DNA of 64,000 nucleotides from Coriobacterium glomerans PW2. GTDB lineage: Bacteria; Actinomycetota; Coriobacteriia; Coriobacteriales; Coriobacteriaceae. Under the pieces are notes generated by a model. That model had not been told where the DNA came from. It made no database searches and worked only from the letters and a program-made list of their open reading frames with translations. Shown here piece by piece: positions 1 to 64,000 of the stretch. Made by a program: the position numbers and the translations under genes. The stretch covers positions 1,984,001 to 2,048,000 of the forward strand of contig NC_015389.1 in the NCBI RefSeq assembly GCF_000195315.1, written 5' to 3'. Position 1 is the stretch's first letter. Every line of letters starts with the position of its first letter.

Positions 1-2
1 AC

Positions 3-632
3 TACAAGATCGGCGATCGTCTGCCTCGGGAAGCTGCTCTGGTAAAAGCTTACAACGCCAGTCGAATCACGATTCGCCGTGCCTTAGATGAGCTCCGAGC
101 AGAGGGACTGATCTATAAGATTCAAGGTGCCGGTACCTTCATAAAAGATAATGAACCCCGTGCTGAGCGACAAGCGATAGCCCTTGACCTCATTGATCTC
201 AGCACTGTCGAGATCGAGGTTGTCGATTTTTCTGTAGTCAGGCCATCCCCCAAAGTTAAAAGTATCTTGGGAATCAACGATTTCGATTTTGTCCACGACA
301 TCAAGAGACTGTTGCGACGTGAGAAACTGCCCGTCGCCTTCAGCCACATCTGGATGCCGATAACGTTGGTTCAGGGTATGCGCATGGATGCAATAAGAGG
401 CTCTCTCTATGATTTTTTGCGTGGTGATCTGAAGTTGACTCCGAATTCGGCGACACGACGTTTCACAGTTGCCGCTGCCACGCCTGATCTGCGCACTATG
501 TTGAATGTGGAACAGCGCTCGCAACTGCTGAAGGTCTCACAACGTTCTTACCTGTACGATGAGCGGATGTTTGAGTACAGCGAAACATTTATCGCAACTG
601 ACCGCTACCCGCTTGTGCAGTATTTGAATTGA
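3..632 (+). CDS. GntR/HutC-family transcriptional regulator (5' partial)
   Basis: The reading frame is already open at the window edge and runs to a TGA. The first residues are the end of a GntR winged helix: YKIGDRLPRE, then the recognition helix ASRITIRRALDELRAEGLI and the wing GAGTFI. The remaining ~140 residues form a UTRA effector domain (RRLLRREKLPVAFSHIWMP, then FSETFIATDRYPLVQ-type ending), which in HutC-type members binds a sugar phosphate. The first part of the DNA-binding domain lies outside the window. It sits directly upstream of a PTS EIIC and an esterase on the same strand, so it probably controls them as a local repressor. The effector is unknown. Confidence 0.88.
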   Translation, partial: YKIGDRLPREAALVKAYNASRITIRRALDELRAEGLIYKIQGAGTFIKDNEPRAERQAIALDLIDLSTVEIEVVDFSVVRPSPKVKSILGINDFDFVHDIKRLLRREKLPVAFSHIWMPITLVQGMRMDAIRGSLYDFLRGDLKLTPNSATRRFTVAAATPDLRTMLNVEQRSQLLKVSQRSYLYDERMFEYSETFIATDRYPLVQYLN

Positions 633-654
633 AAGGACCTCTCTTTATACTTAG

Positions 655-666
655 TTGTTATAACAA
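655..666. promoter_or_regulatory. palindrome TTGTTATAACAA, candidate GntR operator
   Basis: A perfect 12-bp palindrome lies just after the GntR gene, about 220 bp before the EIIC start, in an AT-rich stretch. GntR/HutC proteins bind short AT-rich palindromes, so this is a plausible operator for the neighbouring regulator. The rest of the 633-886 gap shows no gene. Confidence 0.3.
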
Positions 667-886
667 TTTCATTATATTGATTCAATCCTTTTTAAAGGCT
701 ATATTAGTGTAAATTGCGGCTCCATTATAGAAATCGAAAGGAGTTGTTATGACACATTTATTGTTCGCTTTCGCTCGATCCGGTGCGAATAGATCAACTT
801 GAAACACAAAACCATCGATCATCAAATTCAGAGCTATAACAGGCGTGAATTCCTTCATGCACACGATCGAGAGAGGTTGATCAACG

Positions 887-2272
887 ATGGCGAACGAAGG
901 CAACCTAGCTAAACTCCAGGGCGGCTTCATCAAGACGGCGGGTAGAATAGCCGCGAGCAAGCTCCTTCTAACACTGCGGGATTCATTTATTCTGATCGCC
1001 TCGGCATCGATGATCGCCGGTTTTGCGACCATGCTGTCGTCGGTCTTCATCGATCCCGCCAATGGTCTCGTCTTTGGCAAGCAGGGACTTCAGATCGGAA
1101 GGCTGATCAGCGGCTCTTGGACCGCATGGGCGGATTCAGGCTTTTATGCGGGCCTTCAGTCGACTCAGAGCATCATCGCTCTTATCGCGAACGGATCTCT
1201 AAACCTGTTTTCACTTCTAATCGTAATGGTGTTCTCCTATATCCTATCCCGCAGATACTATCCAAAGAACAAAGAGCATATGATTTCCGTGCTGTATGCA
1301 ATGGGTGCGTTTTTCATCTGCGTGCCTTGGCAGTTCGACTTTGCCAACAACGAGCAAACAGTCAATGTCACCAACGCCATCAGTGGCACTTACCTCGGAA
1401 CACAAGGGGTCTTTGCAGCGCTGGTGATCTCCGGCGCAGCCGTCGTGATCTACAACGAGATCTTGAAGCGAAACATAACGATCAAGATGCCGGAATCGGT
1501 GCCACCTGCAGTCGCGCGCAGCTTCGAGTCCCTCGTTCCCGGTCTCGCCACGATGCTGTTTTTCGTCTTCGCAACGAGCCTCTCCCATGGATTAGCGGGC
1601 AAATCCGTCCCCGACCTCATGCTTTATGCTTTGCAAAAGCCAGCACTTGCGGTTTCACGTACGGCGGCTTTTGCTTTCGTATCCCAATTCACGTGGTCGC
1701 TGCTGCAGTGGTTCGGAATCCATCCGTCCTCGATCTGGTCTCCCATCTTCGGACTGACTTGGAATATCAATGACACGCAAAACATGCTGGGGCAGGCGCA
1801 TCACCTTTATTCAACCATCTTCATGAATTTCTCCACAGTGGCCGCAGGTACGTGCTCGCTTGCCCCCGTCTTGGCGATCATAATCGCCTCTCATCAGAAA
1901 TCAGACAAGAAGCTCTCAAAAATCGCTCTGATGCCAGCGGTATTCAATATATCGGAACCCATCACCTTCGGTTTGCCGATCGTGTTAAATCCACTGTATG
2001 CGATCCCATTCATTATCGCGCAACCTCTATGCTTTTACATCGCGGTCTTCTTTACCCAGATCGGGTTCGTCGGCGTCATCACAAACAGCGTACCATGGAC
2101 CGTGCCGACCATACTGTCGGGTCTGCTGTTCACGGGATCGATCAACGGTGCCATCGTTCAAGCGATAAATCTGACTGTCGCCACGCTGATCTGGATTCCC
2201 TTCGTGAAGATGTCGAATCGCATCAATCTGCGGAAATCTGAGCAGATTACAGCCAGCGACCAAGCTGCCTGA
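887..2272 (+). CDS. PTS EIIC component, lactose/cellobiose family
   Basis: A 461-residue integral membrane protein with about ten hydrophobic segments, the translocating subunit of a phosphoenolpyruvate-dependent sugar PTS. The conserved EIIC stretch NISEPITFGLPIVLNP lies near residue 350, preceded by the HP-x-S loop (FGIHPSSIWSP) near residue 285. Both are typical of CelB/LacE-type EIICs, usually specific for beta-glucosides or chitobiose. The ATG has GAGAGAGG about 9 nt upstream. No IIA or IIB domain is fused or adjacent, so it must borrow these from elsewhere. The esterase gene follows after 27 bp, probably in the same transcript. Confidence 0.92.
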   Translation: MANEGNLAKLQGGFIKTAGRIAASKLLLTLRDSFILIASASMIAGFATMLSSVFIDPANGLVFGKQGLQIGRLISGSWTAWADSGFYAGLQSTQSIIALIANGSLNLFSLLIVMVFSYILSRRYYPKNKEHMISVLYAMGAFFICVPWQFDFANNEQTVNVTNAISGTYLGTQGVFAALVISGAAVVIYNEILKRNITIKMPESVPPAVARSFESLVPGLATMLFFVFATSLSHGLAGKSVPDLMLYALQKPALAVSRTAAFAFVSQFTWSLLQWFGIHPSSIWSPIFGLTWNINDTQNMLGQAHHLYSTIFMNFSTVAAGTCSLAPVLAIIIASHQKSDKKLSKIALMPAVFNISEPITFGLPIVLNPLYAIPFIIAQPLCFYIAVFFTQIGFVGVITNSVPWTVPTILSGLLFTGSINGAIVQAINLTVATLIWIPFVKMSNRINLRKSEQITASDQAA

Positions 2273-2299
2273 CTCACGGCATATCGAGAGAGGACCTGA

Positions 2300-3793
2300 A
2301 TGTCACGCGGATTGATTCTGTCGCCGTTGTTCAGCGACAACGCGGTGCTGCAAGCTGGACGACCGATCAATGTGTTCGGATGGTCGGCCGCCGGCACGCT
2401 GATCAGTGCGAGCCTTGATGATGTTCACCGAGAGACCGTTTCTCCGAAAAGCGGCAAATGGATCGTCACATTCCCTGCTCGCGGGTATGCCGATCATGCC
2501 GAATTGCACGTCAACGACAGAACCACCTTTGTATCCAGACAGGTTTTTATCGGCGAGGTATACCTCTTCGCAGGTCAGTCGAACATCGAGTACAAGATGT
2601 GCGATGAGGCAGAGTTCCAGTTTGAATATGCCGATTTCGATCTCGATAACGTCAGTTTCTACTACACGCCACAGATCGAGTTTGAACATGAACTTTCTCT
2701 CACGTGGAGCGACGAGCCAAAGCCTCGCTGGCGAAGTTTGCATGCGGACAATCTCGGGTCTGTCTCCGCCGTGGCATACTATGCCGCCCGACTCTTGGCC
2801 AACGCCCACCCGACGTGTCGGGTGGGCGTTCTTGAGTGCTTCAAGGGTGGAACCAGTGCCTCGTGCTGGATCTCTGAAGAAAACCTGGCGGCGGACCCGC
2901 TGCTTGACGAAACATATCTGATTCCGTATCACCAAGCAATCAATAACAGGACCGCTGCGGATTTCGATCAGGCGGATGCCCGCTACCGGTCGATTCTCGA
3001 TACCTACAACCAAAAAAAGTCGCATTTTGCCCGTACGCACCCCAACATGAGTTTGGAGCAGGTGAAATTCCATGTCGGACACACCCCGTGGCCGCCGCCG
3101 ATGCGACCGGAGAGCTTTCTGCGACCCAGCGGGATGTTTCACACCATGCTCGAGAAGACCGCTCCCTATACGGTAAGGTCGATTGTCTGGTATCAAGGCG
3201 AAGGAGATGCTGATCACGCTGCGGCCTATGAGCGCCTTCTTCGCCGACTGCTGTCTGAATGGCGTCGGGAGTTCCGCGACCAGGAAGTGCCCATCTATCT
3301 CATCCAGCTTCCCGTCTACTCGGATGTCGCACGCGGCGCTTGGGCTGAGATTCGATTAGCCCAGCTTCAAGCTGCCATTCAGCTGAACGACGTGAGATTG
3401 ATCTGCGCTGTGGATACCGGAGAGCCCCACAATATCCATCCGGAGCACAAGCGCACCATCGGCGAGCGGCTCGGAGCCGCCATGTTGGAAGGCAGCGCTA
3501 CCCCGCTCGTGCAAGGCTATCAAGTCCGGGACACCATGATCGTGCTGAATGTCAACTATGCTCGCGAACTCGTCATGCGTGAAGGCGACTCTGTCGAAAT
3601 AGAGGTCGGGGGCAAATGGAGGAATGCAAACATCACCATCGCCGGTACGCGCATCATGATTGATGATCCTGGCGCCACCGCTGTACGATACGCGTATCGC
3701 AACGTGCCGGTTCCTTCATTTTTTAATGAGCGCGGATGGCCTCTGAGCCCATTTTTGATTGACTTGGGCGAGGCCATTTCTCGATCTAGCTGA
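2300..3793 (+). CDS. sialate O-acetylesterase-like SGNH hydrolase
   Basis: A 497-residue protein of the SASA/SGNH family that removes O-acetyl groups from sugars. Block I is FAGQSNIEYKM near residue 92, with the nucleophile serine in GQSN. The oxyanion/second block is SIVWYQGEGDA near residue 297, as in sialate 9-O-acetylesterases. A DTGEPHNIHPEHK stretch near residue 375 supplies the catalytic Asp/His. No signal peptide is seen, so it likely acts in the cytoplasm on sugars imported by the preceding EIIC. The ATG has GAGAGGAC 5-7 nt upstream. The substrate could be an acetylated plant oligosaccharide rather than sialic acid, since no sialic acid genes are near. Confidence 0.85.
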   Translation: MSRGLILSPLFSDNAVLQAGRPINVFGWSAAGTLISASLDDVHRETVSPKSGKWIVTFPARGYADHAELHVNDRTTFVSRQVFIGEVYLFAGQSNIEYKMCDEAEFQFEYADFDLDNVSFYYTPQIEFEHELSLTWSDEPKPRWRSLHADNLGSVSAVAYYAARLLANAHPTCRVGVLECFKGGTSASCWISEENLAADPLLDETYLIPYHQAINNRTAADFDQADARYRSILDTYNQKKSHFARTHPNMSLEQVKFHVGHTPWPPPMRPESFLRPSGMFHTMLEKTAPYTVRSIVWYQGEGDADHAAAYERLLRRLLSEWRREFRDQEVPIYLIQLPVYSDVARGAWAEIRLAQLQAAIQLNDVRLICAVDTGEPHNIHPEHKRTIGERLGAAMLEGSATPLVQGYQVRDTMIVLNVNYARELVMREGDSVEIEVGGKWRNANITIAGTRIMIDDPGATAVRYAYRNVPVPSFFNERGWPLSPFLIDLGEAISRSS

Positions 3794-4002
3794 TCTCGCT
3801 TCGGGTTTCATGGCGGCGCTCGACGAGCATCTCCGCAGAAACCGGGACGGTCGCATCAGGACGAAGGCTGGAACGAGCATGATGGAGCGAGGGCGGAGGC
3901 TCGGGATCGTCGTCTGAGCGTCGCCTGCTCGAGATCGAAAAGAGCTCGCAGGGCTGAGGCTGGGAAGCGTTTAACGTGTCTTCACCATCCCCTGTTTAGA
4001 TA

Positions 4003-5175
4003 TTAGTAGTTTGGGTCAATCCAGTTTTTTGCCATAGCGCGACTAGCATCCCATGAATCCCATCCGTACCAAGCCGGCTCGTTGATCGTATCGATGGATA
4101 ACTTATACGTCCAGTACATGTGTCCCTCACCTTGATTCCATGCAGTGATCGAGGCACGCCACAAGGTCTGATAGATCTCTTCTAATTCACTTTTTGTTAG
4201 GCTGCGGGTTCTGCTGAATTCTTCTTGTGTCGGATTGATGCCACCTTTGGTATCTGTGCCAACAGCGTAGGAATTGAATAAGGACCATTCACCAACAAAA
4301 ACATCAACGTATTTCGCAACTTCGGAAATCTCTTTGCCTAGCCCTGCAATGAATACCTTGTAACCTTCTAAGGATTGTTCCGTACCCGCTAATTCGGCCA
4401 TCATGATATATTGGTGGGTATCTAACATGACATTTTTAAAATCATTTCGGATGAAAAACTCTTTCCAAGCGTGTAATTGGAATCCATCATGAAAAACGAT
4501 CACATGTTCATCTCTTAAGTAGCTGCGCATTCGATGATACGCATGCTGATAGAAGGTTTGTAAAAAGGAAAGAGTAATTGGGGCGCTACCCTCCGCCAAC
4601 GTAGCATCACGTGCTGGAAAGCGTTCCATTGGGCTCATACTATTCCAGACTTCACCTTCCGTAATGGGCTCGTTTAATACTTCGATCCCCCACAATGCTT
4701 CATGCCCGGCATATCTTTGTGCCAGCCGCTCCAAAACCGTCAATTCAAATTCAACTTCTTCTGGCATCTGCGCCCATCTGACTACACCTGAAAGACCACC
4801 ATTGTCGAAACCATTTTGGCCGAAAGGTGCTGTATGTAAATCAATTAGAATTTTTAAATCATAGGCTTTAGCCCATGAAAAAGCTTTATCTAAATAGTCG
4901 ACACATCCAATAAAAGGCGCACGGTCACCAAAAACAAAGTAGGGAACTGGAATGCGGACCGTGTTGAAGCCAGCTGCTGAAATTCGTAAGAAATCAGCTT
5001 CTGTAATGAATGATTCTCGGTGAACCAAGATTCGTGCTTGATATTCAGGTTCAGGTAGATCATATGCTAAATAGTATTCGTCATTGGCGGGTGCCCCTTG
5101 AAAAAGACTAGGAGCCATCCATTTTTCCAATACGAGCCAACCACCGAGATTGACGCCTCTCAGTTTCTTTTCCAT
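4003..5175 (-). CDS. GH5-family beta-glucanase (exo-1,3-beta-glucanase-like)
   Basis: A 390-residue glycoside hydrolase of family 5. The N-terminus GVNLGGWLVLEKWM is the signature of the exo-beta-1,3-glucanase branch. The acid/base Glu is E169 in EVLNEP and the nucleophile is E296 in FVGEWSL. There is no signal peptide, so it is probably intracellular and acts on imported beta-glucosides. The start is the ATG at 5175: AAGGAG ends 7 nt before it, and it begins 1 nt after the stop of the upstream MFS gene, so the two are translationally linked. An upstream in-frame ATG at 5199 lies inside the MFS gene and is unlikely. Codon use is much AT-richer than in the chromosome around it. Confidence 0.9.
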   Translation of the reverse strand: MEKKLRGVNLGGWLVLEKWMAPSLFQGAPANDEYYLAYDLPEPEYQARILVHRESFITEADFLRISAAGFNTVRIPVPYFVFGDRAPFIGCVDYLDKAFSWAKAYDLKILIDLHTAPFGQNGFDNGGLSGVVRWAQMPEEVEFELTVLERLAQRYAGHEALWGIEVLNEPITEGEVWNSMSPMERFPARDATLAEGSAPITLSFLQTFYQHAYHRMRSYLRDEHVIVFHDGFQLHAWKEFFIRNDFKNVMLDTHQYIMMAELAGTEQSLEGYKVFIAGLGKEISEVAKYVDVFVGEWSLFNSYAVGTDTKGGINPTQEEFSRTRSLTKSELEEIYQTLWRASITAWNQGEGHMYWTYKLSIDTINEPAWYGWDSWDASRAMAKNWIDPNY

Positions 5176-5176
5176 C

Positions 5177-6385
5177 TTATATCTCCTTCTGAGCAGCAAG
5201 GGTTTTTTTGTTATCGGATGCGAGAAAAATAAAAATCACCGCAATGACCGCCATGATTCCTGCAGCGATTCGCACTTGCATGAGTGCGGTTGTCACACCT
5301 AACAGTTGGCTGATAAAGTTTATGATATAAGGTGATGAAAAAGCCCCCAAATTGCAGGCCGCCATTGCCAACGAGACTACGAGATTATTTGCTTTCGGTT
5401 CTACATCGCTAAGGATGACGCTGTACACATAAGGAACTACTAAATTGGAAAAGTAGACCACCACTAAACCAATAAAGAATATAGTCATTGTTGGTGCCAA
5501 CGTAATTGTAAAGAAACCAATCATTGCTACAACAATTACAACTACTGGGGTGAAGCGCTTTAGAATTTGGGAGATTCGACCAAAAGCCAACGAAATTAAA
5601 CCACTAGAAATACTGGCGATCGCTAAAGCGGTTGAGAGAAAGCCTTGATTTGGCAACGCCAATTCTTGAATAAGTAACGATGAGGAGGTGATGATCACCA
5701 TTAGACTAGTAAAGAATAAAAACAGAGTTAGGATCCCAAGACTGACATTTAAAGGCAATTGTTTCATACTGATAACGTTTGACGGGGCTGTTGCTGCTTC
5801 TATCGATTCTTCTTTGGCGTTTCGATATCCGAGGATGAACAGGAAGAAAATCGGTATGATCACCATGTAGACCAAGAATGAAGCTTGCCATGAGATGTTC
5901 AGAAGTAAGCCGGCAACAAAGGTTGTTAGACTATTGCCCAGTGTCATTATTGCTGATTGAATGCCCAGTAAATTCTTTTGTTCTGAATCTGAAAAATTAT
6001 CCCCAATCAAAGACACCGTCATCGAATTAAAGAGACCAAGTCCTGCGCCAAACAAAACGCGAGCAAATAGAATCAGTTTAAAATCCATGGTAAAGGCCGG
6101 TAGGATGCCGCCAATCAAAGCAGCGAACAAACCTATGCAGACCGTTCGCTTCTTGCCGAGCTTTTTGATAAACCAAGGGCTTAATAGAATAAAGATCAAG
6201 ATCGCCATTGAAGGCAGCGTTAAAATGGATTGGACCTCAGCTATCGTTCGGTCAGAAAAATCGCTCATTATAAAAGATATCGATGCAGCTACTGCGCCTG
6301 CAGCTTGCACGATCAATGACAGACTCAAAATCCCGATTTTTAACGGCAATCGACTTTTGATTGATATTGAATTTACTGCAATCAC
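5177..6385 (-). CDS. MFS transporter
   Basis: A 402-residue major facilitator with 12 predicted membrane helices. The MFS loop after helix 2 is recognisable as WFIKKLGKKRTVCIG (around residue 75). It probably imports a beta-glucoside or oligosaccharide that the next gene (GH5) hydrolyses. The start is GTG with a strong AAGGGGGA site 7 nt upstream. The pair MFS-GH5 is divergent in role but co-directional with the AraC gene upstream. A cre-like site lies ~85 bp before the start. Low GC and AT-ending codons mark it as part of an imported island. Confidence 0.88.
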   Translation of the reverse strand: MIAVNSISIKSRLPLKIGILSLSLIVQAAGAVAASISFIMSDFSDRTIAEVQSILTLPSMAILIFILLSPWFIKKLGKKRTVCIGLFAALIGGILPAFTMDFKLILFARVLFGAGLGLFNSMTVSLIGDNFSDSEQKNLLGIQSAIMTLGNSLTTFVAGLLLNISWQASFLVYMVIIPIFFLFILGYRNAKEESIEAATAPSNVISMKQLPLNVSLGILTLFLFFTSLMVIITSSSLLIQELALPNQGFLSTALAIASISSGLISLAFGRISQILKRFTPVVVIVVAMIGFFTITLAPTMTIFFIGLVVVYFSNLVVPYVYSVILSDVEPKANNLVVSLAMAACNLGAFSSPYIINFISQLLGVTTALMQVRIAAGIMAVIAVIFIFLASDNKKTLAAQKEI

Positions 6386-6467
6386 GCGAATTCCCCCTTA
6401 ACATAGTCCACGGTAGTTTCTTTAGGGTTATCCTATGAGTGTTTGCATTGCGATTATCTTTTTTCTG

Positions 6468-6482
6468 CTGCAAACGCTTTCT
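6468..6482. promoter_or_regulatory. catabolite response element (cre)-like site
   Basis: CTGCAAACGCTTTCT matches 14 of 15 positions of the Firmicutes cre consensus WTGNAANCGNWNNCW. It lies between the AraC gene and the MFS-GH5 pair, so CcpA-like repression in the donor lineage is likely. Whether a LacI/CcpA-type protein reads it in this host cannot be seen. Confidence 0.5.
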
Positions 6483-6637
6483 TAGGGTTAATCATAAAGA
6501 ATGAATTCATGGCTTGAAATATCAAAAAGGGGAGGAAACTTACCATTTTTATCAGAAGACGAATAAGAGCGATAGGTATAAAGTGGTTTCAGCGCAGACG
6601 AAAACGCGATTCCTATTATTTGACGTTTGGTAGCCAG

Positions 6638-7537
6638 TTATTTTGCTGCTTCTAACTGAGCACCTCGATAATCTTTTGGAGACATGTTGGCCCATTTCCT
6701 GAATTGTCTTGTAAAGTGGGCGGCATTTCGATAACCAACGATCTCTGCGATTTCACAAATTGCCAGTTTGGGTTGATGAAGATAAAACTTCGCTTGATTA
6801 AATCGAAGTTGATCTAAATATTTTTTTGGGCTACAAGAGTATACTTTTTTGAAAGCCGTCAACATCGTACTATTGCTGATATTCAACGAGTGGGCTGTAT
6901 AGCTCATCGAAAGCAATTCTTCGTTTTCTTCAGAAGGATCTTGAGTATACATACGGAAATTTTGTTGAATCGATTCTGCAATTGATTTCGCTAAGACAAG
7001 GGAGGTGCTGTCCGTATGAGACAATTGCAGCTTTTCATCTTCTACATAATCCAACAAGGCGCTCATCAATTCTAACAGTAAAATTTCAATAGCGATTTTT
7101 TCTTTTATACCGAAGTGATCATTTGCTAAGAACGCAATGAGATGCTGAAGAATCTGAGAAATTACTTGATACGCAGGGTTTGCTTTCTTTAGTAAAAGCG
7201 GGCAATGCATTAATAATTGCTGTTGGACTTCGGGCTCATCGAGATCAAAATGCATACAGAAATACTCCAACCCTTCCCCTGAAACACAAGTGTTTTCGTG
7301 GGCCCTACCAGGAGGTATCAAGATGACATCATTTGCAACAAAATCGAACTGACTAGCTTCGAAGATCGTTCGTTGCCTTCCAGCAATAATCAACATGATT
7401 TCAAAGGCAAAATGGGTTTCTTGCGGTGCGCGCCATCCTGAAAGAACCTTTTGCTTGTGTCCACCAAAGGTTTTCAAATTTATATCAATATCTGGTAGTT
7501 TAACGAGTTGTTCTAGCCATTCAGGTGTTGGGTTCAT
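6638..7537 (-). CDS. AraC-family transcriptional regulator
   Basis: A ~299-residue regulator. The N-terminal half is an AraC-type cupin sensor (FEIMLIIAGRQR, then IPPGRAHENTC). The C-terminal ~100 residues carry two helix-turn-helix units: ISNSTMLTAFKKVYSCSPKKY, then ICEIAEIVGYRNAAHFTRQF. The start is set at the ATG at 7537, with AAGGAG 10 nt upstream; the longer frame from 7648 has no ribosome site. It is divergent from the GH43 gene and upstream of MFS-GH5, so it is probably the sugar-responsive activator of both. It belongs to the AT-rich island. Confidence 0.88.
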   Translation of the reverse strand: MNPTPEWLEQLVKLPDIDINLKTFGGHKQKVLSGWRAPQETHFAFEIMLIIAGRQRTIFEASQFDFVANDVILIPPGRAHENTCVSGEGLEYFCMHFDLDEPEVQQQLLMHCPLLLKKANPAYQVISQILQHLIAFLANDHFGIKEKIAIEILLLELMSALLDYVEDEKLQLSHTDSTSLVLAKSIAESIQQNFRMYTQDPSEENEELLSMSYTAHSLNISNSTMLTAFKKVYSCSPKKYLDQLRFNQAKFYLHQPKLAICEIAEIVGYRNAAHFTRQFRKWANMSPKDYRGAQLEAAK

Positions 7538-7732
7538 TCGGTGCAAACTCCTTATTTGCAGAAATGGTAATTTTTCGCTTCTTTTTGATATGCATTCTGT
7601 CTTGATAGTTTCGTAAGATGGATGTGCCAATTGAATAAATGACATCATTTTAGCGTATTAATCTGTAGCTAATAAGAAACAGGCAGCGTTTCATTACAAA
7701 ACGAGTCAAAAGAAAGAATAGGGTGGAAGCTT

Positions 7733-9391
7733 ATGACAACGATTAAAAACCCAGTTATCCCTGGGATGGCTCCAGACCCGTCAATTATTTGTATTGATAA
7801 ACGATACTATATCGCAACCTCAACATTTCATTGGACACCTTCGATTCAGCTTTTTGAGTCAGCGGATCTTGCAAATTGGCATCTCATTGGTTCCGCCTTA
7901 AACAATGAAGAAGTAAACTTATGCGGGACCAATACACCTGCTGGTATCTGGGCACCTCATTTATCCTATGACTCAGAGACGAAACGAATTTGGCTTGTTT
8001 ATTCGCATATGGTCAATATGGCTGGTCGCGAGTTTAATGCGGATACCTATGCGATTTGGGCAACTGATATGCGTGGCCCTTGGTCAGAACCCATTTATTT
8101 CACTTCACTTGGTTTTGATCCAGCATTGTTTCATGACGATGATGGGAATCATTATCTAACTATTTTAGAGTGGGAAACAAGAGAAGGGTATCAGGCGCCT
8201 GGGCATATCGTCATCGCAGAAATCGATCTTTCTTCAGGTGAATTAATCTCACCTTGGCATAGAGTGACGAAAGGATTTACTACAAGGGGCTGCGTGGAAG
8301 CACCTCAAATCTACAAGCATTGCGGTACTTATTATTTACTTTTGGCCTCCGGTGGTACTGGCTACGGCCATGGCGTGGAGATCGGTCGGTCAAGCTCAAT
8401 TTTTGGTCCTTATGAACCCCATCCTTCCGGTGAGCCGATCCTCACCTCATCTCCAAGACATCTTTTTTCTCTGGGAGATCCCGATGCCGGACATTTTGAA
8501 ATGGTCAATCCCGACTCACCGATGCAAAAAGCGGGCCACGGATCTTTGGTTCATACTCATACCGATGAATGGTATATGGCTCATTTGATGTCGCGACCAT
8601 TAGAAGGGAAGCTATTAAACCCGCTTGGACGAGAGACCTCTTTGCAGAAAATGTATTGGACCGAGGATAATTGGCTGAGGATGGCTGACGGAAGCAACTT
8701 GGCAAAAATGTCCTTTATGGGACTTGCTGGGGTTCCAATTGAAAAAGAACAGCTCACAGATTTGTATGATTCGTTTGAAAAGAAGCAGTATTTGCCTCAA
8801 TTTATGACTCCGTATCGTCAACAAAATCAGTCATGGGTAAGCACTCAAAAACGGAAGGGATATTTGCGAATCTATGGTGGGAATTCCTTGTTCTCACAGA
8901 TGAATCCAGCCATCATGGCGACACGCGCGACATCCTTTATCTATGAAGTGGAAACAATGCTCGAGTTTCAACCTAGGCATTACTCTCAAACAGCGGGACT
9001 TGGTCTCTATTATGACTCGAATAATTGGCTGTATACGCATCTGACATATTTAGAAGAAAAAAACTGCCCGTACTTAACCATCATGCAAGCAAAGCTTGGA
9101 CAAAGAATCGAATATGTAAACACCCGCATACTTGTTCCAGGGGGCCATGTCATTTTGAAGATCAAATACGATCATGGTGCGGCAGCCATATTCTATCGTC
9201 TAAGCGCTCAAGAACAATGGCAGAGTCTGGGACAGGAGTTGGCGGTCGAATACCTTTCTGATGAGGGAGTCAATGGCATACCCGGAGAAATCGGCGGTTT
9301 CACCGGGTTATTTAGTTTTATTGGTGCAGTGGACGCGTTTCAACACCAATCTTATGCAGATTTTGCTTATTACAAAGTGACCAATCTATAA
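7733..9391 (+). CDS. GH43-family beta-xylosidase / arabinofuranosidase
   Basis: A 552-residue enzyme with the five-bladed GH43 catalytic domain followed by a C-terminal beta-sandwich (from ~residue 340; RATSFIYEVETMLEF). Catalytic residues are visible: base D15 in MAPDPS, pKa modulator D129 in FDPALF, acid E189 in CVEAPQIYK. The opening NPVIPGMAPDPSI and ATSTFHWTPSI is typical of the xylosidase-like GH43 branch. No signal peptide is present, so it acts on imported xylo- or arabino-oligosaccharides. The start ATG has AGGGTGGA upstream. It is divergent from the AraC gene and low in GC. Confidence 0.92.
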   Translation: MTTIKNPVIPGMAPDPSIICIDKRYYIATSTFHWTPSIQLFESADLANWHLIGSALNNEEVNLCGTNTPAGIWAPHLSYDSETKRIWLVYSHMVNMAGREFNADTYAIWATDMRGPWSEPIYFTSLGFDPALFHDDDGNHYLTILEWETREGYQAPGHIVIAEIDLSSGELISPWHRVTKGFTTRGCVEAPQIYKHCGTYYLLLASGGTGYGHGVEIGRSSSIFGPYEPHPSGEPILTSSPRHLFSLGDPDAGHFEMVNPDSPMQKAGHGSLVHTHTDEWYMAHLMSRPLEGKLLNPLGRETSLQKMYWTEDNWLRMADGSNLAKMSFMGLAGVPIEKEQLTDLYDSFEKKQYLPQFMTPYRQQNQSWVSTQKRKGYLRIYGGNSLFSQMNPAIMATRATSFIYEVETMLEFQPRHYSQTAGLGLYYDSNNWLYTHLTYLEEKNCPYLTIMQAKLGQRIEYVNTRILVPGGHVILKIKYDHGAAAIFYRLSAQEQWQSLGQELAVEYLSDEGVNGIPGEIGGFTGLFSFIGAVDAFQHQSYADFAYYKVTNL

Positions 9392-9984
9392 CATAAGATT
9401 GATTTGTGTTTTCAACGCATATTTAATATGCAGCTCCTAACTGTCGTTCGAATAGAAAGCTTGTTTTTAATTTTGGATCTGTCAGTCGATCACATCATTA
9501 ACCGACTCGGCATGGATCGACAGACTTCCGCGTTGGGCCCGGTGCCGATCTAGAGGGAGGCGACCATCCCGTCGAGGCGATCGATGAGAAGCGATGGAGA
9601 GACCTTACCTGACTGACCGAAGAATCCGGTCAGATCGGTGAGCCGCCTCTCTCGGTGTTCTTCCCAGAGAAGTCTCGTGCGATAACGTCGTCCGGAGCGG
9701 TCGCGATCTCGCCTCACATGCAAAGCGCCTTTCGTTCCCCTCGTGCCTCACAATGAGTCGCCTCTCGGCCATGATCGAGGCCACCGCCTTCTCCGACGCC
9801 ATCTCATCCTCTTTTTTAGCGGCTCATGAACAGGTCGGAAACCGTATCTCACCTCATTTTAATGGAACGGCCCCGCGATGCGGATTCTGAAATCAGCGCA
9901 GCAGTCGGGGGGAGGGCGATCGCCTCGTGTCGGCGACAGCGTCTGCTGCGCGAGACAGTTATGCCGACCTGCCCGTGGGATCTC
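9392..9984. other. intergenic stretch, no gene recognised
   Basis: About 590 bp in which base composition climbs back from AT-rich (to ~9.48 kb) to the GC-rich host level, marking the right edge of the imported island. A 65-codon minus-strand frame (9605-9802) has AGAGGATG before its ATG, but its sequence resembles nothing I know. I see no terminator, tRNA or integrase. Confidence 0.5.
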
Positions 9985-10014
9985 TCGACAAGACCCGTGT
10001 CATCGCGGTATACT
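9985..10014 (+). promoter_or_regulatory. promoter of antitoxin RNA
   Basis: A -35-like TCGACA (9985-9990), an 18-nt spacer and a consensus-like -10 TATACT (10009-10014). Transcription would start near 10021 and end at the terminator ~80 nt later. No ORF follows, so it most likely drives a small RNA. Confidence 0.55.
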
Positions 10015-10020
10015 GCGAAA

Positions 10021-10103
10021 AGCGACAAAGCCCGCACCACTCTGCGGGCGGCGCTACGTTTTAGGTGTTAGGGGTCAGTTGCCGCTGGCCCCTATTTTCT
10101 TTT
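10021..10103 (+). ncRNA. candidate antisense antitoxin RNA (~80 nt)
   Basis: It runs from the predicted start (10021) to an intrinsic terminator: a 9-bp stem 10070-10078/10085-10093 with loop TTGCCG, followed by ATTTTCTTTT. It also contains a hairpin GCCCGC/GCGGGC (10030-10049). The RNA overlaps the 3' end of the 39-codon toxin-like gene on the other strand by about 12 nt. It would be fully complementary to that gene's 3' untranslated region. This geometry is that of type I systems such as txpA/ratA. Function is inferred from layout only. Confidence 0.5.
10030..10049 (-). terminator. terminator of toxin mRNA
   Basis: Read on the minus strand, GCCCGC-8 nt-GCGGGC is followed by TTTGTCGCTTTT. 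It would stop the toxin-like transcript about 60-75 nt after its stop codon, inside the antisense RNA gene. Confidence 0.5.
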
Positions 10104-10211
10104 ACGCAACTCCATCCGCCATCGCTTATAGTTCCGCGCAGCCTTCGACGCGAGCTTCAGAATGCTCAACGCGAAGAATACCGCCTGCAGCATTTCAAGG
10201 AAGGTTCCCAT
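10092..10211 (-). CDS. 39-residue hydrophobic/basic peptide, candidate type I toxin
   Basis: A small gene with a very good ribosome site (AAAAGGA, 9 nt before the ATG at 10211). The peptide opens with MGTFLEMLQAVFFALSIL, a single membrane helix, and ends in a strongly basic tail (NYKRWRMELRKRK). That layout matches membrane-damaging type I toxins (TxpA/BsrG/Fst-like). A convergent promoter-terminator unit overlaps its 3' end, supporting a toxin-antitoxin pair. I do not recognise a named family; a harmless small membrane protein remains possible. Confidence 0.55.
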   Translation of the reverse strand: MGTFLEMLQAVFFALSILKLASKAARNYKRWRMELRKRK

Positions 10212-10789
10212 GGGTGACGCTCCTTTTCCCGGGTGTCTCCACGAGGTGCCCGGCAACTTGGTAGCGCCGTCCGCGAACGGACTCTGCCGCGTCCCCATTA
10301 TCTCATGAAAGCGCGTCGCCACGCTTTGAAATGTAGCTATCTGCCTGCGGTTTTATCTTACAGGAACCTTCCGGGGGGCTTGTCGGGATCTCACTTGGAT
10401 CTCACACCGGAGCGAACGATCCGACAGCCGAGCCGGGCGACGCCTTCGATCGAGCGCGCAAGATGCGCCGAGCCCATGGCGATGTCTCCGCGCTCACGTC
10501 TCGTGCGCTACGTGCCGGACCCCTTGAATCCCTCCCCCTCGGCAGCACTCACGTCCTTCCTTCCCGTCCTGGCTGCATATTCAATCCCGACGGGAAGCGT
10601 TCTTTCTGACTCAGCGCTACGCGTCTCGTACTCAGCGAAACGCGTAGCGCTGAGGGTCGATTCATGTGATGCGTCTCTTGCGGCGTGATGTCGCAAATCT
10701 TGCTCTTGTTTTCTTACTTTTTGGTATACCGGAAAAGTAAACAAGGGGCAGATAGTAATCAGGTGCATTGAAATGCTCTCAGACACCGA
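10212..10789. other. intergenic stretch with one inverted repeat
   Basis: About 580 bp between the small peptide gene and the broken toxin. No coding region is convincing. It contains a perfect 15-bp inverted repeat (listed separately). A GATAAT near 10300 on the minus strand could be the -10 of the small-peptide gene, but no good -35 is seen. Confidence 0.4.
10610..10654. repeat. perfect 15-bp inverted repeat
   Basis: Arms CTCAGCGCTACGCGT (10610-10624) and its exact reverse complement (10640-10654) are separated by 15 nt. There is no T-run on either side, so it is not a standard terminator. It could be a recombination site, a protein-binding site or the scar of an element. Confidence 0.7.
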
Positions 10790-11008
10790 TTGACGCAGAA
10801 AAGAGCGGCGTACGTGTGGGAAAATCCGATACAAATGATTCAGCGGCGCGGGACAGATGACCCCTCGTTGCGGATCTCAGTGGGCTCCTCACCAGACGGA
10901 CGATTCGCAGAGTTGATCGGGTTCATGGATGTAAACGGTACATGGTGCGTCTTTCACGCCATGACGCCGCCGACATAAAAACTCAAACGAGAACTGAGAT
11001 GGGGGTAG
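10790..11008 (+). pseudogene. small toxin-like protein of a TA pair, nonsense-truncated
   Basis: The protein reads VWENPIQMIQRRG, then LRISVGSSPDGRFAELIGF and GTWCVFHAMTPPT. It resembles small putative toxins found beside RHH-type antitoxins in Actinobacteria (from memory). After MTPPT comes TAA (10976-10978), but the frame goes on as KLKRELRWG and then TAG just before the next gene, matching the usual basic tail of this family. The tail thus appears cut by one nonsense change. The start is unclear; the listed one is a TTG, and a GTG lies seven codons on. The antitoxin-like gene starts 2 nt downstream. Confidence 0.55.
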
Positions 11009-11010
11009 AT

Positions 11011-11290
11011 ATGAACCGAATCATCGCTGAAAACGGCGTTGAGGTAACCGACGAGATGATTACGGATTGGGAAGACGCACTCGAGCGCGATGAATGGCCA
11101 ACGGGTTGGCAAAACATCGGCGAGCTTTCGGAGGAGCGGTTACCGAAATCGAATTGCGAGAACGTGGCGTTGTCGGTAAAGGTTCCGATCGGTATAAAGA
11201 AGGCGATTGAAGCTGAAGCGAAAACTGAGGAAAGCCGACAGGTGCGCTCGTGCGAGGAATCATCGTCGATTCGTTGATGAGATCGCGTAG
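11011..11290 (+). pseudogene. RHH-like antitoxin, frameshifted
   Basis: The ATG at 11011 follows the toxin frame. The product starts MNRIIAENGVEVTDEMI, then WEDALERDEWPTGWQNIGE and VALSVKVPIGIKKAIEAEAK. Such antitoxins then end in a DNA-binding helix. Here that helix (GKPTGALVRGIIVDSLM) is in another frame. One G is missing at about 11229, so the protein ends instead in ESRQVRSCEESSSIR. Both partners of the pair are therefore damaged. The shifted frame stays open to 11459, so the original stop is uncertain. Confidence 0.55.
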
Positions 11291-11474
11291 GGATGGCGTC
11301 GAATTAGAATCGGTCGCCACCAGCTCCGGTCACCCATCTCGGCAGGACCTGCACGGCTCGCGACCGATCCGTATTGATCATACTCCTCGATACGCGCAGG
11401 ATGGCTGGTGTAAACCTGACCACGCCATCTCGCCTCTTTGCTTTTTCTGTCAGTATTGAACCGTCATAGGTCCA

Positions 11475-12423
11475 TCATGACTGACACGTCCCATCGGCGA
11501 TACGGAACGCCTCGTACGCCGCTCCGATGACACCCGCATCGTTACCCAATCGCGCGCATCTGAGATCAAAATGACCGCGGATCGCCGGAAACACATGTAG
11601 CGAGAGACGAGATTGAATCCTATCGAATAGGGGTGCCCCCCGCAGCCGAAAGTCCTCCTCCGATGATCACCATCTCGGGATCGATCGTGTTGATGATGCC
11701 TGCCAGCGCACGAGCGAGCAGATCGATGGTGTCATCGAGCGCTTTGGTAGCGAGGCGATCGCCCGCTTTGACTCTCTCGAACAGCTCCTCACATGTGGGC
11801 ACTGCAGATACCTGATTTGTTACGAACAGATTGTTTGCTGTTGCAAGCAATCCGTTGGCCGATGCATAGGTCTCCAAGCAATCCAGATTCCCACAGCCGC
11901 AAACGCGCTTCTCGCTTTTTCCCGAGGGGATGTGGCCTATCTCCCCGCCGCACGCATGGGCTCCGTTCAGGAGCGATCCGTTCACGATGATAGCGCCCCC
12001 CACTCCCGTGCCGAGGGTTGCGAACAACAAGTTTTCAGCCAGATCGCCACCATGGGATCTCGCCGCCCACCGCTCTCCCAAGGCTGCGGCATTCGCATCG
12101 TTCAACAGCACGGTCGGAAGGCCCGAACTCCTCTCGATCGCTTGAGCAAGCGGGGTCTCTCCCCATCCCAGATTCACCGCACCGAGCAGCATGCGCCCTT
12201 CGACGGGACCGGGGGCGCCGGCGCCTGCGCCGACAACAGTGCATCGATCTGGTAGATCCTTGCTCATATCCTTCGCCATCGCAGCGATATCGTGAGCCAT
12301 TTTGACGTGTCCCGCGCTCGACTCTGTGCGTACAGATCTCTTTTGAATAAGCGCGCCGGTCCGATCGACCAAGGCGCTCTTTACCGTCGTGCCTCCTATG
12401 TCGATACCAAGTGCAACATCCAT
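11475..12423 (-). pseudogene. ROK-family sugar kinase, frameshifted near the C-terminus
   Basis: A glucokinase-like ROK protein: ATP-binding GIDIGGTTVKSALVD at the start, catalytic LLNDANAAALGE, LGTGVGGAI, and the zinc motif CGCGNLDCLETYAS. The frame ends early after IIGGGLSAAGGTPIR. The missing tail is present one base out of frame (GAPLFDRIQSRLSLHVF, then LGNDAGVIGAAYEAF, stop at 11475). The shift falls in a run of six C at 11636-11641. This may be a true lesion, a slippage-variable tract or a sequencing error. Without it the protein would be ~315 residues, the normal family size. It heads a sugar-catabolic group on the minus strand. Confidence 0.8.
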
Positions 12424-12541
12424 CTGGCCTCTCCTCTCCTGCCGGGACTCGACCTGCGCTCACGCAGATCAACCCTGTATATTTCAACGATTCTCATTGC
12501 ACCGGTATCAACGACCGATACAGGTATTCATATCCTTCCTC

Positions 12542-13405
12542 TCAGGTCAGATAACGTTCAATGGCAGATGCGACACCATCCGCCTGGTTGCTTGCGGTGA
12601 CATATTTGGCCGCCCGCTTGACATCATCGGGCGCATTTTCCACAGCGACCGGATAACCGAATTCAGGATGCAGCATCGATAAATCGTTGTAGCTGTCGCC
12701 AATGGTCATGACATCTTTCAAATCGATGTCCTTCGCGCGCGCGTACATTTTGAGCGCCCGCCCTTTGTTCGCGTGCTTGTCAGTCAGCTCCAAGTTCACG
12801 GGAAACGAGCATGCCGCATTCAGATCGCTTTGAGCCGCGAACTCCTCGCGAAGTCGACTGAGCTTGGGGAGATCAGCTGAGAACATGACGATTTTTCCAA
12901 CGCTTCCCCGTTGGTTCCATAGCTCATCGGCTTCGTCAAACCGGCAGATCTTGGTCCTCTTCCAGAAATCGATGATAGCTTGGTTTTGCGCTTCTCGCGG
13001 GGACGCACCGGGCATGAGATAGGTGATCTTGGTCGCGATCGCCCAGTCGAGCTGATCCTCGCTGCTTGTTGAGAAAATGCCCGTCGTCGTATACAGCTCG
13101 AGATACACGTTCTCTTCTTGAAGTCTTTTCGTACACGCTTCAACCGCGTCTTGGGATAGATAGCGAGACCGAAGGAGTTCACCCGCGTCATTTCTGAGTT
13201 CGCTTCCATTCATCAACACATAGTCGCATGCGATGCCCGCATCGTGCAGATACGGTGCCGCCTCCTCATACGACCGGCCGGTGACGACGATGAACTCGGC
13301 TCCAAGCGCCTGCGCGGATCGGATCGCGGAAGCATTCCGCGAGGACAGTCCATCAGCACCGCTCATCAGCGTGCCATCCATATCTGATGCGATGAGGCGG
13401 ATCAT
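12542..13405 (-). CDS. HAD-superfamily (Cof-type, IIB) phosphatase
   Basis: A 287-residue Cof/YidA-like hydrolase. Motif I is DMDGTL with the nucleophile D8 and acid D10; motif II is FIVVTGRS; motif III K in NKGRAL; motif IV GDSYNDLSML. The C2B-type cap lies between. Such enzymes remove phosphate from sugar phosphates in the cytoplasm. It lies 118 bp after the ROK gene's start side and 70 bp after the oxidoreductase on the same strand. It may detoxify phosphorylated intermediates of that pathway; the substrate cannot be told. Confidence 0.9.
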   Translation of the reverse strand: MIRLIASDMDGTLMSGADGLSSRNASAIRSAQALGAEFIVVTGRSYEEAAPYLHDAGIACDYVLMNGSELRNDAGELLRSRYLSQDAVEACTKRLQEENVYLELYTTTGIFSTSSEDQLDWAIATKITYLMPGASPREAQNQAIIDFWKRTKICRFDEADELWNQRGSVGKIVMFSADLPKLSRLREEFAAQSDLNAACSFPVNLELTDKHANKGRALKMYARAKDIDLKDVMTIGDSYNDLSMLHPEFGYPVAVENAPDDVKRAAKYVTASNQADGVASAIERYLT

Positions 13406-13474
13406 GATCTCAGGTACCCTCCGACAGTGATCCGAATTCAGATTGCAAACGCGACCGATCGCCCTCCCGGTAAA

Positions 13475-14539
13475 TCATTCGAAGTCGAGCGAGCGATGCT
13501 CAGAAGCGGATCGGCGAATGGTGTCTATCAAGCGCATCAACCGCAAGATCTCATCCGGTTTGACGAATAGCTCGTTTCGGCCTTCCACATAGCCATAGTA
13601 TCGGTCGAAAAACTGACGGTGCGAGGTCTCGGCAGATGGAAGCGGTTTCGAGATGATCCTCCCCTCGGGAGGTGGTCCGAAAGATCTCGTCGGACCTGCA
13701 AAACTCATCGAAATTTTACCGGGAACATTTTCAAGCAATTGAGACGTGGTCACGACGGCACCGCGAGGATTGAAGCCATCGATATATGCGCAAGCCTTGT
13801 TTCCAGCGACGAACCAGTGGCGTTCGAACCATCCGTCCTGATCACATAGAAAATAGGTCCCGAGTTCGATTTGCGCTGCCACGCCATGCTCGAAGCGCAA
13901 TAGGATGTTGAAATAATCATCAACCTGTTTGTTGATGACATTGCGCATGTCAGCGTAAACTTGGATCACGCGCTGCGGGATCATGAATAGAATCTGATCG
14001 ATGAGGTGCACACCCCAGTCGTACAGCATTCCGCCGCCGTATTCCGGATAGACATGCCAATCGTGCATATTCCCGTTAAATCCGTATAGTGACGATTTCA
14101 CGGTATAGACGTCACCGAGCTCACCGCTTTCGAACGCCGCCTTCGCCATCTTGAGATCCGCATCGAGGCGGCGCTGATGATGAATGGTGAATCGAACGTT
14201 CGCGGCTCGGGTCGCATCGATCATTTGCTGAACCTGCGTTGCATCCATCGCCGCCGGTTTTTCGCATATGATATCTTTACCCGCAGCCGCCGCCTTCTTC
14301 ACCATATCCAAATGGAGGTGATTGGGCACCGCGATGATGACCGTGTTCACATCTTCGCTGGCTAGCAGATCGTCAGCATCGGCATAGGTAGCCGTACCCT
14401 GCGGAGCAAATTTGAGCTGATCCGGATTGATATCGCACACTGCAGCGAGCTCGGCGTAATCAAGCTTCGTAATCATATCCGCGTGAGAATGACCCATGAA
14501 ACCGAATCCGATCAGACCGAACGATAGCTTGGCCTTCAT
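13475..14539 (-). CDS. Gfo/Idh/MocA-family oxidoreductase
   Basis: A 354-residue NAD(P)-dependent dehydrogenase. The Rossmann motif is FGLIGFGFMGHSHA, and the family signature is CEKPAAM around residue 96. The C-terminal alpha/beta domain carries the DWHVYPEYGGGMLYDWGVHLID catalytic region with the conserved D-x3-H. The start is the ATG at 14539, with AAGGGG ~14 nt and AGGGATAG closer upstream; the longer frame to 14575 lacks a site. It is next to a sugar isomerase/epimerase-like gene, a common pairing for oxidation or epimerisation of sugars or cyclitols such as inositol. Confidence 0.92.
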   Translation of the reverse strand: MKAKLSFGLIGFGFMGHSHADMITKLDYAELAAVCDINPDQLKFAPQGTATYADADDLLASEDVNTVIIAVPNHLHLDMVKKAAAAGKDIICEKPAAMDATQVQQMIDATRAANVRFTIHHQRRLDADLKMAKAAFESGELGDVYTVKSSLYGFNGNMHDWHVYPEYGGGMLYDWGVHLIDQILFMIPQRVIQVYADMRNVINKQVDDYFNILLRFEHGVAAQIELGTYFLCDQDGWFERHWFVAGNKACAYIDGFNPRGAVVTTSQLLENVPGKISMSFAGPTRSFGPPPEGRIISKPLPSAETSHRQFFDRYYGYVEGRNELFVKPDEILRLMRLIDTIRRSASEHRSLDFE

Positions 14540-14659
14540 ACTATCCCTACCCCTTCTTTTGTTTGGTATGGTCATGTTCGATCGGCATCACCTTGCATTT
14601 CGAAGCGTCCCAGCGTTTCGAAGGATCGAATTCTAAGCCGATTTCCTCGCGTAGAGACT

Positions 14660-14690
14660 CCACGTGCGAAACGTTTTATAATCCGCCGCG
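14660..14690. promoter_or_regulatory. promoter/operator-like site with AAACGTTT
   Basis: An AAACGTTT palindrome (14669-14676) overlaps an AT-rich TATAA element about 130 bp before the oxidoreductase start. This core is common in LacI-family operators. The evidence is weak. Confidence 0.22.
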
Positions 14691-14723
14691 AACGTAACGC
14701 CCTCTCGGGTTCGAAGTCCCGGC

Positions 14724-15638
14724 TCAGATGATGTAGTTGCGCATGTAGCGTGCACTGAGTGTCACGGACTTTTTGATCTCCTCGTAACTGCTCTCGAACG
14801 CCCTGTCTTCTACCTCGATGCAGGCCGCTCCCCTGTATCCGATGTCGGTAAGACCCGATACGAACGCGCCCCAATCGATCTCGCCAAGACCGGGGAGCTT
14901 GGGAAGCATGTACTCAAGCGGCAGAGCCAAGATGCCCACGCTCGCAAGCTTTTGCGGAAGCAGCTTGATGTCCTTGATGTGCACATGGAAGATTTTGTCT
15001 TTGAATTGCTGGATCGGAGCCAGGTAATCGATCTGCTGCCATAGAAAATGAGAGGGGTCGTAATTGATTCCCAACCAATCGCTATCCAAGATGTTGAAGA
15101 TTCGTTCCCAGTTCGAAGGTGAGGTCATGATATTCTGACCACCCGGCCACTCGGTCTCTGTAAACAACATGGGGCAGTTTTCAATGGCGATCCTCACGCC
15201 TCGGTCCTGCGCATAGTTCAAGATCGGTTTCCACACATGGCCGACCTCGGTGAAATTCTCTGATGCGCTGGCATGTTGCATGCGACCGATGAAGGTGGTG
15301 ACCAAGTTGATATCGAGCAGCTGAGCCGCATCGATCACCGTGAGCAGATGATCGATCGCCTTCTTGCGTCTACTGGGATCCTCATCAAGCGGATTGGGAT
15401 AATAGGCGAGCGCCGAAATTCTAACATCGTGCTGCGAGGTGAACGCGCGTATCTCTTCCGCTGCCCGATCATCGATCTCATCGGTTGAGATATGGCAGAC
15501 TCCCGCATAGCGGCGGTCGGGCTTCTCTTTCGGCCAGCAGGCAACTTCAACGCAAGACAGGTCATTTCCGGCCACGAGTTCGATCATTTGTTTGAAATCG
15601 CTCTGATGATAGATCGCGCTTACAACCCCGAGTTCCAT
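14724..15638 (-). CDS. sugar phosphate isomerase/epimerase (AP-endonuclease-2 TIM barrel)
   Basis: A 304-residue TIM-barrel protein of the xylose-isomerase-like/IolE-EC superfamily. Metal-binding positions are visible in AIENCPML (Glu ~150), GINYDPSHFLWQ (Asp/His ~193) and HVHIKD (~222), closing with CIEVED (~275). Such proteins isomerise or epimerise keto-sugars or dehydrate inosose. It is ~185 bp upstream of the oxidoreductase on the same strand and probably shares its pathway. The precise substrate is not evident. Confidence 0.88.
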   Translation of the reverse strand: MELGVVSAIYHQSDFKQMIELVAGNDLSCVEVACWPKEKPDRRYAGVCHISTDEIDDRAAEEIRAFTSQHDVRISALAYYPNPLDEDPSRRKKAIDHLLTVIDAAQLLDINLVTTFIGRMQHASASENFTEVGHVWKPILNYAQDRGVRIAIENCPMLFTETEWPGGQNIMTSPSNWERIFNILDSDWLGINYDPSHFLWQQIDYLAPIQQFKDKIFHVHIKDIKLLPQKLASVGILALPLEYMLPKLPGLGEIDWGAFVSGLTDIGYRGAACIEVEDRAFESSYEEIKKSVTLSARYMRNYII

Positions 15639-15775
15639 GATCCACGCTCCCTGAGCTTTGAGATATCGATAGCGTTATCGTACACGCCATCGAAAGAAGT
15701 ATCTCCTCACTCGTTGTCGAGTTGAGTCATGAAAAACACTGCCCCTCACGACACACGGCTACGCGGGGTAAAGAA

Positions 15776-18202
15776 TCACTTATTGGTTTTTGCGCAGTAT
15801 CGAAGATTAATCAAAAAGAACTCGTTCGCACCGGCAAGGCGATCGATGCGGCAAACACCGTCTGTGATCATTCTCTCCTCCAGCTCCATGTGCATATTCG
15901 AATTGTTTTTCAGATATTCGATATCAGACCTCCGAAGATGCTTCGCAAACCCCAACGTCGCCCACTGATTGAAAATGCTGCCGTACCGGGCGTCGCATGA
16001 ATACGTTCTGATCTCATATGCCCCATTTCTCAGGTGAGTGAGCAAAAATGAGCAGCGTTTTTTCTCTTCTTTGAAAAGCGACAAAACTTCTCCCGGTTGA
16101 AAGCTCGACTCATCTTTGAGGTAATAGGTTTTTTCAGGTTGGACATAATTGAAGCCGAGTATGCTGCTGTCGCCTTCACGCTGACAGATCAAACAGTCTT
16201 CACTCTTGAAGATCAGCTTCCTTTCAGTGAGTTCTGCGAGAAAACCGAACGCGGATAGCGCCGGCTTCGGAATACGGTCTTTGGTGATCAAGCCTGGGCC
16301 GCCGGTAAGCAGAGATCCTGACCGCTGCTCCGCGCTATACCAGTCCGACGCGAGCCAATAACCCATGCCTGCCACCGAATCGATCGCCTCTATGCAGGTC
16401 TTGATGATGAAGCAACCTTTGAACAACGTGTCGTTGATGAGATCCTCGGTTGAGATCGTGTTGCTCCATTCGGTGACATAAATCGGTACAGAAACGCCGG
16501 CGTGCATCATCGCGGCCCTCACTCGTTGTACGGACTCGATGAAAACACCGGTCTCAACAATTCGCATCGGGTGCCGCTGTTCCCCGACTTCGCTTGACCC
16601 CGAATAGGGAAACACTTTGAGGCTCACAAAATCGAGAAGATAGGCGATGCTCTTGATCCTTTCGGACAGTTTGCCCTCATCGCTCAATTGCTGAAATCCC
16701 GCCCCTCCGATGAGCATGGCCTGATCGATGTCCTTGATTCGCTTCCGTGTGAAAGCCAGGCGATCTCGGTAGATGTCGAACTGGGGAGATGACGGATCAC
16801 CTTCGAACACCATCTCGATCCGCCACCGCACTATCAGCTGCTTCCCATAGCGATCAAGCACATGACTGAGAAAACTCGAGAGCGCATGCTGCCATGCCTT
16901 GTTCTCGCATTCGTAGAGGCGCTCCGGGTCTGAGCATTTGCCGATCACGATCCAAGGTATGAGCCCGACCTCGATGACCGCATCAAGTGCCTCGTCAAGC
17001 GTTCCAAAATTGGCATATTCGCCCTTTTCCAGATCGCACAGCGCTTCCGGACCAAAAAGTCCCCACATTCTTCCATACTTGAATGCGATCTGACCCTGTA
17101 TGAATGCAATCTGACGTTTGATATGACCATGCAGCAGCTCGCGAACGGAACCGATGTTGAGCAACTCGGTCCAAATCGGTTTCAGGGGATCTCCCGTCAT
17201 CGCCATATCGATGCGCCGCGTCTCACGCATTTGATCGCGAATCTTTTCTCGTTGCCGGAGCTGCTGATAACGATGTGATTCCTCACCGGCGGAAACGTCT
17301 TTGGCAATAGCGGTGATGCTGGTTTTCGCTCGATATTCCGATGGCGTCATACCGAGCAAGCGGTTGCATGCCGTGTTGAAACTCGATAGATTGGTGTATC
17401 CGCATTCGGTTGCCACACGGGCGATGCTCATCGAGGACTGAGTGAGAAATCGCTTCGCGCACTCGATGCGCATCTGGGTGAGATGCGCTTTGAAATTGAT
17501 ACCTGTTTCCCGTCTGATCAGACGGGAAAGATATGCCGGATCCAGATAGAAGCGGTTGGCTACGAGATTCAAGGTGAGCCGTTCGCGATAATGAGCACCC
17601 ATGTACCGCAGGATCTGCCAAGCTCGATGTTCGCCCGGATTGACCGCTTCGAATCGATCCGCAAAACGCAGCACGAGCTCATTCAGCAGGGCGTAGATGT
17701 TAGAGAACAAAAGAAAGCTGCCACGTTGGTCGTCGAGAGCCATCGCGTCCAATACACTCCGGATCGCCTCGATCAATCCTTCGAATTCATCACTGCTCCC
17801 GCGGTGTGACGAGCAGCAGCGAAAGATAATCGTGTTCGCGTCGACCGCTTGATACAGGAGCGAATCTGAGATCTCAAAGAGGAAGAGCAGCGGCTTGGGT
17901 TGGCATGTTGACGTCGCGCGCAATTCGAATTGGTCTCCCTTGTTCGCCACCAAAACATCGCCCGCTGCCATCGGAAGCATTATCGCCTGACCCCTCAATG
18001 CTGCATCACCATCTGATGAGAGGGAGACGCCGTCAGCGTCCATGCGCGCGACATGACCATGACCGAGCTTTTAGTGGACTTCGGCCTCGCCCTCGATGAG
18101 ATGCACCATCAATGTTTGCCGCAGCACCTCGCGCGCTATGGAGTCCTCACTGACAAGAAGAACTCGGCTGTCGTTGTCGAGCGCTCGTATTGCAGCCTCC
18201 AT
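15776..18202 (-). pseudogene. AraC regulator fused to a GH39-like domain, in-frame stop near the N-terminus
   Basis: The best start is the ATG at 18202, with TGGAGGGG 7 nt upstream. After 43 codons a TAA (18071-18073) interrupts the frame, which then continues unbroken for ~765 codons; an internal ATG at 18043 would give 755 residues. Domains: a cupin-like sensor, AraC double helix-turn-helix (~residues 160-250 of the long frame; YLSRLIRRETGINFKAHL, then IARVATECGYTNLSSF), then a GH39-like TIM barrel to ~residue 700. The nucleophile region YVTEWSNTIS is present. The usual acid/base WNEP motif is replaced by WRIEMVFEGDP. It may be a sensor that binds rather than cuts xylosides. Confidence 0.7.
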
Positions 18203-18653
18203 AATGGCACCCCTCCATGAAGATCAACGATGCAACTGCATGCACTACCGAGTGCCATGTGCATGATCGCCCGGGTTCACGGCAATAGCCAAAAGATTAT
18301 ATTGCCAATCGACCTTCAGATTGCATGCTATTCGGCGAACTGAATGCGTTCCTATCAGAGGTCACGATATCGGCCGCATGCCGGCGGCGATGCGACTGAC
18401 TCCTACGCAAGCATGTCCGAAGCCCGGTTCTATGGAGACAGCCCACGTCCAGCCTGCAATCCACCGACGAAACGACTCTCCGGAAGTTCTGAGACAGCTA
18501 TGTCACCGAGAACGTGCTCGCGGACGAACAGGCCAGCTGATGCTGAGGTCACAGTCGCGCGCAACGATCTAAAGACTCCATGGTCGGGTTTCTGCTGGCG
18601 GCAGCTCCATACTTGTCGCAGATGAGGTTCTCCCGTCGTTTCCTCGCTCGAGC
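18203..18653. other. intergenic stretch, no gene recognised
   Basis: 450 bp between the AraC-GH39 gene and the zinc-ribbon genes. Overlapping short plus-strand frames exist, but none has a ribosome site or familiar sequence. I see no RNA structure worth naming. Confidence 0.4.
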
Positions 18654-19334
18654 CTACCGCTTCTGCCTGCTGGCGCTATACAGCTTGAATACGGATAGCC
18701 CGATCAGTGCCGCGCTTGCGATCACATTGAGATAGAGACCGATCGCCATATCCGGCTTTATATAGTCAGTGGTAGGAATATACGTTATGCAGATCAGAAC
18801 AATTGCAAGCGATACGATACCGAGGACGATCGACACGATGTTCGCAGCTCGATCCCTCAGTGCAAGCAATGCGAGAATCGCGCAGACGCCAGGAACGATA
18901 AACAAAATATTCGAGAAATTGGATACCGTGGTTCCCAAAATCTGCTTGCCGAATGTCATCTCAGCCGGACTCATCGTGATGGTGATTCCGAGAAAGCTGA
19001 CACTGAAGAGGGGGAGAAAAAACGAGATCAGCATAACTGCCGCGCTGATGGTCTGCAGTAGACGCCGACGCAATGCTCCCGCACCGATCCCAGCCGAGGC
19101 GGGCACGACCGGGCTTGAAGCAGATGGTCGCGTAGCCGCGGGTCGCGGTGCACCCCGCCGCAGACCCGCTGCGCCACCTGCCTGAGAGGGAACCGAAGGC
19201 CCTGAAGCATACGTTCTGTTTGAGATCGGGCCGGTTGCAGGAGCCGATACCCGGCGCTCGCCAAGCGACTCACCGCACTTGCTGCAGAAGCCCGCACTGT
19301 CAGTGTTCCTCGTACCGCACTTGGGACAAAACAT
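18654..19334 (-). CDS. zinc-ribbon membrane protein
   Basis: A 226-residue protein starting MFCPKCGTRNTDSAGFCSKCG, a double-CxxC zinc ribbon. A low-complexity Ala/Pro/Gly/Ser/Arg linker follows (~residues 30-95), then four membrane helices (e.g. TISAAVMLISFFLPLFSV and SIVLGIVSLAIVLICITYI). The start is chosen at the ribbon Met (19334), with GAGAGGA upstream. Such zinc-ribbon/TM proteins are common in Coriobacteria and Firmicutes and of unknown function. It is the last of three co-directional zinc-ribbon genes. Confidence 0.8.
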   Translation of the reverse strand: MFCPKCGTRNTDSAGFCSKCGESLGERRVSAPATGPISNRTYASGPSVPSQAGGAAGLRRGAPRPAATRPSASSPVVPASAGIGAGALRRRLLQTISAAVMLISFFLPLFSVSFLGITITMSPAEMTFGKQILGTTVSNFSNILFIVPGVCAILALLALRDRAANIVSIVLGIVSLAIVLICITYIPTTDYIKPDMAIGLYLNVIASAALIGLSVFKLYSASRQKR

Positions 19335-19417
19335 CAGGTGGATCCTCTCGTTCTCGATTATCGTTCTCACTCTATACCGTTCTGCGTGCCAAAAAAGGGT
19401 AAGCTCCGTGCCCGGCC

Positions 19418-19945
19418 TCACTCGCCTGTCTGCGACGCGCTCTCATCCAAGCGAGCTCCGCAGGCCACGCAAAACACGGCACCGGCCTTCGCGGGCACCC
19501 CGCAAGCGGGGCATAACGGCGCACCGTCCTCAATTTCGCCGGTATCAGTCTGCGGAATCGATTGATGAGCGGCTATGATATCGACCACTGGCGTGCCGCA
19601 ACCGGCGCAAAACGAATCGGTCGATGGCACCTGGGCCCCGCATTTCGTGCAGGTGTAGATCTGGGCGATCTGAGTCTGAGCGGCAAGCTCCTCCAGCTCC
19701 CCATCGATCGTCGCACGACGTTCGTCAATGGCTGCGATAGCGTCGTAGATGCCTTCGCGACCCGAACGGAACCTTTCGTCGCACCTCGTCTCCTCATACA
19801 GACTCGCCCCCAGCTGAGCCGACAGTTCCCTGCGGCGCTTTTCGAGATCGGCCCGCTCCAGTTTGAGCTTGGTTGCTCCCGCCGCACGGCTCGCGCTCGC
19901 AAAGCCACGATTCATGAGCGATTGCATATCGTCGAGAAAGGCCAT
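19418..19945 (-). CDS. coiled-coil protein with zinc ribbons
   Basis: A 175-residue soluble protein. The N-terminal ~85 residues are charged and helical (KLKLERADLEKRRRELSAQLG, then AAIDERRATIDGELEELAAQ). Then come two zinc ribbons: CTKCGAQVPSTDSFCAGCG and CPACGVPAKAGAVFCVACG. The start is the ATG at 19945, with AAAGGAG ~11 nt upstream; the long upstream extension of the frame is antisense to nothing but lies inside the next gene. The function is unknown; the layout resembles zinc-ribbon adaptor or scaffold proteins. It sits between two zinc-ribbon membrane proteins. Confidence 0.8.
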   Translation of the reverse strand: MAFLDDMQSLMNRGFASASRAAGATKLKLERADLEKRRRELSAQLGASLYEETRCDERFRSGREGIYDAIAAIDERRATIDGELEELAAQTQIAQIYTCTKCGAQVPSTDSFCAGCGTPVVDIIAAHQSIPQTDTGEIEDGAPLCPACGVPAKAGAVFCVACGARLDESASQTGE

Positions 19946-19985
19946 GTCCGTGTTCTCCTTTCGCCGCCTCTCGGCTGCACTGCGG

Positions 19986-21455
19986 CTAATTCGACTTGAT
20001 GGTCCGAGGCACTGTGTCAGATATGAAGGCGCTGAGCCGCGAGAGCAATTTGGAGTCAGGATTCCCGTCCGACGTATTAAGAGCTCTGAGCACTGAGATA
20101 TAGCCCACGCCGCCTCCGGTCTGAAGATCGGTGAGCTCGTTGGCCTCGTCCAAGCTGAAGAAATCATCCGCACGTTTCGAGTGAGAGATATTCGCCTCAG
20201 CGATCTTGATCGCCCAATCTGTCGCTTGCACCTGTGCGTATCGGCCACCTCCTATATCTACAGCTGGAGGTTCGATCATCTGGCTCCCAGATTTCAAATT
20301 GCCTCCGTCGCTCACGACGATGGCCATGATCTCGCGTTCGGGATACTTTTTCGAGAAAACGTGAGCGCAGTCCTCGTCTATCGAAACGGTGACTCGATCC
20401 TTCCAGTAATCCGGAATGTCAAATGAGAAACGCGAAGTGCTGAAATGTACTGATGCTGCACGTTCCTCAGCAACTCTTTTGGCTTCGGCGTCGGCATCCG
20501 CTCTTTTTTTCCTGATCGCATCCTCACGACGCCGCGTCGCCGCATCTCGAAGAGTCGCAGCATCTTTCTCACTGGCAGCGCCACCCTCCTTCGCTGCAAG
20601 ATAGGCCTCATTGATCTGTGCGGCGCTTACCTGGTCGGCCTCAATGGGCGAGAGCGTGAATGAACCCTCCACATCAAACGTTCCATTCTTCCCGACCGTA
20701 GCGTGCACAGCGACGTCATTCGAATTGAAGATCATGCCATCGGCAGAAATCGGCGAGGCGGCTATGGATAGGTCGTACCTACCGCACATCAGGCTGATAC
20801 CCGATCCGTCGGAGGCCACGTAGTAGATTTTTTCTACCTTGTTGCCCTCGAAATCTGTTCCGCTGACCTGCACCGGTATCTTGGAGCCCTCAGATGTGTC
20901 GAGTCCATCTGCCGTGATCTTGAGATTGACATCGTAGATGCGATGCGCATCAGCATATGCTTTTTCATCCGCTGCAGCGTCCTGCTGATGTCTCCATCCC
21001 AAATAGCACCAAGCCCCGCCCGCAACCAGGCCTAGAACCACTATAGCGACGATCACCGTGATGAGAATGGTTTTTCTGCTGTGCTTGGGCCTGTCACCTG
21101 AGGGGGCCTCAGAGCTCATCATCGCAGAGCGTGGCAAGACAGTCGCAGTGATCGGCGATGCCTTCGTCGTACTCGGTGCGGGTGCTACGGATTGAGCTGA
21201 CGAAATTTTCGCGGCAGCCCTATGGGTATCGGTATCATGTCGAGCGACGGCGGAAACTGCCGGCGATGCCGCTTGTGATTGCAGAAGGGTAGTCGGCTCG
21301 GGCTCGGGTTCGGGTGTCGTTTTGGGGATCGAGGCTGAAACCCGGCAAGAATCCGAGGCAGATCGTTCAGATTCTATTTTATCGATTTCCTGCCCGCACG
21401 CGGGACAGAATGCATCGTCATCCGATAGCTCGCCTCCGCATTTGACACAGTACAT
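19986..21455 (-). CDS. zinc-ribbon, single-pass membrane protein with large outer domain
   Basis: A 489-residue protein. It begins MYCVKCGGELSDDDAFCPACG (zinc ribbon), followed by a Ser/Thr/Pro-rich cytoplasmic linker, one membrane helix near residue 125 (TILITVIVAIVVLGLVAGG), and ~330 residues outside. The outer part includes a domain like those in zinc-ribbon 'TcaA/YvbJ-like' proteins and a coiled coil (residues ~270-310, rich in KDAATLRDAATRRREDA). The start at 21455 has AAGGGA at a good distance; the ATG at 21464 is too close to it. It is the first gene of the trio. The role is unknown; an envelope sensor is possible. Confidence 0.78.
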   Translation of the reverse strand: MYCVKCGGELSDDDAFCPACGQEIDKIESERSASDSCRVSASIPKTTPEPEPEPTTLLQSQAASPAVSAVARHDTDTHRAAAKISSAQSVAPAPSTTKASPITATVLPRSAMMSSEAPSGDRPKHSRKTILITVIVAIVVLGLVAGGAWCYLGWRHQQDAAADEKAYADAHRIYDVNLKITADGLDTSEGSKIPVQVSGTDFEGNKVEKIYYVASDGSGISLMCGRYDLSIAASPISADGMIFNSNDVAVHATVGKNGTFDVEGSFTLSPIEADQVSAAQINEAYLAAKEGGAASEKDAATLRDAATRRREDAIRKKRADADAEAKRVAEERAASVHFSTSRFSFDIPDYWKDRVTVSIDEDCAHVFSKKYPEREIMAIVVSDGGNLKSGSQMIEPPAVDIGGGRYAQVQATDWAIKIAEANISHSKRADDFFSLDEANELTDLQTGGGVGYISVLRALNTSDGNPDSKLLSRLSAFISDTVPRTIKSN

Positions 21456-22050
21456 CACATGCATCCCTTCGCTTCACCGCCTCGTGCCGATCGATCTGTA
21501 TGTCGAACCATCTGCCGAAGCGATCGGAACGCCTGCTGCTGGCTTGAATCCAGCTCGGCTGTCGGTTGCTGACAGCCGATTGACACAAAACTGCCGAATC
21601 ATCCAGCAAAATGATACCTTAGCATCTGTTGGATGTCACGAACTCCCACGCTAAAGTCTTCTTCAACATATGGGAACGGAATTCGGTCTCACGAGATTCT
21701 CATGGTGCGACAGCACCGGTTGCAGAAACGTTGCATCGCAATTACGGCACACTTAGCTCGCTTACATTTATCTTGGAAACATGCCTGCTCGCCAAAACAA
21801 GCTGAGCTTGTCGAGCTTCAGCTGAATAACTTGCGCCAAAACTGTTGCTTACCTAAACATGCCATATTGCTGTCGGCCAATCCTGACAAGAGCCTTATCA
21901 CAAAGCAGATTGTTATAAGAGCTGCAAATATACGCTCCCCGACGATAAGCAGCCATTCAGCGATAACAGCTATCATCACATTGTTATTACAATATGATGA
22001 TAGCTGAACGCCTGCCTCAGAACTCACGATGTGGGAGAAGGGATGAAGAA
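21456..22050. other. regulatory region between zinc-ribbon genes and mannose-class PTS
   Basis: About 595 bp without a gene. It becomes AT-rich from ~21.78 kb, with several TTGTTATAA-like stretches. It ends in a long near-perfect hairpin (21967-22006) 45 bp before the PTS IIC start. It probably holds the PTS promoter and operator. Confidence 0.5.
21967..22006. promoter_or_regulatory. long inverted repeat before the PTS operon, operator or attenuator
   Basis: Arms CAGCTATCATCA (21967-21978) and its exact complement (21995-22006). The inner bases CATTGT/ACAATA extend the stem with one mismatch. No T-run follows. A GntR-type regulator at the operon's end could bind here; the position fits repression of the PTS promoter. 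Confidence 0.45.
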
Positions 22051-22845
22051 GTGATCACTCTTTGGCAATCGATCTGTATTGGACTCGTCGCGGCCTTCAC
22101 ACAGTTTGATGGCTTGATTCTTGGTGAGTCAAAGTTCAGAGAACCAATTGTGACCGGATTTTTAGTCGGCATTGTGTTAGGCGATGTTTCCAAGGGGCTT
22201 ATGCTCGGTGCCCAGATGCAGCTCATGTGGATGGGTGCAACTGCAATTGGCCCAACGGCAGGTCTAGACATCGGTACGGGCGGAACCATCGGAGCCGCCG
22301 TCGCAATTGCGACGGGTACCGGCATTGACAGCGCAATCATGTTCGGCGTTCCAATCTCGATAATCATGCAGTTTCTCAACAGTTTGCTTCTTACAGCATA
22401 CTCCGGTGCCATGCTCATCGTAGATCGCGCGATCGAGGATCTGAAATTCACAAAGATCGAAATTATCCACTGGTCGTGCGCAATTCTGACCGGTCTAGTC
22501 TATTTCGGATTAACCTTCATTCTGATGTTCTTCGGGGGCGGCATGATCGATATCATCGTGAAAAGCCTCCCTTCATGGGCTACTGCTGGTCTAAACGGTA
22601 TCGCCGCAATCCTTCCCGCATTGGGTTTCGCTCTGCTCATGCAGATTATTCTAGACGCCTCGCTTATTCCATACTTTATCGTCGGCTTCGTTCCAGCTGC
22701 ATTTGTTGGCCACGACCTTAGCATGATCGGTATGGCAACAATAGCTGTCGCAATCGCAATGATCGTCTTTGCACTAAGAAGTGAATCGAGAAACGTCGTT
22801 CGGCAGGCGCACGAACCCATTTCAAGCAACGAATGGGAGGATTAG
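22051..22845 (+). CDS. PTS EIIC component, mannose/sorbose family
   Basis: A 264-residue membrane subunit of a mannose-class PTS. It shows the family's typical stretches QMQLMWMGATAIGPTAGLDIGTGG (in pieces, residues ~50-80) and a six-to-eight-helix profile. The start is GTG at 22051, with AAGGG ~9 nt upstream; the upstream ATG at 21994 lies within the inverted repeat and is unlikely. It forms the translocator with EIID, the next gene (3-bp gap). The full operon is IIC-IID-IIB-SIS-IIA-GntR. Confidence 0.92.
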   Translation: MITLWQSICIGLVAAFTQFDGLILGESKFREPIVTGFLVGIVLGDVSKGLMLGAQMQLMWMGATAIGPTAGLDIGTGGTIGAAVAIATGTGIDSAIMFGVPISIIMQFLNSLLLTAYSGAMLIVDRAIEDLKFTKIEIIHWSCAILTGLVYFGLTFILMFFGGGMIDIIVKSLPSWATAGLNGIAAILPALGFALLMQIILDASLIPYFIVGFVPAAFVGHDLSMIGMATIAVAIAMIVFALRSESRNVVRQAHEPISSNEWED

Positions 22846-22848
22846 AAC

Positions 22849-23703
22849 ATGACCGATACAATTGCGGCTGCACCAGATCGCCCGATCGCAGAATCACCAC
22901 TGTTAAATACTAAAGATCTTCGTGGTGTCGCACTCAGAAGCTATACGATTATGGGTTCATTCAATTACGAGCGCATGCAAGGGCTCGGCTTTCTCTGCAG
23001 TATTCTAAAGCCGCTACGCAAGATCTATTCCGGTGATGATAATGCGCTACGAGCCGCCATGCGTCGCAACGTCGCGGCATTCAATATGACATGCGCTCCT
23101 TCTCCTTTTGTTATGGGCATCACAATGGCAATGGAAGAAAACCATTCCCGCGATCCTTCGCTTGATCCATCATCGATCAATGCAATCAAAGTTTCGCTTA
23201 TGGGCCCGCTTTCCGGAATTGGCGACACGTTCTTTTGGGGAATCTTTCGGGTACTCGCCTGTTCGCTGGCAATTGGATTTGCAACACAAGGTAGTCCGAT
23301 TGCTCCATTTGTCCTGTTGTTGAGCTTTGGCATCCCTAACATCGCTGTGCGGCTTGTAGGAGTGCGTCTCGGCTACTCACGAGGACGTGTTCTTATCGAG
23401 CACCTCGAAAAAAGTGGACAAATGCAACTCGTCACGCAATGCGCAAGCATAGTCGGAGCTATGGCGATCGGTTGCATGATCGCCATGTGGGTCAAAATCT
23501 CCTCCCCTCTCGTATTCACAATGGGCAATATGAAGATTGCTGTCCAAGATTACCTGGATCAGATCTCACCCAAACTGTTGCCACTCGTTGTAACACTTGG
23601 AATTCTGTGGTGCTTAAAAAAGAACATCAAGGTTCCATTCATCATCTTGGGCATTGTGGTCATTGGCTTCTTGCTCGGAATCACTGGAATCATTGCGATG
23701 TAG
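22849..23703 (+). CDS. PTS EIID component, mannose family
   Basis: A 284-residue EIID. The family features are RSYTIMGSFNYERMQGLGF near residue 28, the NTxxx-type MTCAPSPFVMGITMAMEE and the SLMGPLSGIGDTFFWG motif near residue 120. Several C-terminal membrane helices follow. It pairs with EIIC to move the sugar while EIIB phosphorylates it. Short spacing on both sides (3 and 8 bp) indicates one operon. Confidence 0.95.
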   Translation: MTDTIAAAPDRPIAESPLLNTKDLRGVALRSYTIMGSFNYERMQGLGFLCSILKPLRKIYSGDDNALRAAMRRNVAAFNMTCAPSPFVMGITMAMEENHSRDPSLDPSSINAIKVSLMGPLSGIGDTFFWGIFRVLACSLAIGFATQGSPIAPFVLLLSFGIPNIAVRLVGVRLGYSRGRVLIEHLEKSGQMQLVTQCASIVGAMAIGCMIAMWVKISSPLVFTMGNMKIAVQDYLDQISPKLLPLVVTLGILWCLKKNIKVPFIILGIVVIGFLLGITGIIAM

Positions 23704-23711
23704 GAGGAATC

Positions 23712-24200
23712 ATGGCCATCATAGATACTCGTATTGATGACAGACTTATTCACGGTCAAGTCTGCAGCTTCTGGATTCCTGAGTATTCGCTCGATCGCAT
23801 CGTAATTGTTGACGATGCGATCGCGCAAGATGAAACCCGGAAAACAGCACTCCGGTTTGGTTGCCCCGAACGATGCAAGCTCTCAATTTTCAACGCTACG
23901 AAAGCAGCTGACAAATTCTCTCAACAAATTGATCGTGGTACCCGGGTCATGATCCTTACAGGTCATCCACAGCCGATCCTTGCAATGGTGCAAAACGGGT
24001 TTAAAGTCGATCATGTTACCGTGGGGAACATGTCAACAAAGTCAAATGCGAATCAGATCAGAAAGACCGTATTCGTCTCAGCCGAGGAATGGCAAGCGTT
24101 TCACAGACTTGCTCTGGCAGGAATACCTATCTTCAATCAGATGATTCCAACCGATGCACGAGAGAATATCACCGATCTCTTTCAATCAGAGCACTGTTAG
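23712..24200 (+). CDS. PTS EIIB component, mannose/sorbose family
   Basis: A 162-residue cytoplasmic EIIB. The phosphorylated histidine is H14 in RIDDRLIHGQV, the hallmark of the family. It passes phosphate from EIIA to the incoming sugar. The start is the ATG at 23712 with AGGAGG upstream; the longer open frame into the IID gene is not used. The length is normal for EIIB-Man. Confidence 0.94.
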   Translation: MAIIDTRIDDRLIHGQVCSFWIPEYSLDRIVIVDDAIAQDETRKTALRFGCPERCKLSIFNATKAADKFSQQIDRGTRVMILTGHPQPILAMVQNGFKVDHVTVGNMSTKSNANQIRKTVFVSAEEWQAFHRLALAGIPIFNQMIPTDARENITDLFQSEHC

Positions 24201-24214
24201 AAAGGAAGTTTATG

Positions 24215-25342
24215 ATGACAACCGGTCAGATCAAACAGACTGTTCTTGGCAACATCAGGAGTCAACCAGAAGTGCTCTCCGGCGTGTTCGCCGATCAGAC
24301 GAGTTTTACCCACCCCTTCTCAGCAGAAATCAATGAAGGCAACATTAGGAAAATCATTTTTTTCGGATCCGGCACATCCTACAACGCCGCACACATCGCT
24401 GCCTATTATTTCAAGCATATCGTCGGAATCGCCGCTGAAGCCTGCTACCCCACTGTTTTTGAGCATTATGAAAAACCTGATTGGACGGGCTCCATTGCGA
24501 ACGATCATATCTTATTTGTCGGTATCAGCCAATCAGGAACATCAGTTTCCACGTGCAGAGTTATGCAGTACGGACGTAAACTCGGTTGTCGCACGCTTGC
24601 GATTACAAACGATATGAAAAGCGCTATCACAAACTGTGCGGAAACAACGATACCGTTGCTTGTGGGCGATGAATTAACGCCACCTGAAACGAAAGGTTAT
24701 ACCGTCACCATCCTGACGGCCTATTTATGCGCAATTGAAACCGCCAAGGCGAACGGCACTCTCAAGCCACATGAATACGATGGCATGGTCCAACAAGCTC
24801 AGCTGCTTATTAGTGATTTTTCTCGGATAATCGACGCTGGAGAGAATTGGTACGACCGAAATAAAGCATCAATCGTGAACAGTGACAGAATCTATGTGCT
24901 GGGGTACGGTATCGATTACGGATCGATGCTTGAAGGGATGCTTAAGATTGGCGAAATGTTGCGAATTCCCACTATTGGGTATGAGCTCGAGGAATTCGCC
25001 CATGGGCCAGTTATGGCACTACGTGACAACCAGACCATCGTCATGATCGGCTCAGATGAGCCAGAATTCGAACGAATGATTCATTTCCGGTCTGTTTTCA
25101 AGCAGTATACTCCGCGTGTTCATGTGCTGACCTGTAAAAATATCGAAGCTGACAATCGTGACCTTATCTTCTCGCCAGCTACAAGCACGTACTTGGGACC
25201 ACTCGTCTACACAGTGCCATTCCAGTTTGTCGCCGCGGGCGGTGCGCGTGACATTTTTATAGATACGAATATCAATCCATTTAAAGAGTCACTTGGCCAT
25301 TATGAAAAAATGAGTCAAAAAAAGAGGGGGCACCTTGATTGA
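24215..25342 (+). CDS. SIS-domain sugar isomerase/deglycase
   Basis: A ~375-residue protein with two SIS domains, like the isomerase half of GlmS, AgaS, and FrlB/GfrF deglycases. Visible: FFGSGTSYNAAHIAAYYF (first SIS phosphosugar loop), GISQSGTSVSTC, and the C-terminal catalytic region YELEEFAHGPVMALRDN. Being inside a mannose-class PTS operon, it probably acts on the 6-phosphate made by that PTS: an amino sugar (deaminase/isomerase) or an Amadori compound such as fructose-lysine. There are two adjacent ATGs; the second (24215) is better placed after AAAGGAAG. It overlaps the IIA gene by 8 bp. Confidence 0.85.
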   Translation: MTTGQIKQTVLGNIRSQPEVLSGVFADQTSFTHPFSAEINEGNIRKIIFFGSGTSYNAAHIAAYYFKHIVGIAAEACYPTVFEHYEKPDWTGSIANDHILFVGISQSGTSVSTCRVMQYGRKLGCRTLAITNDMKSAITNCAETTIPLLVGDELTPPETKGYTVTILTAYLCAIETAKANGTLKPHEYDGMVQQAQLLISDFSRIIDAGENWYDRNKASIVNSDRIYVLGYGIDYGSMLEGMLKIGEMLRIPTIGYELEEFAHGPVMALRDNQTIVMIGSDEPEFERMIHFRSVFKQYTPRVHVLTCKNIEADNRDLIFSPATSTYLGPLVYTVPFQFVAAGGARDIFIDTNINPFKESLGHYEKMSQKKRGHLD

Positions 25343-25766
25343 TTTTTTGATCGCGGGACACGGCAGCTTCGCTTCTGGTATTTTATCAAGCGTTGAAATG
25401 ATATTCGGCTCACAAGATCAAATCGAAACAGTAGAGTTTTTCGATGATGAGACGAAGTCTGAACTCGATAACAAGATAGACTTAGCTCTCTCTCGACATG
25501 CCAACGCGAAGGGAATCTTACTTTTTTGCGATGTGTTGCAGGGAAGCCCCTTCCAAAGCGCGGCAATGAAAGCACTGGTCGATCCTAGAATTCGCGTTGT
25601 ATACGGAACAAATGTCGCAATGGTGCTCGAATGCGTATCACAATCGAGAATTGGCGATCCTAGCGTCGAAAAACTAGCTGCTTTGGCGGTTGAAACTGGC
25701 GTGGCACACGTCGGCATCTTCCTTCCGGAGAGCGGCACCAAAGAGCAGGCGTGGCAGGAGCAGTAG
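25335..25766 (+). CDS. PTS EIIA component, mannose family
   Basis: A 143-residue EIIA with the active histidine H9 in LIAGHGSFASG and the family's CDVLQGSPF motif near residue 58. It receives phosphate from HPr and hands it to EIIB. The start is TTG, with AGAGGGGG a few bases upstream, overlapping the SIS gene's end (coupled translation). It completes the PTS: IIA, IIB, IIC and IID are all present. Confidence 0.92.
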   Translation: MIDFLIAGHGSFASGILSSVEMIFGSQDQIETVEFFDDETKSELDNKIDLALSRHANAKGILLFCDVLQGSPFQSAAMKALVDPRIRVVYGTNVAMVLECVSQSRIGDPSVEKLAALAVETGVAHVGIFLPESGTKEQAWQEQ

Positions 25767-25940
25767 AAGGCAGCGTTATACTTCCGAGTTGGCGCTGGCC
25801 AATATTTTTGGATCAGCTTCTGCCATTGAGCCCGCAACCCCACGCGTATTTCAAGCAGCGATCCTGCGTGAGCGAGATCGCTGCTATCATGTGTAGCGAC
25901 AGCATATTAGGCAATATACAGAGCAAGATCGGAAAACGTC

Positions 25941-26684
25941 ATGCAAGCCAGCTACATCGTTATCGACCGATCGCTTCCGGTGCCCCTGTACAAGCAGTTG
26001 GAGGATTCCGTTACGCGAGCAATTGGGTCAGGAATCTTGAAGGCGGGCGATAAACTACCGACTGAAGATGACCTTGATGAAACGTTCAATCTGTCACGTC
26101 CAGTGGTACGGCAGGCGTATGGTTCACTTGTGAGCGCTGGACTGATTGTTCGAGAGCGCGCCCGCGGCAGTTTTGTAAAAGCTCAAAACTACGGAATGTT
26201 TGCCAACAAAATCTTGAGCTTCTCTCAGGAGATGCTGCTCCTCGGTCATGCACCCGCGACACGAGTGCTTGAATTCTCACGAGCACCTCTTCCTAGCGAC
26301 GTGGCTGGCGATCGCTGCGCCTCAGGAGGAACATGGTTCTTTCTCGAACGGGTCCGTTACACGGATGGCAATCCTTCGGTATATCTGCGTACATGGATCC
26401 CTAGCGAACGTTTTCCCGACATCGAAAACCACGACTTCTCAGTTGAATCACTCTATTCAACACTCAAAGCAATCTACGATATTCATCCCATCCATGCATT
26501 CCGCTCAGTCTGGGCGACTGAGTCAGAGCCGTGCATAGCGGAATTGCTCAACGTCAAGACTGGATCTGCATTATCTGTGCTACGAAGCCATGTTTATGAT
26601 CAACTCGATAAACTCATGGAAGTCAGCATCGAATACTTCCCTTCTCCGATGTGCCGATTCGATTTCGAGGTCAATGTAGAATAA
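25941..26684 (+). CDS. GntR-family transcriptional regulator (UTRA domain)
   Basis: A 247-residue HutC-type regulator. The winged helix is at the N-terminus (PLYKQLEDSVTRAIGSG, then GDKLPTEDDLDETFNLSRPVVRQAY), and a UTRA ligand domain follows (FFLERVRYTDGNPSVYLRTWIP, ending in VSIEYFPSPMCRFDFEV). It follows the PTS operon by 174 bp and most likely senses its sugar phosphate. The inverted repeat at 21967-22006 is its likely target. The ribosome site is weak. Confidence 0.9.
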   Translation: MQASYIVIDRSLPVPLYKQLEDSVTRAIGSGILKAGDKLPTEDDLDETFNLSRPVVRQAYGSLVSAGLIVRERARGSFVKAQNYGMFANKILSFSQEMLLLGHAPATRVLEFSRAPLPSDVAGDRCASGGTWFFLERVRYTDGNPSVYLRTWIPSERFPDIENHDFSVESLYSTLKAIYDIHPIHAFRSVWATESEPCIAELLNVKTGSALSVLRSHVYDQLDKLMEVSIEYFPSPMCRFDFEVNVE

Positions 26685-26901
26685 AACTAGAATCGTTCGA
26701 TTCGCATCCTTGAATCAGCTTCTCTACGACCACTGCATGCTGGCAGATCGGTCATAGAACATAGTTTTTTTGACCCATTCCAAAGTGATTTAATTATCAC
26801 GATCAGCAGCATAAGCAAGTGATGAAAGTCCGCAGACAAAGCGATAAAAGAACAGCACGAACGCGTTACTGTCAGTAAGGATCGTTCAACCTTTTATCCA
26901 A

Positions 26902-26939
26902 ACGGCCGGAGACCCTCCTTTTCGAGGGTTCCCGGCCGT
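26902..26939 (-). terminator. hairpin after the fucose-isomerase-family gene
   Basis: ACGGCCGG (26902-26909) and its exact complement (26932-26939) enclose a second stem, GACCCTC/GAGGGTT-like. It lies ~30 bp after the stop of the minus-strand operon. The T content after it is modest (CCGTTTGG), so termination may be partial. Confidence 0.5.
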
Positions 26940-26968
26940 CATGGCACTATCTTGTGAGAGCAAATTGG

Positions 26969-28465
26969 CTAGAACGGATTCTCCGTGGGATACGGCAGGC
27001 TCGCCGGTTGATTGTAGGCGATGTCGCCGATCCCCAGATACCGGAAGATGTCGAACAGCGCACGGCCGCAGTGGTTGAACGCCACGGCACCGTGATGCGG
27101 ATAGTGCTTCTCGAGAAGCACGTGCCTATAGAACCGTCCCATCTCTGGAATCCCGAACACGGCGATGCCGCCGAATGATCCGGTACGGACCGGAAGGATC
27201 TCGCCTTGAGCGATGTAGCTGCGCAGGCAGCCCTCCGAATCGCATTGGAGCCGGAAAAACGTGATCTCACTCGAAGCGATGTCTCCCTCGAGGGTGCCGC
27301 GCGTGAAATCTGGATCGCTTCCCTCGGGCTCGAGCAGACGATGCTGTATCAGCTGATACTTCACGGCGCGGTCTGCACACATCTTGCAGCTGGGCGTGTT
27401 GCCGCAGTGAAAGCCCATGAACGTGTCGGTGAGCCGGTAGCCGTGGTCGAACTTGCCCTTGATGGACTCCTCGTACATGGTCTGCGGCACCGAATTGTTG
27501 ATGTCGAGCAGCGTGACGGTATCTCCGCTGGCGCACATGCCGATGTATTCGGAGAGCGCGCCGTAGATGTCGACCTCACACGCCACGGGGATGCCGCGCG
27601 AGACCAGACGGCTGTTCACGTAGCACGGTTCGAAACCGAACTGACTCGGAAACGCCGGCCAGCACTTGTCGGCGAACGCGACATAACTACGGCTGCCCTT
27701 GTGCTGCTCGGCCCAGTCGAGCAGAGTGATCTCAAACTGCGCCATTCGGGCAAGCATATCCGGGTAGTAATTGCCCTCCCCCATCTCGGCTGCCATATCC
27801 TGACAGACCGCTTCGATGCGGGGATCATCAGTGTGCTCTTTATAGGAGACCAGCAAATCGAGTTCGGAATTCTCCTCAACCTCCACGCCCAGCTCATAGA
27901 GTCCCTTGATGGGAGCGTTGCACGCGAAGAAGTCCTGCGGACGCGGGCCGAAGGTGATGATCTTGAGATCGGAGACACCGATGACGGTACGAGCTACCGG
28001 TACGAAGTCCGCCATCATCTGAGCGATGTCCTCGGCGGTGCCGATCGGATAGGAGGGGATATGTGCTGTGATATGCCGCATCCCCAAGTTGTAGCTGCAG
28101 TTGAGCATTCCGCAGAACGCATCACCGCGGCCGTTGACCAGATCGCCATCGCCCTCGGCTGCGGCGACGAACATGCAGGGCCCGTCGAAGCGCTGAGCGA
28201 TCAGCGTCTCAGGTGTCTCCGGACCGAAGTTGCCGAGGAAGACCGTGAGAGCGTTGACACCGGCTGCGCGCGCCTCGTCGACGGCGGCCAGCATCTCTGC
28301 CTCGGATTGGACTGTCGTCTTGATCTCAGTCACAGCGAGCTCCCGCTCAGCGCAGGCGGCTGCGATGGCGGAGCGGCGGCGCTCGGAAAGCTCGATCGGG
28401 AAGCAATCGCGCGATACGGCGATGAGTCCGAGTCTGACCTGGGGGATGTTGCTTGATTCCAGCAT
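26969..28465 (-). CDS. L-fucose/L-arabinose isomerase-family protein
   Basis: A 498-residue sugar isomerase of the FucI/AraA superfamily. Recognisable parts are the N-terminal VRLGLIAVSRDCFP, the middle DKCWPAFPSQFGFEPC and CEVDIYGALSEYIGM, and the C-terminal FMGFHCGNTPSCKMC. The start is the ATG at 28465, with AAAAGGAGAG 5-8 nt upstream. It is the last gene of a long operon with a xylulokinase-like kinase, a GPH symporter and an alpha-xylosidase. No classical XylA is in the cluster, so this protein may convert xylose, or another pentose released by the cluster, to the ketose the kinase uses. That role is inferred. Confidence 0.85.
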   Translation of the reverse strand: MLESSNIPQVRLGLIAVSRDCFPIELSERRRSAIAAACAERELAVTEIKTTVQSEAEMLAAVDEARAAGVNALTVFLGNFGPETPETLIAQRFDGPCMFVAAAEGDGDLVNGRGDAFCGMLNCSYNLGMRHITAHIPSYPIGTAEDIAQMMADFVPVARTVIGVSDLKIITFGPRPQDFFACNAPIKGLYELGVEVEENSELDLLVSYKEHTDDPRIEAVCQDMAAEMGEGNYYPDMLARMAQFEITLLDWAEQHKGSRSYVAFADKCWPAFPSQFGFEPCYVNSRLVSRGIPVACEVDIYGALSEYIGMCASGDTVTLLDINNSVPQTMYEESIKGKFDHGYRLTDTFMGFHCGNTPSCKMCADRAVKYQLIQHRLLEPEGSDPDFTRGTLEGDIASSEITFFRLQCDSEGCLRSYIAQGEILPVRTGSFGGIAVFGIPEMGRFYRHVLLEKHYPHHGAVAFNHCGRALFDIFRYLGIGDIAYNQPASLPYPTENPF

Positions 28466-28532
28466 GGTGCCTCTCCTTTTTCTCTGGGTGCACGGACGCG
28501 AACCCAGACTCCGCATAAAACTGTCTTGAATC

Positions 28533-29186
28533 CTAACGCATCGATACGTGAGCCAGATCGATATTTTCTCCTATAAGTCCGATGTGGGCACCTTGGGATG
28601 CCTCCGAGCTATGAGCATGGGCGAGCAGCCACTTGTCCGCCGCCCAGAGCAGATCCGCATCGCCGGCGGCGAGCGAAGGGTCGATCTGAGGCCTTGGAGC
28701 GTTGGTGCCCTGCGGCAGCGCCACCATGACCCGAAAACCATCCTCATCGACTTGGCATGGGGCGTAGTGCAGTGTGGTGGCAAAGACCTCGACCATCACC
28801 CCCGCCGGCACCCGAAAGGCGCGCACGAGCGTCGTTTCAAGCGATCCGGACTCGATTTGATCGAGACCCGCCACAAGCAGGATGAAATCGCGCGCGCCGA
28901 GATTGAACTCGCTCGAGCGATGATACTCGAGGCAGTTGAGCTGGGTGTTGTGACCGTTGCACCAACCGAGCTGCGCCGATCGACCGCCATAGAGCACAAG
29001 CTTCAGCGCTTCGGCGCACGAAAGCGTCTCGAGTGCGGGTTCGCTCGCCACATAATCGGTTGCGACGGGCATCGGAGTCGAGGTCTCGAGCGCCGTCGTC
29101 ACCGATGTGGTGAGTTCCTCGGGGATGTCTTGCCAGACCCTGCCATACCTGCGAAATTCATCGCTGAATACCGATTCAACCCTCAT
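28533..29186 (-). CDS. DUF4867-family protein
   Basis: A 217-residue protein with a cupin-like feel, ~ALKLVLYGGRSAQLGWCNGHN, then LNCLEYHRSSEFNLGARDFILLVAG and FATTLHYAPCQVDEDGFRV. I recognise it as DUF4867, a family that sits beside sugar isomerases and kinases. Its reaction is not known to me; a sugar-binding or epimerising cupin is likely. Its ATG overlaps the end of the kinase gene by 11 bp, with GGGAGAGAG just upstream, so it is translated with the kinase. The isomerase follows 67 bp later. Confidence 0.75.
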   Translation of the reverse strand: MRVESVFSDEFRRYGRVWQDIPEELTTSVTTALETSTPMPVATDYVASEPALETLSCAEALKLVLYGGRSAQLGWCNGHNTQLNCLEYHRSSEFNLGARDFILLVAGLDQIESGSLETTLVRAFRVPAGVMVEVFATTLHYAPCQVDEDGFRVMVALPQGTNAPRPQIDPSLAAGDADLLWAADKWLLAHAHSSEASQGAHIGLIGENIDLAHVSMR

Positions 29187-30666
29187 GACTCTCTCCCATC
29201 TCGCGATAGATCGGTCTCAGTGCCGGATACAGCTGCCGCCAGATGCGATAGCGTTGCTCATACGCTCCCGTCAGCTCGGGATCGGGTGAGACCGTCTCTT
29301 TGATCCGCGCGATATCGCGCGCGCACGTCTGAACATCTCGCTGGTCTTTGCATGCCACCATCGCAAGCGCAGCCGCACCGTAACCCGGCCCCTGCTCGGT
29401 CTGGAGCAGATCGAGATCGATATCCAAGACGCTCGCTAAGATCTGGCGCATCAGCGCGCTTCTGGCTCCGCCGCCGCACAGCGTGCTGCGGCGAATCTCG
29501 ATTCCCTCGGCGCGCGCGACATCGACGCAATCCCGAATCGCGAACGCGACCCCCTCGCGGACCGCACGGACCATATCTGAGCGCGGTGTGTCCGCTCGCA
29601 GACCGATGAAGGCGCCGCGTGCGGATGTGTCGTTGTGCGGACTGCGTTCTCCCATGAGATACGGCAGGAAATACGGCAGATCAGAGCTCACCCGACTCGG
29701 ATCGACAGGCCTTTCCTGCGCATCGAAGTCCTCGCTGCGCAGGATATCGCCCAGAAACCATCCCGAGCAGCTCGCAGCCGACAATATGCATCCCATGAGA
29801 TGGAAGCGGCCCTCGATGTAATCAAAGGAGTGAAGCGCGTTTTGGGCATCCACCCGAAAGCTGTCGCTCGGGATGAAGACCGTGCCCGATGTTCCGAGGC
29901 TGATGTTGCATGAGCCAGAAGCCACGGCACCGCAGCCCACAGCCGCCGCCGCGTTATCACCGGCACCGGCTGCGACGGTGACTCCAGGCGGTAGACCCAG
30001 CTGCCGTGCGACATTGGGATCCACGGTCCCGATGGCGTCGGCGCCGTCGAGAAGCGCGGGCATCTGCTTCTCGCTGACCCCGCAGATGTCGAGCATCTCC
30101 GTGCTCCAACGGCGATGCTCGACATCGAGCAGCAGCGTACCGGAGGCGTCCGAGAAATCGGTCGCGTGCACGCCCGTCAGCTGATAGGACAGGTAGTCTT
30201 TGGGAAGCATGATCTTGGCGATCCGGGCGAACTCACCCGGCTCATGAGCGCGCATCCACAGGAGCTTGGGTGCCGTGAAGCCCGCAAACGCTATGTTGCC
30301 GGTCAACGAGGATATCCTGTCACGCCCTATCTCTTCGTTGAGATAAGCGACCTCGGCTTCTGTGCGCCCATCGTTCCACAGGATGCATGGCCGTATGACC
30401 GCGTCGTCGGCGTCGAGAACAACCAAGCCGTGCATCTGGCCGCCACATCCGATGCCGCGCACGAGAGCCGCGTCGCGGCCTGCGATGAGTTCGCGAACAC
30501 CGGCCCTCACCGCATCCCACCAGACCCTCGGATCCTGCTGGCTCCAGCCCGGATGCGGATATTCGACCGGATAAGCCTTGGAGACGGTGTTCTCGATGCC
30601 TCCGTCCTCCCTGACCAGCAGCAACTTCACCGCTGAGGTACCCAGGTCTATACCGATGTAATACAC
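29176..30666 (-). CDS. xylB: FGGY-family carbohydrate kinase, xylulokinase-like
   Basis: A 496-residue kinase. The N-terminus is YYIGIDLGTSAVKLLLV. The xylulokinase-type substrate region GCGGQMHGLVVLD and CILWNDGRTEAEV lies near residues 75-105. The catalytic Asp is in AGAGDNAAAAVGCG (~235), and the C-terminal ATP site is CGGGARSALMRQIL (~395). It phosphorylates D-xylulose (or a close ketopentose) with ATP. The start is GTG at 30666, 6 nt after GAGGGG; the GTG at 30687 has no site. It lies between the symporter and DUF4867 genes in the xyloside operon. Confidence 0.88.
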   Translation of the reverse strand: MYYIGIDLGTSAVKLLLVREDGGIENTVSKAYPVEYPHPGWSQQDPRVWWDAVRAGVRELIAGRDAALVRGIGCGGQMHGLVVLDADDAVIRPCILWNDGRTEAEVAYLNEEIGRDRISSLTGNIAFAGFTAPKLLWMRAHEPGEFARIAKIMLPKDYLSYQLTGVHATDFSDASGTLLLDVEHRRWSTEMLDICGVSEKQMPALLDGADAIGTVDPNVARQLGLPPGVTVAAGAGDNAAAAVGCGAVASGSCNISLGTSGTVFIPSDSFRVDAQNALHSFDYIEGRFHLMGCILSAASCSGWFLGDILRSEDFDAQERPVDPSRVSSDLPYFLPYLMGERSPHNDTSARGAFIGLRADTPRSDMVRAVREGVAFAIRDCVDVARAEGIEIRRSTLCGGGARSALMRQILASVLDIDLDLLQTEQGPGYGAAALAMVACKDQRDVQTCARDIARIKETVSPDPELTGAYEQRYRIWRQLYPALRPIYREMGESHEG

Positions 30667-30731
30667 GGCGATCCCCTCATTTCCCACAGGTGCACGAACT
30701 TCTCCGCCGCACTTCGCAGAGCTCTTACACG

Positions 30732-32093
30732 TTATTCATGTGCATGTTTGACCTCGAGATCGTGCTGCATGCGTTCCTCTATGCTGTCCACACGGTAGAA
30801 CAGCAGCGCGATCACAGAAAGTGCGAACCCCACTATGGGCACCCAGATATAGTTCGCCTCGATGGCACTGAGCGCGCCGCTGCTTTGGGTCGCATTTGCG
30901 ATATAGCCACCCATGCTGAGGATCGCACCGGTCACAGCACCTCCGATTCCCATTCCCAGCTTTGCGCTGAAGCTGGAAAACGAGGTGACGATTCCCTCCG
31001 CGCGCACCCCGTTTTTCCACTCGCCGTAGTCAACAGAATCCGCGAGCATCACAGCGATCAGACCTGAAACGAATCCGGTCCCCAGATAACCAACCACGGT
31101 TGCAATCACGATGATGGGAACACTCAGCGAATGCGCACCGATGCTCAAAATAAGCTGACCCGCGATCGCGAGCACCATTCCACCAAGCATCGTGTTGCGC
31201 TTCCCGATCTTCCGCGCGGTATATGGCGTGACAAGCACCGCTAACAACGCCACCACCTGCAAACCGAGAATGAATGAGGCCAAGCCGGCATCATGCATGT
31301 TGTATTTGAAGAAATAAACCGTGACCTGCGACTTCGTCTGCATCCCGATCCAGTAAACGAAATTAATGAAGATCACGATCGCCCAAGGCCAGTTCCTTTT
31401 AAGCGCCTTGACCGATTCCCGGATGGAGACGGTTTTGTTCGATGAGCTTGTTTGAACTCGCTCGCGCGTGTTTTTGAATGTCATCAAGAGGAGCACGGCG
31501 GAGATCGCCGCCAGCATGATCATGGTGCGGAAGAACCCTACCTGCTCGTTGCCCTGTCCAAAGGCTCTGACCAGAGGTAGCGCGGCAACCGTAACAATGG
31601 TGGCGCCAGCGGTTCCAAAAAACTGACGAATCGTGCTGAGAACCACTCGCTCGTCCGAATTGTTCGTGAGACTGGGAAGGATGGAGGTGATGGGAATGTT
31701 GACAGCCGAGTATAGGACATCGACTCCAATATAGGTCACATATGCCCAAATGATCTTGTTGGATATGCTCAGATCAGGCGTAGTGAAGCACAGCACGCAA
31801 AAAACGGCAAAGGGGATCGAGAACCATAAGAAGTACGGTCTGCTCTTACCCCACCGCGTGTGCGTGCGATCGATCATGATGCCCCAGAATGGACCATCGA
31901 TCGCATCGACGACACGAGCAACCAGAAACAGTGTTCCAACCGCTACGGCAGAGATGCCGAATACATCTGTGTAGAAATACATCAGATAGGTGCCGATCAT
32001 CGAAAACGCCAGATTGCAAGCGAAATCACTCGATGCATAGCTGAATCGTTCCTTCCATGGAACGAGATTGGGCGCCTGTATTGACTTCAACAT
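30732..32093 (-). CDS. GPH-family glycoside:cation symporter
   Basis: A 453-residue, 12-helix transporter of the melibiose/xyloside (MelB/XylP) type. Helix 2 with FLVARVVDAIDGPFWGIMIDRT, followed by HTRWGKSRPYFLW, is the GPH signature. The last ~20 residues are hydrophilic, with no IIA domain. It lies directly after the GH31 gene (62 bp), a pairing typical of isoprimeverose or alpha-xyloside use (XylP-XylQ). It probably imports the disaccharide that the GH31 enzyme splits. Confidence 0.92.
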   Translation of the reverse strand: MLKSIQAPNLVPWKERFSYASSDFACNLAFSMIGTYLMYFYTDVFGISAVAVGTLFLVARVVDAIDGPFWGIMIDRTHTRWGKSRPYFLWFSIPFAVFCVLCFTTPDLSISNKIIWAYVTYIGVDVLYSAVNIPITSILPSLTNNSDERVVLSTIRQFFGTAGATIVTVAALPLVRAFGQGNEQVGFFRTMIMLAAISAVLLLMTFKNTRERVQTSSSNKTVSIRESVKALKRNWPWAIVIFINFVYWIGMQTKSQVTVYFFKYNMHDAGLASFILGLQVVALLAVLVTPYTARKIGKRNTMLGGMVLAIAGQLILSIGAHSLSVPIIVIATVVGYLGTGFVSGLIAVMLADSVDYGEWKNGVRAEGIVTSFSSFSAKLGMGIGGAVTGAILSMGGYIANATQSSGALSAIEANYIWVPIVGFALSVIALLFYRVDSIEERMQHDLEVKHAHE

Positions 32094-32155
32094 ATGCTCT
32101 CTTCTCTCATCCGACTCGCCGAACTTGTTGACACCAGAAATGCAGGAGCATGTTT

Positions 32156-34438
32156 CTAGAGCGTAATCGTCTGCTCGGAGGCGGTGATATCGAACTTGAT
32201 CGTCTGATCTTTCTCATGCATCACGATCTTGGGCAACGAACTCAAGGCTCCTACATCGATCGACACATCTCTACCATGCCGGCAAAGCACCATGCTTCCG
32301 CATGCGTTTCCCCTTTGATCGACGACACGCTGCTCATGTCTGCCATCTGCAAGCTGGAAAACATGAAGTTCGGGTGCATCCGGATACGGGTAATCAGCAT
32401 GCTCTGCGCTCGGATTCATGAGAAGCATGCTGTTCTCACGTGCCAGAAGCGGAAGCGTCAGATAATCATATCGCTCATCGAACCAGGCACCGTTCTTTTC
32501 GACGTCGTACACCTTTCCGGTCAGAATGTTGGTCCAGATCCCTTCAGGAAGGTAGTACTTCACTGCGCCCTCATCGTTGAAGATAGGAGCGACCATCAGA
32601 TTCCGACCGAGCATGTATTGTCTATCGAGGCCAAAGCTGTTCACATCTTCAGGAAACTCGAGAAAGACCGGACGCATCAAGGGGATGCCCGTCTCGTGGG
32701 TATGCACGGCCTCCGCGTAGAGATAGGGCATGAGGCTCAATTTGAGCTTGACAAATGCCCGTGTCACATCAACGGCCTCAGAATCATAGGTCCATGGGAC
32801 ACGATACTCGATATTCCCATGATATCGGCTGTGGGAAGAAAGGAGACCGAACTGCGTCCAGCGTTTGTAGATGTCCGCCGTTGCCGTATCTTCAAATCCA
32901 CCGATATCGTGACTCCAGAACCCGAATCCGCAAAGCAGAAATGAAAGTCCTCCTCGAAGCGAATCTGCCATCGATGTATAACGGGAAAGGTTGTCACCAC
33001 CCCAATGCACCGGGTATTTTTGTGATCCCACTGTTGCTGAACGAGCGAAAACGACCGCCTCGCCGTCGCCTTTCTTTTCCTTCAGCACATCGAAGACTGC
33101 TTCGTTATACAGATATGCGTAATAATTATGCATCTTCTCCGGATCGGAACCATCGAAATAGACGGCGTCTTCCGTTGGGATTCTCTCGCCGAAATCGGTC
33201 TTGAAGGTATCAACCCCCATGTCGAGCAAGGCGCGCAGATAGTCCTTGTACCATTCCACCGCCTGGGGATTGGTGAAATCGACGACGCCTTGACCAGCTT
33301 GCCATAGATCCCATTGCCATACGTTGCCATCACTGTGCTTGATAAAGTAGCCCTGTTGCTTCCCCTCTGCGAATAACGATGATTTTTGAGCGATATAGGG
33401 ATTGATCCATACGCACACCTTGAGACCCTTGCCGTGTATGCGCTCAAGCATACCCTCGGGGTCGGGGAACTGCTCGGTATCCCATTCAAAGTTCGTCCAC
33501 TCGAACCCCTTCATCCAAAAGCAGTCGAAGTGGAACACATCGAGTGGGATCCCGCGCTCCTGCATGCCATCGATGAACTTCATTACCGTCTTCTCGCTGT
33601 AGTCCGTCGTAAACGACGTCGAGAGCCAAAGACCGAAGGACCATGCTGGTGGAAGCGCCGGCTTGCCGGTCAAACTCGCATACCGTTCCAAGATCTCCTT
33701 TGGTGTGGGTCCGTAGATCACATAATACTCGAGAGCCTGACCCTCGACGCTGAATTGAACGCGTGACACGTTTTCAGACGCGACTTCATAGGAGACGCGC
33801 TCCGGGTGATTGACGTATACACCGTATCCATCGTTGGTGAGATAAAACGGAATGTTTTTATATGCTTGCTCGCTGCCCGTTCCGCCGTCTTGGTTCCAGA
33901 TATCAACTACCTGTCCGTTTTTCACAAACGGTGTGAAGCGCTCGCCCAATCCATACACCAGCGCACCTATATTCAACGATAGCTGCTCTCGCATATAGTG
34001 TTTTCGATCGTTGCGGTCGCAGATCTCTGCCTGCGCGCCATATTCTGATGCCGTCAGCACCCGATCGTTTGCTGTGAACTCGATCTTGAAATCGCGTTTG
34101 CCCAGAGGGAGCCGCGCTGTCAGCTCGCCCGCCGAAATCGTCATCTCCGTATCGCTCACGCTGGTATCCAACGAGCGGTGCTGGTCATTGATGTTGAAAC
34201 ACGGTGCTTTTGGCAACTGGTCGAAATGAACAAGTTTTACCGCCAGAACGTTTTCCTGCGGAGACGTGACATGAATGGTGCTCATTCCCAAATTAAGCGT
34301 ATCGCCCCGCACCTTGATGTGCCTATAGGGCGCGAACACGGTAACGGATTGGTCTGTGACATCGAAATCGTACACTTCTTGAGGACTTGAGATTTCAATT
34401 CCATCGCGTGCAAGCCAATATCCATTGGTGAATTTCAT
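32156..34438 (-). CDS. alpha-xylosidase, GH31 (YicI-like)
   Basis: A 760-residue GH31 enzyme. The sequence around FKTDFGERIPTEDAVYFDG holds the nucleophile Asp (~411) and HWGGDNLSRYTSM the acid/base Asp (~480). These match the positions in E. coli YicI (from memory, 416/482), and the GERIP stretch separates alpha-xylosidases from alpha-glucosidases. The N-terminal beta-sandwich and C-terminal sheets are present. It releases D-xylose from alpha-xylosides such as isoprimeverose in the cytoplasm. The start is the ATG at 34438 with AAAGG upstream; the ATG at 34456 is less well placed. Confidence 0.93.
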   Translation of the reverse strand: MKFTNGYWLARDGIEISSPQEVYDFDVTDQSVTVFAPYRHIKVRGDTLNLGMSTIHVTSPQENVLAVKLVHFDQLPKAPCFNINDQHRSLDTSVSDTEMTISAGELTARLPLGKRDFKIEFTANDRVLTASEYGAQAEICDRNDRKHYMREQLSLNIGALVYGLGERFTPFVKNGQVVDIWNQDGGTGSEQAYKNIPFYLTNDGYGVYVNHPERVSYEVASENVSRVQFSVEGQALEYYVIYGPTPKEILERYASLTGKPALPPAWSFGLWLSTSFTTDYSEKTVMKFIDGMQERGIPLDVFHFDCFWMKGFEWTNFEWDTEQFPDPEGMLERIHGKGLKVCVWINPYIAQKSSLFAEGKQQGYFIKHSDGNVWQWDLWQAGQGVVDFTNPQAVEWYKDYLRALLDMGVDTFKTDFGERIPTEDAVYFDGSDPEKMHNYYAYLYNEAVFDVLKEKKGDGEAVVFARSATVGSQKYPVHWGGDNLSRYTSMADSLRGGLSFLLCGFGFWSHDIGGFEDTATADIYKRWTQFGLLSSHSRYHGNIEYRVPWTYDSEAVDVTRAFVKLKLSLMPYLYAEAVHTHETGIPLMRPVFLEFPEDVNSFGLDRQYMLGRNLMVAPIFNDEGAVKYYLPEGIWTNILTGKVYDVEKNGAWFDERYDYLTLPLLARENSMLLMNPSAEHADYPYPDAPELHVFQLADGRHEQRVVDQRGNACGSMVLCRHGRDVSIDVGALSSLPKIVMHEKDQTIKFDITASEQTITL

Positions 34439-34538
34439 GTCGCTTCGACCTTTCATGGTAATTGACTATCAAAGGTGGAACCCGGACAGGGGTGCTCATT
34501 GACGAGCATCTATGCTCGAGATCGGCCGGCCAGCCTCT

Positions 34539-34553
34539 GTTAAATCATTTTAC
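34539..34553. promoter_or_regulatory. operator-like site upstream of the alpha-xylosidase operon
   Basis: GTTAAATCATTTTAC, a GT(W)AAA-N3-TTT(W)AC pseudo-palindrome, lies ~100 bp before the GH31 start. A similar site (GTTTATTGATTTAC) lies ~100 bp before the ABC binding-protein gene. A ROK repressor gene sits between the two units, and ROK (XylR) operators are AT-rich dyads, so both may be its targets. The rest of the 34439-34785 gap holds a short palindrome GAGCATCTATGCTC (34504-34517) and no gene. Confidence 0.35.
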
Positions 34554-34785
34554 AAAAGAACCTGCCCGGATGGCTTCTAAATTGCGAAACCTGGCGAACG
34601 GCAGACTTTTCTCCGGCACCGGTATCCCGTTCAGCTCGCTGAGGCCCGAACCCACGGGAGGACCTGCCCACAGGTCGCATCTGCTCGCTTCGGGTTTTCG
34701 GATATTGCCGGACAGTTGACCGGATGCGGCATCGCCGACCTCGAGAAATTGGGGCACGGAGCTGCCAGCTCGAACACAGAGGGCA

Positions 34786-36009
34786 TCATTTATCGATAAG
34801 AGGCAATGGATCGTTCAGAAAGCGTCGAAGACCAAGTTCGGCCGCCCCCTGCAGTGCCGGTCGATCGTTGATATAGGGCATCGCAACGTGACCGCGTACC
34901 ACCGGCGCTCCGAGGAGCTGCGGCTGCAGCCGATCTTCGATCTCCTGAGCCAGGGCCGGACCGAAGCGCTCCCACAGTCCGCCGAGCACGACGGTATCCA
35001 CATCTACCATATTGATGGCAGATGCCATGACAGACGCCAAGGCGTCCACAGCTGTATCAACAGCCTTAACCGCCTTGGGATCGCCCTCATTCCAACGCAT
35101 CAGCACCTCCCCGATCGCTTCGATGCGCACGGCATCTTCACCTGTGGCTATGCCCGCGGATTCGACAAGCGCTCGTCGCCCAGCATATGCTTCTACGCAG
35201 CCTCTTCTTCCGCAGGCGCATATCGGTCCATTCATCTGCACGGATACGTGACCGAGTTCTCCTGCGAAACCGTGATCGCCACTTGAGACGCGTCCATGAT
35301 GCACCACGGCGCCGCCGATACCTATATCAGTGGAGATGTAGAGAAAGGAATCGGACGGACCGACGACTCCGCCGTCGACGCGCTGAACCGCGTATCCCGG
35401 TATCTGGGCTATCGCCGCGAGGTTGGCCTCGTTGTCCGCGCGCGCACCCAAGCGCTCAACCAGATCGAACTGTCTGAGATCCAGCTGCTCCCAGCCGAGA
35501 TTGCGGGCTGTGAGCAGGCAGAAGCCATCGGTGACCAGACCAGGCAGGGCCAAGCCGGCTCCGGCGACGTGATATCCGCGCTGCCTGATCAGTCCCTCGC
35601 CCTCGCTGACCAGACGATTCAGCTCGGAGAAGATATCCTCCGCCCGAACGTGGCCGATCGATGCGCTGATCCACCTCTCGCTGACAACATCCCCATTGAG
35701 ATCGAGAATCATGTAACCGTATCCATCGGTGTTGATCTGCAACCCGATGCCGCAGATCCTGCCTCCTGCGATCATGAGCGGCGTACTCGGTCGCCCATAG
35801 GTCGCAGCAGAAATAGGAGAGCCCTCGTAAAGGATCTTCTCTCTCAGAAGCATGGATATGAGCAATGACATGGTAGCCCGTGTGAGCCCCGTCGCCTTTG
35901 CCAGCTCGGCCCGACTCATGGGCTCCTGCGAGCGCAAGATGGTATCAAGCACAACGGAGAGGTTGTGATTGCGCAGATCATCTTGGTTGATGCTTTTCAA
36001 TGTTGACAC
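34786..36009 (-). CDS. ROK-family transcriptional repressor (XylR-like)
   Basis: A ~407-residue protein with an N-terminal winged helix (NLSVVLDTILRSQEPMSRAELAKATGLTRATMSLLI in pieces, residues ~15-50) and a C-terminal ROK sugar-binding domain. The ROK zinc motif CACGRRGCVEAYAG is complete, and ISTDIGIGGAVVHHG is the sugar/ATP loop. The start is the GTG at 36009 with GAGAGGGG 7 nt upstream; an ATG 24 nt further up overlaps that site. It lies inside the alpha-xyloside/pentose cluster on the same strand and is its likely xylose-responsive repressor. Confidence 0.88.
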   Translation of the reverse strand: MSTLKSINQDDLRNHNLSVVLDTILRSQEPMSRAELAKATGLTRATMSLLISMLLREKILYEGSPISAATYGRPSTPLMIAGGRICGIGLQINTDGYGYMILDLNGDVVSERWISASIGHVRAEDIFSELNRLVSEGEGLIRQRGYHVAGAGLALPGLVTDGFCLLTARNLGWEQLDLRQFDLVERLGARADNEANLAAIAQIPGYAVQRVDGGVVGPSDSFLYISTDIGIGGAVVHHGRVSSGDHGFAGELGHVSVQMNGPICACGRRGCVEAYAGRRALVESAGIATGEDAVRIEAIGEVLMRWNEGDPKAVKAVDTAVDALASVMASAINMVDVDTVVLGGLWERFGPALAQEIEDRLQPQLLGAPVVRGHVAMPYINDRPALQGAAELGLRRFLNDPLPLIDK

Positions 36010-36185
36010 TACACGGCCCCTCTCACATCTCATCTAGCTTACCAGCTGCTCGCCGGTTGTGACTTCTGATCCGGTTCGCATGTCTGGGAATCCGGATTGA
36101 TTGTGACATGTCACTGCGGGATCGGTGGTTTCAGCATGACAGGCTACCGAGATTCGCAGCAGGGTCCGGATCTGGCCGTCGAGAA

Positions 36186-36383
36186 TCAATCGTTGCGATG
36201 GAGCAGAAAAGCCTGAGTCGACATATAGACAGCGGCTATCAGGATGGACAGGCAGAAAAAGATATCCGCCGGAGTCCATGGAGACCCCGAGGACAGCGAT
36301 TTCGCGGTCGTCTGGATGAGCCACACGAAGCATGTCGATGCCGCCAGTGCGTGCATGCGCACGCTGATCGTCTTTCTGTTCAT
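36186..36383 (-). CDS. 65-residue two-helix membrane protein
   Basis: The ATG at 36383 is preceded by AGAGGAG at 8 nt, a strong start. The peptide has two membrane helices (MHALAASTCFVWLIQTT and WTPADIFFCLSILIAAVY) joined by a short loop. It begins 113 bp after the permease gene and ends 177 bp before the ROK gene, all on one strand, so it is probably co-expressed with the ABC transporter. I do not recognise the family. It could be an accessory subunit or simply a small unrelated protein. Confidence 0.6.
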   Translation of the reverse strand: MNRKTISVRMHALAASTCFVWLIQTTAKSLSSGSPWTPADIFFCLSILIAAVYMSTQAFLLHRND

Positions 36384-36495
36384 GAGTCGACTCCTCTGAG
36401 CGGTTCTCGGGCGCGCGATCATATCGAACGATGCCGCAGCGCATACGGTGCCGCGCATCGTCGTCGCGTCACCTTCAGCGCGTGAAGATCTCGGA

Positions 36496-37761
36496 TCAAC
36501 CCTTTTTCCTCTTGCTGAGCAGGGCGTATGCAACCGCTGCGATGACGACGGCTCCCTTGATGGTCTTCACGATGGCAGCGTCGGCACCCATGATGGAGAG
36601 ACCTTGATTGAGGACGCCCATGATGAGCGCGCCCACCATGGCGCCGGGAATTGTTCCGACGCCACCTGAGACGGACGCTCCGCCGATGAAGCACGCTGCG
36701 ATGGCATCCAGCTCATATTCCTGCCCGGTTGCAGCCGTAGCGGATGCCAAGCGAGAAAGCGTGATGATCGCCGCTATCGCCGTCAGCAATCCCATATTGA
36801 GGAACACCTTGAAATCGACCATGTTGGTGTTGATGCCTGAGAGGATGGCGGCTTTTCTGTTGCCTCCGACGGCATAGATATCGCGTCCGAGCACCGTTCG
36901 ATTCAGCACGAACCAGTAGATCCCGACCAGCACGCCGACAATGACCAGAACGATCGGGACACCGCCCTGAGTAGCGTTGCCCGAGCTGGCAAAGAGGTAG
37001 GTGACGTAGCCGATGGCGAGAGCAGCGAGCAGGCATTTCAAGAACAGCCACATCTTGGGCTCTGTCTGAAGGTTGGCCTCGGCGGCCTTGCGGTATCTGT
37101 TCCACTGCGACCACATGACGCCTATGATCGCCAAAGCGCCCATCACAACGGTCAGGCCGTCAAGACCACCCCAGAAGCCGAACACGTTGGGCAGATAATC
37201 TTTGGCGATGCTTCGGAATGGCTGCGACTGCAGGGGGATCGACTCGCCGGCGACCACCGTTGCCAATCCGCGAAATATGAGCATGCCGCCCAGTGTGGTC
37301 ACAAACGCCGGCACGCGCACATACGCCACCCAGAATCCCTGCCACGCCCCGATAACGAGCCCGACGATCATCATGAACAGAATCGCGAGCGTCCAGTCCA
37401 TACCCCAGTTTCTCATGGCGAAAGCGCCCAGGCCACCGATAAAGGCCACGACGGAACCGACCGAGAGATCGATGTGCGTACCGATGATGATCATGAGCAT
37501 GCCGATCGCGGTGATCAAGACGTAGGCGTTCTGTTGAACGAGTGCGACGACGTTGTTGGGGAAAAGAAGGCGCCCGCCCGTCAGGACCTGAAAGATCACG
37601 ATGACCAGGACCAAGGCCAGATAGATTCCATAGGAGCGCATATTGCCGAAGAGCAGCTTCTTCATCGAGTCTTCTTGCGAGCTCGGAGCCACGTTATCCC
37701 GATGCGCGGAATCGCCTCTCTTTTCCTCATCAGCTGACACCGCAATGTTGGTAGTCGACAT
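36496..37761 (-). CDS. sugar ABC transporter permease (XylH/MmsB-like)
   Basis: A 421-residue inner-membrane protein with ~10-12 helices of the BPD_transp_2 family. Recognisable: GTHIDLSVGSVVAFIGGLGAF (near residue 85), the EAA-like loop around NRTVLGRDIYAVGGNRKAA (~285), and IAACFIGGASVSGGVGTIPGAMVGALI (~350, in pieces). It carries pentoses or hexoses for the preceding ATPase and binding protein. The start is the ATG at 37761, 1 nt after the ATPase stop, with AAAGGA upstream. The C-terminal KRKKG is cytoplasmic. Confidence 0.93.
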   Translation of the reverse strand: MSTTNIAVSADEEKRGDSAHRDNVAPSSQEDSMKKLLFGNMRSYGIYLALVLVIVIFQVLTGGRLLFPNNVVALVQQNAYVLITAIGMLMIIIGTHIDLSVGSVVAFIGGLGAFAMRNWGMDWTLAILFMMIVGLVIGAWQGFWVAYVRVPAFVTTLGGMLIFRGLATVVAGESIPLQSQPFRSIAKDYLPNVFGFWGGLDGLTVVMGALAIIGVMWSQWNRYRKAAEANLQTEPKMWLFLKCLLAALAIGYVTYLFASSGNATQGGVPIVLVIVGVLVGIYWFVLNRTVLGRDIYAVGGNRKAAILSGINTNMVDFKVFLNMGLLTAIAAIITLSRLASATAATGQEYELDAIAACFIGGASVSGGVGTIPGAMVGALIMGVLNQGLSIMGADAAIVKTIKGAVVIAAVAYALLSKRKKG

Positions 37762-37762
37762 C

Positions 37763-39355
37763 TCAGCATGTCCTTTCATTCAGATGGATGTCCGCAGAGC
37801 CATTCTGCTTCACCGGGACGCAATTTGTCATATAGCGCATGAGCTCCTCTTGATCGGTGTCCCTCGCATTCAAGCAAGCCGTGATGCATCCCTCGCACAT
37901 AGTGTAGATGCGATCGCAGATGCCGAGCAGTTCCGGCAGCTCTGATGAGATGACCACGACAGCGCTGCCGCTGTCCGCGAGCTGATCGATGATCTCGTAG
38001 ATATCCAACTTGGCCCCGACATCGATACCGCGCGTCGGCTCATCGAGGATCAAGACCTTGGGAGCTGTCGCCATCCATTTGGCGAGCACCACTTTCTGCT
38101 GGTTTCCGCCGGACAGATTGCTCGCTGGCATCTCGACCGTCGGGCACTTGATCCGAAATTCATTGCGGTACCTCTGCGATACCGCTCTCTCTCTATCGCA
38201 GTCGATCACACTTCGCCAGCTCAGGCTTTTGAGACTCGCTAGTGAGATGTTCTCGCGGATCGTCATCAAGAGGTCGAGTCCGTACGTCTTCCTGTCCTCG
38301 GTCGCGTATGCGACACCGTGATCGATAGCGGACCGGACGGTGGGAAATGAGACTTCTCTGCCCTCCAGATACAGCTTGCCGGATGCGCGCACCCCGTATT
38401 GGCGACCGAACACGCTCATCGCCATCTCGGTCCTGCCGGCTCCGATCAGGCCTGTCAGACCGACGATCTCCCCTGCTCGCGCATTCAGGCACACGTTCTC
38501 CGCCACCAGCCGCTTCTCATCAAGCGGATGATGGACGCACCAGTTCTCGATTCGAAAGACCTCATCTCCTATATTCGGGATGTGCTCGGGATACAGATTG
38601 GTCAAGGGACGGCCGACCATATCTCGAATCAGCCTATCCTGATCGAGCGGCTGCTCCTCCGTGATCGTCATGGTCGATATGGTCTTGCCGTCACGAATAA
38701 CCTGAACCTCATCAGCCGAGGCTGCTATCTCGTTGAGCTTGTGGGAGATGATGATGGCGGTGATGCCCTTGTTGCGCCGCAGGTCATCGATCAAACGAAG
38801 CAGATGCCCGGAATCCTCGTCGTTCAGCGCGGCTGTCGGCTCGTCCAAGATCATCAGCCTGACGTCTTTGGTCAGCGCCTTGGCGATCTCAACGAGCTGC
38901 TGCTTGCCCACGCCGATATTCGCGATCAGGGTATCCGGGCTCTCATGCAACCCGACCGCCTCGAGCGCCTTTGCCGCGGATGCACGTTGCGCATCGTCGT
39001 CGACCTTGATGCCCTTCTTAATCGGGTTGCCTAAAAAGATGTTGTCGGCGATGCTCATATAGGGAACCAGCGCGAGCTCCTGATGGATGATGACGATTCC
39101 CTGGCTCTCCGAGTCCCTGATGCTCTTGAACTGGCAGGGCTTTCCTCTATAGAGAATGTCCCCCTCGTAGCTTCCGTACGGATATACACCGGACAGCACG
39201 TTCATGAGGGTGGACTTGCCCGCACCGTTCTCTCCGCACACCGAGAAGATCTGCCCCTGTCGCACGGTGATGTTGACGTCATCCAGAGCGACGACGGGAC
39301 CAAAGCGCTTCGTGATATGGCGCATTTGCAATATGACATCATGCCCGTTACTCAC
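37763..39355 (-). CDS. sugar ABC transporter ATP-binding protein (XylG/MmsA-like)
   Basis: A 530-residue tandem ATPase. The N-terminal half has Walker A GENGAGKSTL (~40), signature in NIGVGKQQLVEIAKAL (~150) and Walker B LMILDEPTAAL. The C-terminal half has an altered Walker A (GLIGAGRTEMAMS), signature LSGGNQQKVVLAKWM (~405) and Walker B VLILDEPTRGIDVG. Both halves fit the CUT2 class for pentoses and other monosaccharides. It lies between the binding protein and the permease in one operon. Confidence 0.95.
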   Translation of the reverse strand: MSNGHDVILQMRHITKRFGPVVALDDVNITVRQGQIFSVCGENGAGKSTLMNVLSGVYPYGSYEGDILYRGKPCQFKSIRDSESQGIVIIHQELALVPYMSIADNIFLGNPIKKGIKVDDDAQRASAAKALEAVGLHESPDTLIANIGVGKQQLVEIAKALTKDVRLMILDEPTAALNDEDSGHLLRLIDDLRRNKGITAIIISHKLNEIAASADEVQVIRDGKTISTMTITEEQPLDQDRLIRDMVGRPLTNLYPEHIPNIGDEVFRIENWCVHHPLDEKRLVAENVCLNARAGEIVGLTGLIGAGRTEMAMSVFGRQYGVRASGKLYLEGREVSFPTVRSAIDHGVAYATEDRKTYGLDLLMTIRENISLASLKSLSWRSVIDCDRERAVSQRYRNEFRIKCPTVEMPASNLSGGNQQKVVLAKWMATAPKVLILDEPTRGIDVGAKLDIYEIIDQLADSGSAVVVISSELPELLGICDRIYTMCEGCITACLNARDTDQEELMRYMTNCVPVKQNGSADIHLNERTC

Positions 39356-39435
39356 GAGTCCTCCTGAGATTCATTGTATACACGCACGGGTGCCCGCCCT
39401 TTTTGACCTCGGGCGCGGCACGCTGGGCTCAACGT

Positions 39436-40587
39436 CTACAAGCCCGCATCAGCGGCTGAGATGTAGCCCGAGTCGACCAGTTCCTTTTTGACGTTGCTCT
39501 TGTCAACGGAAATCGGCTTCAGCAGAACGGAGGGTACGTCTTTGTTCCCGTTGTTGAAGGTATCCTTCGCCTCGGGTTTTTTGCCGTCGACCATGTCCTT
39601 GATGAGCTCTGCTGTGGTCTTGGCAAGCTCTCTTGTGTCCTTGTAGACGGTCATTGCCTGCTTGCCCTGTACAATTGCCTGAACATTGGCTTTTTCGGCA
39701 TCTTGACCCGTGATGATCGGGAAATAGCTCCACCCGGCTCCCTCGACGGCGTTCACGGTCCCCAGGGCGATGGCATCGTTGGGTGCCAATACCGCGTCGA
39801 GCTTGGTGCCATCGTTGTAGAACGAGTTGATGCGGTTCTCCATTTCGGCTTGGCCCTTTTGGCGGTCCCAGTTGTCGATGCCGATGGATTGCCACTCATC
39901 TTGCGATGTCGGGATCTTGCCGGACTTGGACTTGAGCACTCCGGAGTCGAAATACGTCCCGAGTACCGACCATGAGCCCTGATAGTAGTACTTCGCATTG
40001 TTGTCAGTCGGGGACCCGGACATGAGCTCGACATTGAACGGCCCTTTCTTGCCGTCTTCCAAGCCGAGCTTGTCAACGATGTAGCGCCCCTGCATCTTGC
40101 CGACCTCGTCCAGCGAGAACGTCGTGTAGTAATCCACGGCGTCGGTGTTCATGATCAAGCGGTCATAGGCGATGATCTTGGCACCGTTGGCTGCCGCCTG
40201 CTCGACTGCCGCGCCGGTCGCTGTTCCGTCGATGGAGGCGACAACGATGTAGTTGGCGCCTTGGTTGGCCATATTCTGTATCTGCGAGGACTGCAGATCG
40301 GTCTTGCCGTCCGCGAACTGGAGCGTTACCTCATAACCGTACTCCTCGAGCTTCTTCTTCAGGTTGTCCCCGTCGATCTGCCAGCGCTCAAGCTGCTGCT
40401 CGGGCATGGAGATGCCCACGCTGACCTTGGATGATCCGCTGCTGCCGTTCTTTGACGCATCGTCTCCGCGCGTGCCGCCGCAGGCGGCAAGCGGCACCAC
40501 CATGCCGGCGACCACGGCCGCGCACATCCCCTTTACGAACTGCTTTCTCGTCATGCCGGTGTTCTGATTGCTCGATAGCTTTTCCAT
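39436..40587 (-). CDS. sugar-binding lipoprotein of CUT2 ABC transporter (ChvE/XylF-like)
   Basis: A 383-residue extracellular binding protein. The signal peptide contains MTRKQFVKGM and ends in the lipobox LAACGG (Cys ~36). A low-complexity Gly/Ser/Asn linker follows, then the periplasmic-binding fold: VGISMPEQQLERW, NGAKIIAYDRLI and VLAPNDAIALGTVNA. The EQQLERW and NTDAVDYYTTFS parts match ChvE/multiple-sugar-binding proteins. The N-terminal RK-x-FV is not a clear Tat motif. It captures xylose-like sugars outside the cell. The ATG has GAAGGGG 5 nt upstream. Confidence 0.93.
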   Translation of the reverse strand: MEKLSSNQNTGMTRKQFVKGMCAAVVAGMVVPLAACGGTRGDDASKNGSSGSSKVSVGISMPEQQLERWQIDGDNLKKKLEEYGYEVTLQFADGKTDLQSSQIQNMANQGANYIVVASIDGTATGAAVEQAAANGAKIIAYDRLIMNTDAVDYYTTFSLDEVGKMQGRYIVDKLGLEDGKKGPFNVELMSGSPTDNNAKYYYQGSWSVLGTYFDSGVLKSKSGKIPTSQDEWQSIGIDNWDRQKGQAEMENRINSFYNDGTKLDAVLAPNDAIALGTVNAVEGAGWSYFPIITGQDAEKANVQAIVQGKQAMTVYKDTRELAKTTAELIKDMVDGKKPEAKDTFNNGNKDVPSVLLKPISVDKSNVKKELVDSGYISAADAGL

Positions 40588-40684
40588 GGATTCCCCTTCG
40601 CTCGTGTCGGTGGCGGAGATCTCCGTCCTTTTGATTCATCTACGTGGCACTTCCGGGCTGACCTTTCGCGGAGCATAGCATATA

Positions 40685-40698
40685 GTTTATTGATTTAC
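40685..40698. promoter_or_regulatory. operator-like site upstream of the sugar ABC operon
   Basis: GTTTATTGATTTAC lies ~100 bp before the binding-protein start, next to TATGCTATGCT on the minus strand, which could be its -10. It resembles the site at 34539. The remainder of 40588-40907 contains no gene; it is the promoter region shared with the divergent GIY-YIG gene. Confidence 0.35.
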
Positions 40699-40907
40699 CA
40701 AAATGGGAACGCGACTGCTCGGTGAAAGGTAGCTTTCGGTGCGCGAGCTGCAGACAGCGCCGGCGGCCCTGCAACAGAATCGCAGGCTCGCGGGGCTGTC
40801 TCAGATGAGCGAGCGGATCGACACCCAGGGATCCTCAACTCGCGATCTATGCTACACTGCGATCCATTCACTCTGAAATCAGCATTGCTTCGCAGAAGGT
40901 CACCTCG

Positions 40908-41435
40908 ATGCCCGTTCGTTTCCCACCATCGGATCTCGCAGCCCTGTCTGACCTCATCCCTCTCATTCTTGTCTTCTTCCTCGCAGCAGCTATCGCCCTG
41001 CGTGCGGTCCGACTTCTTTCGCCCTCGAGCCTCAAACGCACCATGCGACGCGGATCGCCGATAGCCGCCGAGGAGTTCCTGCGCGACTGGATCACCTCCA
41101 AAAGCGGCGGGCGAGCCTCGGCGGGCTACAAGACCCTGGATCGCCCCGGGTGCTATGTGATCCTGACCAATCCCAAGCGCTGGAGCTTGCGCCGTCGCGC
41201 TCATGACAACGTATACGTGGGCCAATCGCTGCGCGTCTGCACGCGCGTCAGGCAACATCTGACCGGGCACGGCAACGGCAACGTCTTCGCAGACGTTCGC
41301 AACGGCGATCGGGTCTTCGTCCGCATCTTCTGCTGCCGGCACTCCAGACTCAACGAGCTGGAGCGTCGGCTCATCGCCCGCTACCATGCCATCGAATCGT
41401 ATAACGACACATTGGGCGGATCGGCGCGGCGCTGA
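40908..41435 (+). CDS. membrane-anchored GIY-YIG nuclease-like protein
   Basis: A 175-residue protein. One membrane helix lies near residues 14-36 (ALSDLIPLILVFFLAAAIAL). From ~residue 78 comes a GIY-YIG domain: PGCYVILTN in place of GIY, VYVGQSLRVCTRVRQHL for YIG plus the catalytic Arg, and the metal Glu in RLNELERRLIARY. The final Asn is in YNDTLGG. Such domains cut DNA, but a membrane-tethered form is unusual; DNA uptake, surveillance or a non-nuclease role are possible. The ATG has AGAAGG upstream. It stands alone, divergent from the ABC operon. Confidence 0.72.
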   Translation: MPVRFPPSDLAALSDLIPLILVFFLAAAIALRAVRLLSPSSLKRTMRRGSPIAAEEFLRDWITSKSGGRASAGYKTLDRPGCYVILTNPKRWSLRRRAHDNVYVGQSLRVCTRVRQHLTGHGNGNVFADVRNGDRVFVRIFCCRHSRLNELERRLIARYHAIESYNDTLGGSARR

Positions 41436-41474
41436 GGCACCTCTTGAAATCGCTGAGGAAGGATCGCTCGCAGG

Positions 41475-41884
41475 GTATCCTCCACTCTGACCGTCTACCA
41501 CGACGGCCAGTTCTGGGTGGGGGTGTTCAATCACGTCGAGGACTGGCGGCTCCCGGCGTGCCGCGTCATGCTCGGCGCGGAGCCGTCGAACGAGCAGGGT
41601 CAGAGCCTCATATGCAAGGGCTGCAACGGCCTGCGCTTCACCGAGGCCGCGTTGTGCGCCGATGCGCCCAAGATCGCCGCCAACCCCAAGCGCCGGCAGC
41701 GCGAGGCGGCGCGAGAGCTGCGGCAGAATGGTTCGTTTACCAAGGCCCAGCAGGCCATGTCGCAGGAGCGCGAAATGTCCGCCCAGCAGCGCAAGGCCGG
41801 CGCCCGCGAGCGCCGCGAAACCAAAAAGCGCGAGCGATTCGAGCTTCGTCAGGGAAACGCAAACGGAAGCACCAGGGCAAATAG
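41475..41884 (+). pseudogene. DUF2992 (YjdF-like) protein, start lost and frameshifted
   Basis: The frame reads STLTVYHDGQFWVGVFNHVEDW, then GAEPSNEQGQSLI and NPKRRQREAAREL, a charged-helix protein of the YjdF family. There is no ATG/GTG/TTG where the family starts: the codon before SSTLTVYHDG is GTA (41475), perhaps a lost GTG. Near 41852 one base is missing, so FELRQ is followed out of frame by the family's end KRKRKHQGK and stop at 41884. A GTG at 41517 could start a shortened protein, but the frame would then run on to the tRNA gene. Two lesions argue for decay. Confidence 0.6.
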
Positions 41885-42104
41885 CGCCGATCCGCACGTC
41901 TCCGCTCACCATGAACCGCGCATCTGCAGCGCCCTGCGTCCCCTGCATGGCCGCCGAGAGCGTCCCTTGCCAAGTCAACTGTCCGCTCAGGACCGAGCAT
42001 GTCGCATGGAAGGGGCTTGGACAGCGGTCTTCGCCGAAGCACCAATACGAGCACCTGTTTTTCAGGTCACATTGTGGCAAAGAGACTGTCGGGTCGGTGG
42101 CAAC

Positions 42105-42140
42105 GAAAAATCCCCGACCCGTTTTCACAGGTCAGGGACT
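42105..42140 (-). terminator. intrinsic terminator after tRNA-fMet
   Basis: On the minus strand TCCCTGACC pairs with GGGTCGGGGA across a 9-nt loop, followed by TTTTTC. It lies 8 bp after the tRNA 3' end and would end that transcript. Confidence 0.8.
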
Positions 42141-42147
42141 TTGTTTT

Positions 42148-42224
42148 TGGTCGCGGGGACAGGATTTGAACCTATGACCTCCGGGTTATGAGCCCGGCGA
42201 GCTACCAGACTGCTCCACCCCGCA
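42148..42224 (-). tRNA. initiator tRNA-Met (CAT)
   Basis: A 77-nt cloverleaf with encoded CCA. Anticodon CAT sits in the loop CTCATAA, on a stem holding three consecutive G-C pairs (GGG/CCC), which marks the bacterial initiator. The D stem is GAGC/GCTC with A11-U24. The first acceptor pair is U1-G72, a wobble in place of the usual C1-A72 mismatch, keeping the weak end that formylase needs. The T loop is TTCAAAT. Confidence 0.92.
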
Positions 42225-42441
42225 ATGTGAAGCGCGCTTTGATGCGCAAGAATTTATAGTACGGGTGCTCTCTTACGAACGCAAGCTTTCTTTTGACTCG
42301 ATCACATAAATCCATATTTGAAATGAGGGCTTCATAACCGAAATCAAAAACTTGAGCCCGATGCAACGAATATGGATACAATGGCCAGCAGTGCCCCACC
42401 AACAACGGATGCACCGACGACATCTTGAAACGGAGATCATC

Positions 42442-43206
42442 ATGCTGCTTGCGATCGATATGGGCAACACGCAAACCGCCCTCGGGCTCTTTGACGGCGA
42501 CGTGCTCGTGCGTTCGTGGCGCATGCCTACCGACCGCACCTTTACAAGCGACGAGATCCACGTGCGTCTGGATGGATACTTTCGCATGTGTGATATGAAA
42601 CTCAGCAGCGTGGACGCCGTCGCCTTCGCCGGCGTCGTACCCGAGCTGACGCGAGAGTGGTTCACCGTCGCACGGCGACTCTCGACATCGGTGGTCGTGA
42701 TCGGGGCGGACACGGAAGGAGTCACCAAGATCCATGCGCGCAACCCCGAGGAGATCGGCGCGGATCGCATCGCCAACGCCGTTGGCGCCGAGAAGCTCTA
42801 CGGAGCTCCCTCCATCGTCGTCGATTTCGGTACGGCGACAAACATCGATGTGGTGGACCCGCAGGGCTACTACATCGGCGGTGCCATAGCCCCGGGCATC
42901 CGCATCTCCGCTGATGCGCTGGCGGCGCGCGCCGCGCGCCTCGCGAGCATTCCGCTGGAGGCTCCCGCCCATATGATCGGGCGCACCACCGCCGAGGCCA
43001 TGCAGGTCGGTATCGTTGTGGGTGGAGCGGCCATGGTTGAAGGTCTGATCAAGCGAATCCGAAACGAACTGGGGGCCCCCCACTGCCACGTGATCGCAAC
43101 AGGTGGGCTCGCCGGTGTCATCGCCGGCTCGACAGACGTGTTCGATGCGATGGATGCGCAACTCACCCTCAAGGGAATCAGTGAGATCTACCGTCGCATG
43201 AGCTGA
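42442..43206 (+). CDS. coaX: type III pantothenate kinase
   Basis: A 254-residue CoaX, which phosphorylates pantothenate in the first step of coenzyme A synthesis. The N-terminal ATP motif LLAIDMGNTQTALGLF is clear. Pantothenate-binding and catalytic residues lie in GADRIANAVGAEKLYG and VVDFGTATNIDVVD; ATGGLAGVIAG is the last ATP loop. The start is the ATG at 42442 with CGGAG upstream. The upstream extension of the open frame is AT-richer and unlikely to be coding. Confidence 0.95.
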   Translation: MLLAIDMGNTQTALGLFDGDVLVRSWRMPTDRTFTSDEIHVRLDGYFRMCDMKLSSVDAVAFAGVVPELTREWFTVARRLSTSVVVIGADTEGVTKIHARNPEEIGADRIANAVGAEKLYGAPSIVVDFGTATNIDVVDPQGYYIGGAIAPGIRISADALAARAARLASIPLEAPAHMIGRTTAEAMQVGIVVGGAAMVEGLIKRIRNELGAPHCHVIATGGLAGVIAGSTDVFDAMDAQLTLKGISEIYRRMS

Positions 43207-43224
43207 GCGGCGGCCCGTAGCCGA

Positions 43225-44967
43225 CTACAGGTTCCCGAGCTCTCCGGTCACGTGGCCCACGCGCTGTTCGGGTTCAAGCACCTCGACACCCTCATAGCGG
43301 AAGAACCTCGCCGGATCATGCATGAGATCCTCAAGAGGGACGAGTACGAAATCGCGCTCTCCGAGCTTCGGATGAGGAAGACGCAGCTTGTCTCCGCCAT
43401 GGATCTCGCCGTCCATCCAGAGCAGATCGCAATCGATGACCCTGGGACCATTCGGGCGCGCGCTGCGCGTGCGGTTGCGACCGAGCCTGTCCTCGACCTT
43501 GAGCAGCTCGTTCAGCAGTACCAAAGGAGCGAGCTCGGTTTTGATCTCGATAACCGCGTTGGCAAAGGAGTCCTGCCGACGCATGTATGCCGGTTCGCTC
43601 TCGTAGATGCGCGAACAGCTCGAGACGCAGGTGAGCGGGATCTCGGCGATGAGATCGCGGGCTTGCCGGACGTTCTCCATCCGCTTTCCCATATTGGAGC
43701 CGAGCGCGACGAACGCGCGCCGCGGCTGGGGGCGCGCCGCGGCCCAGAAGCCGTTGAGGAACTGAGCGAAGCCTGCGACATCGTGAACCCGCACGATGTT
43801 CGCTCCGTTCTCGATCGCACCGAGACACATGCCGAACGTTGCCGCATCGCGCTTGGTGGCCTCGTCGACATCGCTGATCGTTCCGACGAAACGCTTGCGC
43901 GAAACCGCGCACAGCAGCGGATATCCCAGCGAGACGATCTTGGCGGTCTCTCGGATGACGATGATGTCCTCGTTGATGGTCTTGCCGAAACCGGCTCCCG
44001 GATCGATGCAGATGCGCTCCCTCTCGACGCCCGCATGCATGAGGGCGCGCGCCTGGTCGGAAAGAAATCCCATGACGCGACGCATGATGGGCGCCGAATC
44101 CGGAAGCGTGAATCGCCGCAGCTGCGAGGTTCCGACATAGGCATCTTCTCGTTTGGCGCTTCGACGCATGATGTCTGCGAGATGATCATTTTGCATGGGT
44201 TCGGGAGCATCGACGACCGGGCTCGCCGCGATCGCCTCAACGGAGACCGCATCGGTCGCGTCCTCGGCTGCTGAAGAGGGCTCGGTCAGCACCTCGCCTG
44301 AGGCTACGGCAACGGTCGGCGCGGGCTCGTTCTCGACCTTGGCGGCGAGCGGACCGTTCGAGCCGTCCTGCAACGGCAGCTCTATCTGGATCGGCTTCAC
44401 GCCGATCGCGCCTGTCACCGTGCTCGACTTCCCTCGCTCAGCGGCTTCGCGAGCCTTCTGCGCCACGAATGCGGCGGCAGAGGTGTCGAGCTGCACCGGA
44501 GTGTGCGTTCGCACCGGCTCGACGATCTCCCCGGCATGCATGATGATGACGCCGCAGGTGTTCGTCTTGACGAACTCGACCATCTTGGGGTCGGTGAAGC
44601 CGGTCACGTCGTTCACGATGGAGGCGCCCGTGCGCACAGCGGCCTTCGCGACCTCGACGTGACGGGTGTCGATCGAAACGATGGCACCGTGAGCGACGAG
44701 TTCGCGCACGACGGGCAAGACGCGCTTGGCCTCCTCATCGGCTCCGACGGGCGTGAAATTGGGCCGCGTCGACTCGCCTCCCACATCGATGATGTCGGCT
44801 CCTTCATCCAGCATCTTGAGGCCGTGCGCGATCGCCGCATCCGGATCGAGATAGGAGCCCCCGTCGCTGAACGAATCGGGAGTGACGTTCAGGATCCCCA
44901 TGATGCGCGGACGGTCGAACTTGAGCTCGAACTTTCCGCATCGCCATGTCTTGCTGTCACGTGCCAT
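43225..44967 (-). CDS. folP-folK: fused dihydropteroate synthase / HPPK (FolP-FolK)
   Basis: A 580-residue bifunctional folate enzyme. The FolP half has GILNVTPDSFSDGG (~25), DVGGESTRPN (~62) and SIVNDVTGF (~115), then DPGAGFGKT (~320) and SRKRFVG (~350). Between MHAG (~140) and the rest is an insertion of about 140 residues rich in Ala, Glu, Pro and Val that FolP normally lacks. The FolK half begins at RRAFVALGSNMG (~410) and has NRTRSARPNGPRVIDCDLLW and LPHPKLGERDFVLVPL. Together they join pterin to p-aminobenzoate. The start is the ATG at 44967 with AAAGGA 6 nt away. Confidence 0.93.
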   Translation of the reverse strand: MARDSKTWRCGKFELKFDRPRIMGILNVTPDSFSDGGSYLDPDAAIAHGLKMLDEGADIIDVGGESTRPNFTPVGADEEAKRVLPVVRELVAHGAIVSIDTRHVEVAKAAVRTGASIVNDVTGFTDPKMVEFVKTNTCGVIIMHAGEIVEPVRTHTPVQLDTSAAAFVAQKAREAAERGKSSTVTGAIGVKPIQIELPLQDGSNGPLAAKVENEPAPTVAVASGEVLTEPSSAAEDATDAVSVEAIAASPVVDAPEPMQNDHLADIMRRSAKREDAYVGTSQLRRFTLPDSAPIMRRVMGFLSDQARALMHAGVERERICIDPGAGFGKTINEDIIVIRETAKIVSLGYPLLCAVSRKRFVGTISDVDEATKRDAATFGMCLGAIENGANIVRVHDVAGFAQFLNGFWAAARPQPRRAFVALGSNMGKRMENVRQARDLIAEIPLTCVSSCSRIYESEPAYMRRQDSFANAVIEIKTELAPLVLLNELLKVEDRLGRNRTRSARPNGPRVIDCDLLWMDGEIHGGDKLRLPHPKLGERDFVLVPLEDLMHDPARFFRYEGVEVLEPEQRVGHVTGELGNL

Positions 44968-45315
44968 GAGCGTCCTTTCACGTACTCCCGCCGAGCCCTT
45001 TTGCCGGGCCGGTCTGGTACAGGTGATATGCAACTCACTCTATTGTATCCAGACATATCGGCTCACAACGAAACACCACCGCGATGACGCAAGAATTAGT
45101 CAGATTCGATAGGAGATTTCAACGGAGGTGCGCATTGACGGCCCTGAACGGAGGCCATATGCGATCAAAACATAGTACGATAGGGTACCGGTGACGCGAG
45201 ATGCGAGTCAGCCGTTCCGCGCGAAGAACACGGCCGAGATCTCATCGCGGCCGTCAGGAACCGCCTCGACCTGTGATCGAGCGGCCGTCCAGATCGATTC
45301 GTCGGAAGGATCGCC
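44968..45315. other. intergenic region, divergent promoters only
   Basis: 348 bp between folP-folK and the exonuclease gene. A TACGAT (~45176) could be a -10 for the exonuclease. An inverted repeat ACGGCC/GGCCGT lies near 45231-45270. No gene is convincing. Confidence 0.35.
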
Positions 45316-46167
45316 ATGCCAGACATGCAACGCGCCGGCTCCCAACCTGAGCGGGCTGACGAGCGGATATATCGATTCGCTTCTTGGAATGTGAACGGCC
45401 TGCGCGCGCTCATGAAGAAGGAGCCGGACTTCAGCGAGATCGCCGCGAGCCTCAATGCCGATATCCTGGCCATTCAAGAGACGAAGCTTCAGGAGGGCCA
45501 GATCGATCTCGATCTGGCCGGATACCATCAGACGTGGAGCTATGCCGCGCGCAAGGGCTATTCCGGCACGGCGGTGTTTTCCCGCGAGCAGCCGATCCGG
45601 ACGCTGAGAGCAGATGCCATGCTGGATGTCGTCGAGGGCGGCGAGTTGCTCGAGCCTGCGATACGAGAGGGGCGCGTGTGCGCCCTTGAGTTCGAGCGCT
45701 TCTGGTTCGCGGACGTCTACACGCCCAACTCGCAAGACGGGCTCGCGCGGCTTCCGGTGCGCTTGGCGTGGGACGAAGCCTACCGCGCGTTTTTGAAGCA
45801 GCTGGAGCGCATGGGAGACAAACCTGTTGTCACCTGCGGCGACTTCAATGTGGCGCACAACGAGATAGACCTCAGGAATCCCAAGTCGAACCGCGGGAAC
45901 GCCGGCTTCTCAGATGAGGAGCGAGCGAGCTTCAGCAGGCTGCTCGAAGCCGGCTTCACCGACACGTTCCGCTATCTGTATCCGGACGTGCGCGATGCCT
46001 ACAGCTGGTGGAGCTATCGGTTCCATGCGCGCCGAACCAACGCCGGCTGGCGCATCGACTACTTCCTCGTGAGCGACTCCGTACGAGATCGCATCGTGGA
46101 GGCGACGATACGCCAGGACGTCTTCGGCTCCGACCACTGCCCGGTGGAACTCGTCATCGCGCTCTAG
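45316..46167 (+). CDS. xth: exodeoxyribonuclease III
   Basis: A 283-residue AP endonuclease/exonuclease of base-excision repair. All family motifs are visible in order: SWNVNGLRA (~25), IQETKLQ (~60), VYTPNSQ (~130), TCGDFNVAH (~175), GWRIDYFLVS (~245) and SDHCPVELVI at the end. They hold the metal Glu, the Asp/Asn pair and the catalytic His. The ATG has GGAAGGA 6-7 nt upstream. Its end overlaps the convergent antiporter gene by 14 bp. Confidence 0.95.
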   Translation: MPDMQRAGSQPERADERIYRFASWNVNGLRALMKKEPDFSEIAASLNADILAIQETKLQEGQIDLDLAGYHQTWSYAARKGYSGTAVFSREQPIRTLRADAMLDVVEGGELLEPAIREGRVCALEFERFWFADVYTPNSQDGLARLPVRLAWDEAYRAFLKQLERMGDKPVVTCGDFNVAHNEIDLRNPKSNRGNAGFSDEERASFSRLLEAGFTDTFRYLYPDVRDAYSWWSYRFHARRTNAGWRIDYFLVSDSVRDRIVEATIRQDVFGSDHCPVELVIAL

Positions 46168-48226
46168 TGCTCGGTGCCGCCGCATCGTCTGGAAAATCGG
46201 TGCCATCAGCGCACTCACATGGTCGGTTGAGCACCTCCTCCGCCTGATCCAGCTCATCTGGCGTGCAGATGAGACCGAGTGAGTCGCCGACGCGAAGCAC
46301 CGTCTCCGGATCCAGAAACAACTCGAGGTTCTGACCGCGCCGCAGCGCGACGGCGGTCGCGCCGGTGCGCGCTCTCAGATCAAGCGAAGCGAGGGTCTGA
46401 CCGGCTGCAGCGCTTCGCTCCCCGAGATCGATCCAGTGCATATCGGCCCCGCTCAAAGAAGCGAGGAGGCGCTCGAAGGCGTGCAGGCGCTTGGCGCGCG
46501 CGTCGTCGCCGAGCGCCTCGTAACCGCTCTCGCGCAGGTCGTTTGCATAGCACTGTATCTGCTTGGATCGAAATCCGAGATCGATCAGGGTATGACGCAT
46601 GATCTCGATCCCGCCCTCCAGCTCGGGGCGCACCACGTCGCGCGCTCCCGCGGCGATCATGGAGCGCACGCCGTCCTCGCTGTCGGCGCGCACGACGATG
46701 CTCAGGTCGCCGGCGCGACGCAGGGCATCGCGGATGATCTTCTCAGCCGACGGCTCGCGGCGGATCGTGATCGCGAGCACGCGGGCGCGATCGAGATGAG
46801 CGTGGTCGAGGATCTCCGAGTTGGCGGCATCCCCCACCAGAACGGGGAAGCCCGCTTCCTCCGCCTCCTCGGCCGCTTCCAGGTCGCGCTCGACGACCAA
46901 GCAGGGTATCCCCAGATTCTGCAGGACCTCGGTCACCCCGTGGCCGGCGGCTCCGTAGCCGATCACGGCCACGTGCCCGCTGATACCCCGGGAGGGCTCG
47001 CAGAGCGGGCGGGTGTTGCGCTCGTAGAGGGCTGCGAGCCCGGGCCAGCGCTGCATCCGACGCTCGATGAGGTCTATGAAGCCGAACGCGGAGGAGTTGA
47101 GCGCGATCGAGAGCACCGACGCCCCCAGAATGAGCGTGTACTGGTCGGCATCCAGCACCCCCAGGGCCATCCCGGTCTGACCGATGATGAATGAGAACTC
47201 CCCGATCTGGCTCAGACCCGCCGCTACCGTGAGCGATGTGCGCAACCCAGCGGAGAGAGCCACGCCGAGCAGCATATTGATCGCCCACTTGCCGGCTACG
47301 ATGAGGGCGACGAGGCAGGCCAGCTCGACCAGATGAGCCGAGAGCGCGAGCGGATCAACCATCATGCCGACAGAGGCGAAGAACAAGATGGAGAATAGAT
47401 CCTGCAGCGGAATGCTCTCAGCTGCCACACGATGAGAGAGCTTCGAGGTGCTCACGACGAGCCCGGCGAGAAACGCGCCAAGAGCCACCGAGAGGTCGAA
47501 CAGCACGGACGCTGCCGTCGCCGTCCCGAGCGCGATGACCACGACCGCAAGCTGGAACATCTCACGCGGGCAGAACCGCGCGATCCCGCGCAAAAGCCAA
47601 GGCAGAACGCGCGATCCGATCATGAGCATGATCGCGATGAAGGCAACGGTCTTGGCGATGGCGACACCGAGTTCCGAGACGAGCCTCGCGCCGTGGACCT
47701 CGCCGGGTCCGAAGACGACCGGCAGCACGACCAGGATCATCACCGTCGCGAGATCCTCCACGATGAGCCAGCCGGTCGCCACGCGCCCACCGCGCGACTG
47801 ATACAACCCCTGATCGGTGAGGTTGCGGATGAGCACGACCGTCGAGGCGATGCTCACCGACAGACCGAGCAGCACACCCGCAGCGACGGCCCAACCGAAC
47901 GCGCGCGCCAACGCGAAACCTGCAAGCGTCCCCAGAGTTATCTGGAGCACGGCACCGGGCACGGCAACGGCCTTGACCTCTAAAAGATCACGAAGTGAGA
48001 AGTGCAGACCGGTACCGAACATGAGGAACATGATTCCCACCTCGGCCAGCTGGGACATAGCCGCGGAATCACCTGCGAACCCCGGCGTGAACGGCCCCAC
48101 GACCAACCCGCCCGCCAGATAGCCAACGATGGTCGGCAGGTGCAGGACGCGAGCCAGAAGACCCCCTGCGAAGGCCGCCACGAGCGCCAGCACGAAGCTC
48201 AGCAGCAAGATGGTATCACCGTGCAT
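46154..48226 (-). CDS. Kef-type cation/proton antiporter (CPA2) with RCK domains
   Basis: A 690-residue protein. The first ~385 residues form ~12 membrane helices of the Na+/H+ exchanger fold (VGYLAGGLVVGPFTPGFAG, FGTGLHFSLRDLL, SQIGEFSFIIGQTG). A TrkA-N/RCK domain follows (~410-530; HVAVIGYGAAGHGVTEVLQNLG), then a TrkA-C domain (~600-670). It resembles KefB/C and YbaL and exports K+ or exchanges cations for protons under NAD(H) control. The ATG has GGTGG upstream. It is convergent with xth. Confidence 0.93.
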   Translation of the reverse strand: MHGDTILLLSFVLALVAAFAGGLLARVLHLPTIVGYLAGGLVVGPFTPGFAGDSAAMSQLAEVGIMFLMFGTGLHFSLRDLLEVKAVAVPGAVLQITLGTLAGFALARAFGWAVAAGVLLGLSVSIASTVVLIRNLTDQGLYQSRGGRVATGWLIVEDLATVMILVVLPVVFGPGEVHGARLVSELGVAIAKTVAFIAIMLMIGSRVLPWLLRGIARFCPREMFQLAVVVIALGTATAASVLFDLSVALGAFLAGLVVSTSKLSHRVAAESIPLQDLFSILFFASVGMMVDPLALSAHLVELACLVALIVAGKWAINMLLGVALSAGLRTSLTVAAGLSQIGEFSFIIGQTGMALGVLDADQYTLILGASVLSIALNSSAFGFIDLIERRMQRWPGLAALYERNTRPLCEPSRGISGHVAVIGYGAAGHGVTEVLQNLGIPCLVVERDLEAAEEAEEAGFPVLVGDAANSEILDHAHLDRARVLAITIRREPSAEKIIRDALRRAGDLSIVVRADSEDGVRSMIAAGARDVVRPELEGGIEIMRHTLIDLGFRSKQIQCYANDLRESGYEALGDDARAKRLHAFERLLASLSGADMHWIDLGERSAAAGQTLASLDLRARTGATAVALRRGQNLELFLDPETVLRVGDSLGLICTPDELDQAEEVLNRPCECADGTDFPDDAAAPSTRAR

Positions 48227-48237
48227 AGATTTTCCAC

Positions 48238-48498
48238 CTATCCGCGCAGCGCGAACCTGCGCACCACGCGATCGATGCGACGAGTCCAGAGCGCGAAGAG
48301 CGGTCCCAGGAACAGCGCCGTCGCCAGACCGTGCATGAGATCAAACGGAACAGCAGCCGAAACGCGCAGAACCGCTTCCTCTATGGTAGACGGTTTCAGA
48401 AAGCCGATGACATCATACGCATTAACAACAGCAGCGAACGTGAGCCCGCAGCAGGACCCGGAGCAAGAGCAGGGCGGACCCTCGCAGCCTCCCATCAC
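48238..48498 (-). pseudogene. remnant of an ECF transporter S component
   Basis: Only the last part of a membrane protein is visible: NAYDVIGFLKPSTIEEAVL, then VPFDLMHGLATALFLGPLFA and a basic end RRIDRVVRRF. The FDL-xH-xxxxA-FL pattern is that of the last helix of ECF substrate-binding components. The 5' part has a Cys-rich GC stretch and no membrane helices, so about two thirds of the gene is missing. It is right before the antiporter gene on the same strand. It could instead be a small unrelated membrane protein. Confidence 0.4.
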
Positions 48499-48706
48499 CG
48501 GACCCCGTGCCCTCGGCGCACCCTCATAGCAAGCTTGCCATGCGAGAACGCCGATATGGATGCGTGGCGCTCATTTGTCAGATTGTTTTAGGACACACAC
48601 TGCTCGTGCATATCCTGAGGAGCCGTCTGGGGTATGATCGAAACCGGTGCGGTGAGATCGTCGCATCATCCGGGCAACGCGCACAACGGCCGATGAGGGG
48701 AACTCA

Positions 48707-50125
48707 ATGGACATCACCGCTATCATCCTCGCCGCAGGCGAGGGAACGCGCATGAGATCGAGGCATGCGAAGGTCGCACACGAGGTCCTCGGAAAGCCGA
48801 TGATCCGCTGGGTCCTCGATGCAGCCGTCGCCGCGGGCTGTACGCGAATCGATGTCGTGGTCGGCTGTCATGGGCAGCAGGTCCGCGATCTCGTCCGCGG
48901 CACCGAGGCCGAAGCTCTTGCAGACATCACCTGCGTCGATCAGCCCAGACAGCTCGGAACCGCTGATGCTGTGCGCTGCGCGCTCGATGCCCGCCCCGTG
49001 GCAGGCGAGCCCGTCGTCGTTCTGAACGGGGATCTGCCTCTCATCTCGCCTGAGACGATCCGCCGGTTCGCCGAGACGGTCGCAGACGGCTCGAGCGCAG
49101 CCGCCATCCTCACGATGACCCCTCCCGATCCGTTCGGCTACGGCAGAATCGAGCTGGGACGCACCGGCGCGGTCGAGCGCATCATAGAGCAGGCGGAGTG
49201 CACGCCCGCGCAACACGCTGATATGCACGAGTGCAACGCCGGCTGCTACGCTTTCGACGGGGCGGCGCTGACCGCCCACATCGGTGAAATCGGCTGTGAC
49301 AACACGCAAAGCGAGTACTATCTGACCGACATGATCGAGATCCTGCGGCGCGCGGGGCTCGATACCGCCGTCGTCCACTTGGATGACTACCGAGAGGGCA
49401 TAGGCGTGAACAGCCGATCCCAGCTCGCCGAGATGAACGCTATGGCACGCGATCGCGTGAACGCGCGTCTCATGGACAGCGGTGTCACGCTGATCGATCC
49501 CACTCAAGCCTGGATCGGCCCGGATGCGAGCATCGGAGCAGATACGATCGTCTACCCGCTCACCTTTGTCACAGGTGCTACATGCATCGGCGAGGACTGC
49601 GTCATCGGACCGAACACCAGACTCGAGAGCACGCGGGTCGGGAATGGCTGCACCGTGGAGGAAACCGTCGCCATCCAAGCCGTGCTCGAGAACGACGTCA
49701 GCTGCGGGCCACGCGCGTATCTTCGCCCGGGCACGCACATGCTCGAGGGTTCGAAGGCCGGGACGCATGTCGAGATCAAGAAGTCAACGATCGGTCGCGG
49801 ATCGAAGGTTCCGCATCTCTCCTATATCGGCGACACGATCATGGGCGCCGATGTGAACATCGGTGCCGGCTCGATCACATGCAACTACGATGGAGTGAAC
49901 AAGAATCCCACCACCATCGGCGACGGCACCTTCATCGGCTCGGACACCATGATGGTCGCCCCCGTGAATATCGGCGCGCACGCCACCACCGGCGCGGGCG
50001 GCACGATCACACAGGATGTTCCTGACGGAGCGCTCGCCTTGGAGCGCGTCGAGCAGCGCATCATAGCCGGTTATGCGAAGAGGCGAATGCGCCCGCAGCA
50101 CAGCTCGGAAGACAGCACTCGGTAG
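48707..50125 (+). CDS. glmU: bifunctional UDP-GlcNAc pyrophosphorylase / GlcN-1-P acetyltransferase
   Basis: A 472-residue GlmU, which makes UDP-GlcNAc for the cell wall. The uridyltransferase half has IILAAGEGTRMRS (~6), QLGTADAVRCAL (~80) and VVLNGDLPLI (~103). The acetyltransferase half is a left-handed beta helix of hexapeptide repeats, with RPGTHMLEGSKAGTHVEIKKS (in pieces, ~340), NIGAGSITCNYDGVNK (~385) and IGDGTFIGSDTMMVAP. The ATG has GAGGGG 6 nt upstream. A TATGAT -10 lies at ~48634. It starts the glmU-prs-pth block. Confidence 0.96.
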   Translation: MDITAIILAAGEGTRMRSRHAKVAHEVLGKPMIRWVLDAAVAAGCTRIDVVVGCHGQQVRDLVRGTEAEALADITCVDQPRQLGTADAVRCALDARPVAGEPVVVLNGDLPLISPETIRRFAETVADGSSAAAILTMTPPDPFGYGRIELGRTGAVERIIEQAECTPAQHADMHECNAGCYAFDGAALTAHIGEIGCDNTQSEYYLTDMIEILRRAGLDTAVVHLDDYREGIGVNSRSQLAEMNAMARDRVNARLMDSGVTLIDPTQAWIGPDASIGADTIVYPLTFVTGATCIGEDCVIGPNTRLESTRVGNGCTVEETVAIQAVLENDVSCGPRAYLRPGTHMLEGSKAGTHVEIKKSTIGRGSKVPHLSYIGDTIMGADVNIGAGSITCNYDGVNKNPTTIGDGTFIGSDTMMVAPVNIGAHATTGAGGTITQDVPDGALALERVEQRIIAGYAKRRMRPQHSSEDSTR

Positions 50126-50159
50126 GCACTCACGGCAACAGACTGAAGGAGACGGGGCA

Positions 50160-51146
50160 ATGTCAACAAGCGATCCCAGAAAACTGGTTCAGATGCGCAA
50201 GAGCCTGCGCGTTTATTCGGGGTCATCCAACCGACCGCTCGCTGAGAAGATCGCGGGCATTCTGGGTGTCGAGCTGTCAGGGCTCACAGTCGAGAAATTC
50301 GCCAACGGCGAGATCTATGCGCGCTATGTCGAATCCGTTCGCGGCGCCGATGTCTTTCTCGTCCAGTCCATCGCGGGCGGCAACGTGAACGACATGCTCA
50401 TGGAGTTGCTCATCGCAACCGATGCGGCAAAGCGCGCCTCGGCGCGATCGATCACCGCCTGCATCACCCATTACGGCTACGCGCGTCAGGATCGCAAAGC
50501 GGCGCCGCGCGAGCCCATCACCGCCAGGCTCGTCGCGAACCTGCTCGAGCGCGCCGGGGTGGACCGCATCATCACGCTCGATCTGCACCAGGGTCAGATT
50601 CAGGGATTCTTCGACATCCCCGTCAACCATCTCTCGGCGCTGCCGCTCTTTGGTGACTACTATCAGGCGATGAATTTCGACACCGACAATCTCGTCGTCG
50701 TGTCCCCCGATGTCGGCCGCGCCAAGGCGGCCAAGAAGCTCTCCGATATGCTCGAGTGCTCCTTCGCTATCGCGCACAAGGGCCGACCGCGCCACAATGC
50801 GGCCGAGGTGATGGGTGTCATCGGGGATATCCGGGGCAAGACCTGCATCGTGAACGACGACATGATCGACACGGCGGGGACGCTGTGCGCGGGTGTGAAG
50901 GAACTCAAGGCCATGGGAGCAGGTGACATCTACGTGTGTGCCACCCACGGCATCTTCTCGGGGCCCGCCATCGAGCGTTTGAACGACGCGCCGGTGGTGG
51001 AGTGCGTCGTCACCGATGCCATCCCGATCAAGACCTCCGGCAAGATCAAGACGATCACGGTGGCCGATGAGTTCGCCAGCGCGATCTCTGCGGTCTACAA
51101 CGAGGAAAGCGTCTCCAAGCTCGTCGGCGGCGACTTCGCACTCTGA
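50160..51146 (+). CDS. prs: ribose-phosphate pyrophosphokinase
   Basis: A 328-residue PRPP synthetase, which makes PRPP from ribose-5-phosphate and ATP. Visible: YSGSSNRPLAEKIA (~20), FANGEIYARYVESVRG (~45), TACITHYGYARQDRK (~97), DLHQGQIQGFFDIPVNH (~140) and the PRPP loop VNDDMIDTAGTL (~232). The start is the ATG at 50160 with AAGGAG 8 nt away; the open frame above it is inside glmU. Its stop overlaps the pth start (ATGA). Confidence 0.96.
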   Translation: MSTSDPRKLVQMRKSLRVYSGSSNRPLAEKIAGILGVELSGLTVEKFANGEIYARYVESVRGADVFLVQSIAGGNVNDMLMELLIATDAAKRASARSITACITHYGYARQDRKAAPREPITARLVANLLERAGVDRIITLDLHQGQIQGFFDIPVNHLSALPLFGDYYQAMNFDTDNLVVVSPDVGRAKAAKKLSDMLECSFAIAHKGRPRHNAAEVMGVIGDIRGKTCIVNDDMIDTAGTLCAGVKELKAMGAGDIYVCATHGIFSGPAIERLNDAPVVECVVTDAIPIKTSGKIKTITVADEFASAISAVYNEESVSKLVGGDFAL

Positions 51147-51784
51147 TGACAGCGAGCGCCCCGCAACCCATTCGCATGATCGCAGGCCTCGGCAACCCCG
51201 GCGAGGAGTATTCCGAGACGCGGCACAACGCGGGTTTTCAGACCGTCGACGAACTCGCTCGGCGCTGGCAGGTCACATACTGGAAAAACCAGCTCGGTGC
51301 CGAAGTCGCCACGATAGCGCTCAGCGACGAGCGCGCCGGCGGAGAGGCGCGCGAGGTCGTGCTCGTGAAGCCCCAGTCGTTCATGAACACGAGCGGCGGG
51401 CCGATCTCCAAGCTCGCCGCCGCCTACGGCATCGAGCCCGGCGAGTTGCTCGTCATTCACGATGAACTCGATATCCCCGCCGGCGACGTTCGCGTGAAGA
51501 TCGGCGGCGGCCATGCGGGCCACAACGGCCTGCGATCCATCATCGATAAACTCGGCAGCCGCGACTTCGCGCGCATCCGCGTCGGCATCGGCAAACCACC
51601 CGGCAAGATGTCTGTGGCCGACTTCGTGCTCAGGCGATTTCGACCGCGAGAGGCCGAGGAGTTCGCCGTAGAGATCGCCATCGCTGCGGATGCGGCGGGG
51701 ATGGCGATCACCCACGACGCCGTCTACGCACGCGACCATAAGAACGGCAGCGCCGCGCACAACGGCAGTCACGGCGAAATCTAA
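51146..51784 (+). CDS. pth: peptidyl-tRNA hydrolase
   Basis: A 212-residue Pth, which frees tRNA from dropped-off peptidyl-tRNA. The family motifs are IAGLGNPGEEYSETRHNAGF with the catalytic His (~27), VLVKPQSFMNTSG (~70), IHDELDIPAGDVRVK (~100) and GGHAGHNGLRSI (~117). The start overlaps the prs stop by one base (ATGA), so it is translationally coupled. It is followed by the CRISPR locus. There is no terminator right after it. Confidence 0.95.
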   Translation: MTASAPQPIRMIAGLGNPGEEYSETRHNAGFQTVDELARRWQVTYWKNQLGAEVATIALSDERAGGEAREVVLVKPQSFMNTSGGPISKLAAAYGIEPGELLVIHDELDIPAGDVRVKIGGGHAGHNGLRSIIDKLGSRDFARIRVGIGKPPGKMSVADFVLRRFRPREAEEFAVEIAIAADAAGMAITHDAVYARDHKNGSAAHNGSHGEI

Positions 51785-51935
51785 AAGATCTCCTCGCTCG
51801 AATTTGATAGGTTCCGCAGTCTTGAAGCTGACTTGATCTGCGGCTCATCGCCCTGCGGAAACTGTGTCGGGATAAGCACGATTTTCCTCGTTTCGCAAGA
51901 AGACGACGCATTCACCCCTGCAGTATTCTAATATA

Positions 51936-51963
51936 AGAAAAATGAAGCCCCTAAAGGGGCTTC
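51936..51963 (-). terminator. tracrRNA terminator
   Basis: An 8-bp perfect stem GAAGCCCC/GGGGCTTC with loop TTTA, followed on the minus strand by ATTTTTCTTAT. It forms the 3' end of the tracrRNA. Confidence 0.9.
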
Positions 51964-52054
51964 AAATTGTCTCCTACGAGACGCCTCCGAAGGGAGGCAA
52001 GTTTGGCAAAGCCGTATTTTGACTCGCAGTGCTGTCCTGACTGGTAATCAAGAC
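51936..52054 (-). ncRNA. tracrRNA of the type II-A CRISPR system
   Basis: Transcribed away from cas9. The 5' part (52054-~52016) is the anti-repeat: it shares GATTACCAGTCAG exactly, and CACTGC after a short mismatch, with the complement of the array repeat. A small bulge near GAGTC follows, as in other type II pairs. Downstream come a CCTCCC/GGGAGG-like stem (CCTCC-CTTC-GGAGG), a GTCTC-GTAG-GAGAC hairpin, and an intrinsic terminator GAAGCCCC-TTTA-GGGGCTTC followed by ATTTTT. The -10 is TATACT (52066-52061) with an extended TGA. Length ~119 nt. Confidence 0.9.
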
Positions 52055-52066
52055 GAAAGTAGTATA
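52037..52066. promoter_or_regulatory. overlapping face-to-face promoters of tracrRNA and cas9
   Basis: On the minus strand, TATACT (52066-52061) with extended -10 TGA serves the tracrRNA. On the plus strand, CTGACT (52037-52042), a 17-nt spacer and TAGTAT (52060-52065) could serve cas9, starting ~20 bp before its ATG. The two -10 elements share the same bases, so they would exclude each other. The plus-strand -35 lies inside the anti-repeat. Confidence 0.5.
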
Positions 52067-52090
52067 TCACGTCGTGAAGGGTAAACAAAT

Positions 52091-55000
52091 ATGAAATTGC
52101 GGGGGATTGAAGACGACTACAGCATCGGCTTAGACATGGGTACGTCATCGGTTGGATGGGCGGTGACGGACGAACGAGGGACACTCGCGCACTTCAAGCG
52201 AAAGCCCACATGGGGAAGCAGACTCTTCCGAGAGGCTCAGACCGCAGCTGTCGCACGCATGCCGCGCGGTCAGCGAAGACGCTATGTCAGGCGGCGATGG
52301 CGTCTCGACCTTCTTCAGAAGCTCTTCGAACAGCAGATGGAGCAGGCCGATCCAGACTTTTTCATTCGACTCAGACAGTCCAGGTTGCTGCGGGACGATC
52401 GCGCGGAGGAGCACGCGGACTATCGGTGGCCGCTGTTCAATGATTGTAAGTTTACCGAACGCGACTATTATCAACGCTTTCCGACGATCTACCATGTACG
52501 CAGCTGGCTTATGGAAACTGACGAGCAAGCGGATATTCGTCTGATCTATCTCGCATTGCACAATATCGTCAAGCACCGTGGCAATTTTCTGCGAGAGGGA
52601 CAGAGTCTGAGCGCAAAAAGCGCCCGGCCCGACGAGGCGCTCAATCACCTCCGAGAGACGCTCCGGGTCTGGAGCTCCGAGCGCGGATTCGAATGCTCCA
52701 TTGCTGATAACGGCAGCATTCTTGCCATGCTGACGCACCCGGACCTCTCGCCCTCCGACAGGCGAAAGAAGATCGCTCCCCTGTTCGATGTGAAATCCGA
52801 CGACGCTGCGGCCGATAAGAAGCTCGGAATTGCGTTGGCCGGTGCTGTGATCGGACTCAAAACGGAGTTCAAGAACATCTTCGGAGATTTCCCCTGCGAA
52901 GACTCGAGCATCTATCTTTCAAATGACGAAGCAGTGGATGCGGTCCGATCGGCTTGTCCGGATGACTGCGCCGAACTGTTCGATCGACTGTGCGAGGTCT
53001 ACTCAGCATACGTGCTTCAAGGTCTGCTGTCGTATGCGCCCGGACAGACCATCTCAGCCAATATGGTAGAGAAGTATCGCCGTTACGGTGAAGATCTCGC
53101 GTTGCTCAAGAAACTGGTCAAGATCTATGCTCCCGATCAGTACCGGATGTTCTTCTCCGGTGCCACCTATCCAGGGACGGGTATCTATGATGCCGCCCAA
53201 GCACGCGGTTACACCAAATACAATCTCGGGCCCAAAAAATCAGAATACAAGCCAAGCGAATCCATGCAGTATGACGACTTCAGAAAAGCGGTTGAGAAGC
53301 TTTTCGCCAAAACCGACGCTCGTGCTGACGAACGCTATCGCATGATGATGGATCGATTTGACAAGCAGCAATTCCTCCGTAGGCTCAAAACAAGCGACAA
53401 CGGAAGCATCTATCATCAACTCCACCTTGAAGAGCTCAAGGCCATCGTCGAAAATCAAGGGCGCTTCTATCCGTTTCTCAAGCGGGACGCAGACAAACTC
53501 GTCTCGTTGGTCTCATTTCGCATCCCCTATTATGTTGGACCGCTTTCAACAAGAAACGCCCGGACCGATCAGCATGGCGAGAATCGATTCGCATGGTCCG
53601 AACGCAAGCCGGGTATGCAGGACGAGCCGATCTTTCCATGGAACTGGGAGTCCATTATCGATCGGAGCAAAAGCGCGGAGAAGTTCATTCTGCGTATGAC
53701 GGGGATGTGCACGTACCTTCAGCAGGAGCCGGTTTTGCCCAAGTCGTCTCTCCTATACGAGGAGTTTTGCGTCTTGAATGAGCTGAACGGCGCCCATTGG
53801 TCCATCGACGGTGATGACGAGCATCGCTTCGATGCCGCCGATCGAGAAGGCATCATCGAGGAGCTCTTCCGGCGCAAGCGCACGGTGAGCTACGGCGATG
53901 TCGCCGGCTGGATGGAGCGCGAGCGAAATCAGATCGGAGCTCACGTGTGTGGCGGGCAGGGAGAAAAAGGATTCGAATCGAAACTCGGATCATATATATT
54001 CTTCTGCAAGGACGTTTTCAAAGTCGAACGGCTGGAGCAATCAGACTATCCCATGATCGAACGGATCATTCTGTGGAATACGCTGTTCGAGGATCGCAAG
54101 ATTTTAAGCCAGCGCCTCAAGGAGGAGTACGGCAGCAGGCTATCGGCTGAGCAGATAAAAACAATCTGCAAAAAACGTTTCACCGGTTGGGGCCGGTTGT
54201 CAGAGAAGTTTCTGACGGGCATCACCGTGCAGGTTGATGAAGACAGCGTATCGATCATGGACGTTTTGCGCGAGGGGTGCCCCGTCTCGGGCAAACGCGG
54301 GAGAGCCATGGTGATGATGGAAATCCTGCGCGATGAGGAGCTGGGCTTTCAGAAGAAGGTGGATGATTTCAACAGGGCGTTTTTCGCTGAGAATGCCCAA
54401 GCGCTCGGAGTAAATGAGCTGCCCGGTTCCCCCGCCGTCCGCAGAAGCCTCAATCAATCGATACGCATCGTCGATGAGATCGCATCGATTGCCGGAAAGG
54501 CACCGGCGAACATCTTCATCGAGGTCACAAGGGATGAGGATCCCAAAAAGAAGGGCAGGCGCACCAAAAGGCGATACAACGACCTGAAAGATGCGCTTGA
54601 GGCATTCAAGAAAGAGGATCCCGAGCTATGGCGAGAGCTTTGCGAAACGGCTCCCAATGATATGGACGAGCGTCTGTCGCTCTATTTCATGCAGCGAGGC
54701 AAGTGCCTCTATTCCGGACGCGCGATCGATATTCATCAGCTCAGCAATGCCGGAATATACGAGGTCGATCACATCATTCCGCGCACCTATGTCAAAGACG
54801 ACAGTTTGGAGAACAAAGCACTGGTGTATCGAGAGGAGAACCAGCGCAAGACCGACATGCTGCTCATCGATCCCGAGATCCGACGACGGATGAGCGGATA
54901 TTGGCGCATGCTTCATGAGGCCAAACTCATCGGAGACAAGAAATTCAGAAACCTGCTGCGCTCGCGCATCGACGACAAGGCACTGAAGGGTTTCATAGCT

Positions 55001-56245
55001 CGCCAGCTCGTTGAAACAGGCCAGATGGTCAAACTTGTTCGGTCCCTCTTGGAGGCGAGATATCCGGAGACGAACATCATCTCCGTGAAGGCGAGCATCT
55101 CTCATGACCTACGCACGGCGGCAGAGCTCGTAAAGTGCCGTGAGGCAAATGATTTTCATCATGCGCATGACGCCTTCTTGGCATGTCGTGTAGGACTGTT
55201 CATTCAGAAGCGCCATCCATGCGTTTACGAGAACCCCATCGGTCTGTCCCAAGTTGTCAGAAACTATGTCAGACAGCAAGCAGATATCTTCAAGAGGTGC
55301 CGCACCATCCCGGGTTCAAGCGGCTTCATCGTCAACAGCTTCATGACCTCTGGATTTGACAAAGAAACCGGCGAAATCTTCAAGGATGATTGGGATGCGG
55401 AAGCAGAAGTCGAGGGCATCCGTCGCTCGTTGAATTTTCGACAATGTTTCATCAGTCGCATGCCATTCGAAGACCATGGGGTCTTTTGGGACGCGACGAT
55501 CTATTCTCCGCGCGCTAAGAAGACCGCGGCGCTGCCTTTGAAGCAAGGGCTCAATCCAAGCAGATACGGCTCTTTCTCGCGTGAACAGTTTGCTTACTTT
55601 TTTATATATAAGGCACGGAATCCAAGAAAGGAGCAAACGCTGTTCGAATTCGCCCAAGTCCCCGTTCGGTTGTCAGCGCAGATCAGGCAAGATGAGAATG
55701 CGCTCGAGCGCTACGCGCGCGAACTTGCCAAGGATCAAGGCCTCGAGTTCATCCGAATCGAACGATCGAAGATCCTGAAAAATCAACTTATCGAAATCGA
55801 TGGCGACCGGCTCTGCATCACAGGGAAAGAAGAAGTCCGCAATGCTTGTGAACTTGCCTTCGCACAAGATGAGATGCGCGTGATCAGGATGCTGGTAAGC
55901 GAGAAACCCGTTTCACGAGAATGTGTCATATCGTTGTTCAATAGGATCTTGTTACATGGTGATCAGGCCAGTCGAAGATTATCCAAACAGCTGAAGCTCG
56001 CGTTGCTTTCTGAAGCGTTTTCCGAAGCCTCGGACAACGTACAGCGTAACGTGGTGCTAGGACTTATCGCTATTTTCAACGGGTCAACCAATATGGTAAA
56101 CCTTAGCGATATCGGAGGAAGCAAATTCGCGGGAAACGTGCGAATCAAGTATAAAAAAGAGCTCGCAAGCCCAAAGGTCAATGTCCATCTCATCGATCAA
56201 TCGGTAACAGGAATGTTCGAAAGGAGGACGAAAATTGGCCTTTAG
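52091..56245 (+). CDS. cas9: Cas9 (type II-A CRISPR nuclease)
   Basis: 1384 residues, the usual size of type II-A Cas9. RuvC-I is YSIGLDMGTSSVGWAV with D15. The arginine-rich bridge helix is near residue 70 (RRYVRRRWRLDLLQKLF). RuvC-II is NIFIEVTRDED with E811; HNH is YEVDHIIPRTYV with H894; RuvC-III is HHAHDAFLA with H1023-D1027. All catalytic residues are intact. The last ~280 residues form the PAM-interacting part. With crRNA and tracrRNA it cuts both strands of invading DNA. The ATG has GAAGGG upstream; the end overlaps cas1 by 11 bp. Confidence 0.97.
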   Translation: MKLRGIEDDYSIGLDMGTSSVGWAVTDERGTLAHFKRKPTWGSRLFREAQTAAVARMPRGQRRRYVRRRWRLDLLQKLFEQQMEQADPDFFIRLRQSRLLRDDRAEEHADYRWPLFNDCKFTERDYYQRFPTIYHVRSWLMETDEQADIRLIYLALHNIVKHRGNFLREGQSLSAKSARPDEALNHLRETLRVWSSERGFECSIADNGSILAMLTHPDLSPSDRRKKIAPLFDVKSDDAAADKKLGIALAGAVIGLKTEFKNIFGDFPCEDSSIYLSNDEAVDAVRSACPDDCAELFDRLCEVYSAYVLQGLLSYAPGQTISANMVEKYRRYGEDLALLKKLVKIYAPDQYRMFFSGATYPGTGIYDAAQARGYTKYNLGPKKSEYKPSESMQYDDFRKAVEKLFAKTDARADERYRMMMDRFDKQQFLRRLKTSDNGSIYHQLHLEELKAIVENQGRFYPFLKRDADKLVSLVSFRIPYYVGPLSTRNARTDQHGENRFAWSERKPGMQDEPIFPWNWESIIDRSKSAEKFILRMTGMCTYLQQEPVLPKSSLLYEEFCVLNELNGAHWSIDGDDEHRFDAADREGIIEELFRRKRTVSYGDVAGWMERERNQIGAHVCGGQGEKGFESKLGSYIFFCKDVFKVERLEQSDYPMIERIILWNTLFEDRKILSQRLKEEYGSRLSAEQIKTICKKRFTGWGRLSEKFLTGITVQVDEDSVSIMDVLREGCPVSGKRGRAMVMMEILRDEELGFQKKVDDFNRAFFAENAQALGVNELPGSPAVRRSLNQSIRIVDEIASIAGKAPANIFIEVTRDEDPKKKGRRTKRRYNDLKDALEAFKKEDPELWRELCETAPNDMDERLSLYFMQRGKCLYSGRAIDIHQLSNAGIYEVDHIIPRTYVKDDSLENKALVYREENQRKTDMLLIDPEIRRRMSGYWRMLHEAKLIGDKKFRNLLRSRIDDKALKGFIARQLVETGQMVKLVRSLLEARYPETNIISVKASISHDLRTAAELVKCREANDFHHAHDAFLACRVGLFIQKRHPCVYENPIGLSQVVRNYVRQQADIFKRCRTIPGSSGFIVNSFMTSGFDKETGEIFKDDWDAEAEVEGIRRSLNFRQCFISRMPFEDHGVFWDATIYSPRAKKTAALPLKQGLNPSRYGSFSREQFAYFFIYKARNPRKEQTLFEFAQVPVRLSAQIRQDENALERYARELAKDQGLEFIRIERSKILKNQLIEIDGDRLCITGKEEVRNACELAFAQDEMRVIRMLVSEKPVSRECVISLFNRILLHGDQASRRLSKQLKLALLSEAFSEASDNVQRNVVLGLIAIFNGSTNMVNLSDIGGSKFAGNVRIKYKKELASPKVNVHLIDQSVTGMFERRTKIGL

Positions 56246-57113
56246 AAACGTGCTGATTGAAAGCGCTTGCAAATGCACCTACCAAGGCGGCTATCTTGTT
56301 GTTCGCAAGGAGGATGATGCTGCCAAGATCCACCTTTCAGAGATTTCTTCGGTGACGCTTCAGTCCACGCAGGTCTTTGTGAGCGCCTATCTGCTCTCTG
56401 AACTCGCCAAAGCTAAGATCACCTTTGTCATCTCCGATGAAAAAAGAAATCCCGTCGGACAGTATCTTCCGATCTATGGTGCCCATAACACAAGCAAGCG
56501 CATCGGGGAACAGATCTCCTGGGAAGAACCGATCAAAAAACGCGTCTGGCAGCGGGTTGTTCGTGACAAGATCACCAATCAAGCTCGCTTGCTCGAAATT
56601 CGCGGACGTTCTGAAGAAGCCGGCCGAATCGGAGCCATCGTTTCCGACGTGCGCTCGGGGGACACCACAAATCGAGAGGCATATGCCGCGCGGTGTTATT
56701 TTCAATCATTGTTTGGTGATTCGTTCTCTCGCGATGATGACCTAGCAATCAATGCCGCGCTGAATTATGGATATGCCATTATCCTTTCAGCCGTCAATCG
56801 CGAGATCGTTTCGAGAGGCTATTTGACCCAGCTCGGTGTATGTCATAGAAACGAATACAACCAGTTTAATTTGTCATGCGATCTCATGGAACCATTCAGA
56901 CCGATCGTTGATCGGATTGTGTTCGACAATGTTCAAGATGACTTCACGCGAAACGATAGAAGGTTGCTCGTCGATCTTATGAACGGGTGTATCGCCTATC
57001 GCGATGGAACTTACAAGACAAGCTCCGTCATCTCGCTTTATGTGCAAGATTGCCTCAATGCGCTTAACAAGAGGCTGGCGATTGACGAGATTGACCCGTT
57101 TGACATCGTATGA
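56235..57113 (+). CDS. cas1: Cas1 (type II integrase for spacer acquisition)
   Basis: 292 residues. The metal-binding residues are E148 (TNREAYAARCYF), H204 (GVCHRNEYNQFNL) and E219 (CDLMEPFRPIVD), all present. With Cas2 it inserts new spacers at the leader end of the array. The start is a TTG at 56235, with AAGGAGG 7 nt upstream, inside the last codons of cas9. Its stop overlaps cas2 (ATGA). The system should therefore be able to acquire spacers. Confidence 0.96.
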   Translation: MAFRNVLIESACKCTYQGGYLVVRKEDDAAKIHLSEISSVTLQSTQVFVSAYLLSELAKAKITFVISDEKRNPVGQYLPIYGAHNTSKRIGEQISWEEPIKKRVWQRVVRDKITNQARLLEIRGRSEEAGRIGAIVSDVRSGDTTNREAYAARCYFQSLFGDSFSRDDDLAINAALNYGYAIILSAVNREIVSRGYLTQLGVCHRNEYNQFNLSCDLMEPFRPIVDRIVFDNVQDDFTRNDRRLLVDLMNGCIAYRDGTYKTSSVISLYVQDCLNALNKRLAIDEIDPFDIV

Positions 57114-57445
57114 GTGCGGAAACGAGGATTCGATACATGCGGCTTCTGATTTTTTTCGATCTTCCGGTCGATACCGCTCGACAGCGAAAAGACTACCGTC
57201 AGTTCAGACGATATCTCTTGAAAGATGGCTATCTCATGATGCAGGAATCTGTCTATGCAAAGCTTGTTGTAAACGATGGCGTAGCAGCCGCAGCCGTGAT
57301 CCGTCTTCGCAACAATCGACCGCCCTCGGGATTAGTGCAGGTTCTGAAAGTATCTGAAGGACAGTTTGCAACCATGGAATACATAACCGGTGAAGTGCGC
57401 TCATACGATGAGGTCGACTCCATGGAAGAGCTTCTGATCTTATGA
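57110..57445 (+). CDS. cas2: Cas2
   Basis: 111 residues with the ferredoxin-like fold opening YMRLLIFFDLPVDTARQRK. The conserved Asp (~17) and the DGYLMMQESVYAKLV strand are present. It forms the central dimer of the Cas1-Cas2 integrase. It overlaps both neighbours by 4 bp (ATGA), so all four cas genes are translationally chained. Confidence 0.96.
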   Translation: MSAETRIRYMRLLIFFDLPVDTARQRKDYRQFRRYLLKDGYLMMQESVYAKLVVNDGVAAAAVIRLRNNRPPSGLVQVLKVSEGQFATMEYITGEVRSYDEVDSMEELLIL

Positions 57446-58122
57446 GGATCGTCTTTTCCGGACTTGAAAGACCGATCGACATCGAACCGGGATTGCCCAC
57501 CGTCCTGCAGGTCGAAAACTCATCGTTATTCACACGCCTGTGCCTTTCCCTGCGAAGTGGAGAAGAGCGCGAAGCTATAGAACCCTATGTGATCTGGAGA
57601 GGCGAAAAAGAGATCGCCACCCGAGACGCTCTTATGTTCATCGGTGACCCGATGTTGTTGCCTTGGGATGACCGAGCTCTGATGGGCTCGATATCGAAAC
57701 GCTTTGAAAAAGAGCTGATAGAAGATGAGGAACTTCGACGCACGCTGGAAGATGCAGCAGTCGCGCTCTCATCACAAGTAGCCTCCTTGGGACTAAGCAT
57801 GTACGGAGACTATTCGTTTGCTATAGAATGGGATCTCAAGCGCTTCATCAAAGCGTTCGGGTTTGGAGCCCATCCAAACCCGCAAGAAACGTTCCTTGAC
57901 AATTTGATAGATTTCTTATCTTTTGTTCTTGACATCCAGTGTTCGAAAGTAATGGTGTTCGTTAATCTCAAAACTTTTTTGACAGAAATTGAACTTGAGA
58001 AGCTGTACGAACACGTTTTTTTCTCAAAAACAAGGGTGCTGCTCCTTGAAAACAAAGCAGATCCGAATAGACACGAAAATGAGATAAAAACTACGATCGA
58101 CCTGGACTTTATCGAGAAATAG
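57442..58122 (+). CDS. csn2: Csn2 (type II-A adaptation protein)
   Basis: 226 residues. The start MRIVFSGLERPIDIEPG, the middle DIEWDLKRFIKAFGF-like segment (EWDLKRFIKAFGFG) and the end FLTEIELEKLYEHVFFSKTRVLLLEN match the short Csn2 of streptococcal type II-A systems. Csn2 forms a ring on DNA ends and is needed for spacer acquisition. Its presence defines subtype II-A. The last third becomes AT-richer. It ends 56 bp before the first repeat. Confidence 0.93.
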   Translation: MRIVFSGLERPIDIEPGLPTVLQVENSSLFTRLCLSLRSGEEREAIEPYVIWRGEKEIATRDALMFIGDPMLLPWDDRALMGSISKRFEKELIEDEELRRTLEDAAVALSSQVASLGLSMYGDYSFAIEWDLKRFIKAFGFGAHPNPQETFLDNLIDFLSFVLDIQCSKVMVFVNLKTFLTEIELEKLYEHVFFSKTRVLLLENKADPNRHENEIKTTIDLDFIEK

Positions 58123-58178
58123 CAAGTATATCCGGTCAGGACGGGCGTCTTCCGCGCAGAGAAGATTTTGATCCAATG
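58123..58178 (+). promoter_or_regulatory. CRISPR leader
   Basis: 56 bp between the csn2 stop and repeat 1, where Cas1-Cas2 would insert new spacers. It ends in ATCCAATG before the repeat. The array promoter must be here or inside csn2; I cannot point to a clear -10. Confidence 0.6.
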
Positions 58179-58801
58179 GTTTTGGAGCAGTGTCGTTCTG
58201 ACTGGTAATCCAACTCCCTCTTTTACGACAAAAATAGCTGGCTGGTTTTGGAGCAGTGTCGTTCTGACTGGTAATCCAACTACCGAGCATGGGAGAGGAA
58301 GGGTATGGAGTTTTGGAGCAGTGTCGTTCTGACTGGTAATCCAACCCCAAGGCAGTGCTGGTGCGGGCATCGTCGGTTTTGGAGCAGTGTCGTTCTGACT
58401 GGTAATCCAACGGAAAACCACCGTGCAAATGGACGCATTTGTTTTGGAGCAGTGCCGTTCTGACTGGTAATCCAACGATGGAGACCAAGATCGACCAGCA
58501 GGCCGGGTTTTGGAGCAGTGTCGTTCTGACTGGTAATCCAACTGCATGGAGCCCTGAGGAGGATGACAGCTAGTTTTGGAGCAGTGTCGTTCTGACTGGT
58601 AATCTAACCTTATTCTTACCGGCTCACCCCTCAACGGGTTTTGGAGCAGTGTCGTTCTGACTGGTAATCCAACGGAGAAAATGGAGAGGAAGCGTTATTG
58701 GCTGTTTTGGAGCAGTGTCGTTCTGACTGGTAATCCAACCACAAATAAGGATGACAGCGCAACGGTGCGGTTTTGGAGCAGTGTCGTTCTGACTGGTAAT
58801 C
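58179..58801 (+). CRISPR. CRISPR array, ten repeats and nine spacers
   Basis: The 36-bp repeat begins GTTTTGGAGCAGTGTCG and ends GGTAATCCAAC, in the standard type II orientation. Repeats start at 58179, 58245, 58310, 58376, 58441, 58507, 58573, 58638, 58704 and 58770; spacers are 29-30 bp. Variants: repeat 5 has T15C, repeat 7 has C33T. Repeat 10 keeps only 32 bp, and the last CAAC is replaced by foreign sequence. A further full repeat lies at 60786, beyond a 1984-bp segment. The leader side is next to csn2, so older spacers are to the right. Confidence 0.98.
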
Positions 58802-59724
58802 AGGAATGCGTTAGGTCTGGGATACTGGACATGCCCGAATATCACATATTCCCACTTGATAGCAGACCAAAAGTTATGCAATTTAAAGGAAAATTGCTGT
58901 CCTTGCGTAAAAAATCACGCATATCTGAAGCCACAAATAAAGATGGTATTTGCAAGCATAGCAGAAAAGTGCTGTGTGAATCCATTAATGAGTTAATTGA
59001 AAGAGGAGACAGATCAGGCTCCGGTATCAAGATATTGGTATTCTGCAATAGCTCAACTGAATCCAGCATTAAAGAAAGAACTGACTTTAAATCCCAAAGA
59101 TCAATGATCATGAATGAGTTGCGCTTAACATACGGTAACAGAAGATTAATGTTCTCATCATACCTAAGGGAAGACGAGCATTTGGACCCAGAATGGACAG
59201 GGAAATCAAAAAGAGGGTCCATTAACGTGCCGTTCATCATTAATAAAATGAATCAAGGTATGCATGTTGATGATATTGACATGTCCATCATGATGGATGA
59301 TAGAAGTAAAAGCAACATAATGTACTGGCAAAGAATAGGCCGCATGCGCTCCATCAATAGAGAGACTACACCGGTCATCATGGTCATGGATAATGGTGAA
59401 TCATTGGTTGAGCAGGTAAATATATCCAGATTGGCCAAAGAGGTTGATAAACTGGAAAGATATCATATGGATATAGGCGAAGCTGACATCAGGCAGGAGG
59501 ATGCCTTCCGCATAAGATGCATGGGGGATAGTACCAGGACTCTCTCCGGTAAATGGACACCAGCAAAAAGACTAATCAGTGCGTATAAATCCGCCCTGTA
59601 CTCCGATAACCTTGTATTTAAAAGAGCGTTAGAATCCAACCTAAGAAACTTGGACATGAGCGTCATGGAATGCTTGGATGATGCTAGAAATAGGGTGATT
59701 AAAAGTGAAAGATACTGGTCCTAA
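58802..59724 (+). pseudogene. SF2 helicase, C-terminal fragment
   Basis: The frame enters directly from the truncated repeat; the first Met is at 58831. About 297 residues form a superfamily-2 helicase C-terminal domain: motif IV-like ILVFCNSSTES, motif V KMNQGMHVDDIDMSIMM and motif VI YWQRIGRMRS. The Walker A/B half is absent, so it cannot act as a helicase alone. The sequence resembles phage or plasmid helicases. The open frame continues upstream through two repeats by chance. Codon use is AT-rich. It overlaps the next gene by 20 bp. Confidence 0.7.
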
Positions 59725-60319
59725 TATTATTGGTCCATTCATTGGACTCCATATTAATGCTAAAAATGCAGATAAGGTATTTAAAGCGCTTGGTGCTAAA
59801 AAACCTGATTCAGATGCTGATTTTACATCCCCAACAGCAGAACTTGAAAGGGGAAACCTTAATGCGAATGATCTAGCTGCATTTAAAAAGGTAAGCGCTC
59901 CATTTAGATCAGCTGATGGGGAGCTAATTGAACCTACATTCAATTCCTGCCTTCAGCTATCAAAGAAAACTGGGCTTAATGTTACTGGTTTGGTTGAGGA
60001 CCAATTCCATAGCATCCATTTTGACGCATCAAATGCATATGAGGACCCTTGGGCTGCTGAATCCCTTGATTTCATTACACAAGCATTGCCTGATGCAGAA
60101 CCACTAAATCTTGAAAATGATTATGACGTTAAGATTGTTGAACATTTTAGTGTATCAGACATGTCAAAACTATTCCGACTGCAATGGCTGTTTTGCTATG
60201 GTAAAGAGAATCGTAAAAGATTTTTAAAATCAGCCCCAGATGACTATGACTTATATGGTGATTTTGCTGATGAATATGATGAAATAACGGAAGCATTTGA
60301 AGAAAATGAAGTGGACTGA
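59705..60319 (+). CDS. acidic phage/plasmid-like protein of unknown function
   Basis: The only complete gene in the foreign segment: 204 residues, start GTG with AGGGTG ~10 nt upstream, overlapping the helicase fragment by 20 bp as in a phage operon. It starts MKDTGPNIIGPFIGLHINAK and ends in a very acidic tail (DDYDLYGDFADEYDEITEAF). I recognise no family. Its position after a helicase suggests a replication accessory protein such as a single-strand-binding or recombination factor. Net charge is strongly negative. Confidence 0.6.
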   Translation: MKDTGPNIIGPFIGLHINAKNADKVFKALGAKKPDSDADFTSPTAELERGNLNANDLAAFKKVSAPFRSADGELIEPTFNSCLQLSKKTGLNVTGLVEDQFHSIHFDASNAYEDPWAAESLDFITQALPDAEPLNLENDYDVKIVEHFSVSDMSKLFRLQWLFCYGKENRKRFLKSAPDDYDLYGDFADEYDEITEAFEENEVD

Positions 60320-60383
60320 CACTTATAAAACTGCCATGGTTGAAAATATCGTCCAGAATTGATCAATCGATTTTGCCATCGTC

Positions 60384-60785
60384 CTACTTCATGTACAGGG
60401 TGGCAAGACCATTTGACATCATGGCAATATAGCTATAACGCCTGACAAGAGTTGCTGTATGACTTCCCACATGCCATATATGGCTGTCCGTTAGTTTGCT
60501 TATCTCAGCCGTAACCAGCTTAAATCGGCTGTTAACATAACAGTCTTGCTTTAGCTCCACATTGCAATAAATGGGCTTGGTAAAAAATCCGGCAAAGTTT
60601 AAAGCATTCTCAACATAAATTTTGCTATCCGTGTAGTCAAATGCATTAACCAGCTGCTCCAAATTGTTACATATTAGATTACCGTTAAGAGTGCTCTCCT
60701 TAAAATATGGCATACCAAGAAAACTGGGTATGCGAAACTCCTCATCATTAACATACAGCCACCCATAATTTGCATTCGTTATGGT
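60384..60785 (-). pseudogene. unknown protein, N-terminus cut off by the CRISPR repeat
   Basis: A minus-strand frame of ~133 residues inside the segment, convergent with the previous genes. It reads WLYVNDEEFRIPSFLG, then YFKESTLNGNLICNNL and KLTDSHIWHVGSHTATLVRR. The frame stays open through the repeat by chance, and the upstream part is host DNA. So its true start was lost when the segment was joined to the repeat. It has no recognised family. Confidence 0.5.
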
Positions 60786-60821
60786 GTTTTGGAGCAGTGT
60801 CGCTCTGACTGGTAATCCAAC
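60786..60821 (+). repeat. terminal CRISPR repeat beyond the foreign segment
   Basis: A full 36-bp repeat with one change (T18C). No further repeat follows, so it is the trailer end of the array. Together with repeat 10 it brackets the 1984-bp segment in the same orientation, as repeats bracket spacers. Confidence 0.95.
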
Positions 60822-61381
60822 GCCCTCACAGTTGTGCACACGCATCGCTGAACGCTAGCCGACAAGACAGTCCCTCTTACGTCATACAACAAATGAATTA
60901 GACTTACCCGCAACTATCAACTTCAAAAGTAGCTAGCTGGAATTCGGTCCTTCCCAGACTCAATCTAGCTCTATCGACGCCCGCAATAACCGCTTCGGTA
61001 ACGCAGTTGTGCAACAAAACATGTCAGTTCACAACCAATCAATACAAACCTGCCATCGGTTGCCTGTTTTCCATTCTTTCAAGAAGTCCTGGGCCTCGGC
61101 ATGTTTGATATTCTAGGTACTCCGAATTCGTCAGCGATCTGGAAAGCATGCAAGATGTCATTTTTCACTCTGCACCAACCATTATTATTGTGTACTATTG
61201 CTCATGGGCTGTGTATGTGCTGCATACCGATGGAAAAAAGCGATTTGCCTCCCTGTCGAGAGACGCGCATCGCTCCAAACTTCAGTGCTTTCGTAGCTGC
61301 GGTTGCACATGGACTGATTTCGTCCGCCATCTCGGTCTGAGGGCTTGACGGAAGGCGTCCAATCTATAAGAGAGGGGTTCT
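60822..61381. other. intergenic region after the CRISPR array
   Basis: 560 bp of mixed composition with no convincing gene; short plus-strand frames at 61101-61348 lack ribosome sites. It probably holds the promoter of nfnAB at its right end. GC-rich host composition returns near 61.3 kb. Confidence 0.4.
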
Positions 61382-62221
61382 ATGTTCAAGATCCTGAAGA
61401 AGACGCAGTTCTCGGAGAAGGTCTTCGAGTATCGCGTCCACGCGCCGAAGCTGGCGAAGAAGGCTCACGCCGGCCAGTTTCTCATGGTGCGCACCTGTGA
61501 AACCGGCGAGCGGGTGCCATTCACGTTTGCTAACTGGAGCCCTGAGGAGGGCTGGATCGAGTTCATCTTCATGGTGATCGGCAAGACGACTCGCTGTCTG
61601 GCCGAACTCGAGGAGGGCGATGAGATCGCGGATCTGACCGGACCTCTCGGCTGCCCAACTGAGATCGAGGGGGACCGCGTCGCCGTCGTCGGCGGCGGCG
61701 TCGGCCTCGCGATCGCCTATCCGGTGGCGCGCACGATGTGCGAGGAGGGCAAGAAGGTGTCGGTCATCATGGGGGCCCGCACCAAGGATCTGCTCATCTT
61801 GTTCGAGCAGTTCGCGGCTCTGCCACTCGAAAACCTCTTCATCACGACCGATGACGGCACCATGGGCGAGAAAGGTGTCGTGACCCTGCCGCTCGAGCGC
61901 CTGTGCGAGACCGACAGCATCGACAGCACCTTCGTCGTCGGCCCTGTACCGATGATGAAGTACTCGACGCTCACGTGCCGCAAGTACAAGATCCCCATCG
62001 TGGCGAGCCTGAACCCGATCATGGTCGACGGAACCGGCATGTGCGGCTGCTGCCGCGTGGAGGTCGGTGGCGAGACCAAGTTCGCCTGCGTCGACGGCCC
62101 GGACTTCGACGCGAGCCTCGTCGACTGGGATGATCTCGCGCATCGGCAGGCGACCTATCTGGCTGAAGAGGCCGATTCCATCAAGCATCATGAGGAGGAC
62201 TGCGCATGCCACAGGAAGTAA
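61382..62221 (+). CDS. nfnA: NfnA: NADH-dependent ferredoxin:NADP+ oxidoreductase, small subunit
   Basis: A 279-residue FAD/NAD-binding reductase subunit of the sulfide-dehydrogenase/NfnA type. The N-terminal FAD domain has GERVPFTFANWSPEEGWIEF (in pieces) and the nucleotide-binding part VAVVGGGVGLAIAYPVAR (~100). The C-terminal [2Fe-2S] site is GTGMCGCCRVEVGG (~220). With NfnB it couples NADPH, NADH and ferredoxin by electron bifurcation in the cytoplasm. The ATG has GAGAGGGG upstream. It overlaps the next gene by 16 bp. Confidence 0.93.
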   Translation: MFKILKKTQFSEKVFEYRVHAPKLAKKAHAGQFLMVRTCETGERVPFTFANWSPEEGWIEFIFMVIGKTTRCLAELEEGDEIADLTGPLGCPTEIEGDRVAVVGGGVGLAIAYPVARTMCEEGKKVSVIMGARTKDLLILFEQFAALPLENLFITTDDGTMGEKGVVTLPLERLCETDSIDSTFVVGPVPMMKYSTLTCRKYKIPIVASLNPIMVDGTGMCGCCRVEVGGETKFACVDGPDFDASLVDWDDLAHRQATYLAEEADSIKHHEEDCACHRK

Positions 62222-63612
62222 AGTACCGGCCGAACATCGGGGCGCCCCGCGTTGAGCCCAACGAGGAGCCGGCCGATGCGCGCGCAAAGGATTTTCGGCC
62301 CGTCGACAACGGCTTCACGAAGGCTCAGGCGGTAGCCGAGGCGAACCGATGCCTGGACTGCAAAAAACCATTCTGCATAGACGGCTGCCCCGTCGGGGTC
62401 GACATCCCCCGGTTCCTTGAAGCCATTCGCGCCGAGGACTGGGAGCGCGGTCTGGAGATCATCAAATCAGACAACCTGCTGCCCTCCGTCTGCGGACGCG
62501 TCTGTCCGCAGGAGACTCAGTGCGAGGGCAAGTGCATCTTGGGCCGCAAGGGAGAACCCGTTGCGATCGGGCAGCTGGAACGCGTGCTCGGCGACATGGC
62601 CGATGAAGTCGGCAAAGCCCCCGAGTGCGAACCGGCTAACGGCAAGAAGGTCGCCGTCGTCGGCTCCGGGCCCTCCGGCATCGCTTGCGCCGGCGAGCTC
62701 GCACGCATGGGCTTCGAGGTCACCGTTTTCGAGGCGTTCTTCACCGGCGGTGGTGTGCTGACCTACGGCATCCCCGAGTTTCGTCTGCCGAAAGCCATCG
62801 TCAAGCGCGAGATCGAGGGTCTGGCGCAGCTCGGCGTGAAGTTCGAGTACGATTCGGTCGCCGGGCGGCTGTTCGACGCGGAGGAGCTTTTCAACGACGA
62901 GGGATTCGATGCGCTGTATCTGGCTGTCGGTGCCGGTCTTCCGCGCTTTCTGCACATTCCAGGCGAGAACCTGCCGGGAGTGTATTGCGCCAACGAATAC
63001 CTGACGCGCAACAATCTGATGCACGCCTATGATTTCCCCTCCTATGACACGCCGATCAAGCACGGCAGGCGCGTCGTGGTGTTCGGTGGCGGCAACGTCG
63101 CCATGGACGCCGCGCGCACGGCTCTGCGTCTCGGTGCCGATGAGGTCACGCTCGCGTACCGCCGGACCGAGAAGGAGATGCCCGCGCGTATCGCCGAGAT
63201 CCACCATGCCAAGGAGGAAGGTGTGATCTTCCGCGAGCTCGTCTCCCCCAAGGAGTTCATCGCCGATGAGTTGGGCAACCTCTCTCGGATGCTCCTCGAT
63301 CGGATGGAACTCGGTGAGCCGGATGCATCCGGACGCCGTCGGCCTATCGTCATCCCCGACTCCGAATTCGAGATCGAGTGCGACGTCGCGATCACAGCCA
63401 TCGGCACGCGCGCGAACCCGTTCGCGAAGCTCTGCGCCGACATCGAGCTCGACCGCTGGGGCCTCATCGAGGCCGACGAGGACGGCCGGACATCGAACCC
63501 CAAGATCTGGGCCGGCGGCGACATCGTGACCGGTGCGGCAACCGTCATCTTGGCGATGGGTGCGGGCAAAAAGGCCGCCGCGTCGATCAAGGAGACGCTC
63601 ATCGGCGATTAG
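62206..63612 (+). CDS. nfnB: NfnB: NADPH-binding large subunit (glutamate synthase small-subunit family)
   Basis: A 468-residue flavoprotein. The N-terminal iron-sulfur domain has CLDCKKPFCIDGCPVG (~47) and CGRVCPQETQCEGKC (~95). The FAD site is VAVVGSGPSGIACAGELARMG (in pieces, ~150) and the NADPH site VVVFGGGNVAMDAARTAL (~290). It ends GGDIVTGAATVILAMGAG. Next to NfnA it forms the bifurcating NfnAB complex; a lone glutamate synthase subunit is less likely given that partner. Confidence 0.93.
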   Translation: MPQEVKYRPNIGAPRVEPNEEPADARAKDFRPVDNGFTKAQAVAEANRCLDCKKPFCIDGCPVGVDIPRFLEAIRAEDWERGLEIIKSDNLLPSVCGRVCPQETQCEGKCILGRKGEPVAIGQLERVLGDMADEVGKAPECEPANGKKVAVVGSGPSGIACAGELARMGFEVTVFEAFFTGGGVLTYGIPEFRLPKAIVKREIEGLAQLGVKFEYDSVAGRLFDAEELFNDEGFDALYLAVGAGLPRFLHIPGENLPGVYCANEYLTRNNLMHAYDFPSYDTPIKHGRRVVVFGGGNVAMDAARTALRLGADEVTLAYRRTEKEMPARIAEIHHAKEEGVIFRELVSPKEFIADELGNLSRMLLDRMELGEPDASGRRRPIVIPDSEFEIECDVAITAIGTRANPFAKLCADIELDRWGLIEADEDGRTSNPKIWAGGDIVTGAATVILAMGAGKKAAASIKETLIGD

Positions 63613-63685
63613 ATTCGGGTGCTCCATCGAGAGCCGCCAGGTTCTCGATGGAGCGCTTGCCTGCTCGGCTGATATACCTATGGCG

Positions 63686-63721
63686 ATGCCCGCCTGCCCA
63701 GATCCTCTGGCAGGCGGGCAT
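63686..63721. terminator. strong hairpin after nfnAB
   Basis: A perfect 13-bp inverted repeat, ATGCCCGCCTGCC (63686-63698) and its complement (63709-63721), loop 10 nt. There is no T-run on either side. It lies between two convergent genes and probably stops or protects both transcripts. Confidence 0.5.
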
Positions 63722-63801
63722 CTCTGTGATCGCATGTCGCTCATCGCCCAAGAAGAGAGGCGGCGGCGATTCCATTCCGCGTCGACCTCCCTGTACGCGC
63801 G

Positions 63802-64000
63802 CTACTTCTCGAGCTTCTCGCAAGCGGTCCTGACGGAGTCGTTCTCAACTGCGATCGCGGACTCCTCCTCATAGATTCCCAGACTCGCGGCCTTCGCGCG
63901 ATAGGCAGCCGCGATCACGTCTACGCAGCCCTGGCGTCCCAGCTTGGCGCGATTCACAATCAGGTCCTTGTCGGTGCGCATCTTCCATCTGCCGGCGGAA
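63802..64000 (-). CDS. C-terminal part of an unrecognised protein
   Basis: An open minus-strand frame from the window edge to a TAG at 63802, 66 codons. It reads WKMRTDKDLIVNRAKLG, then VDVIAAAYRAKAASLGIYEEE and ENDSVRTACEKLEK, a helical, charged, GC-rich host-type sequence. The start is outside the window. I do not recognise the family. Confidence 0.6.
   Translation of the reverse strand, partial: SAGRWKMRTDKDLIVNRAKLGRQGCVDVIAAAYRAKAASLGIYEEESAIAVENDSVRTACEKLEK

Follow-up and report, generated by a model that had tools for sequence, protein, structure and literature searches.

Foreign DNA segments far longer than ordinary spacers recur between the CRISPR repeats of Coriobacterium glomerans and its relatives

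Foreign DNA between CRISPR repeats is a real and recurrent feature of the lineage to which Coriobacterium glomerans belongs. In the stretch of the C. glomerans PW2 genome analysed here (64,000 nucleotides, referred to throughout as the window), the last interval of a type II-A array, which is its trailer end and oldest slot, holds 1,984 bp where an ordinary CRISPR spacer has about 30 bp. Window included, inter-repeat segments of 74-2,266 bp (n=54, median 557 bp) were found in 12 of 23 readable arrays. We consider it probable that these segments are giant spacers, i.e. kilobase prespacers that would have been integrated untrimmed by the adaptation complex, with duplication of the repeat. CRISPR arrays in this lineage thereby seem to store gene fragments from phages and neighbours.

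The CRISPR-Cas locus of the window and its last interval

The window encodes a complete type II-A CRISPR-Cas system, in which a tracrRNA anti-repeat is followed by cas9-cas1-cas2-csn2 and then by an array that reads away from csn2 (Table 1). The gene order, the presence of csn2, the 36-bp GTTTTGGAGC-type repeats, the tracrRNA anti-repeat and the ordinary spacers of 29-31 bp all resemble Streptococcus-type II-A arrays. The first nine repeats, each of 36 bp, start at 58179, 58245, 58310, 58376, 58441, 58507, 58573, 58638 and 58704 and are followed by spacers of 29-30 bp, none of which matched phage sequences. Sixteen bases of spacer 6 (58543-58572) are identical to 61535-61550 in a conserved gene just downstream of the array, a partial self-match. 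The entire locus (51785-61353) is an island flanked by pth and by the gene at 61382; these two genes lie near each other without a CRISPR island in many related genomes, and no CRISPR-Cas island was seen at this site in the relatives examined.

Table 1. Features of the CRISPR-Cas locus and its last interval, in window coordinates
Feature	Position	Strand	Basis and remarks
Putative tracrRNA	51944..52049	-	Anti-repeat 52017-52049, hairpin 51944-51963; repeat complementarity; presumed extent
cas9, 1384 aa	52091..56245	+	TIGR01865 (Pfam/NCBIfam scan); RuvC and HNH motifs kept (motif alignment)
cas1, 292 aa, TTG start as listed	56235..57113	+	Operon position; homologues beside cas2/csn2 in related loci
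cas2, 111 aa	57110..57445	+	Operon position; homologues in related loci
csn2, 226 aa	57442..58122	+	TIGR01866 5e-45, PF09711
Array leader side	58123..58178	+	Between csn2 and first repeat; presumed function
Nine repeats and nine ordinary 29-30 bp spacers	58179..58769	+	Sequence comparison
Repeat 10	58770..58801	+	32/36 bp kept; final CAAC reads AGGA
Putative giant spacer, 1,984 bp, 39% GC	58802..60785	+	No hidden repeat inside
306-aa ORF, open at left junction	58804..59724	+	Possible C-terminal part of SF2 helicase; Helicase_C E=0.013, below cut-off
204-aa ORF, complete, no assigned function	59705..60319	+	No family match
133-aa ORF, convergent, open at right junction	60384..60785	-	No family match
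Terminal repeat, complete, one substitution	60786..60821	+	Sequence comparison
Trailer region, genome single-copy, CRISPR island end	60822..61353	.	Relatives align again from about 61354-61369

An earlier note on this DNA had described a partial tenth repeat (32 of 36 bp) and a full terminal repeat enclosing 1,984 bp, and the repeat coordinates confirm this arrangement. The segment is present once in the single-contig 2.12-Mb genome, and a chance origin of its setting is excluded by the repeat array itself. A search for repeats or spacers hidden within it did no better than shuffled sequences, the one exception being a borderline match to spacer 9 (P~0.01 before correction for nine spacers). 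The description of the segment as AT-rich, with codon use unlike that of the host, also holds: GC content is about 0.39, as opposed to 0.637 in host genes, and AGA/AGG make up 25 of the 31 arginine codons in its first ORF, as opposed to 8 of 78 in the host set. Genes had been said to be cut at both ends, and both outer ORFs do run open into the junctions. The left-open ORF had moreover been read as a helicase lacking its N-terminal half; its open end stands, but the helicase identity is weak (Helicase_C E=0.013), and the best PDB match, a putative helicase, is insignificant (E=0.28). None of the segment's ORFs gave a significant family match in Pfam, PHROGs, NCBIfam or PADLOC, the AlphaFold2 model of the 204-aa ORF was too low in confidence to use (pLDDT 38), and Rfam returned nothing useful.

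In agreement with the earlier note, scans against Pfam, PHROG and NCBIfam found no transposase or integrase in the segment, and none of the profile scans recognised a recombinase in the window. Among the 25 longest inverted-repeat pairs listed, none connects one end of the segment to the other, and on this basis the terminal inverted repeats and target-site duplication that mark a transposon were not found. Integration of a whole small circular element was considered and rejected: on closure of the circle, the left-open ORF and the convergent right-open ORF would overlap, and both would need the same DNA.

The comparison with phage, plasmid and related genomes that the earlier note had called for gave no source. 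The segment's DNA had no match in phages or in 199 related genomes, and nothing but a chance 37-bp match in plasmids. Its genes gave no significant PHROG or phage-record match, and its proteins had no relative among phages, plasmids, IMG/VR, GTDB contigs or 397 genomes of the order; one protein-level match (L017) was frame-shifted and was dropped as chance. For the window's insert, a phage origin is therefore no more than possible.

Inter-repeat segments in related genomes

A repeat search of 199 genomes revealed arrays of relatives with large irregular gaps. Segments comparable to that of the window were found in G170, G042, G197, G116, G092, G090, G112, G136, G094, G278 and G227, whereas the arrays of G056, G062, G175, G164, G176, G146, G102, G130, G231, G068 and G010 hold only normal spacers. 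A single array can contain up to 10 giants, which are interspersed with ordinary spacers of 27-31 bp. Interval lengths are bimodal: an interval is either 27-31 bp or at least 74 bp long, with nothing between. In view of this recurrence, a reading of the insert as a single freak event is not supported.

Gaps were curated individually. A 2,047-bp gap in G278, which is an insertion sequence (IS) within a repeat, and gaps in G056, G006 and G275, which are bounded by doubtful repeats, were excluded from the 54. An apparent gap of 1,216 bp in G170 comprises a 1,152-bp segment, a repeat with a 2-nt deletion and a 30-bp spacer, and gaps of 1,126 and 593 bp in G090 each hide a degenerate repeat. The 1,690-bp gap of G227 is counted among the 54, yet it is doubtful, since it contains N and may be an assembly fault; it duplicates its neighbour's start. 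The IS in G278 (L131, G278:C2, 9654-11700) encodes a DDE transposase, sits inside an array repeat and mimics a giant spacer; at the same locus, cas9 is split near codon 701.

These G278 and G227 gaps, together with the fact that the window's junctions are known from assembled sequence alone, are what could be said for attributing the segments to assembly artefacts or transposon insertion. We find such an account barely credible, since the feature occurs in twelve genomes, several of which are single contigs or place it on contigs above 400 kb, and one repeat/segment junction is common to G170 and G110 at 95% identity over 394 bp. ISs are known within CRISPR-Cas loci, where they interrupt cas genes (PMC10359306), and like the G278 array IS they place kilobase DNA inside the locus. 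Unlike them, the window's segment has no transposase and lies between repeats, and where sources of segments were found they align end to end with chromosome or phage DNA.

The G110 side of the shared junction is a solitary repeat located away from cas genes (L065, G110:C1, about 45125-45700). One side of it carries 358 bp with 95% identity to a G170 giant, and the other a fragment that we take to be the end of a deoC-like gene; the repeat is probably what remains of a giant-bearing array. In G170 itself, a 108-bp stretch past the array's last repeat (L054 16113-16220) is 100% identical to a copy on G170:C7 (L118 2246-2353), which adjoins a MuF-like gene.

The repeats that flank the segments are of the local type. 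Nine arrays yielded 70 repeats that adjoin a gap of more than 60 bp, a count that still includes the IS of G278. Of these repeats, 55 are identical to the consensus of their own array, and the mean mismatch is 0.61 to that consensus versus 4.08 to the consensus of other arrays. The repeating unit of the relatives' arrays is therefore a segment plus one local repeat, as expected from spacer integration with duplication. This bears directly on whether the segments were captured by end joining or microhomology when a double-strand break within the array was repaired. At the window's own insertion such an origin has some appeal, as repeat 10 lacks 4 bp and no ordinary last spacer is left, a pattern that end processing would produce, and genes are cut at both ends of the segment. 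End joining, however, would not restore repeats, and most of the relatives' segments have both perfect; moreover, the feature is confined to inter-repeat positions, and the genome gave no Ku match in a search in which a control genome was positive. We therefore regard capture by end joining as decidedly unlikely, and integration with repeat duplication is favoured because both flanking repeats are usually intact. Among the mechanisms proposed in the earlier note, which are not fully separable here, end joining loses ground for the same reason.

Contents and sources of the segments

The clearest sources were found for G170, in its congener G110. Its first segment (1,106 bp) matches G110:C1:268211-269320 over its full length at 94% identity, and a 753-bp segment likewise matches G110:C1:1214753-1215502 at 95%; in both cases homology gives out no more than three bases from the repeats. 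Since syntenic DNA of G170 and G110 is only ~73% identical, these pieces were transferred from a G110-like species and did not come from G170's own chromosome. The counterparts in G110 look like ordinary chromosome: one holds a peptidase-like gene together with a complete 206-aa ORF and a truncated neighbour, and the other holds ilvE-like, DUF488 and murI-like genes, all of these gene names other than DUF488 being our own reading of the sequences. In the last segment of G170, a stretch from the interior of a phage terminase gene reads open through both ends; IMG/VR relatives share 72% protein identity with it. Together, the terminase fragment and the two cross-species segments bear out the earlier note's central proposal, that kilobase foreign DNA can come to lie between CRISPR repeats.

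Other segments point to phages as well. Four arrays (G170, G227, G136 and G092) have segments with the C-termini of MuF, VG15 or minor-capsid proteins, and a segment of G112 has a phage scaffold gene. MuF polymorphic toxins of temperate phages have been described (PMC5576092), and these four related arrays resemble them in holding 3' parts of MuF, VG15 or minor-capsid genes followed by other ORFs; unlike the phage genes, the putative toxin fragments lie between CRISPR repeats, away from a phage head module. Further domains in the relatives' segments comprise HicB, HipA_C, SocA/Panacea, nucleotidyltransferase, Gln_amidase and DUF488. Small complete ORFs often stand beside the truncated phage toxin or head genes, and some segments, such as the terminase fragment, are without any complete gene. 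Gene orientation relative to the array showed no significant bias among ORFs with database support.

Rows of gene-sized foreign units parted by short repeats recall the cassettes of integrons, and one could imagine a comparable site-specific system in which a recombinase moves cassettes in and out at the repeats and the cassettes are retained because of the immunity or antitoxin genes they carry. The small complete ORFs beside truncated toxin and head genes, the HicB, HipA_C, SocA and nucleotidyltransferase domains, and retention at the old end of arrays would all suit such a system. Unlike in integrons, however, the repeats are owned by the array and near-identical within it: each segment is followed by the repeat type of its host array, where mobile cassettes would carry theirs with them. 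Cut gene fragments make up many of the segments, some with no complete gene at all, 30-bp spacers are interspersed among them, and no recombinase was recognised in the window. A cassette system is accordingly very improbable.

The best rival to giant spacers is homologous recombination mediated by spacers. Two neighbouring spacers from the same invader would serve as 30-bp arms, and the stretch between their protospacers would replace the spacer-repeat-spacer unit of the array. With Cas1-Cas2 unchanged, this would account for outer repeats left intact and for foreign DNA that is contiguous and of variable length, and also for giants with overlapping sources within one array, as in G042, where two pairs of giants derive from overlapping source regions. 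It predicts, however, that the PAM of the system directly follows the initial ~30 nt of each giant, and the seven giants of G170 show no common motif at that point that might represent one. It would also require 30-bp homology to suffice alone, and two same-strand spacers to lie in the right order every time. Taken together, we judge recombination between two spacers to be unlikely. NCAANCA is common to the 3' flanks of both near-exact sources of G170 giants, which is suggestive at n=2 and establishes no PAM.

Array position, cas9 status and the origin of the segments

Giants are biased towards the trailer, or old, end of their arrays (mean normalised rank 0.81; 0 of 20,000 permutations, P<5e-5), and the bias persists when neighbouring giants are counted as one. 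Such a distribution would arise if giants survive better, e.g. through a useful gene, or if they formed chiefly in earlier times. At several giant-rich arrays, cas genes are now missing from the neighbourhood. By hand classification, with some contigs ending near the array, an intact cas9 lies nearby at four giant-bearing loci (the window, G090, G136 and G094) and is absent or broken at seven, as opposed to nine intact and none absent at ordinary loci (Fisher P=0.005). A search for Cas9 in eight genomes was empty, with no positive control among them. Because Cas9 has been reported to cut II-A prespacers down to 30 bp (PMC8034620), lost or weakened trimming is an appealing explanation for giants. 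The reverse reading, in which old giants are simply what is left once the cas genes have gone, is just as plausible.

Individual loci carry further traces of cas genes. In the cas-less array of G042 (L055, G042:C3, minus strand, position 7013 onward), a tracrRNA anti-repeat is fused to the first repeat, and the cas operon seems to have been deleted through recombination between the anti-repeat and an array repeat. A distant Cas1 (26% identity) is found in G092 (L122, G092:C10, 15856-16266), near a contig end, with the giant-bearing array 4 kb away.

The prevailing view attributes the short length of spacers to an integration machinery that gauges its substrate and trims it. Newly acquired spacers of a well-studied II-A system (n=399) were 28-32 bp long (PMC8265633), and spacers of mostly 30-31 bp have been reported elsewhere (PMC8034620), unlike the inter-repeat segments of 74-2,266 bp described here. 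Likewise, purified Cas1-Cas2 prefers short, processed substrates in vitro (PMC8390005). Text searches of an open-access library returned no account of long or giant spacers. Where array finders cap spacer length, the cap would split giant arrays, and may therefore explain why giants went unnoticed.

If the segments are giant spacers, as we favour, the type II-A adaptation machinery (Cas1-Cas2 and Csn2, with or without Cas9) would repeatedly integrate untrimmed fragments of ~0.1-2.3 kb. Cas1-Cas2 would presumably act as the integrase and failed trimming as the cause, and each integration would duplicate the repeat as it does for an ordinary spacer. The DNA would be supplied by phages, by mobile or toxin/antitoxin loci and by chromosomes of related species entering the cell. 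The complete cas1-cas2-csn2 set of the window counts in favour of integration by Cas1-Cas2, whereas the damaged repeat 10 counts against the giant-spacer reading, as it leaves no clean repeat duplication at the window's own insertion; the 4 bp may have been lost later by decay. Once integrated, giants would outlive ordinary spacers, possibly because selection retains useful complete genes. Spacers of non-physiological length leave Cas9 immunity unimpaired, and Cas9 protects only ~20 nt (PMC8034620); a giant spacer, if transcribed, could therefore still yield a Cas9 guide from the last ~20 nt before the next repeat.

A bolder proposal, to which we give a small chance, is that the CRISPR array acts as a gene bank, in which kilobase captures of phage and kin DNA with immunity, antitoxin or other useful genes would be kept at the old end and expressed, providing heritable protection by proteins beside that of crRNA. 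Giants may be either a side effect of imprecise adaptation or a stock of genes worth keeping. Giants between perfect repeats would mean that the ruler of spacer length fails or differs across a whole bacterial order, and CRISPR adaptation could then move genes and gene fragments between species. Giant-bearing arrays are natural systems for testing what sets spacer length and, if the stored genes are expressed, would be gene stores as well as guide stores.
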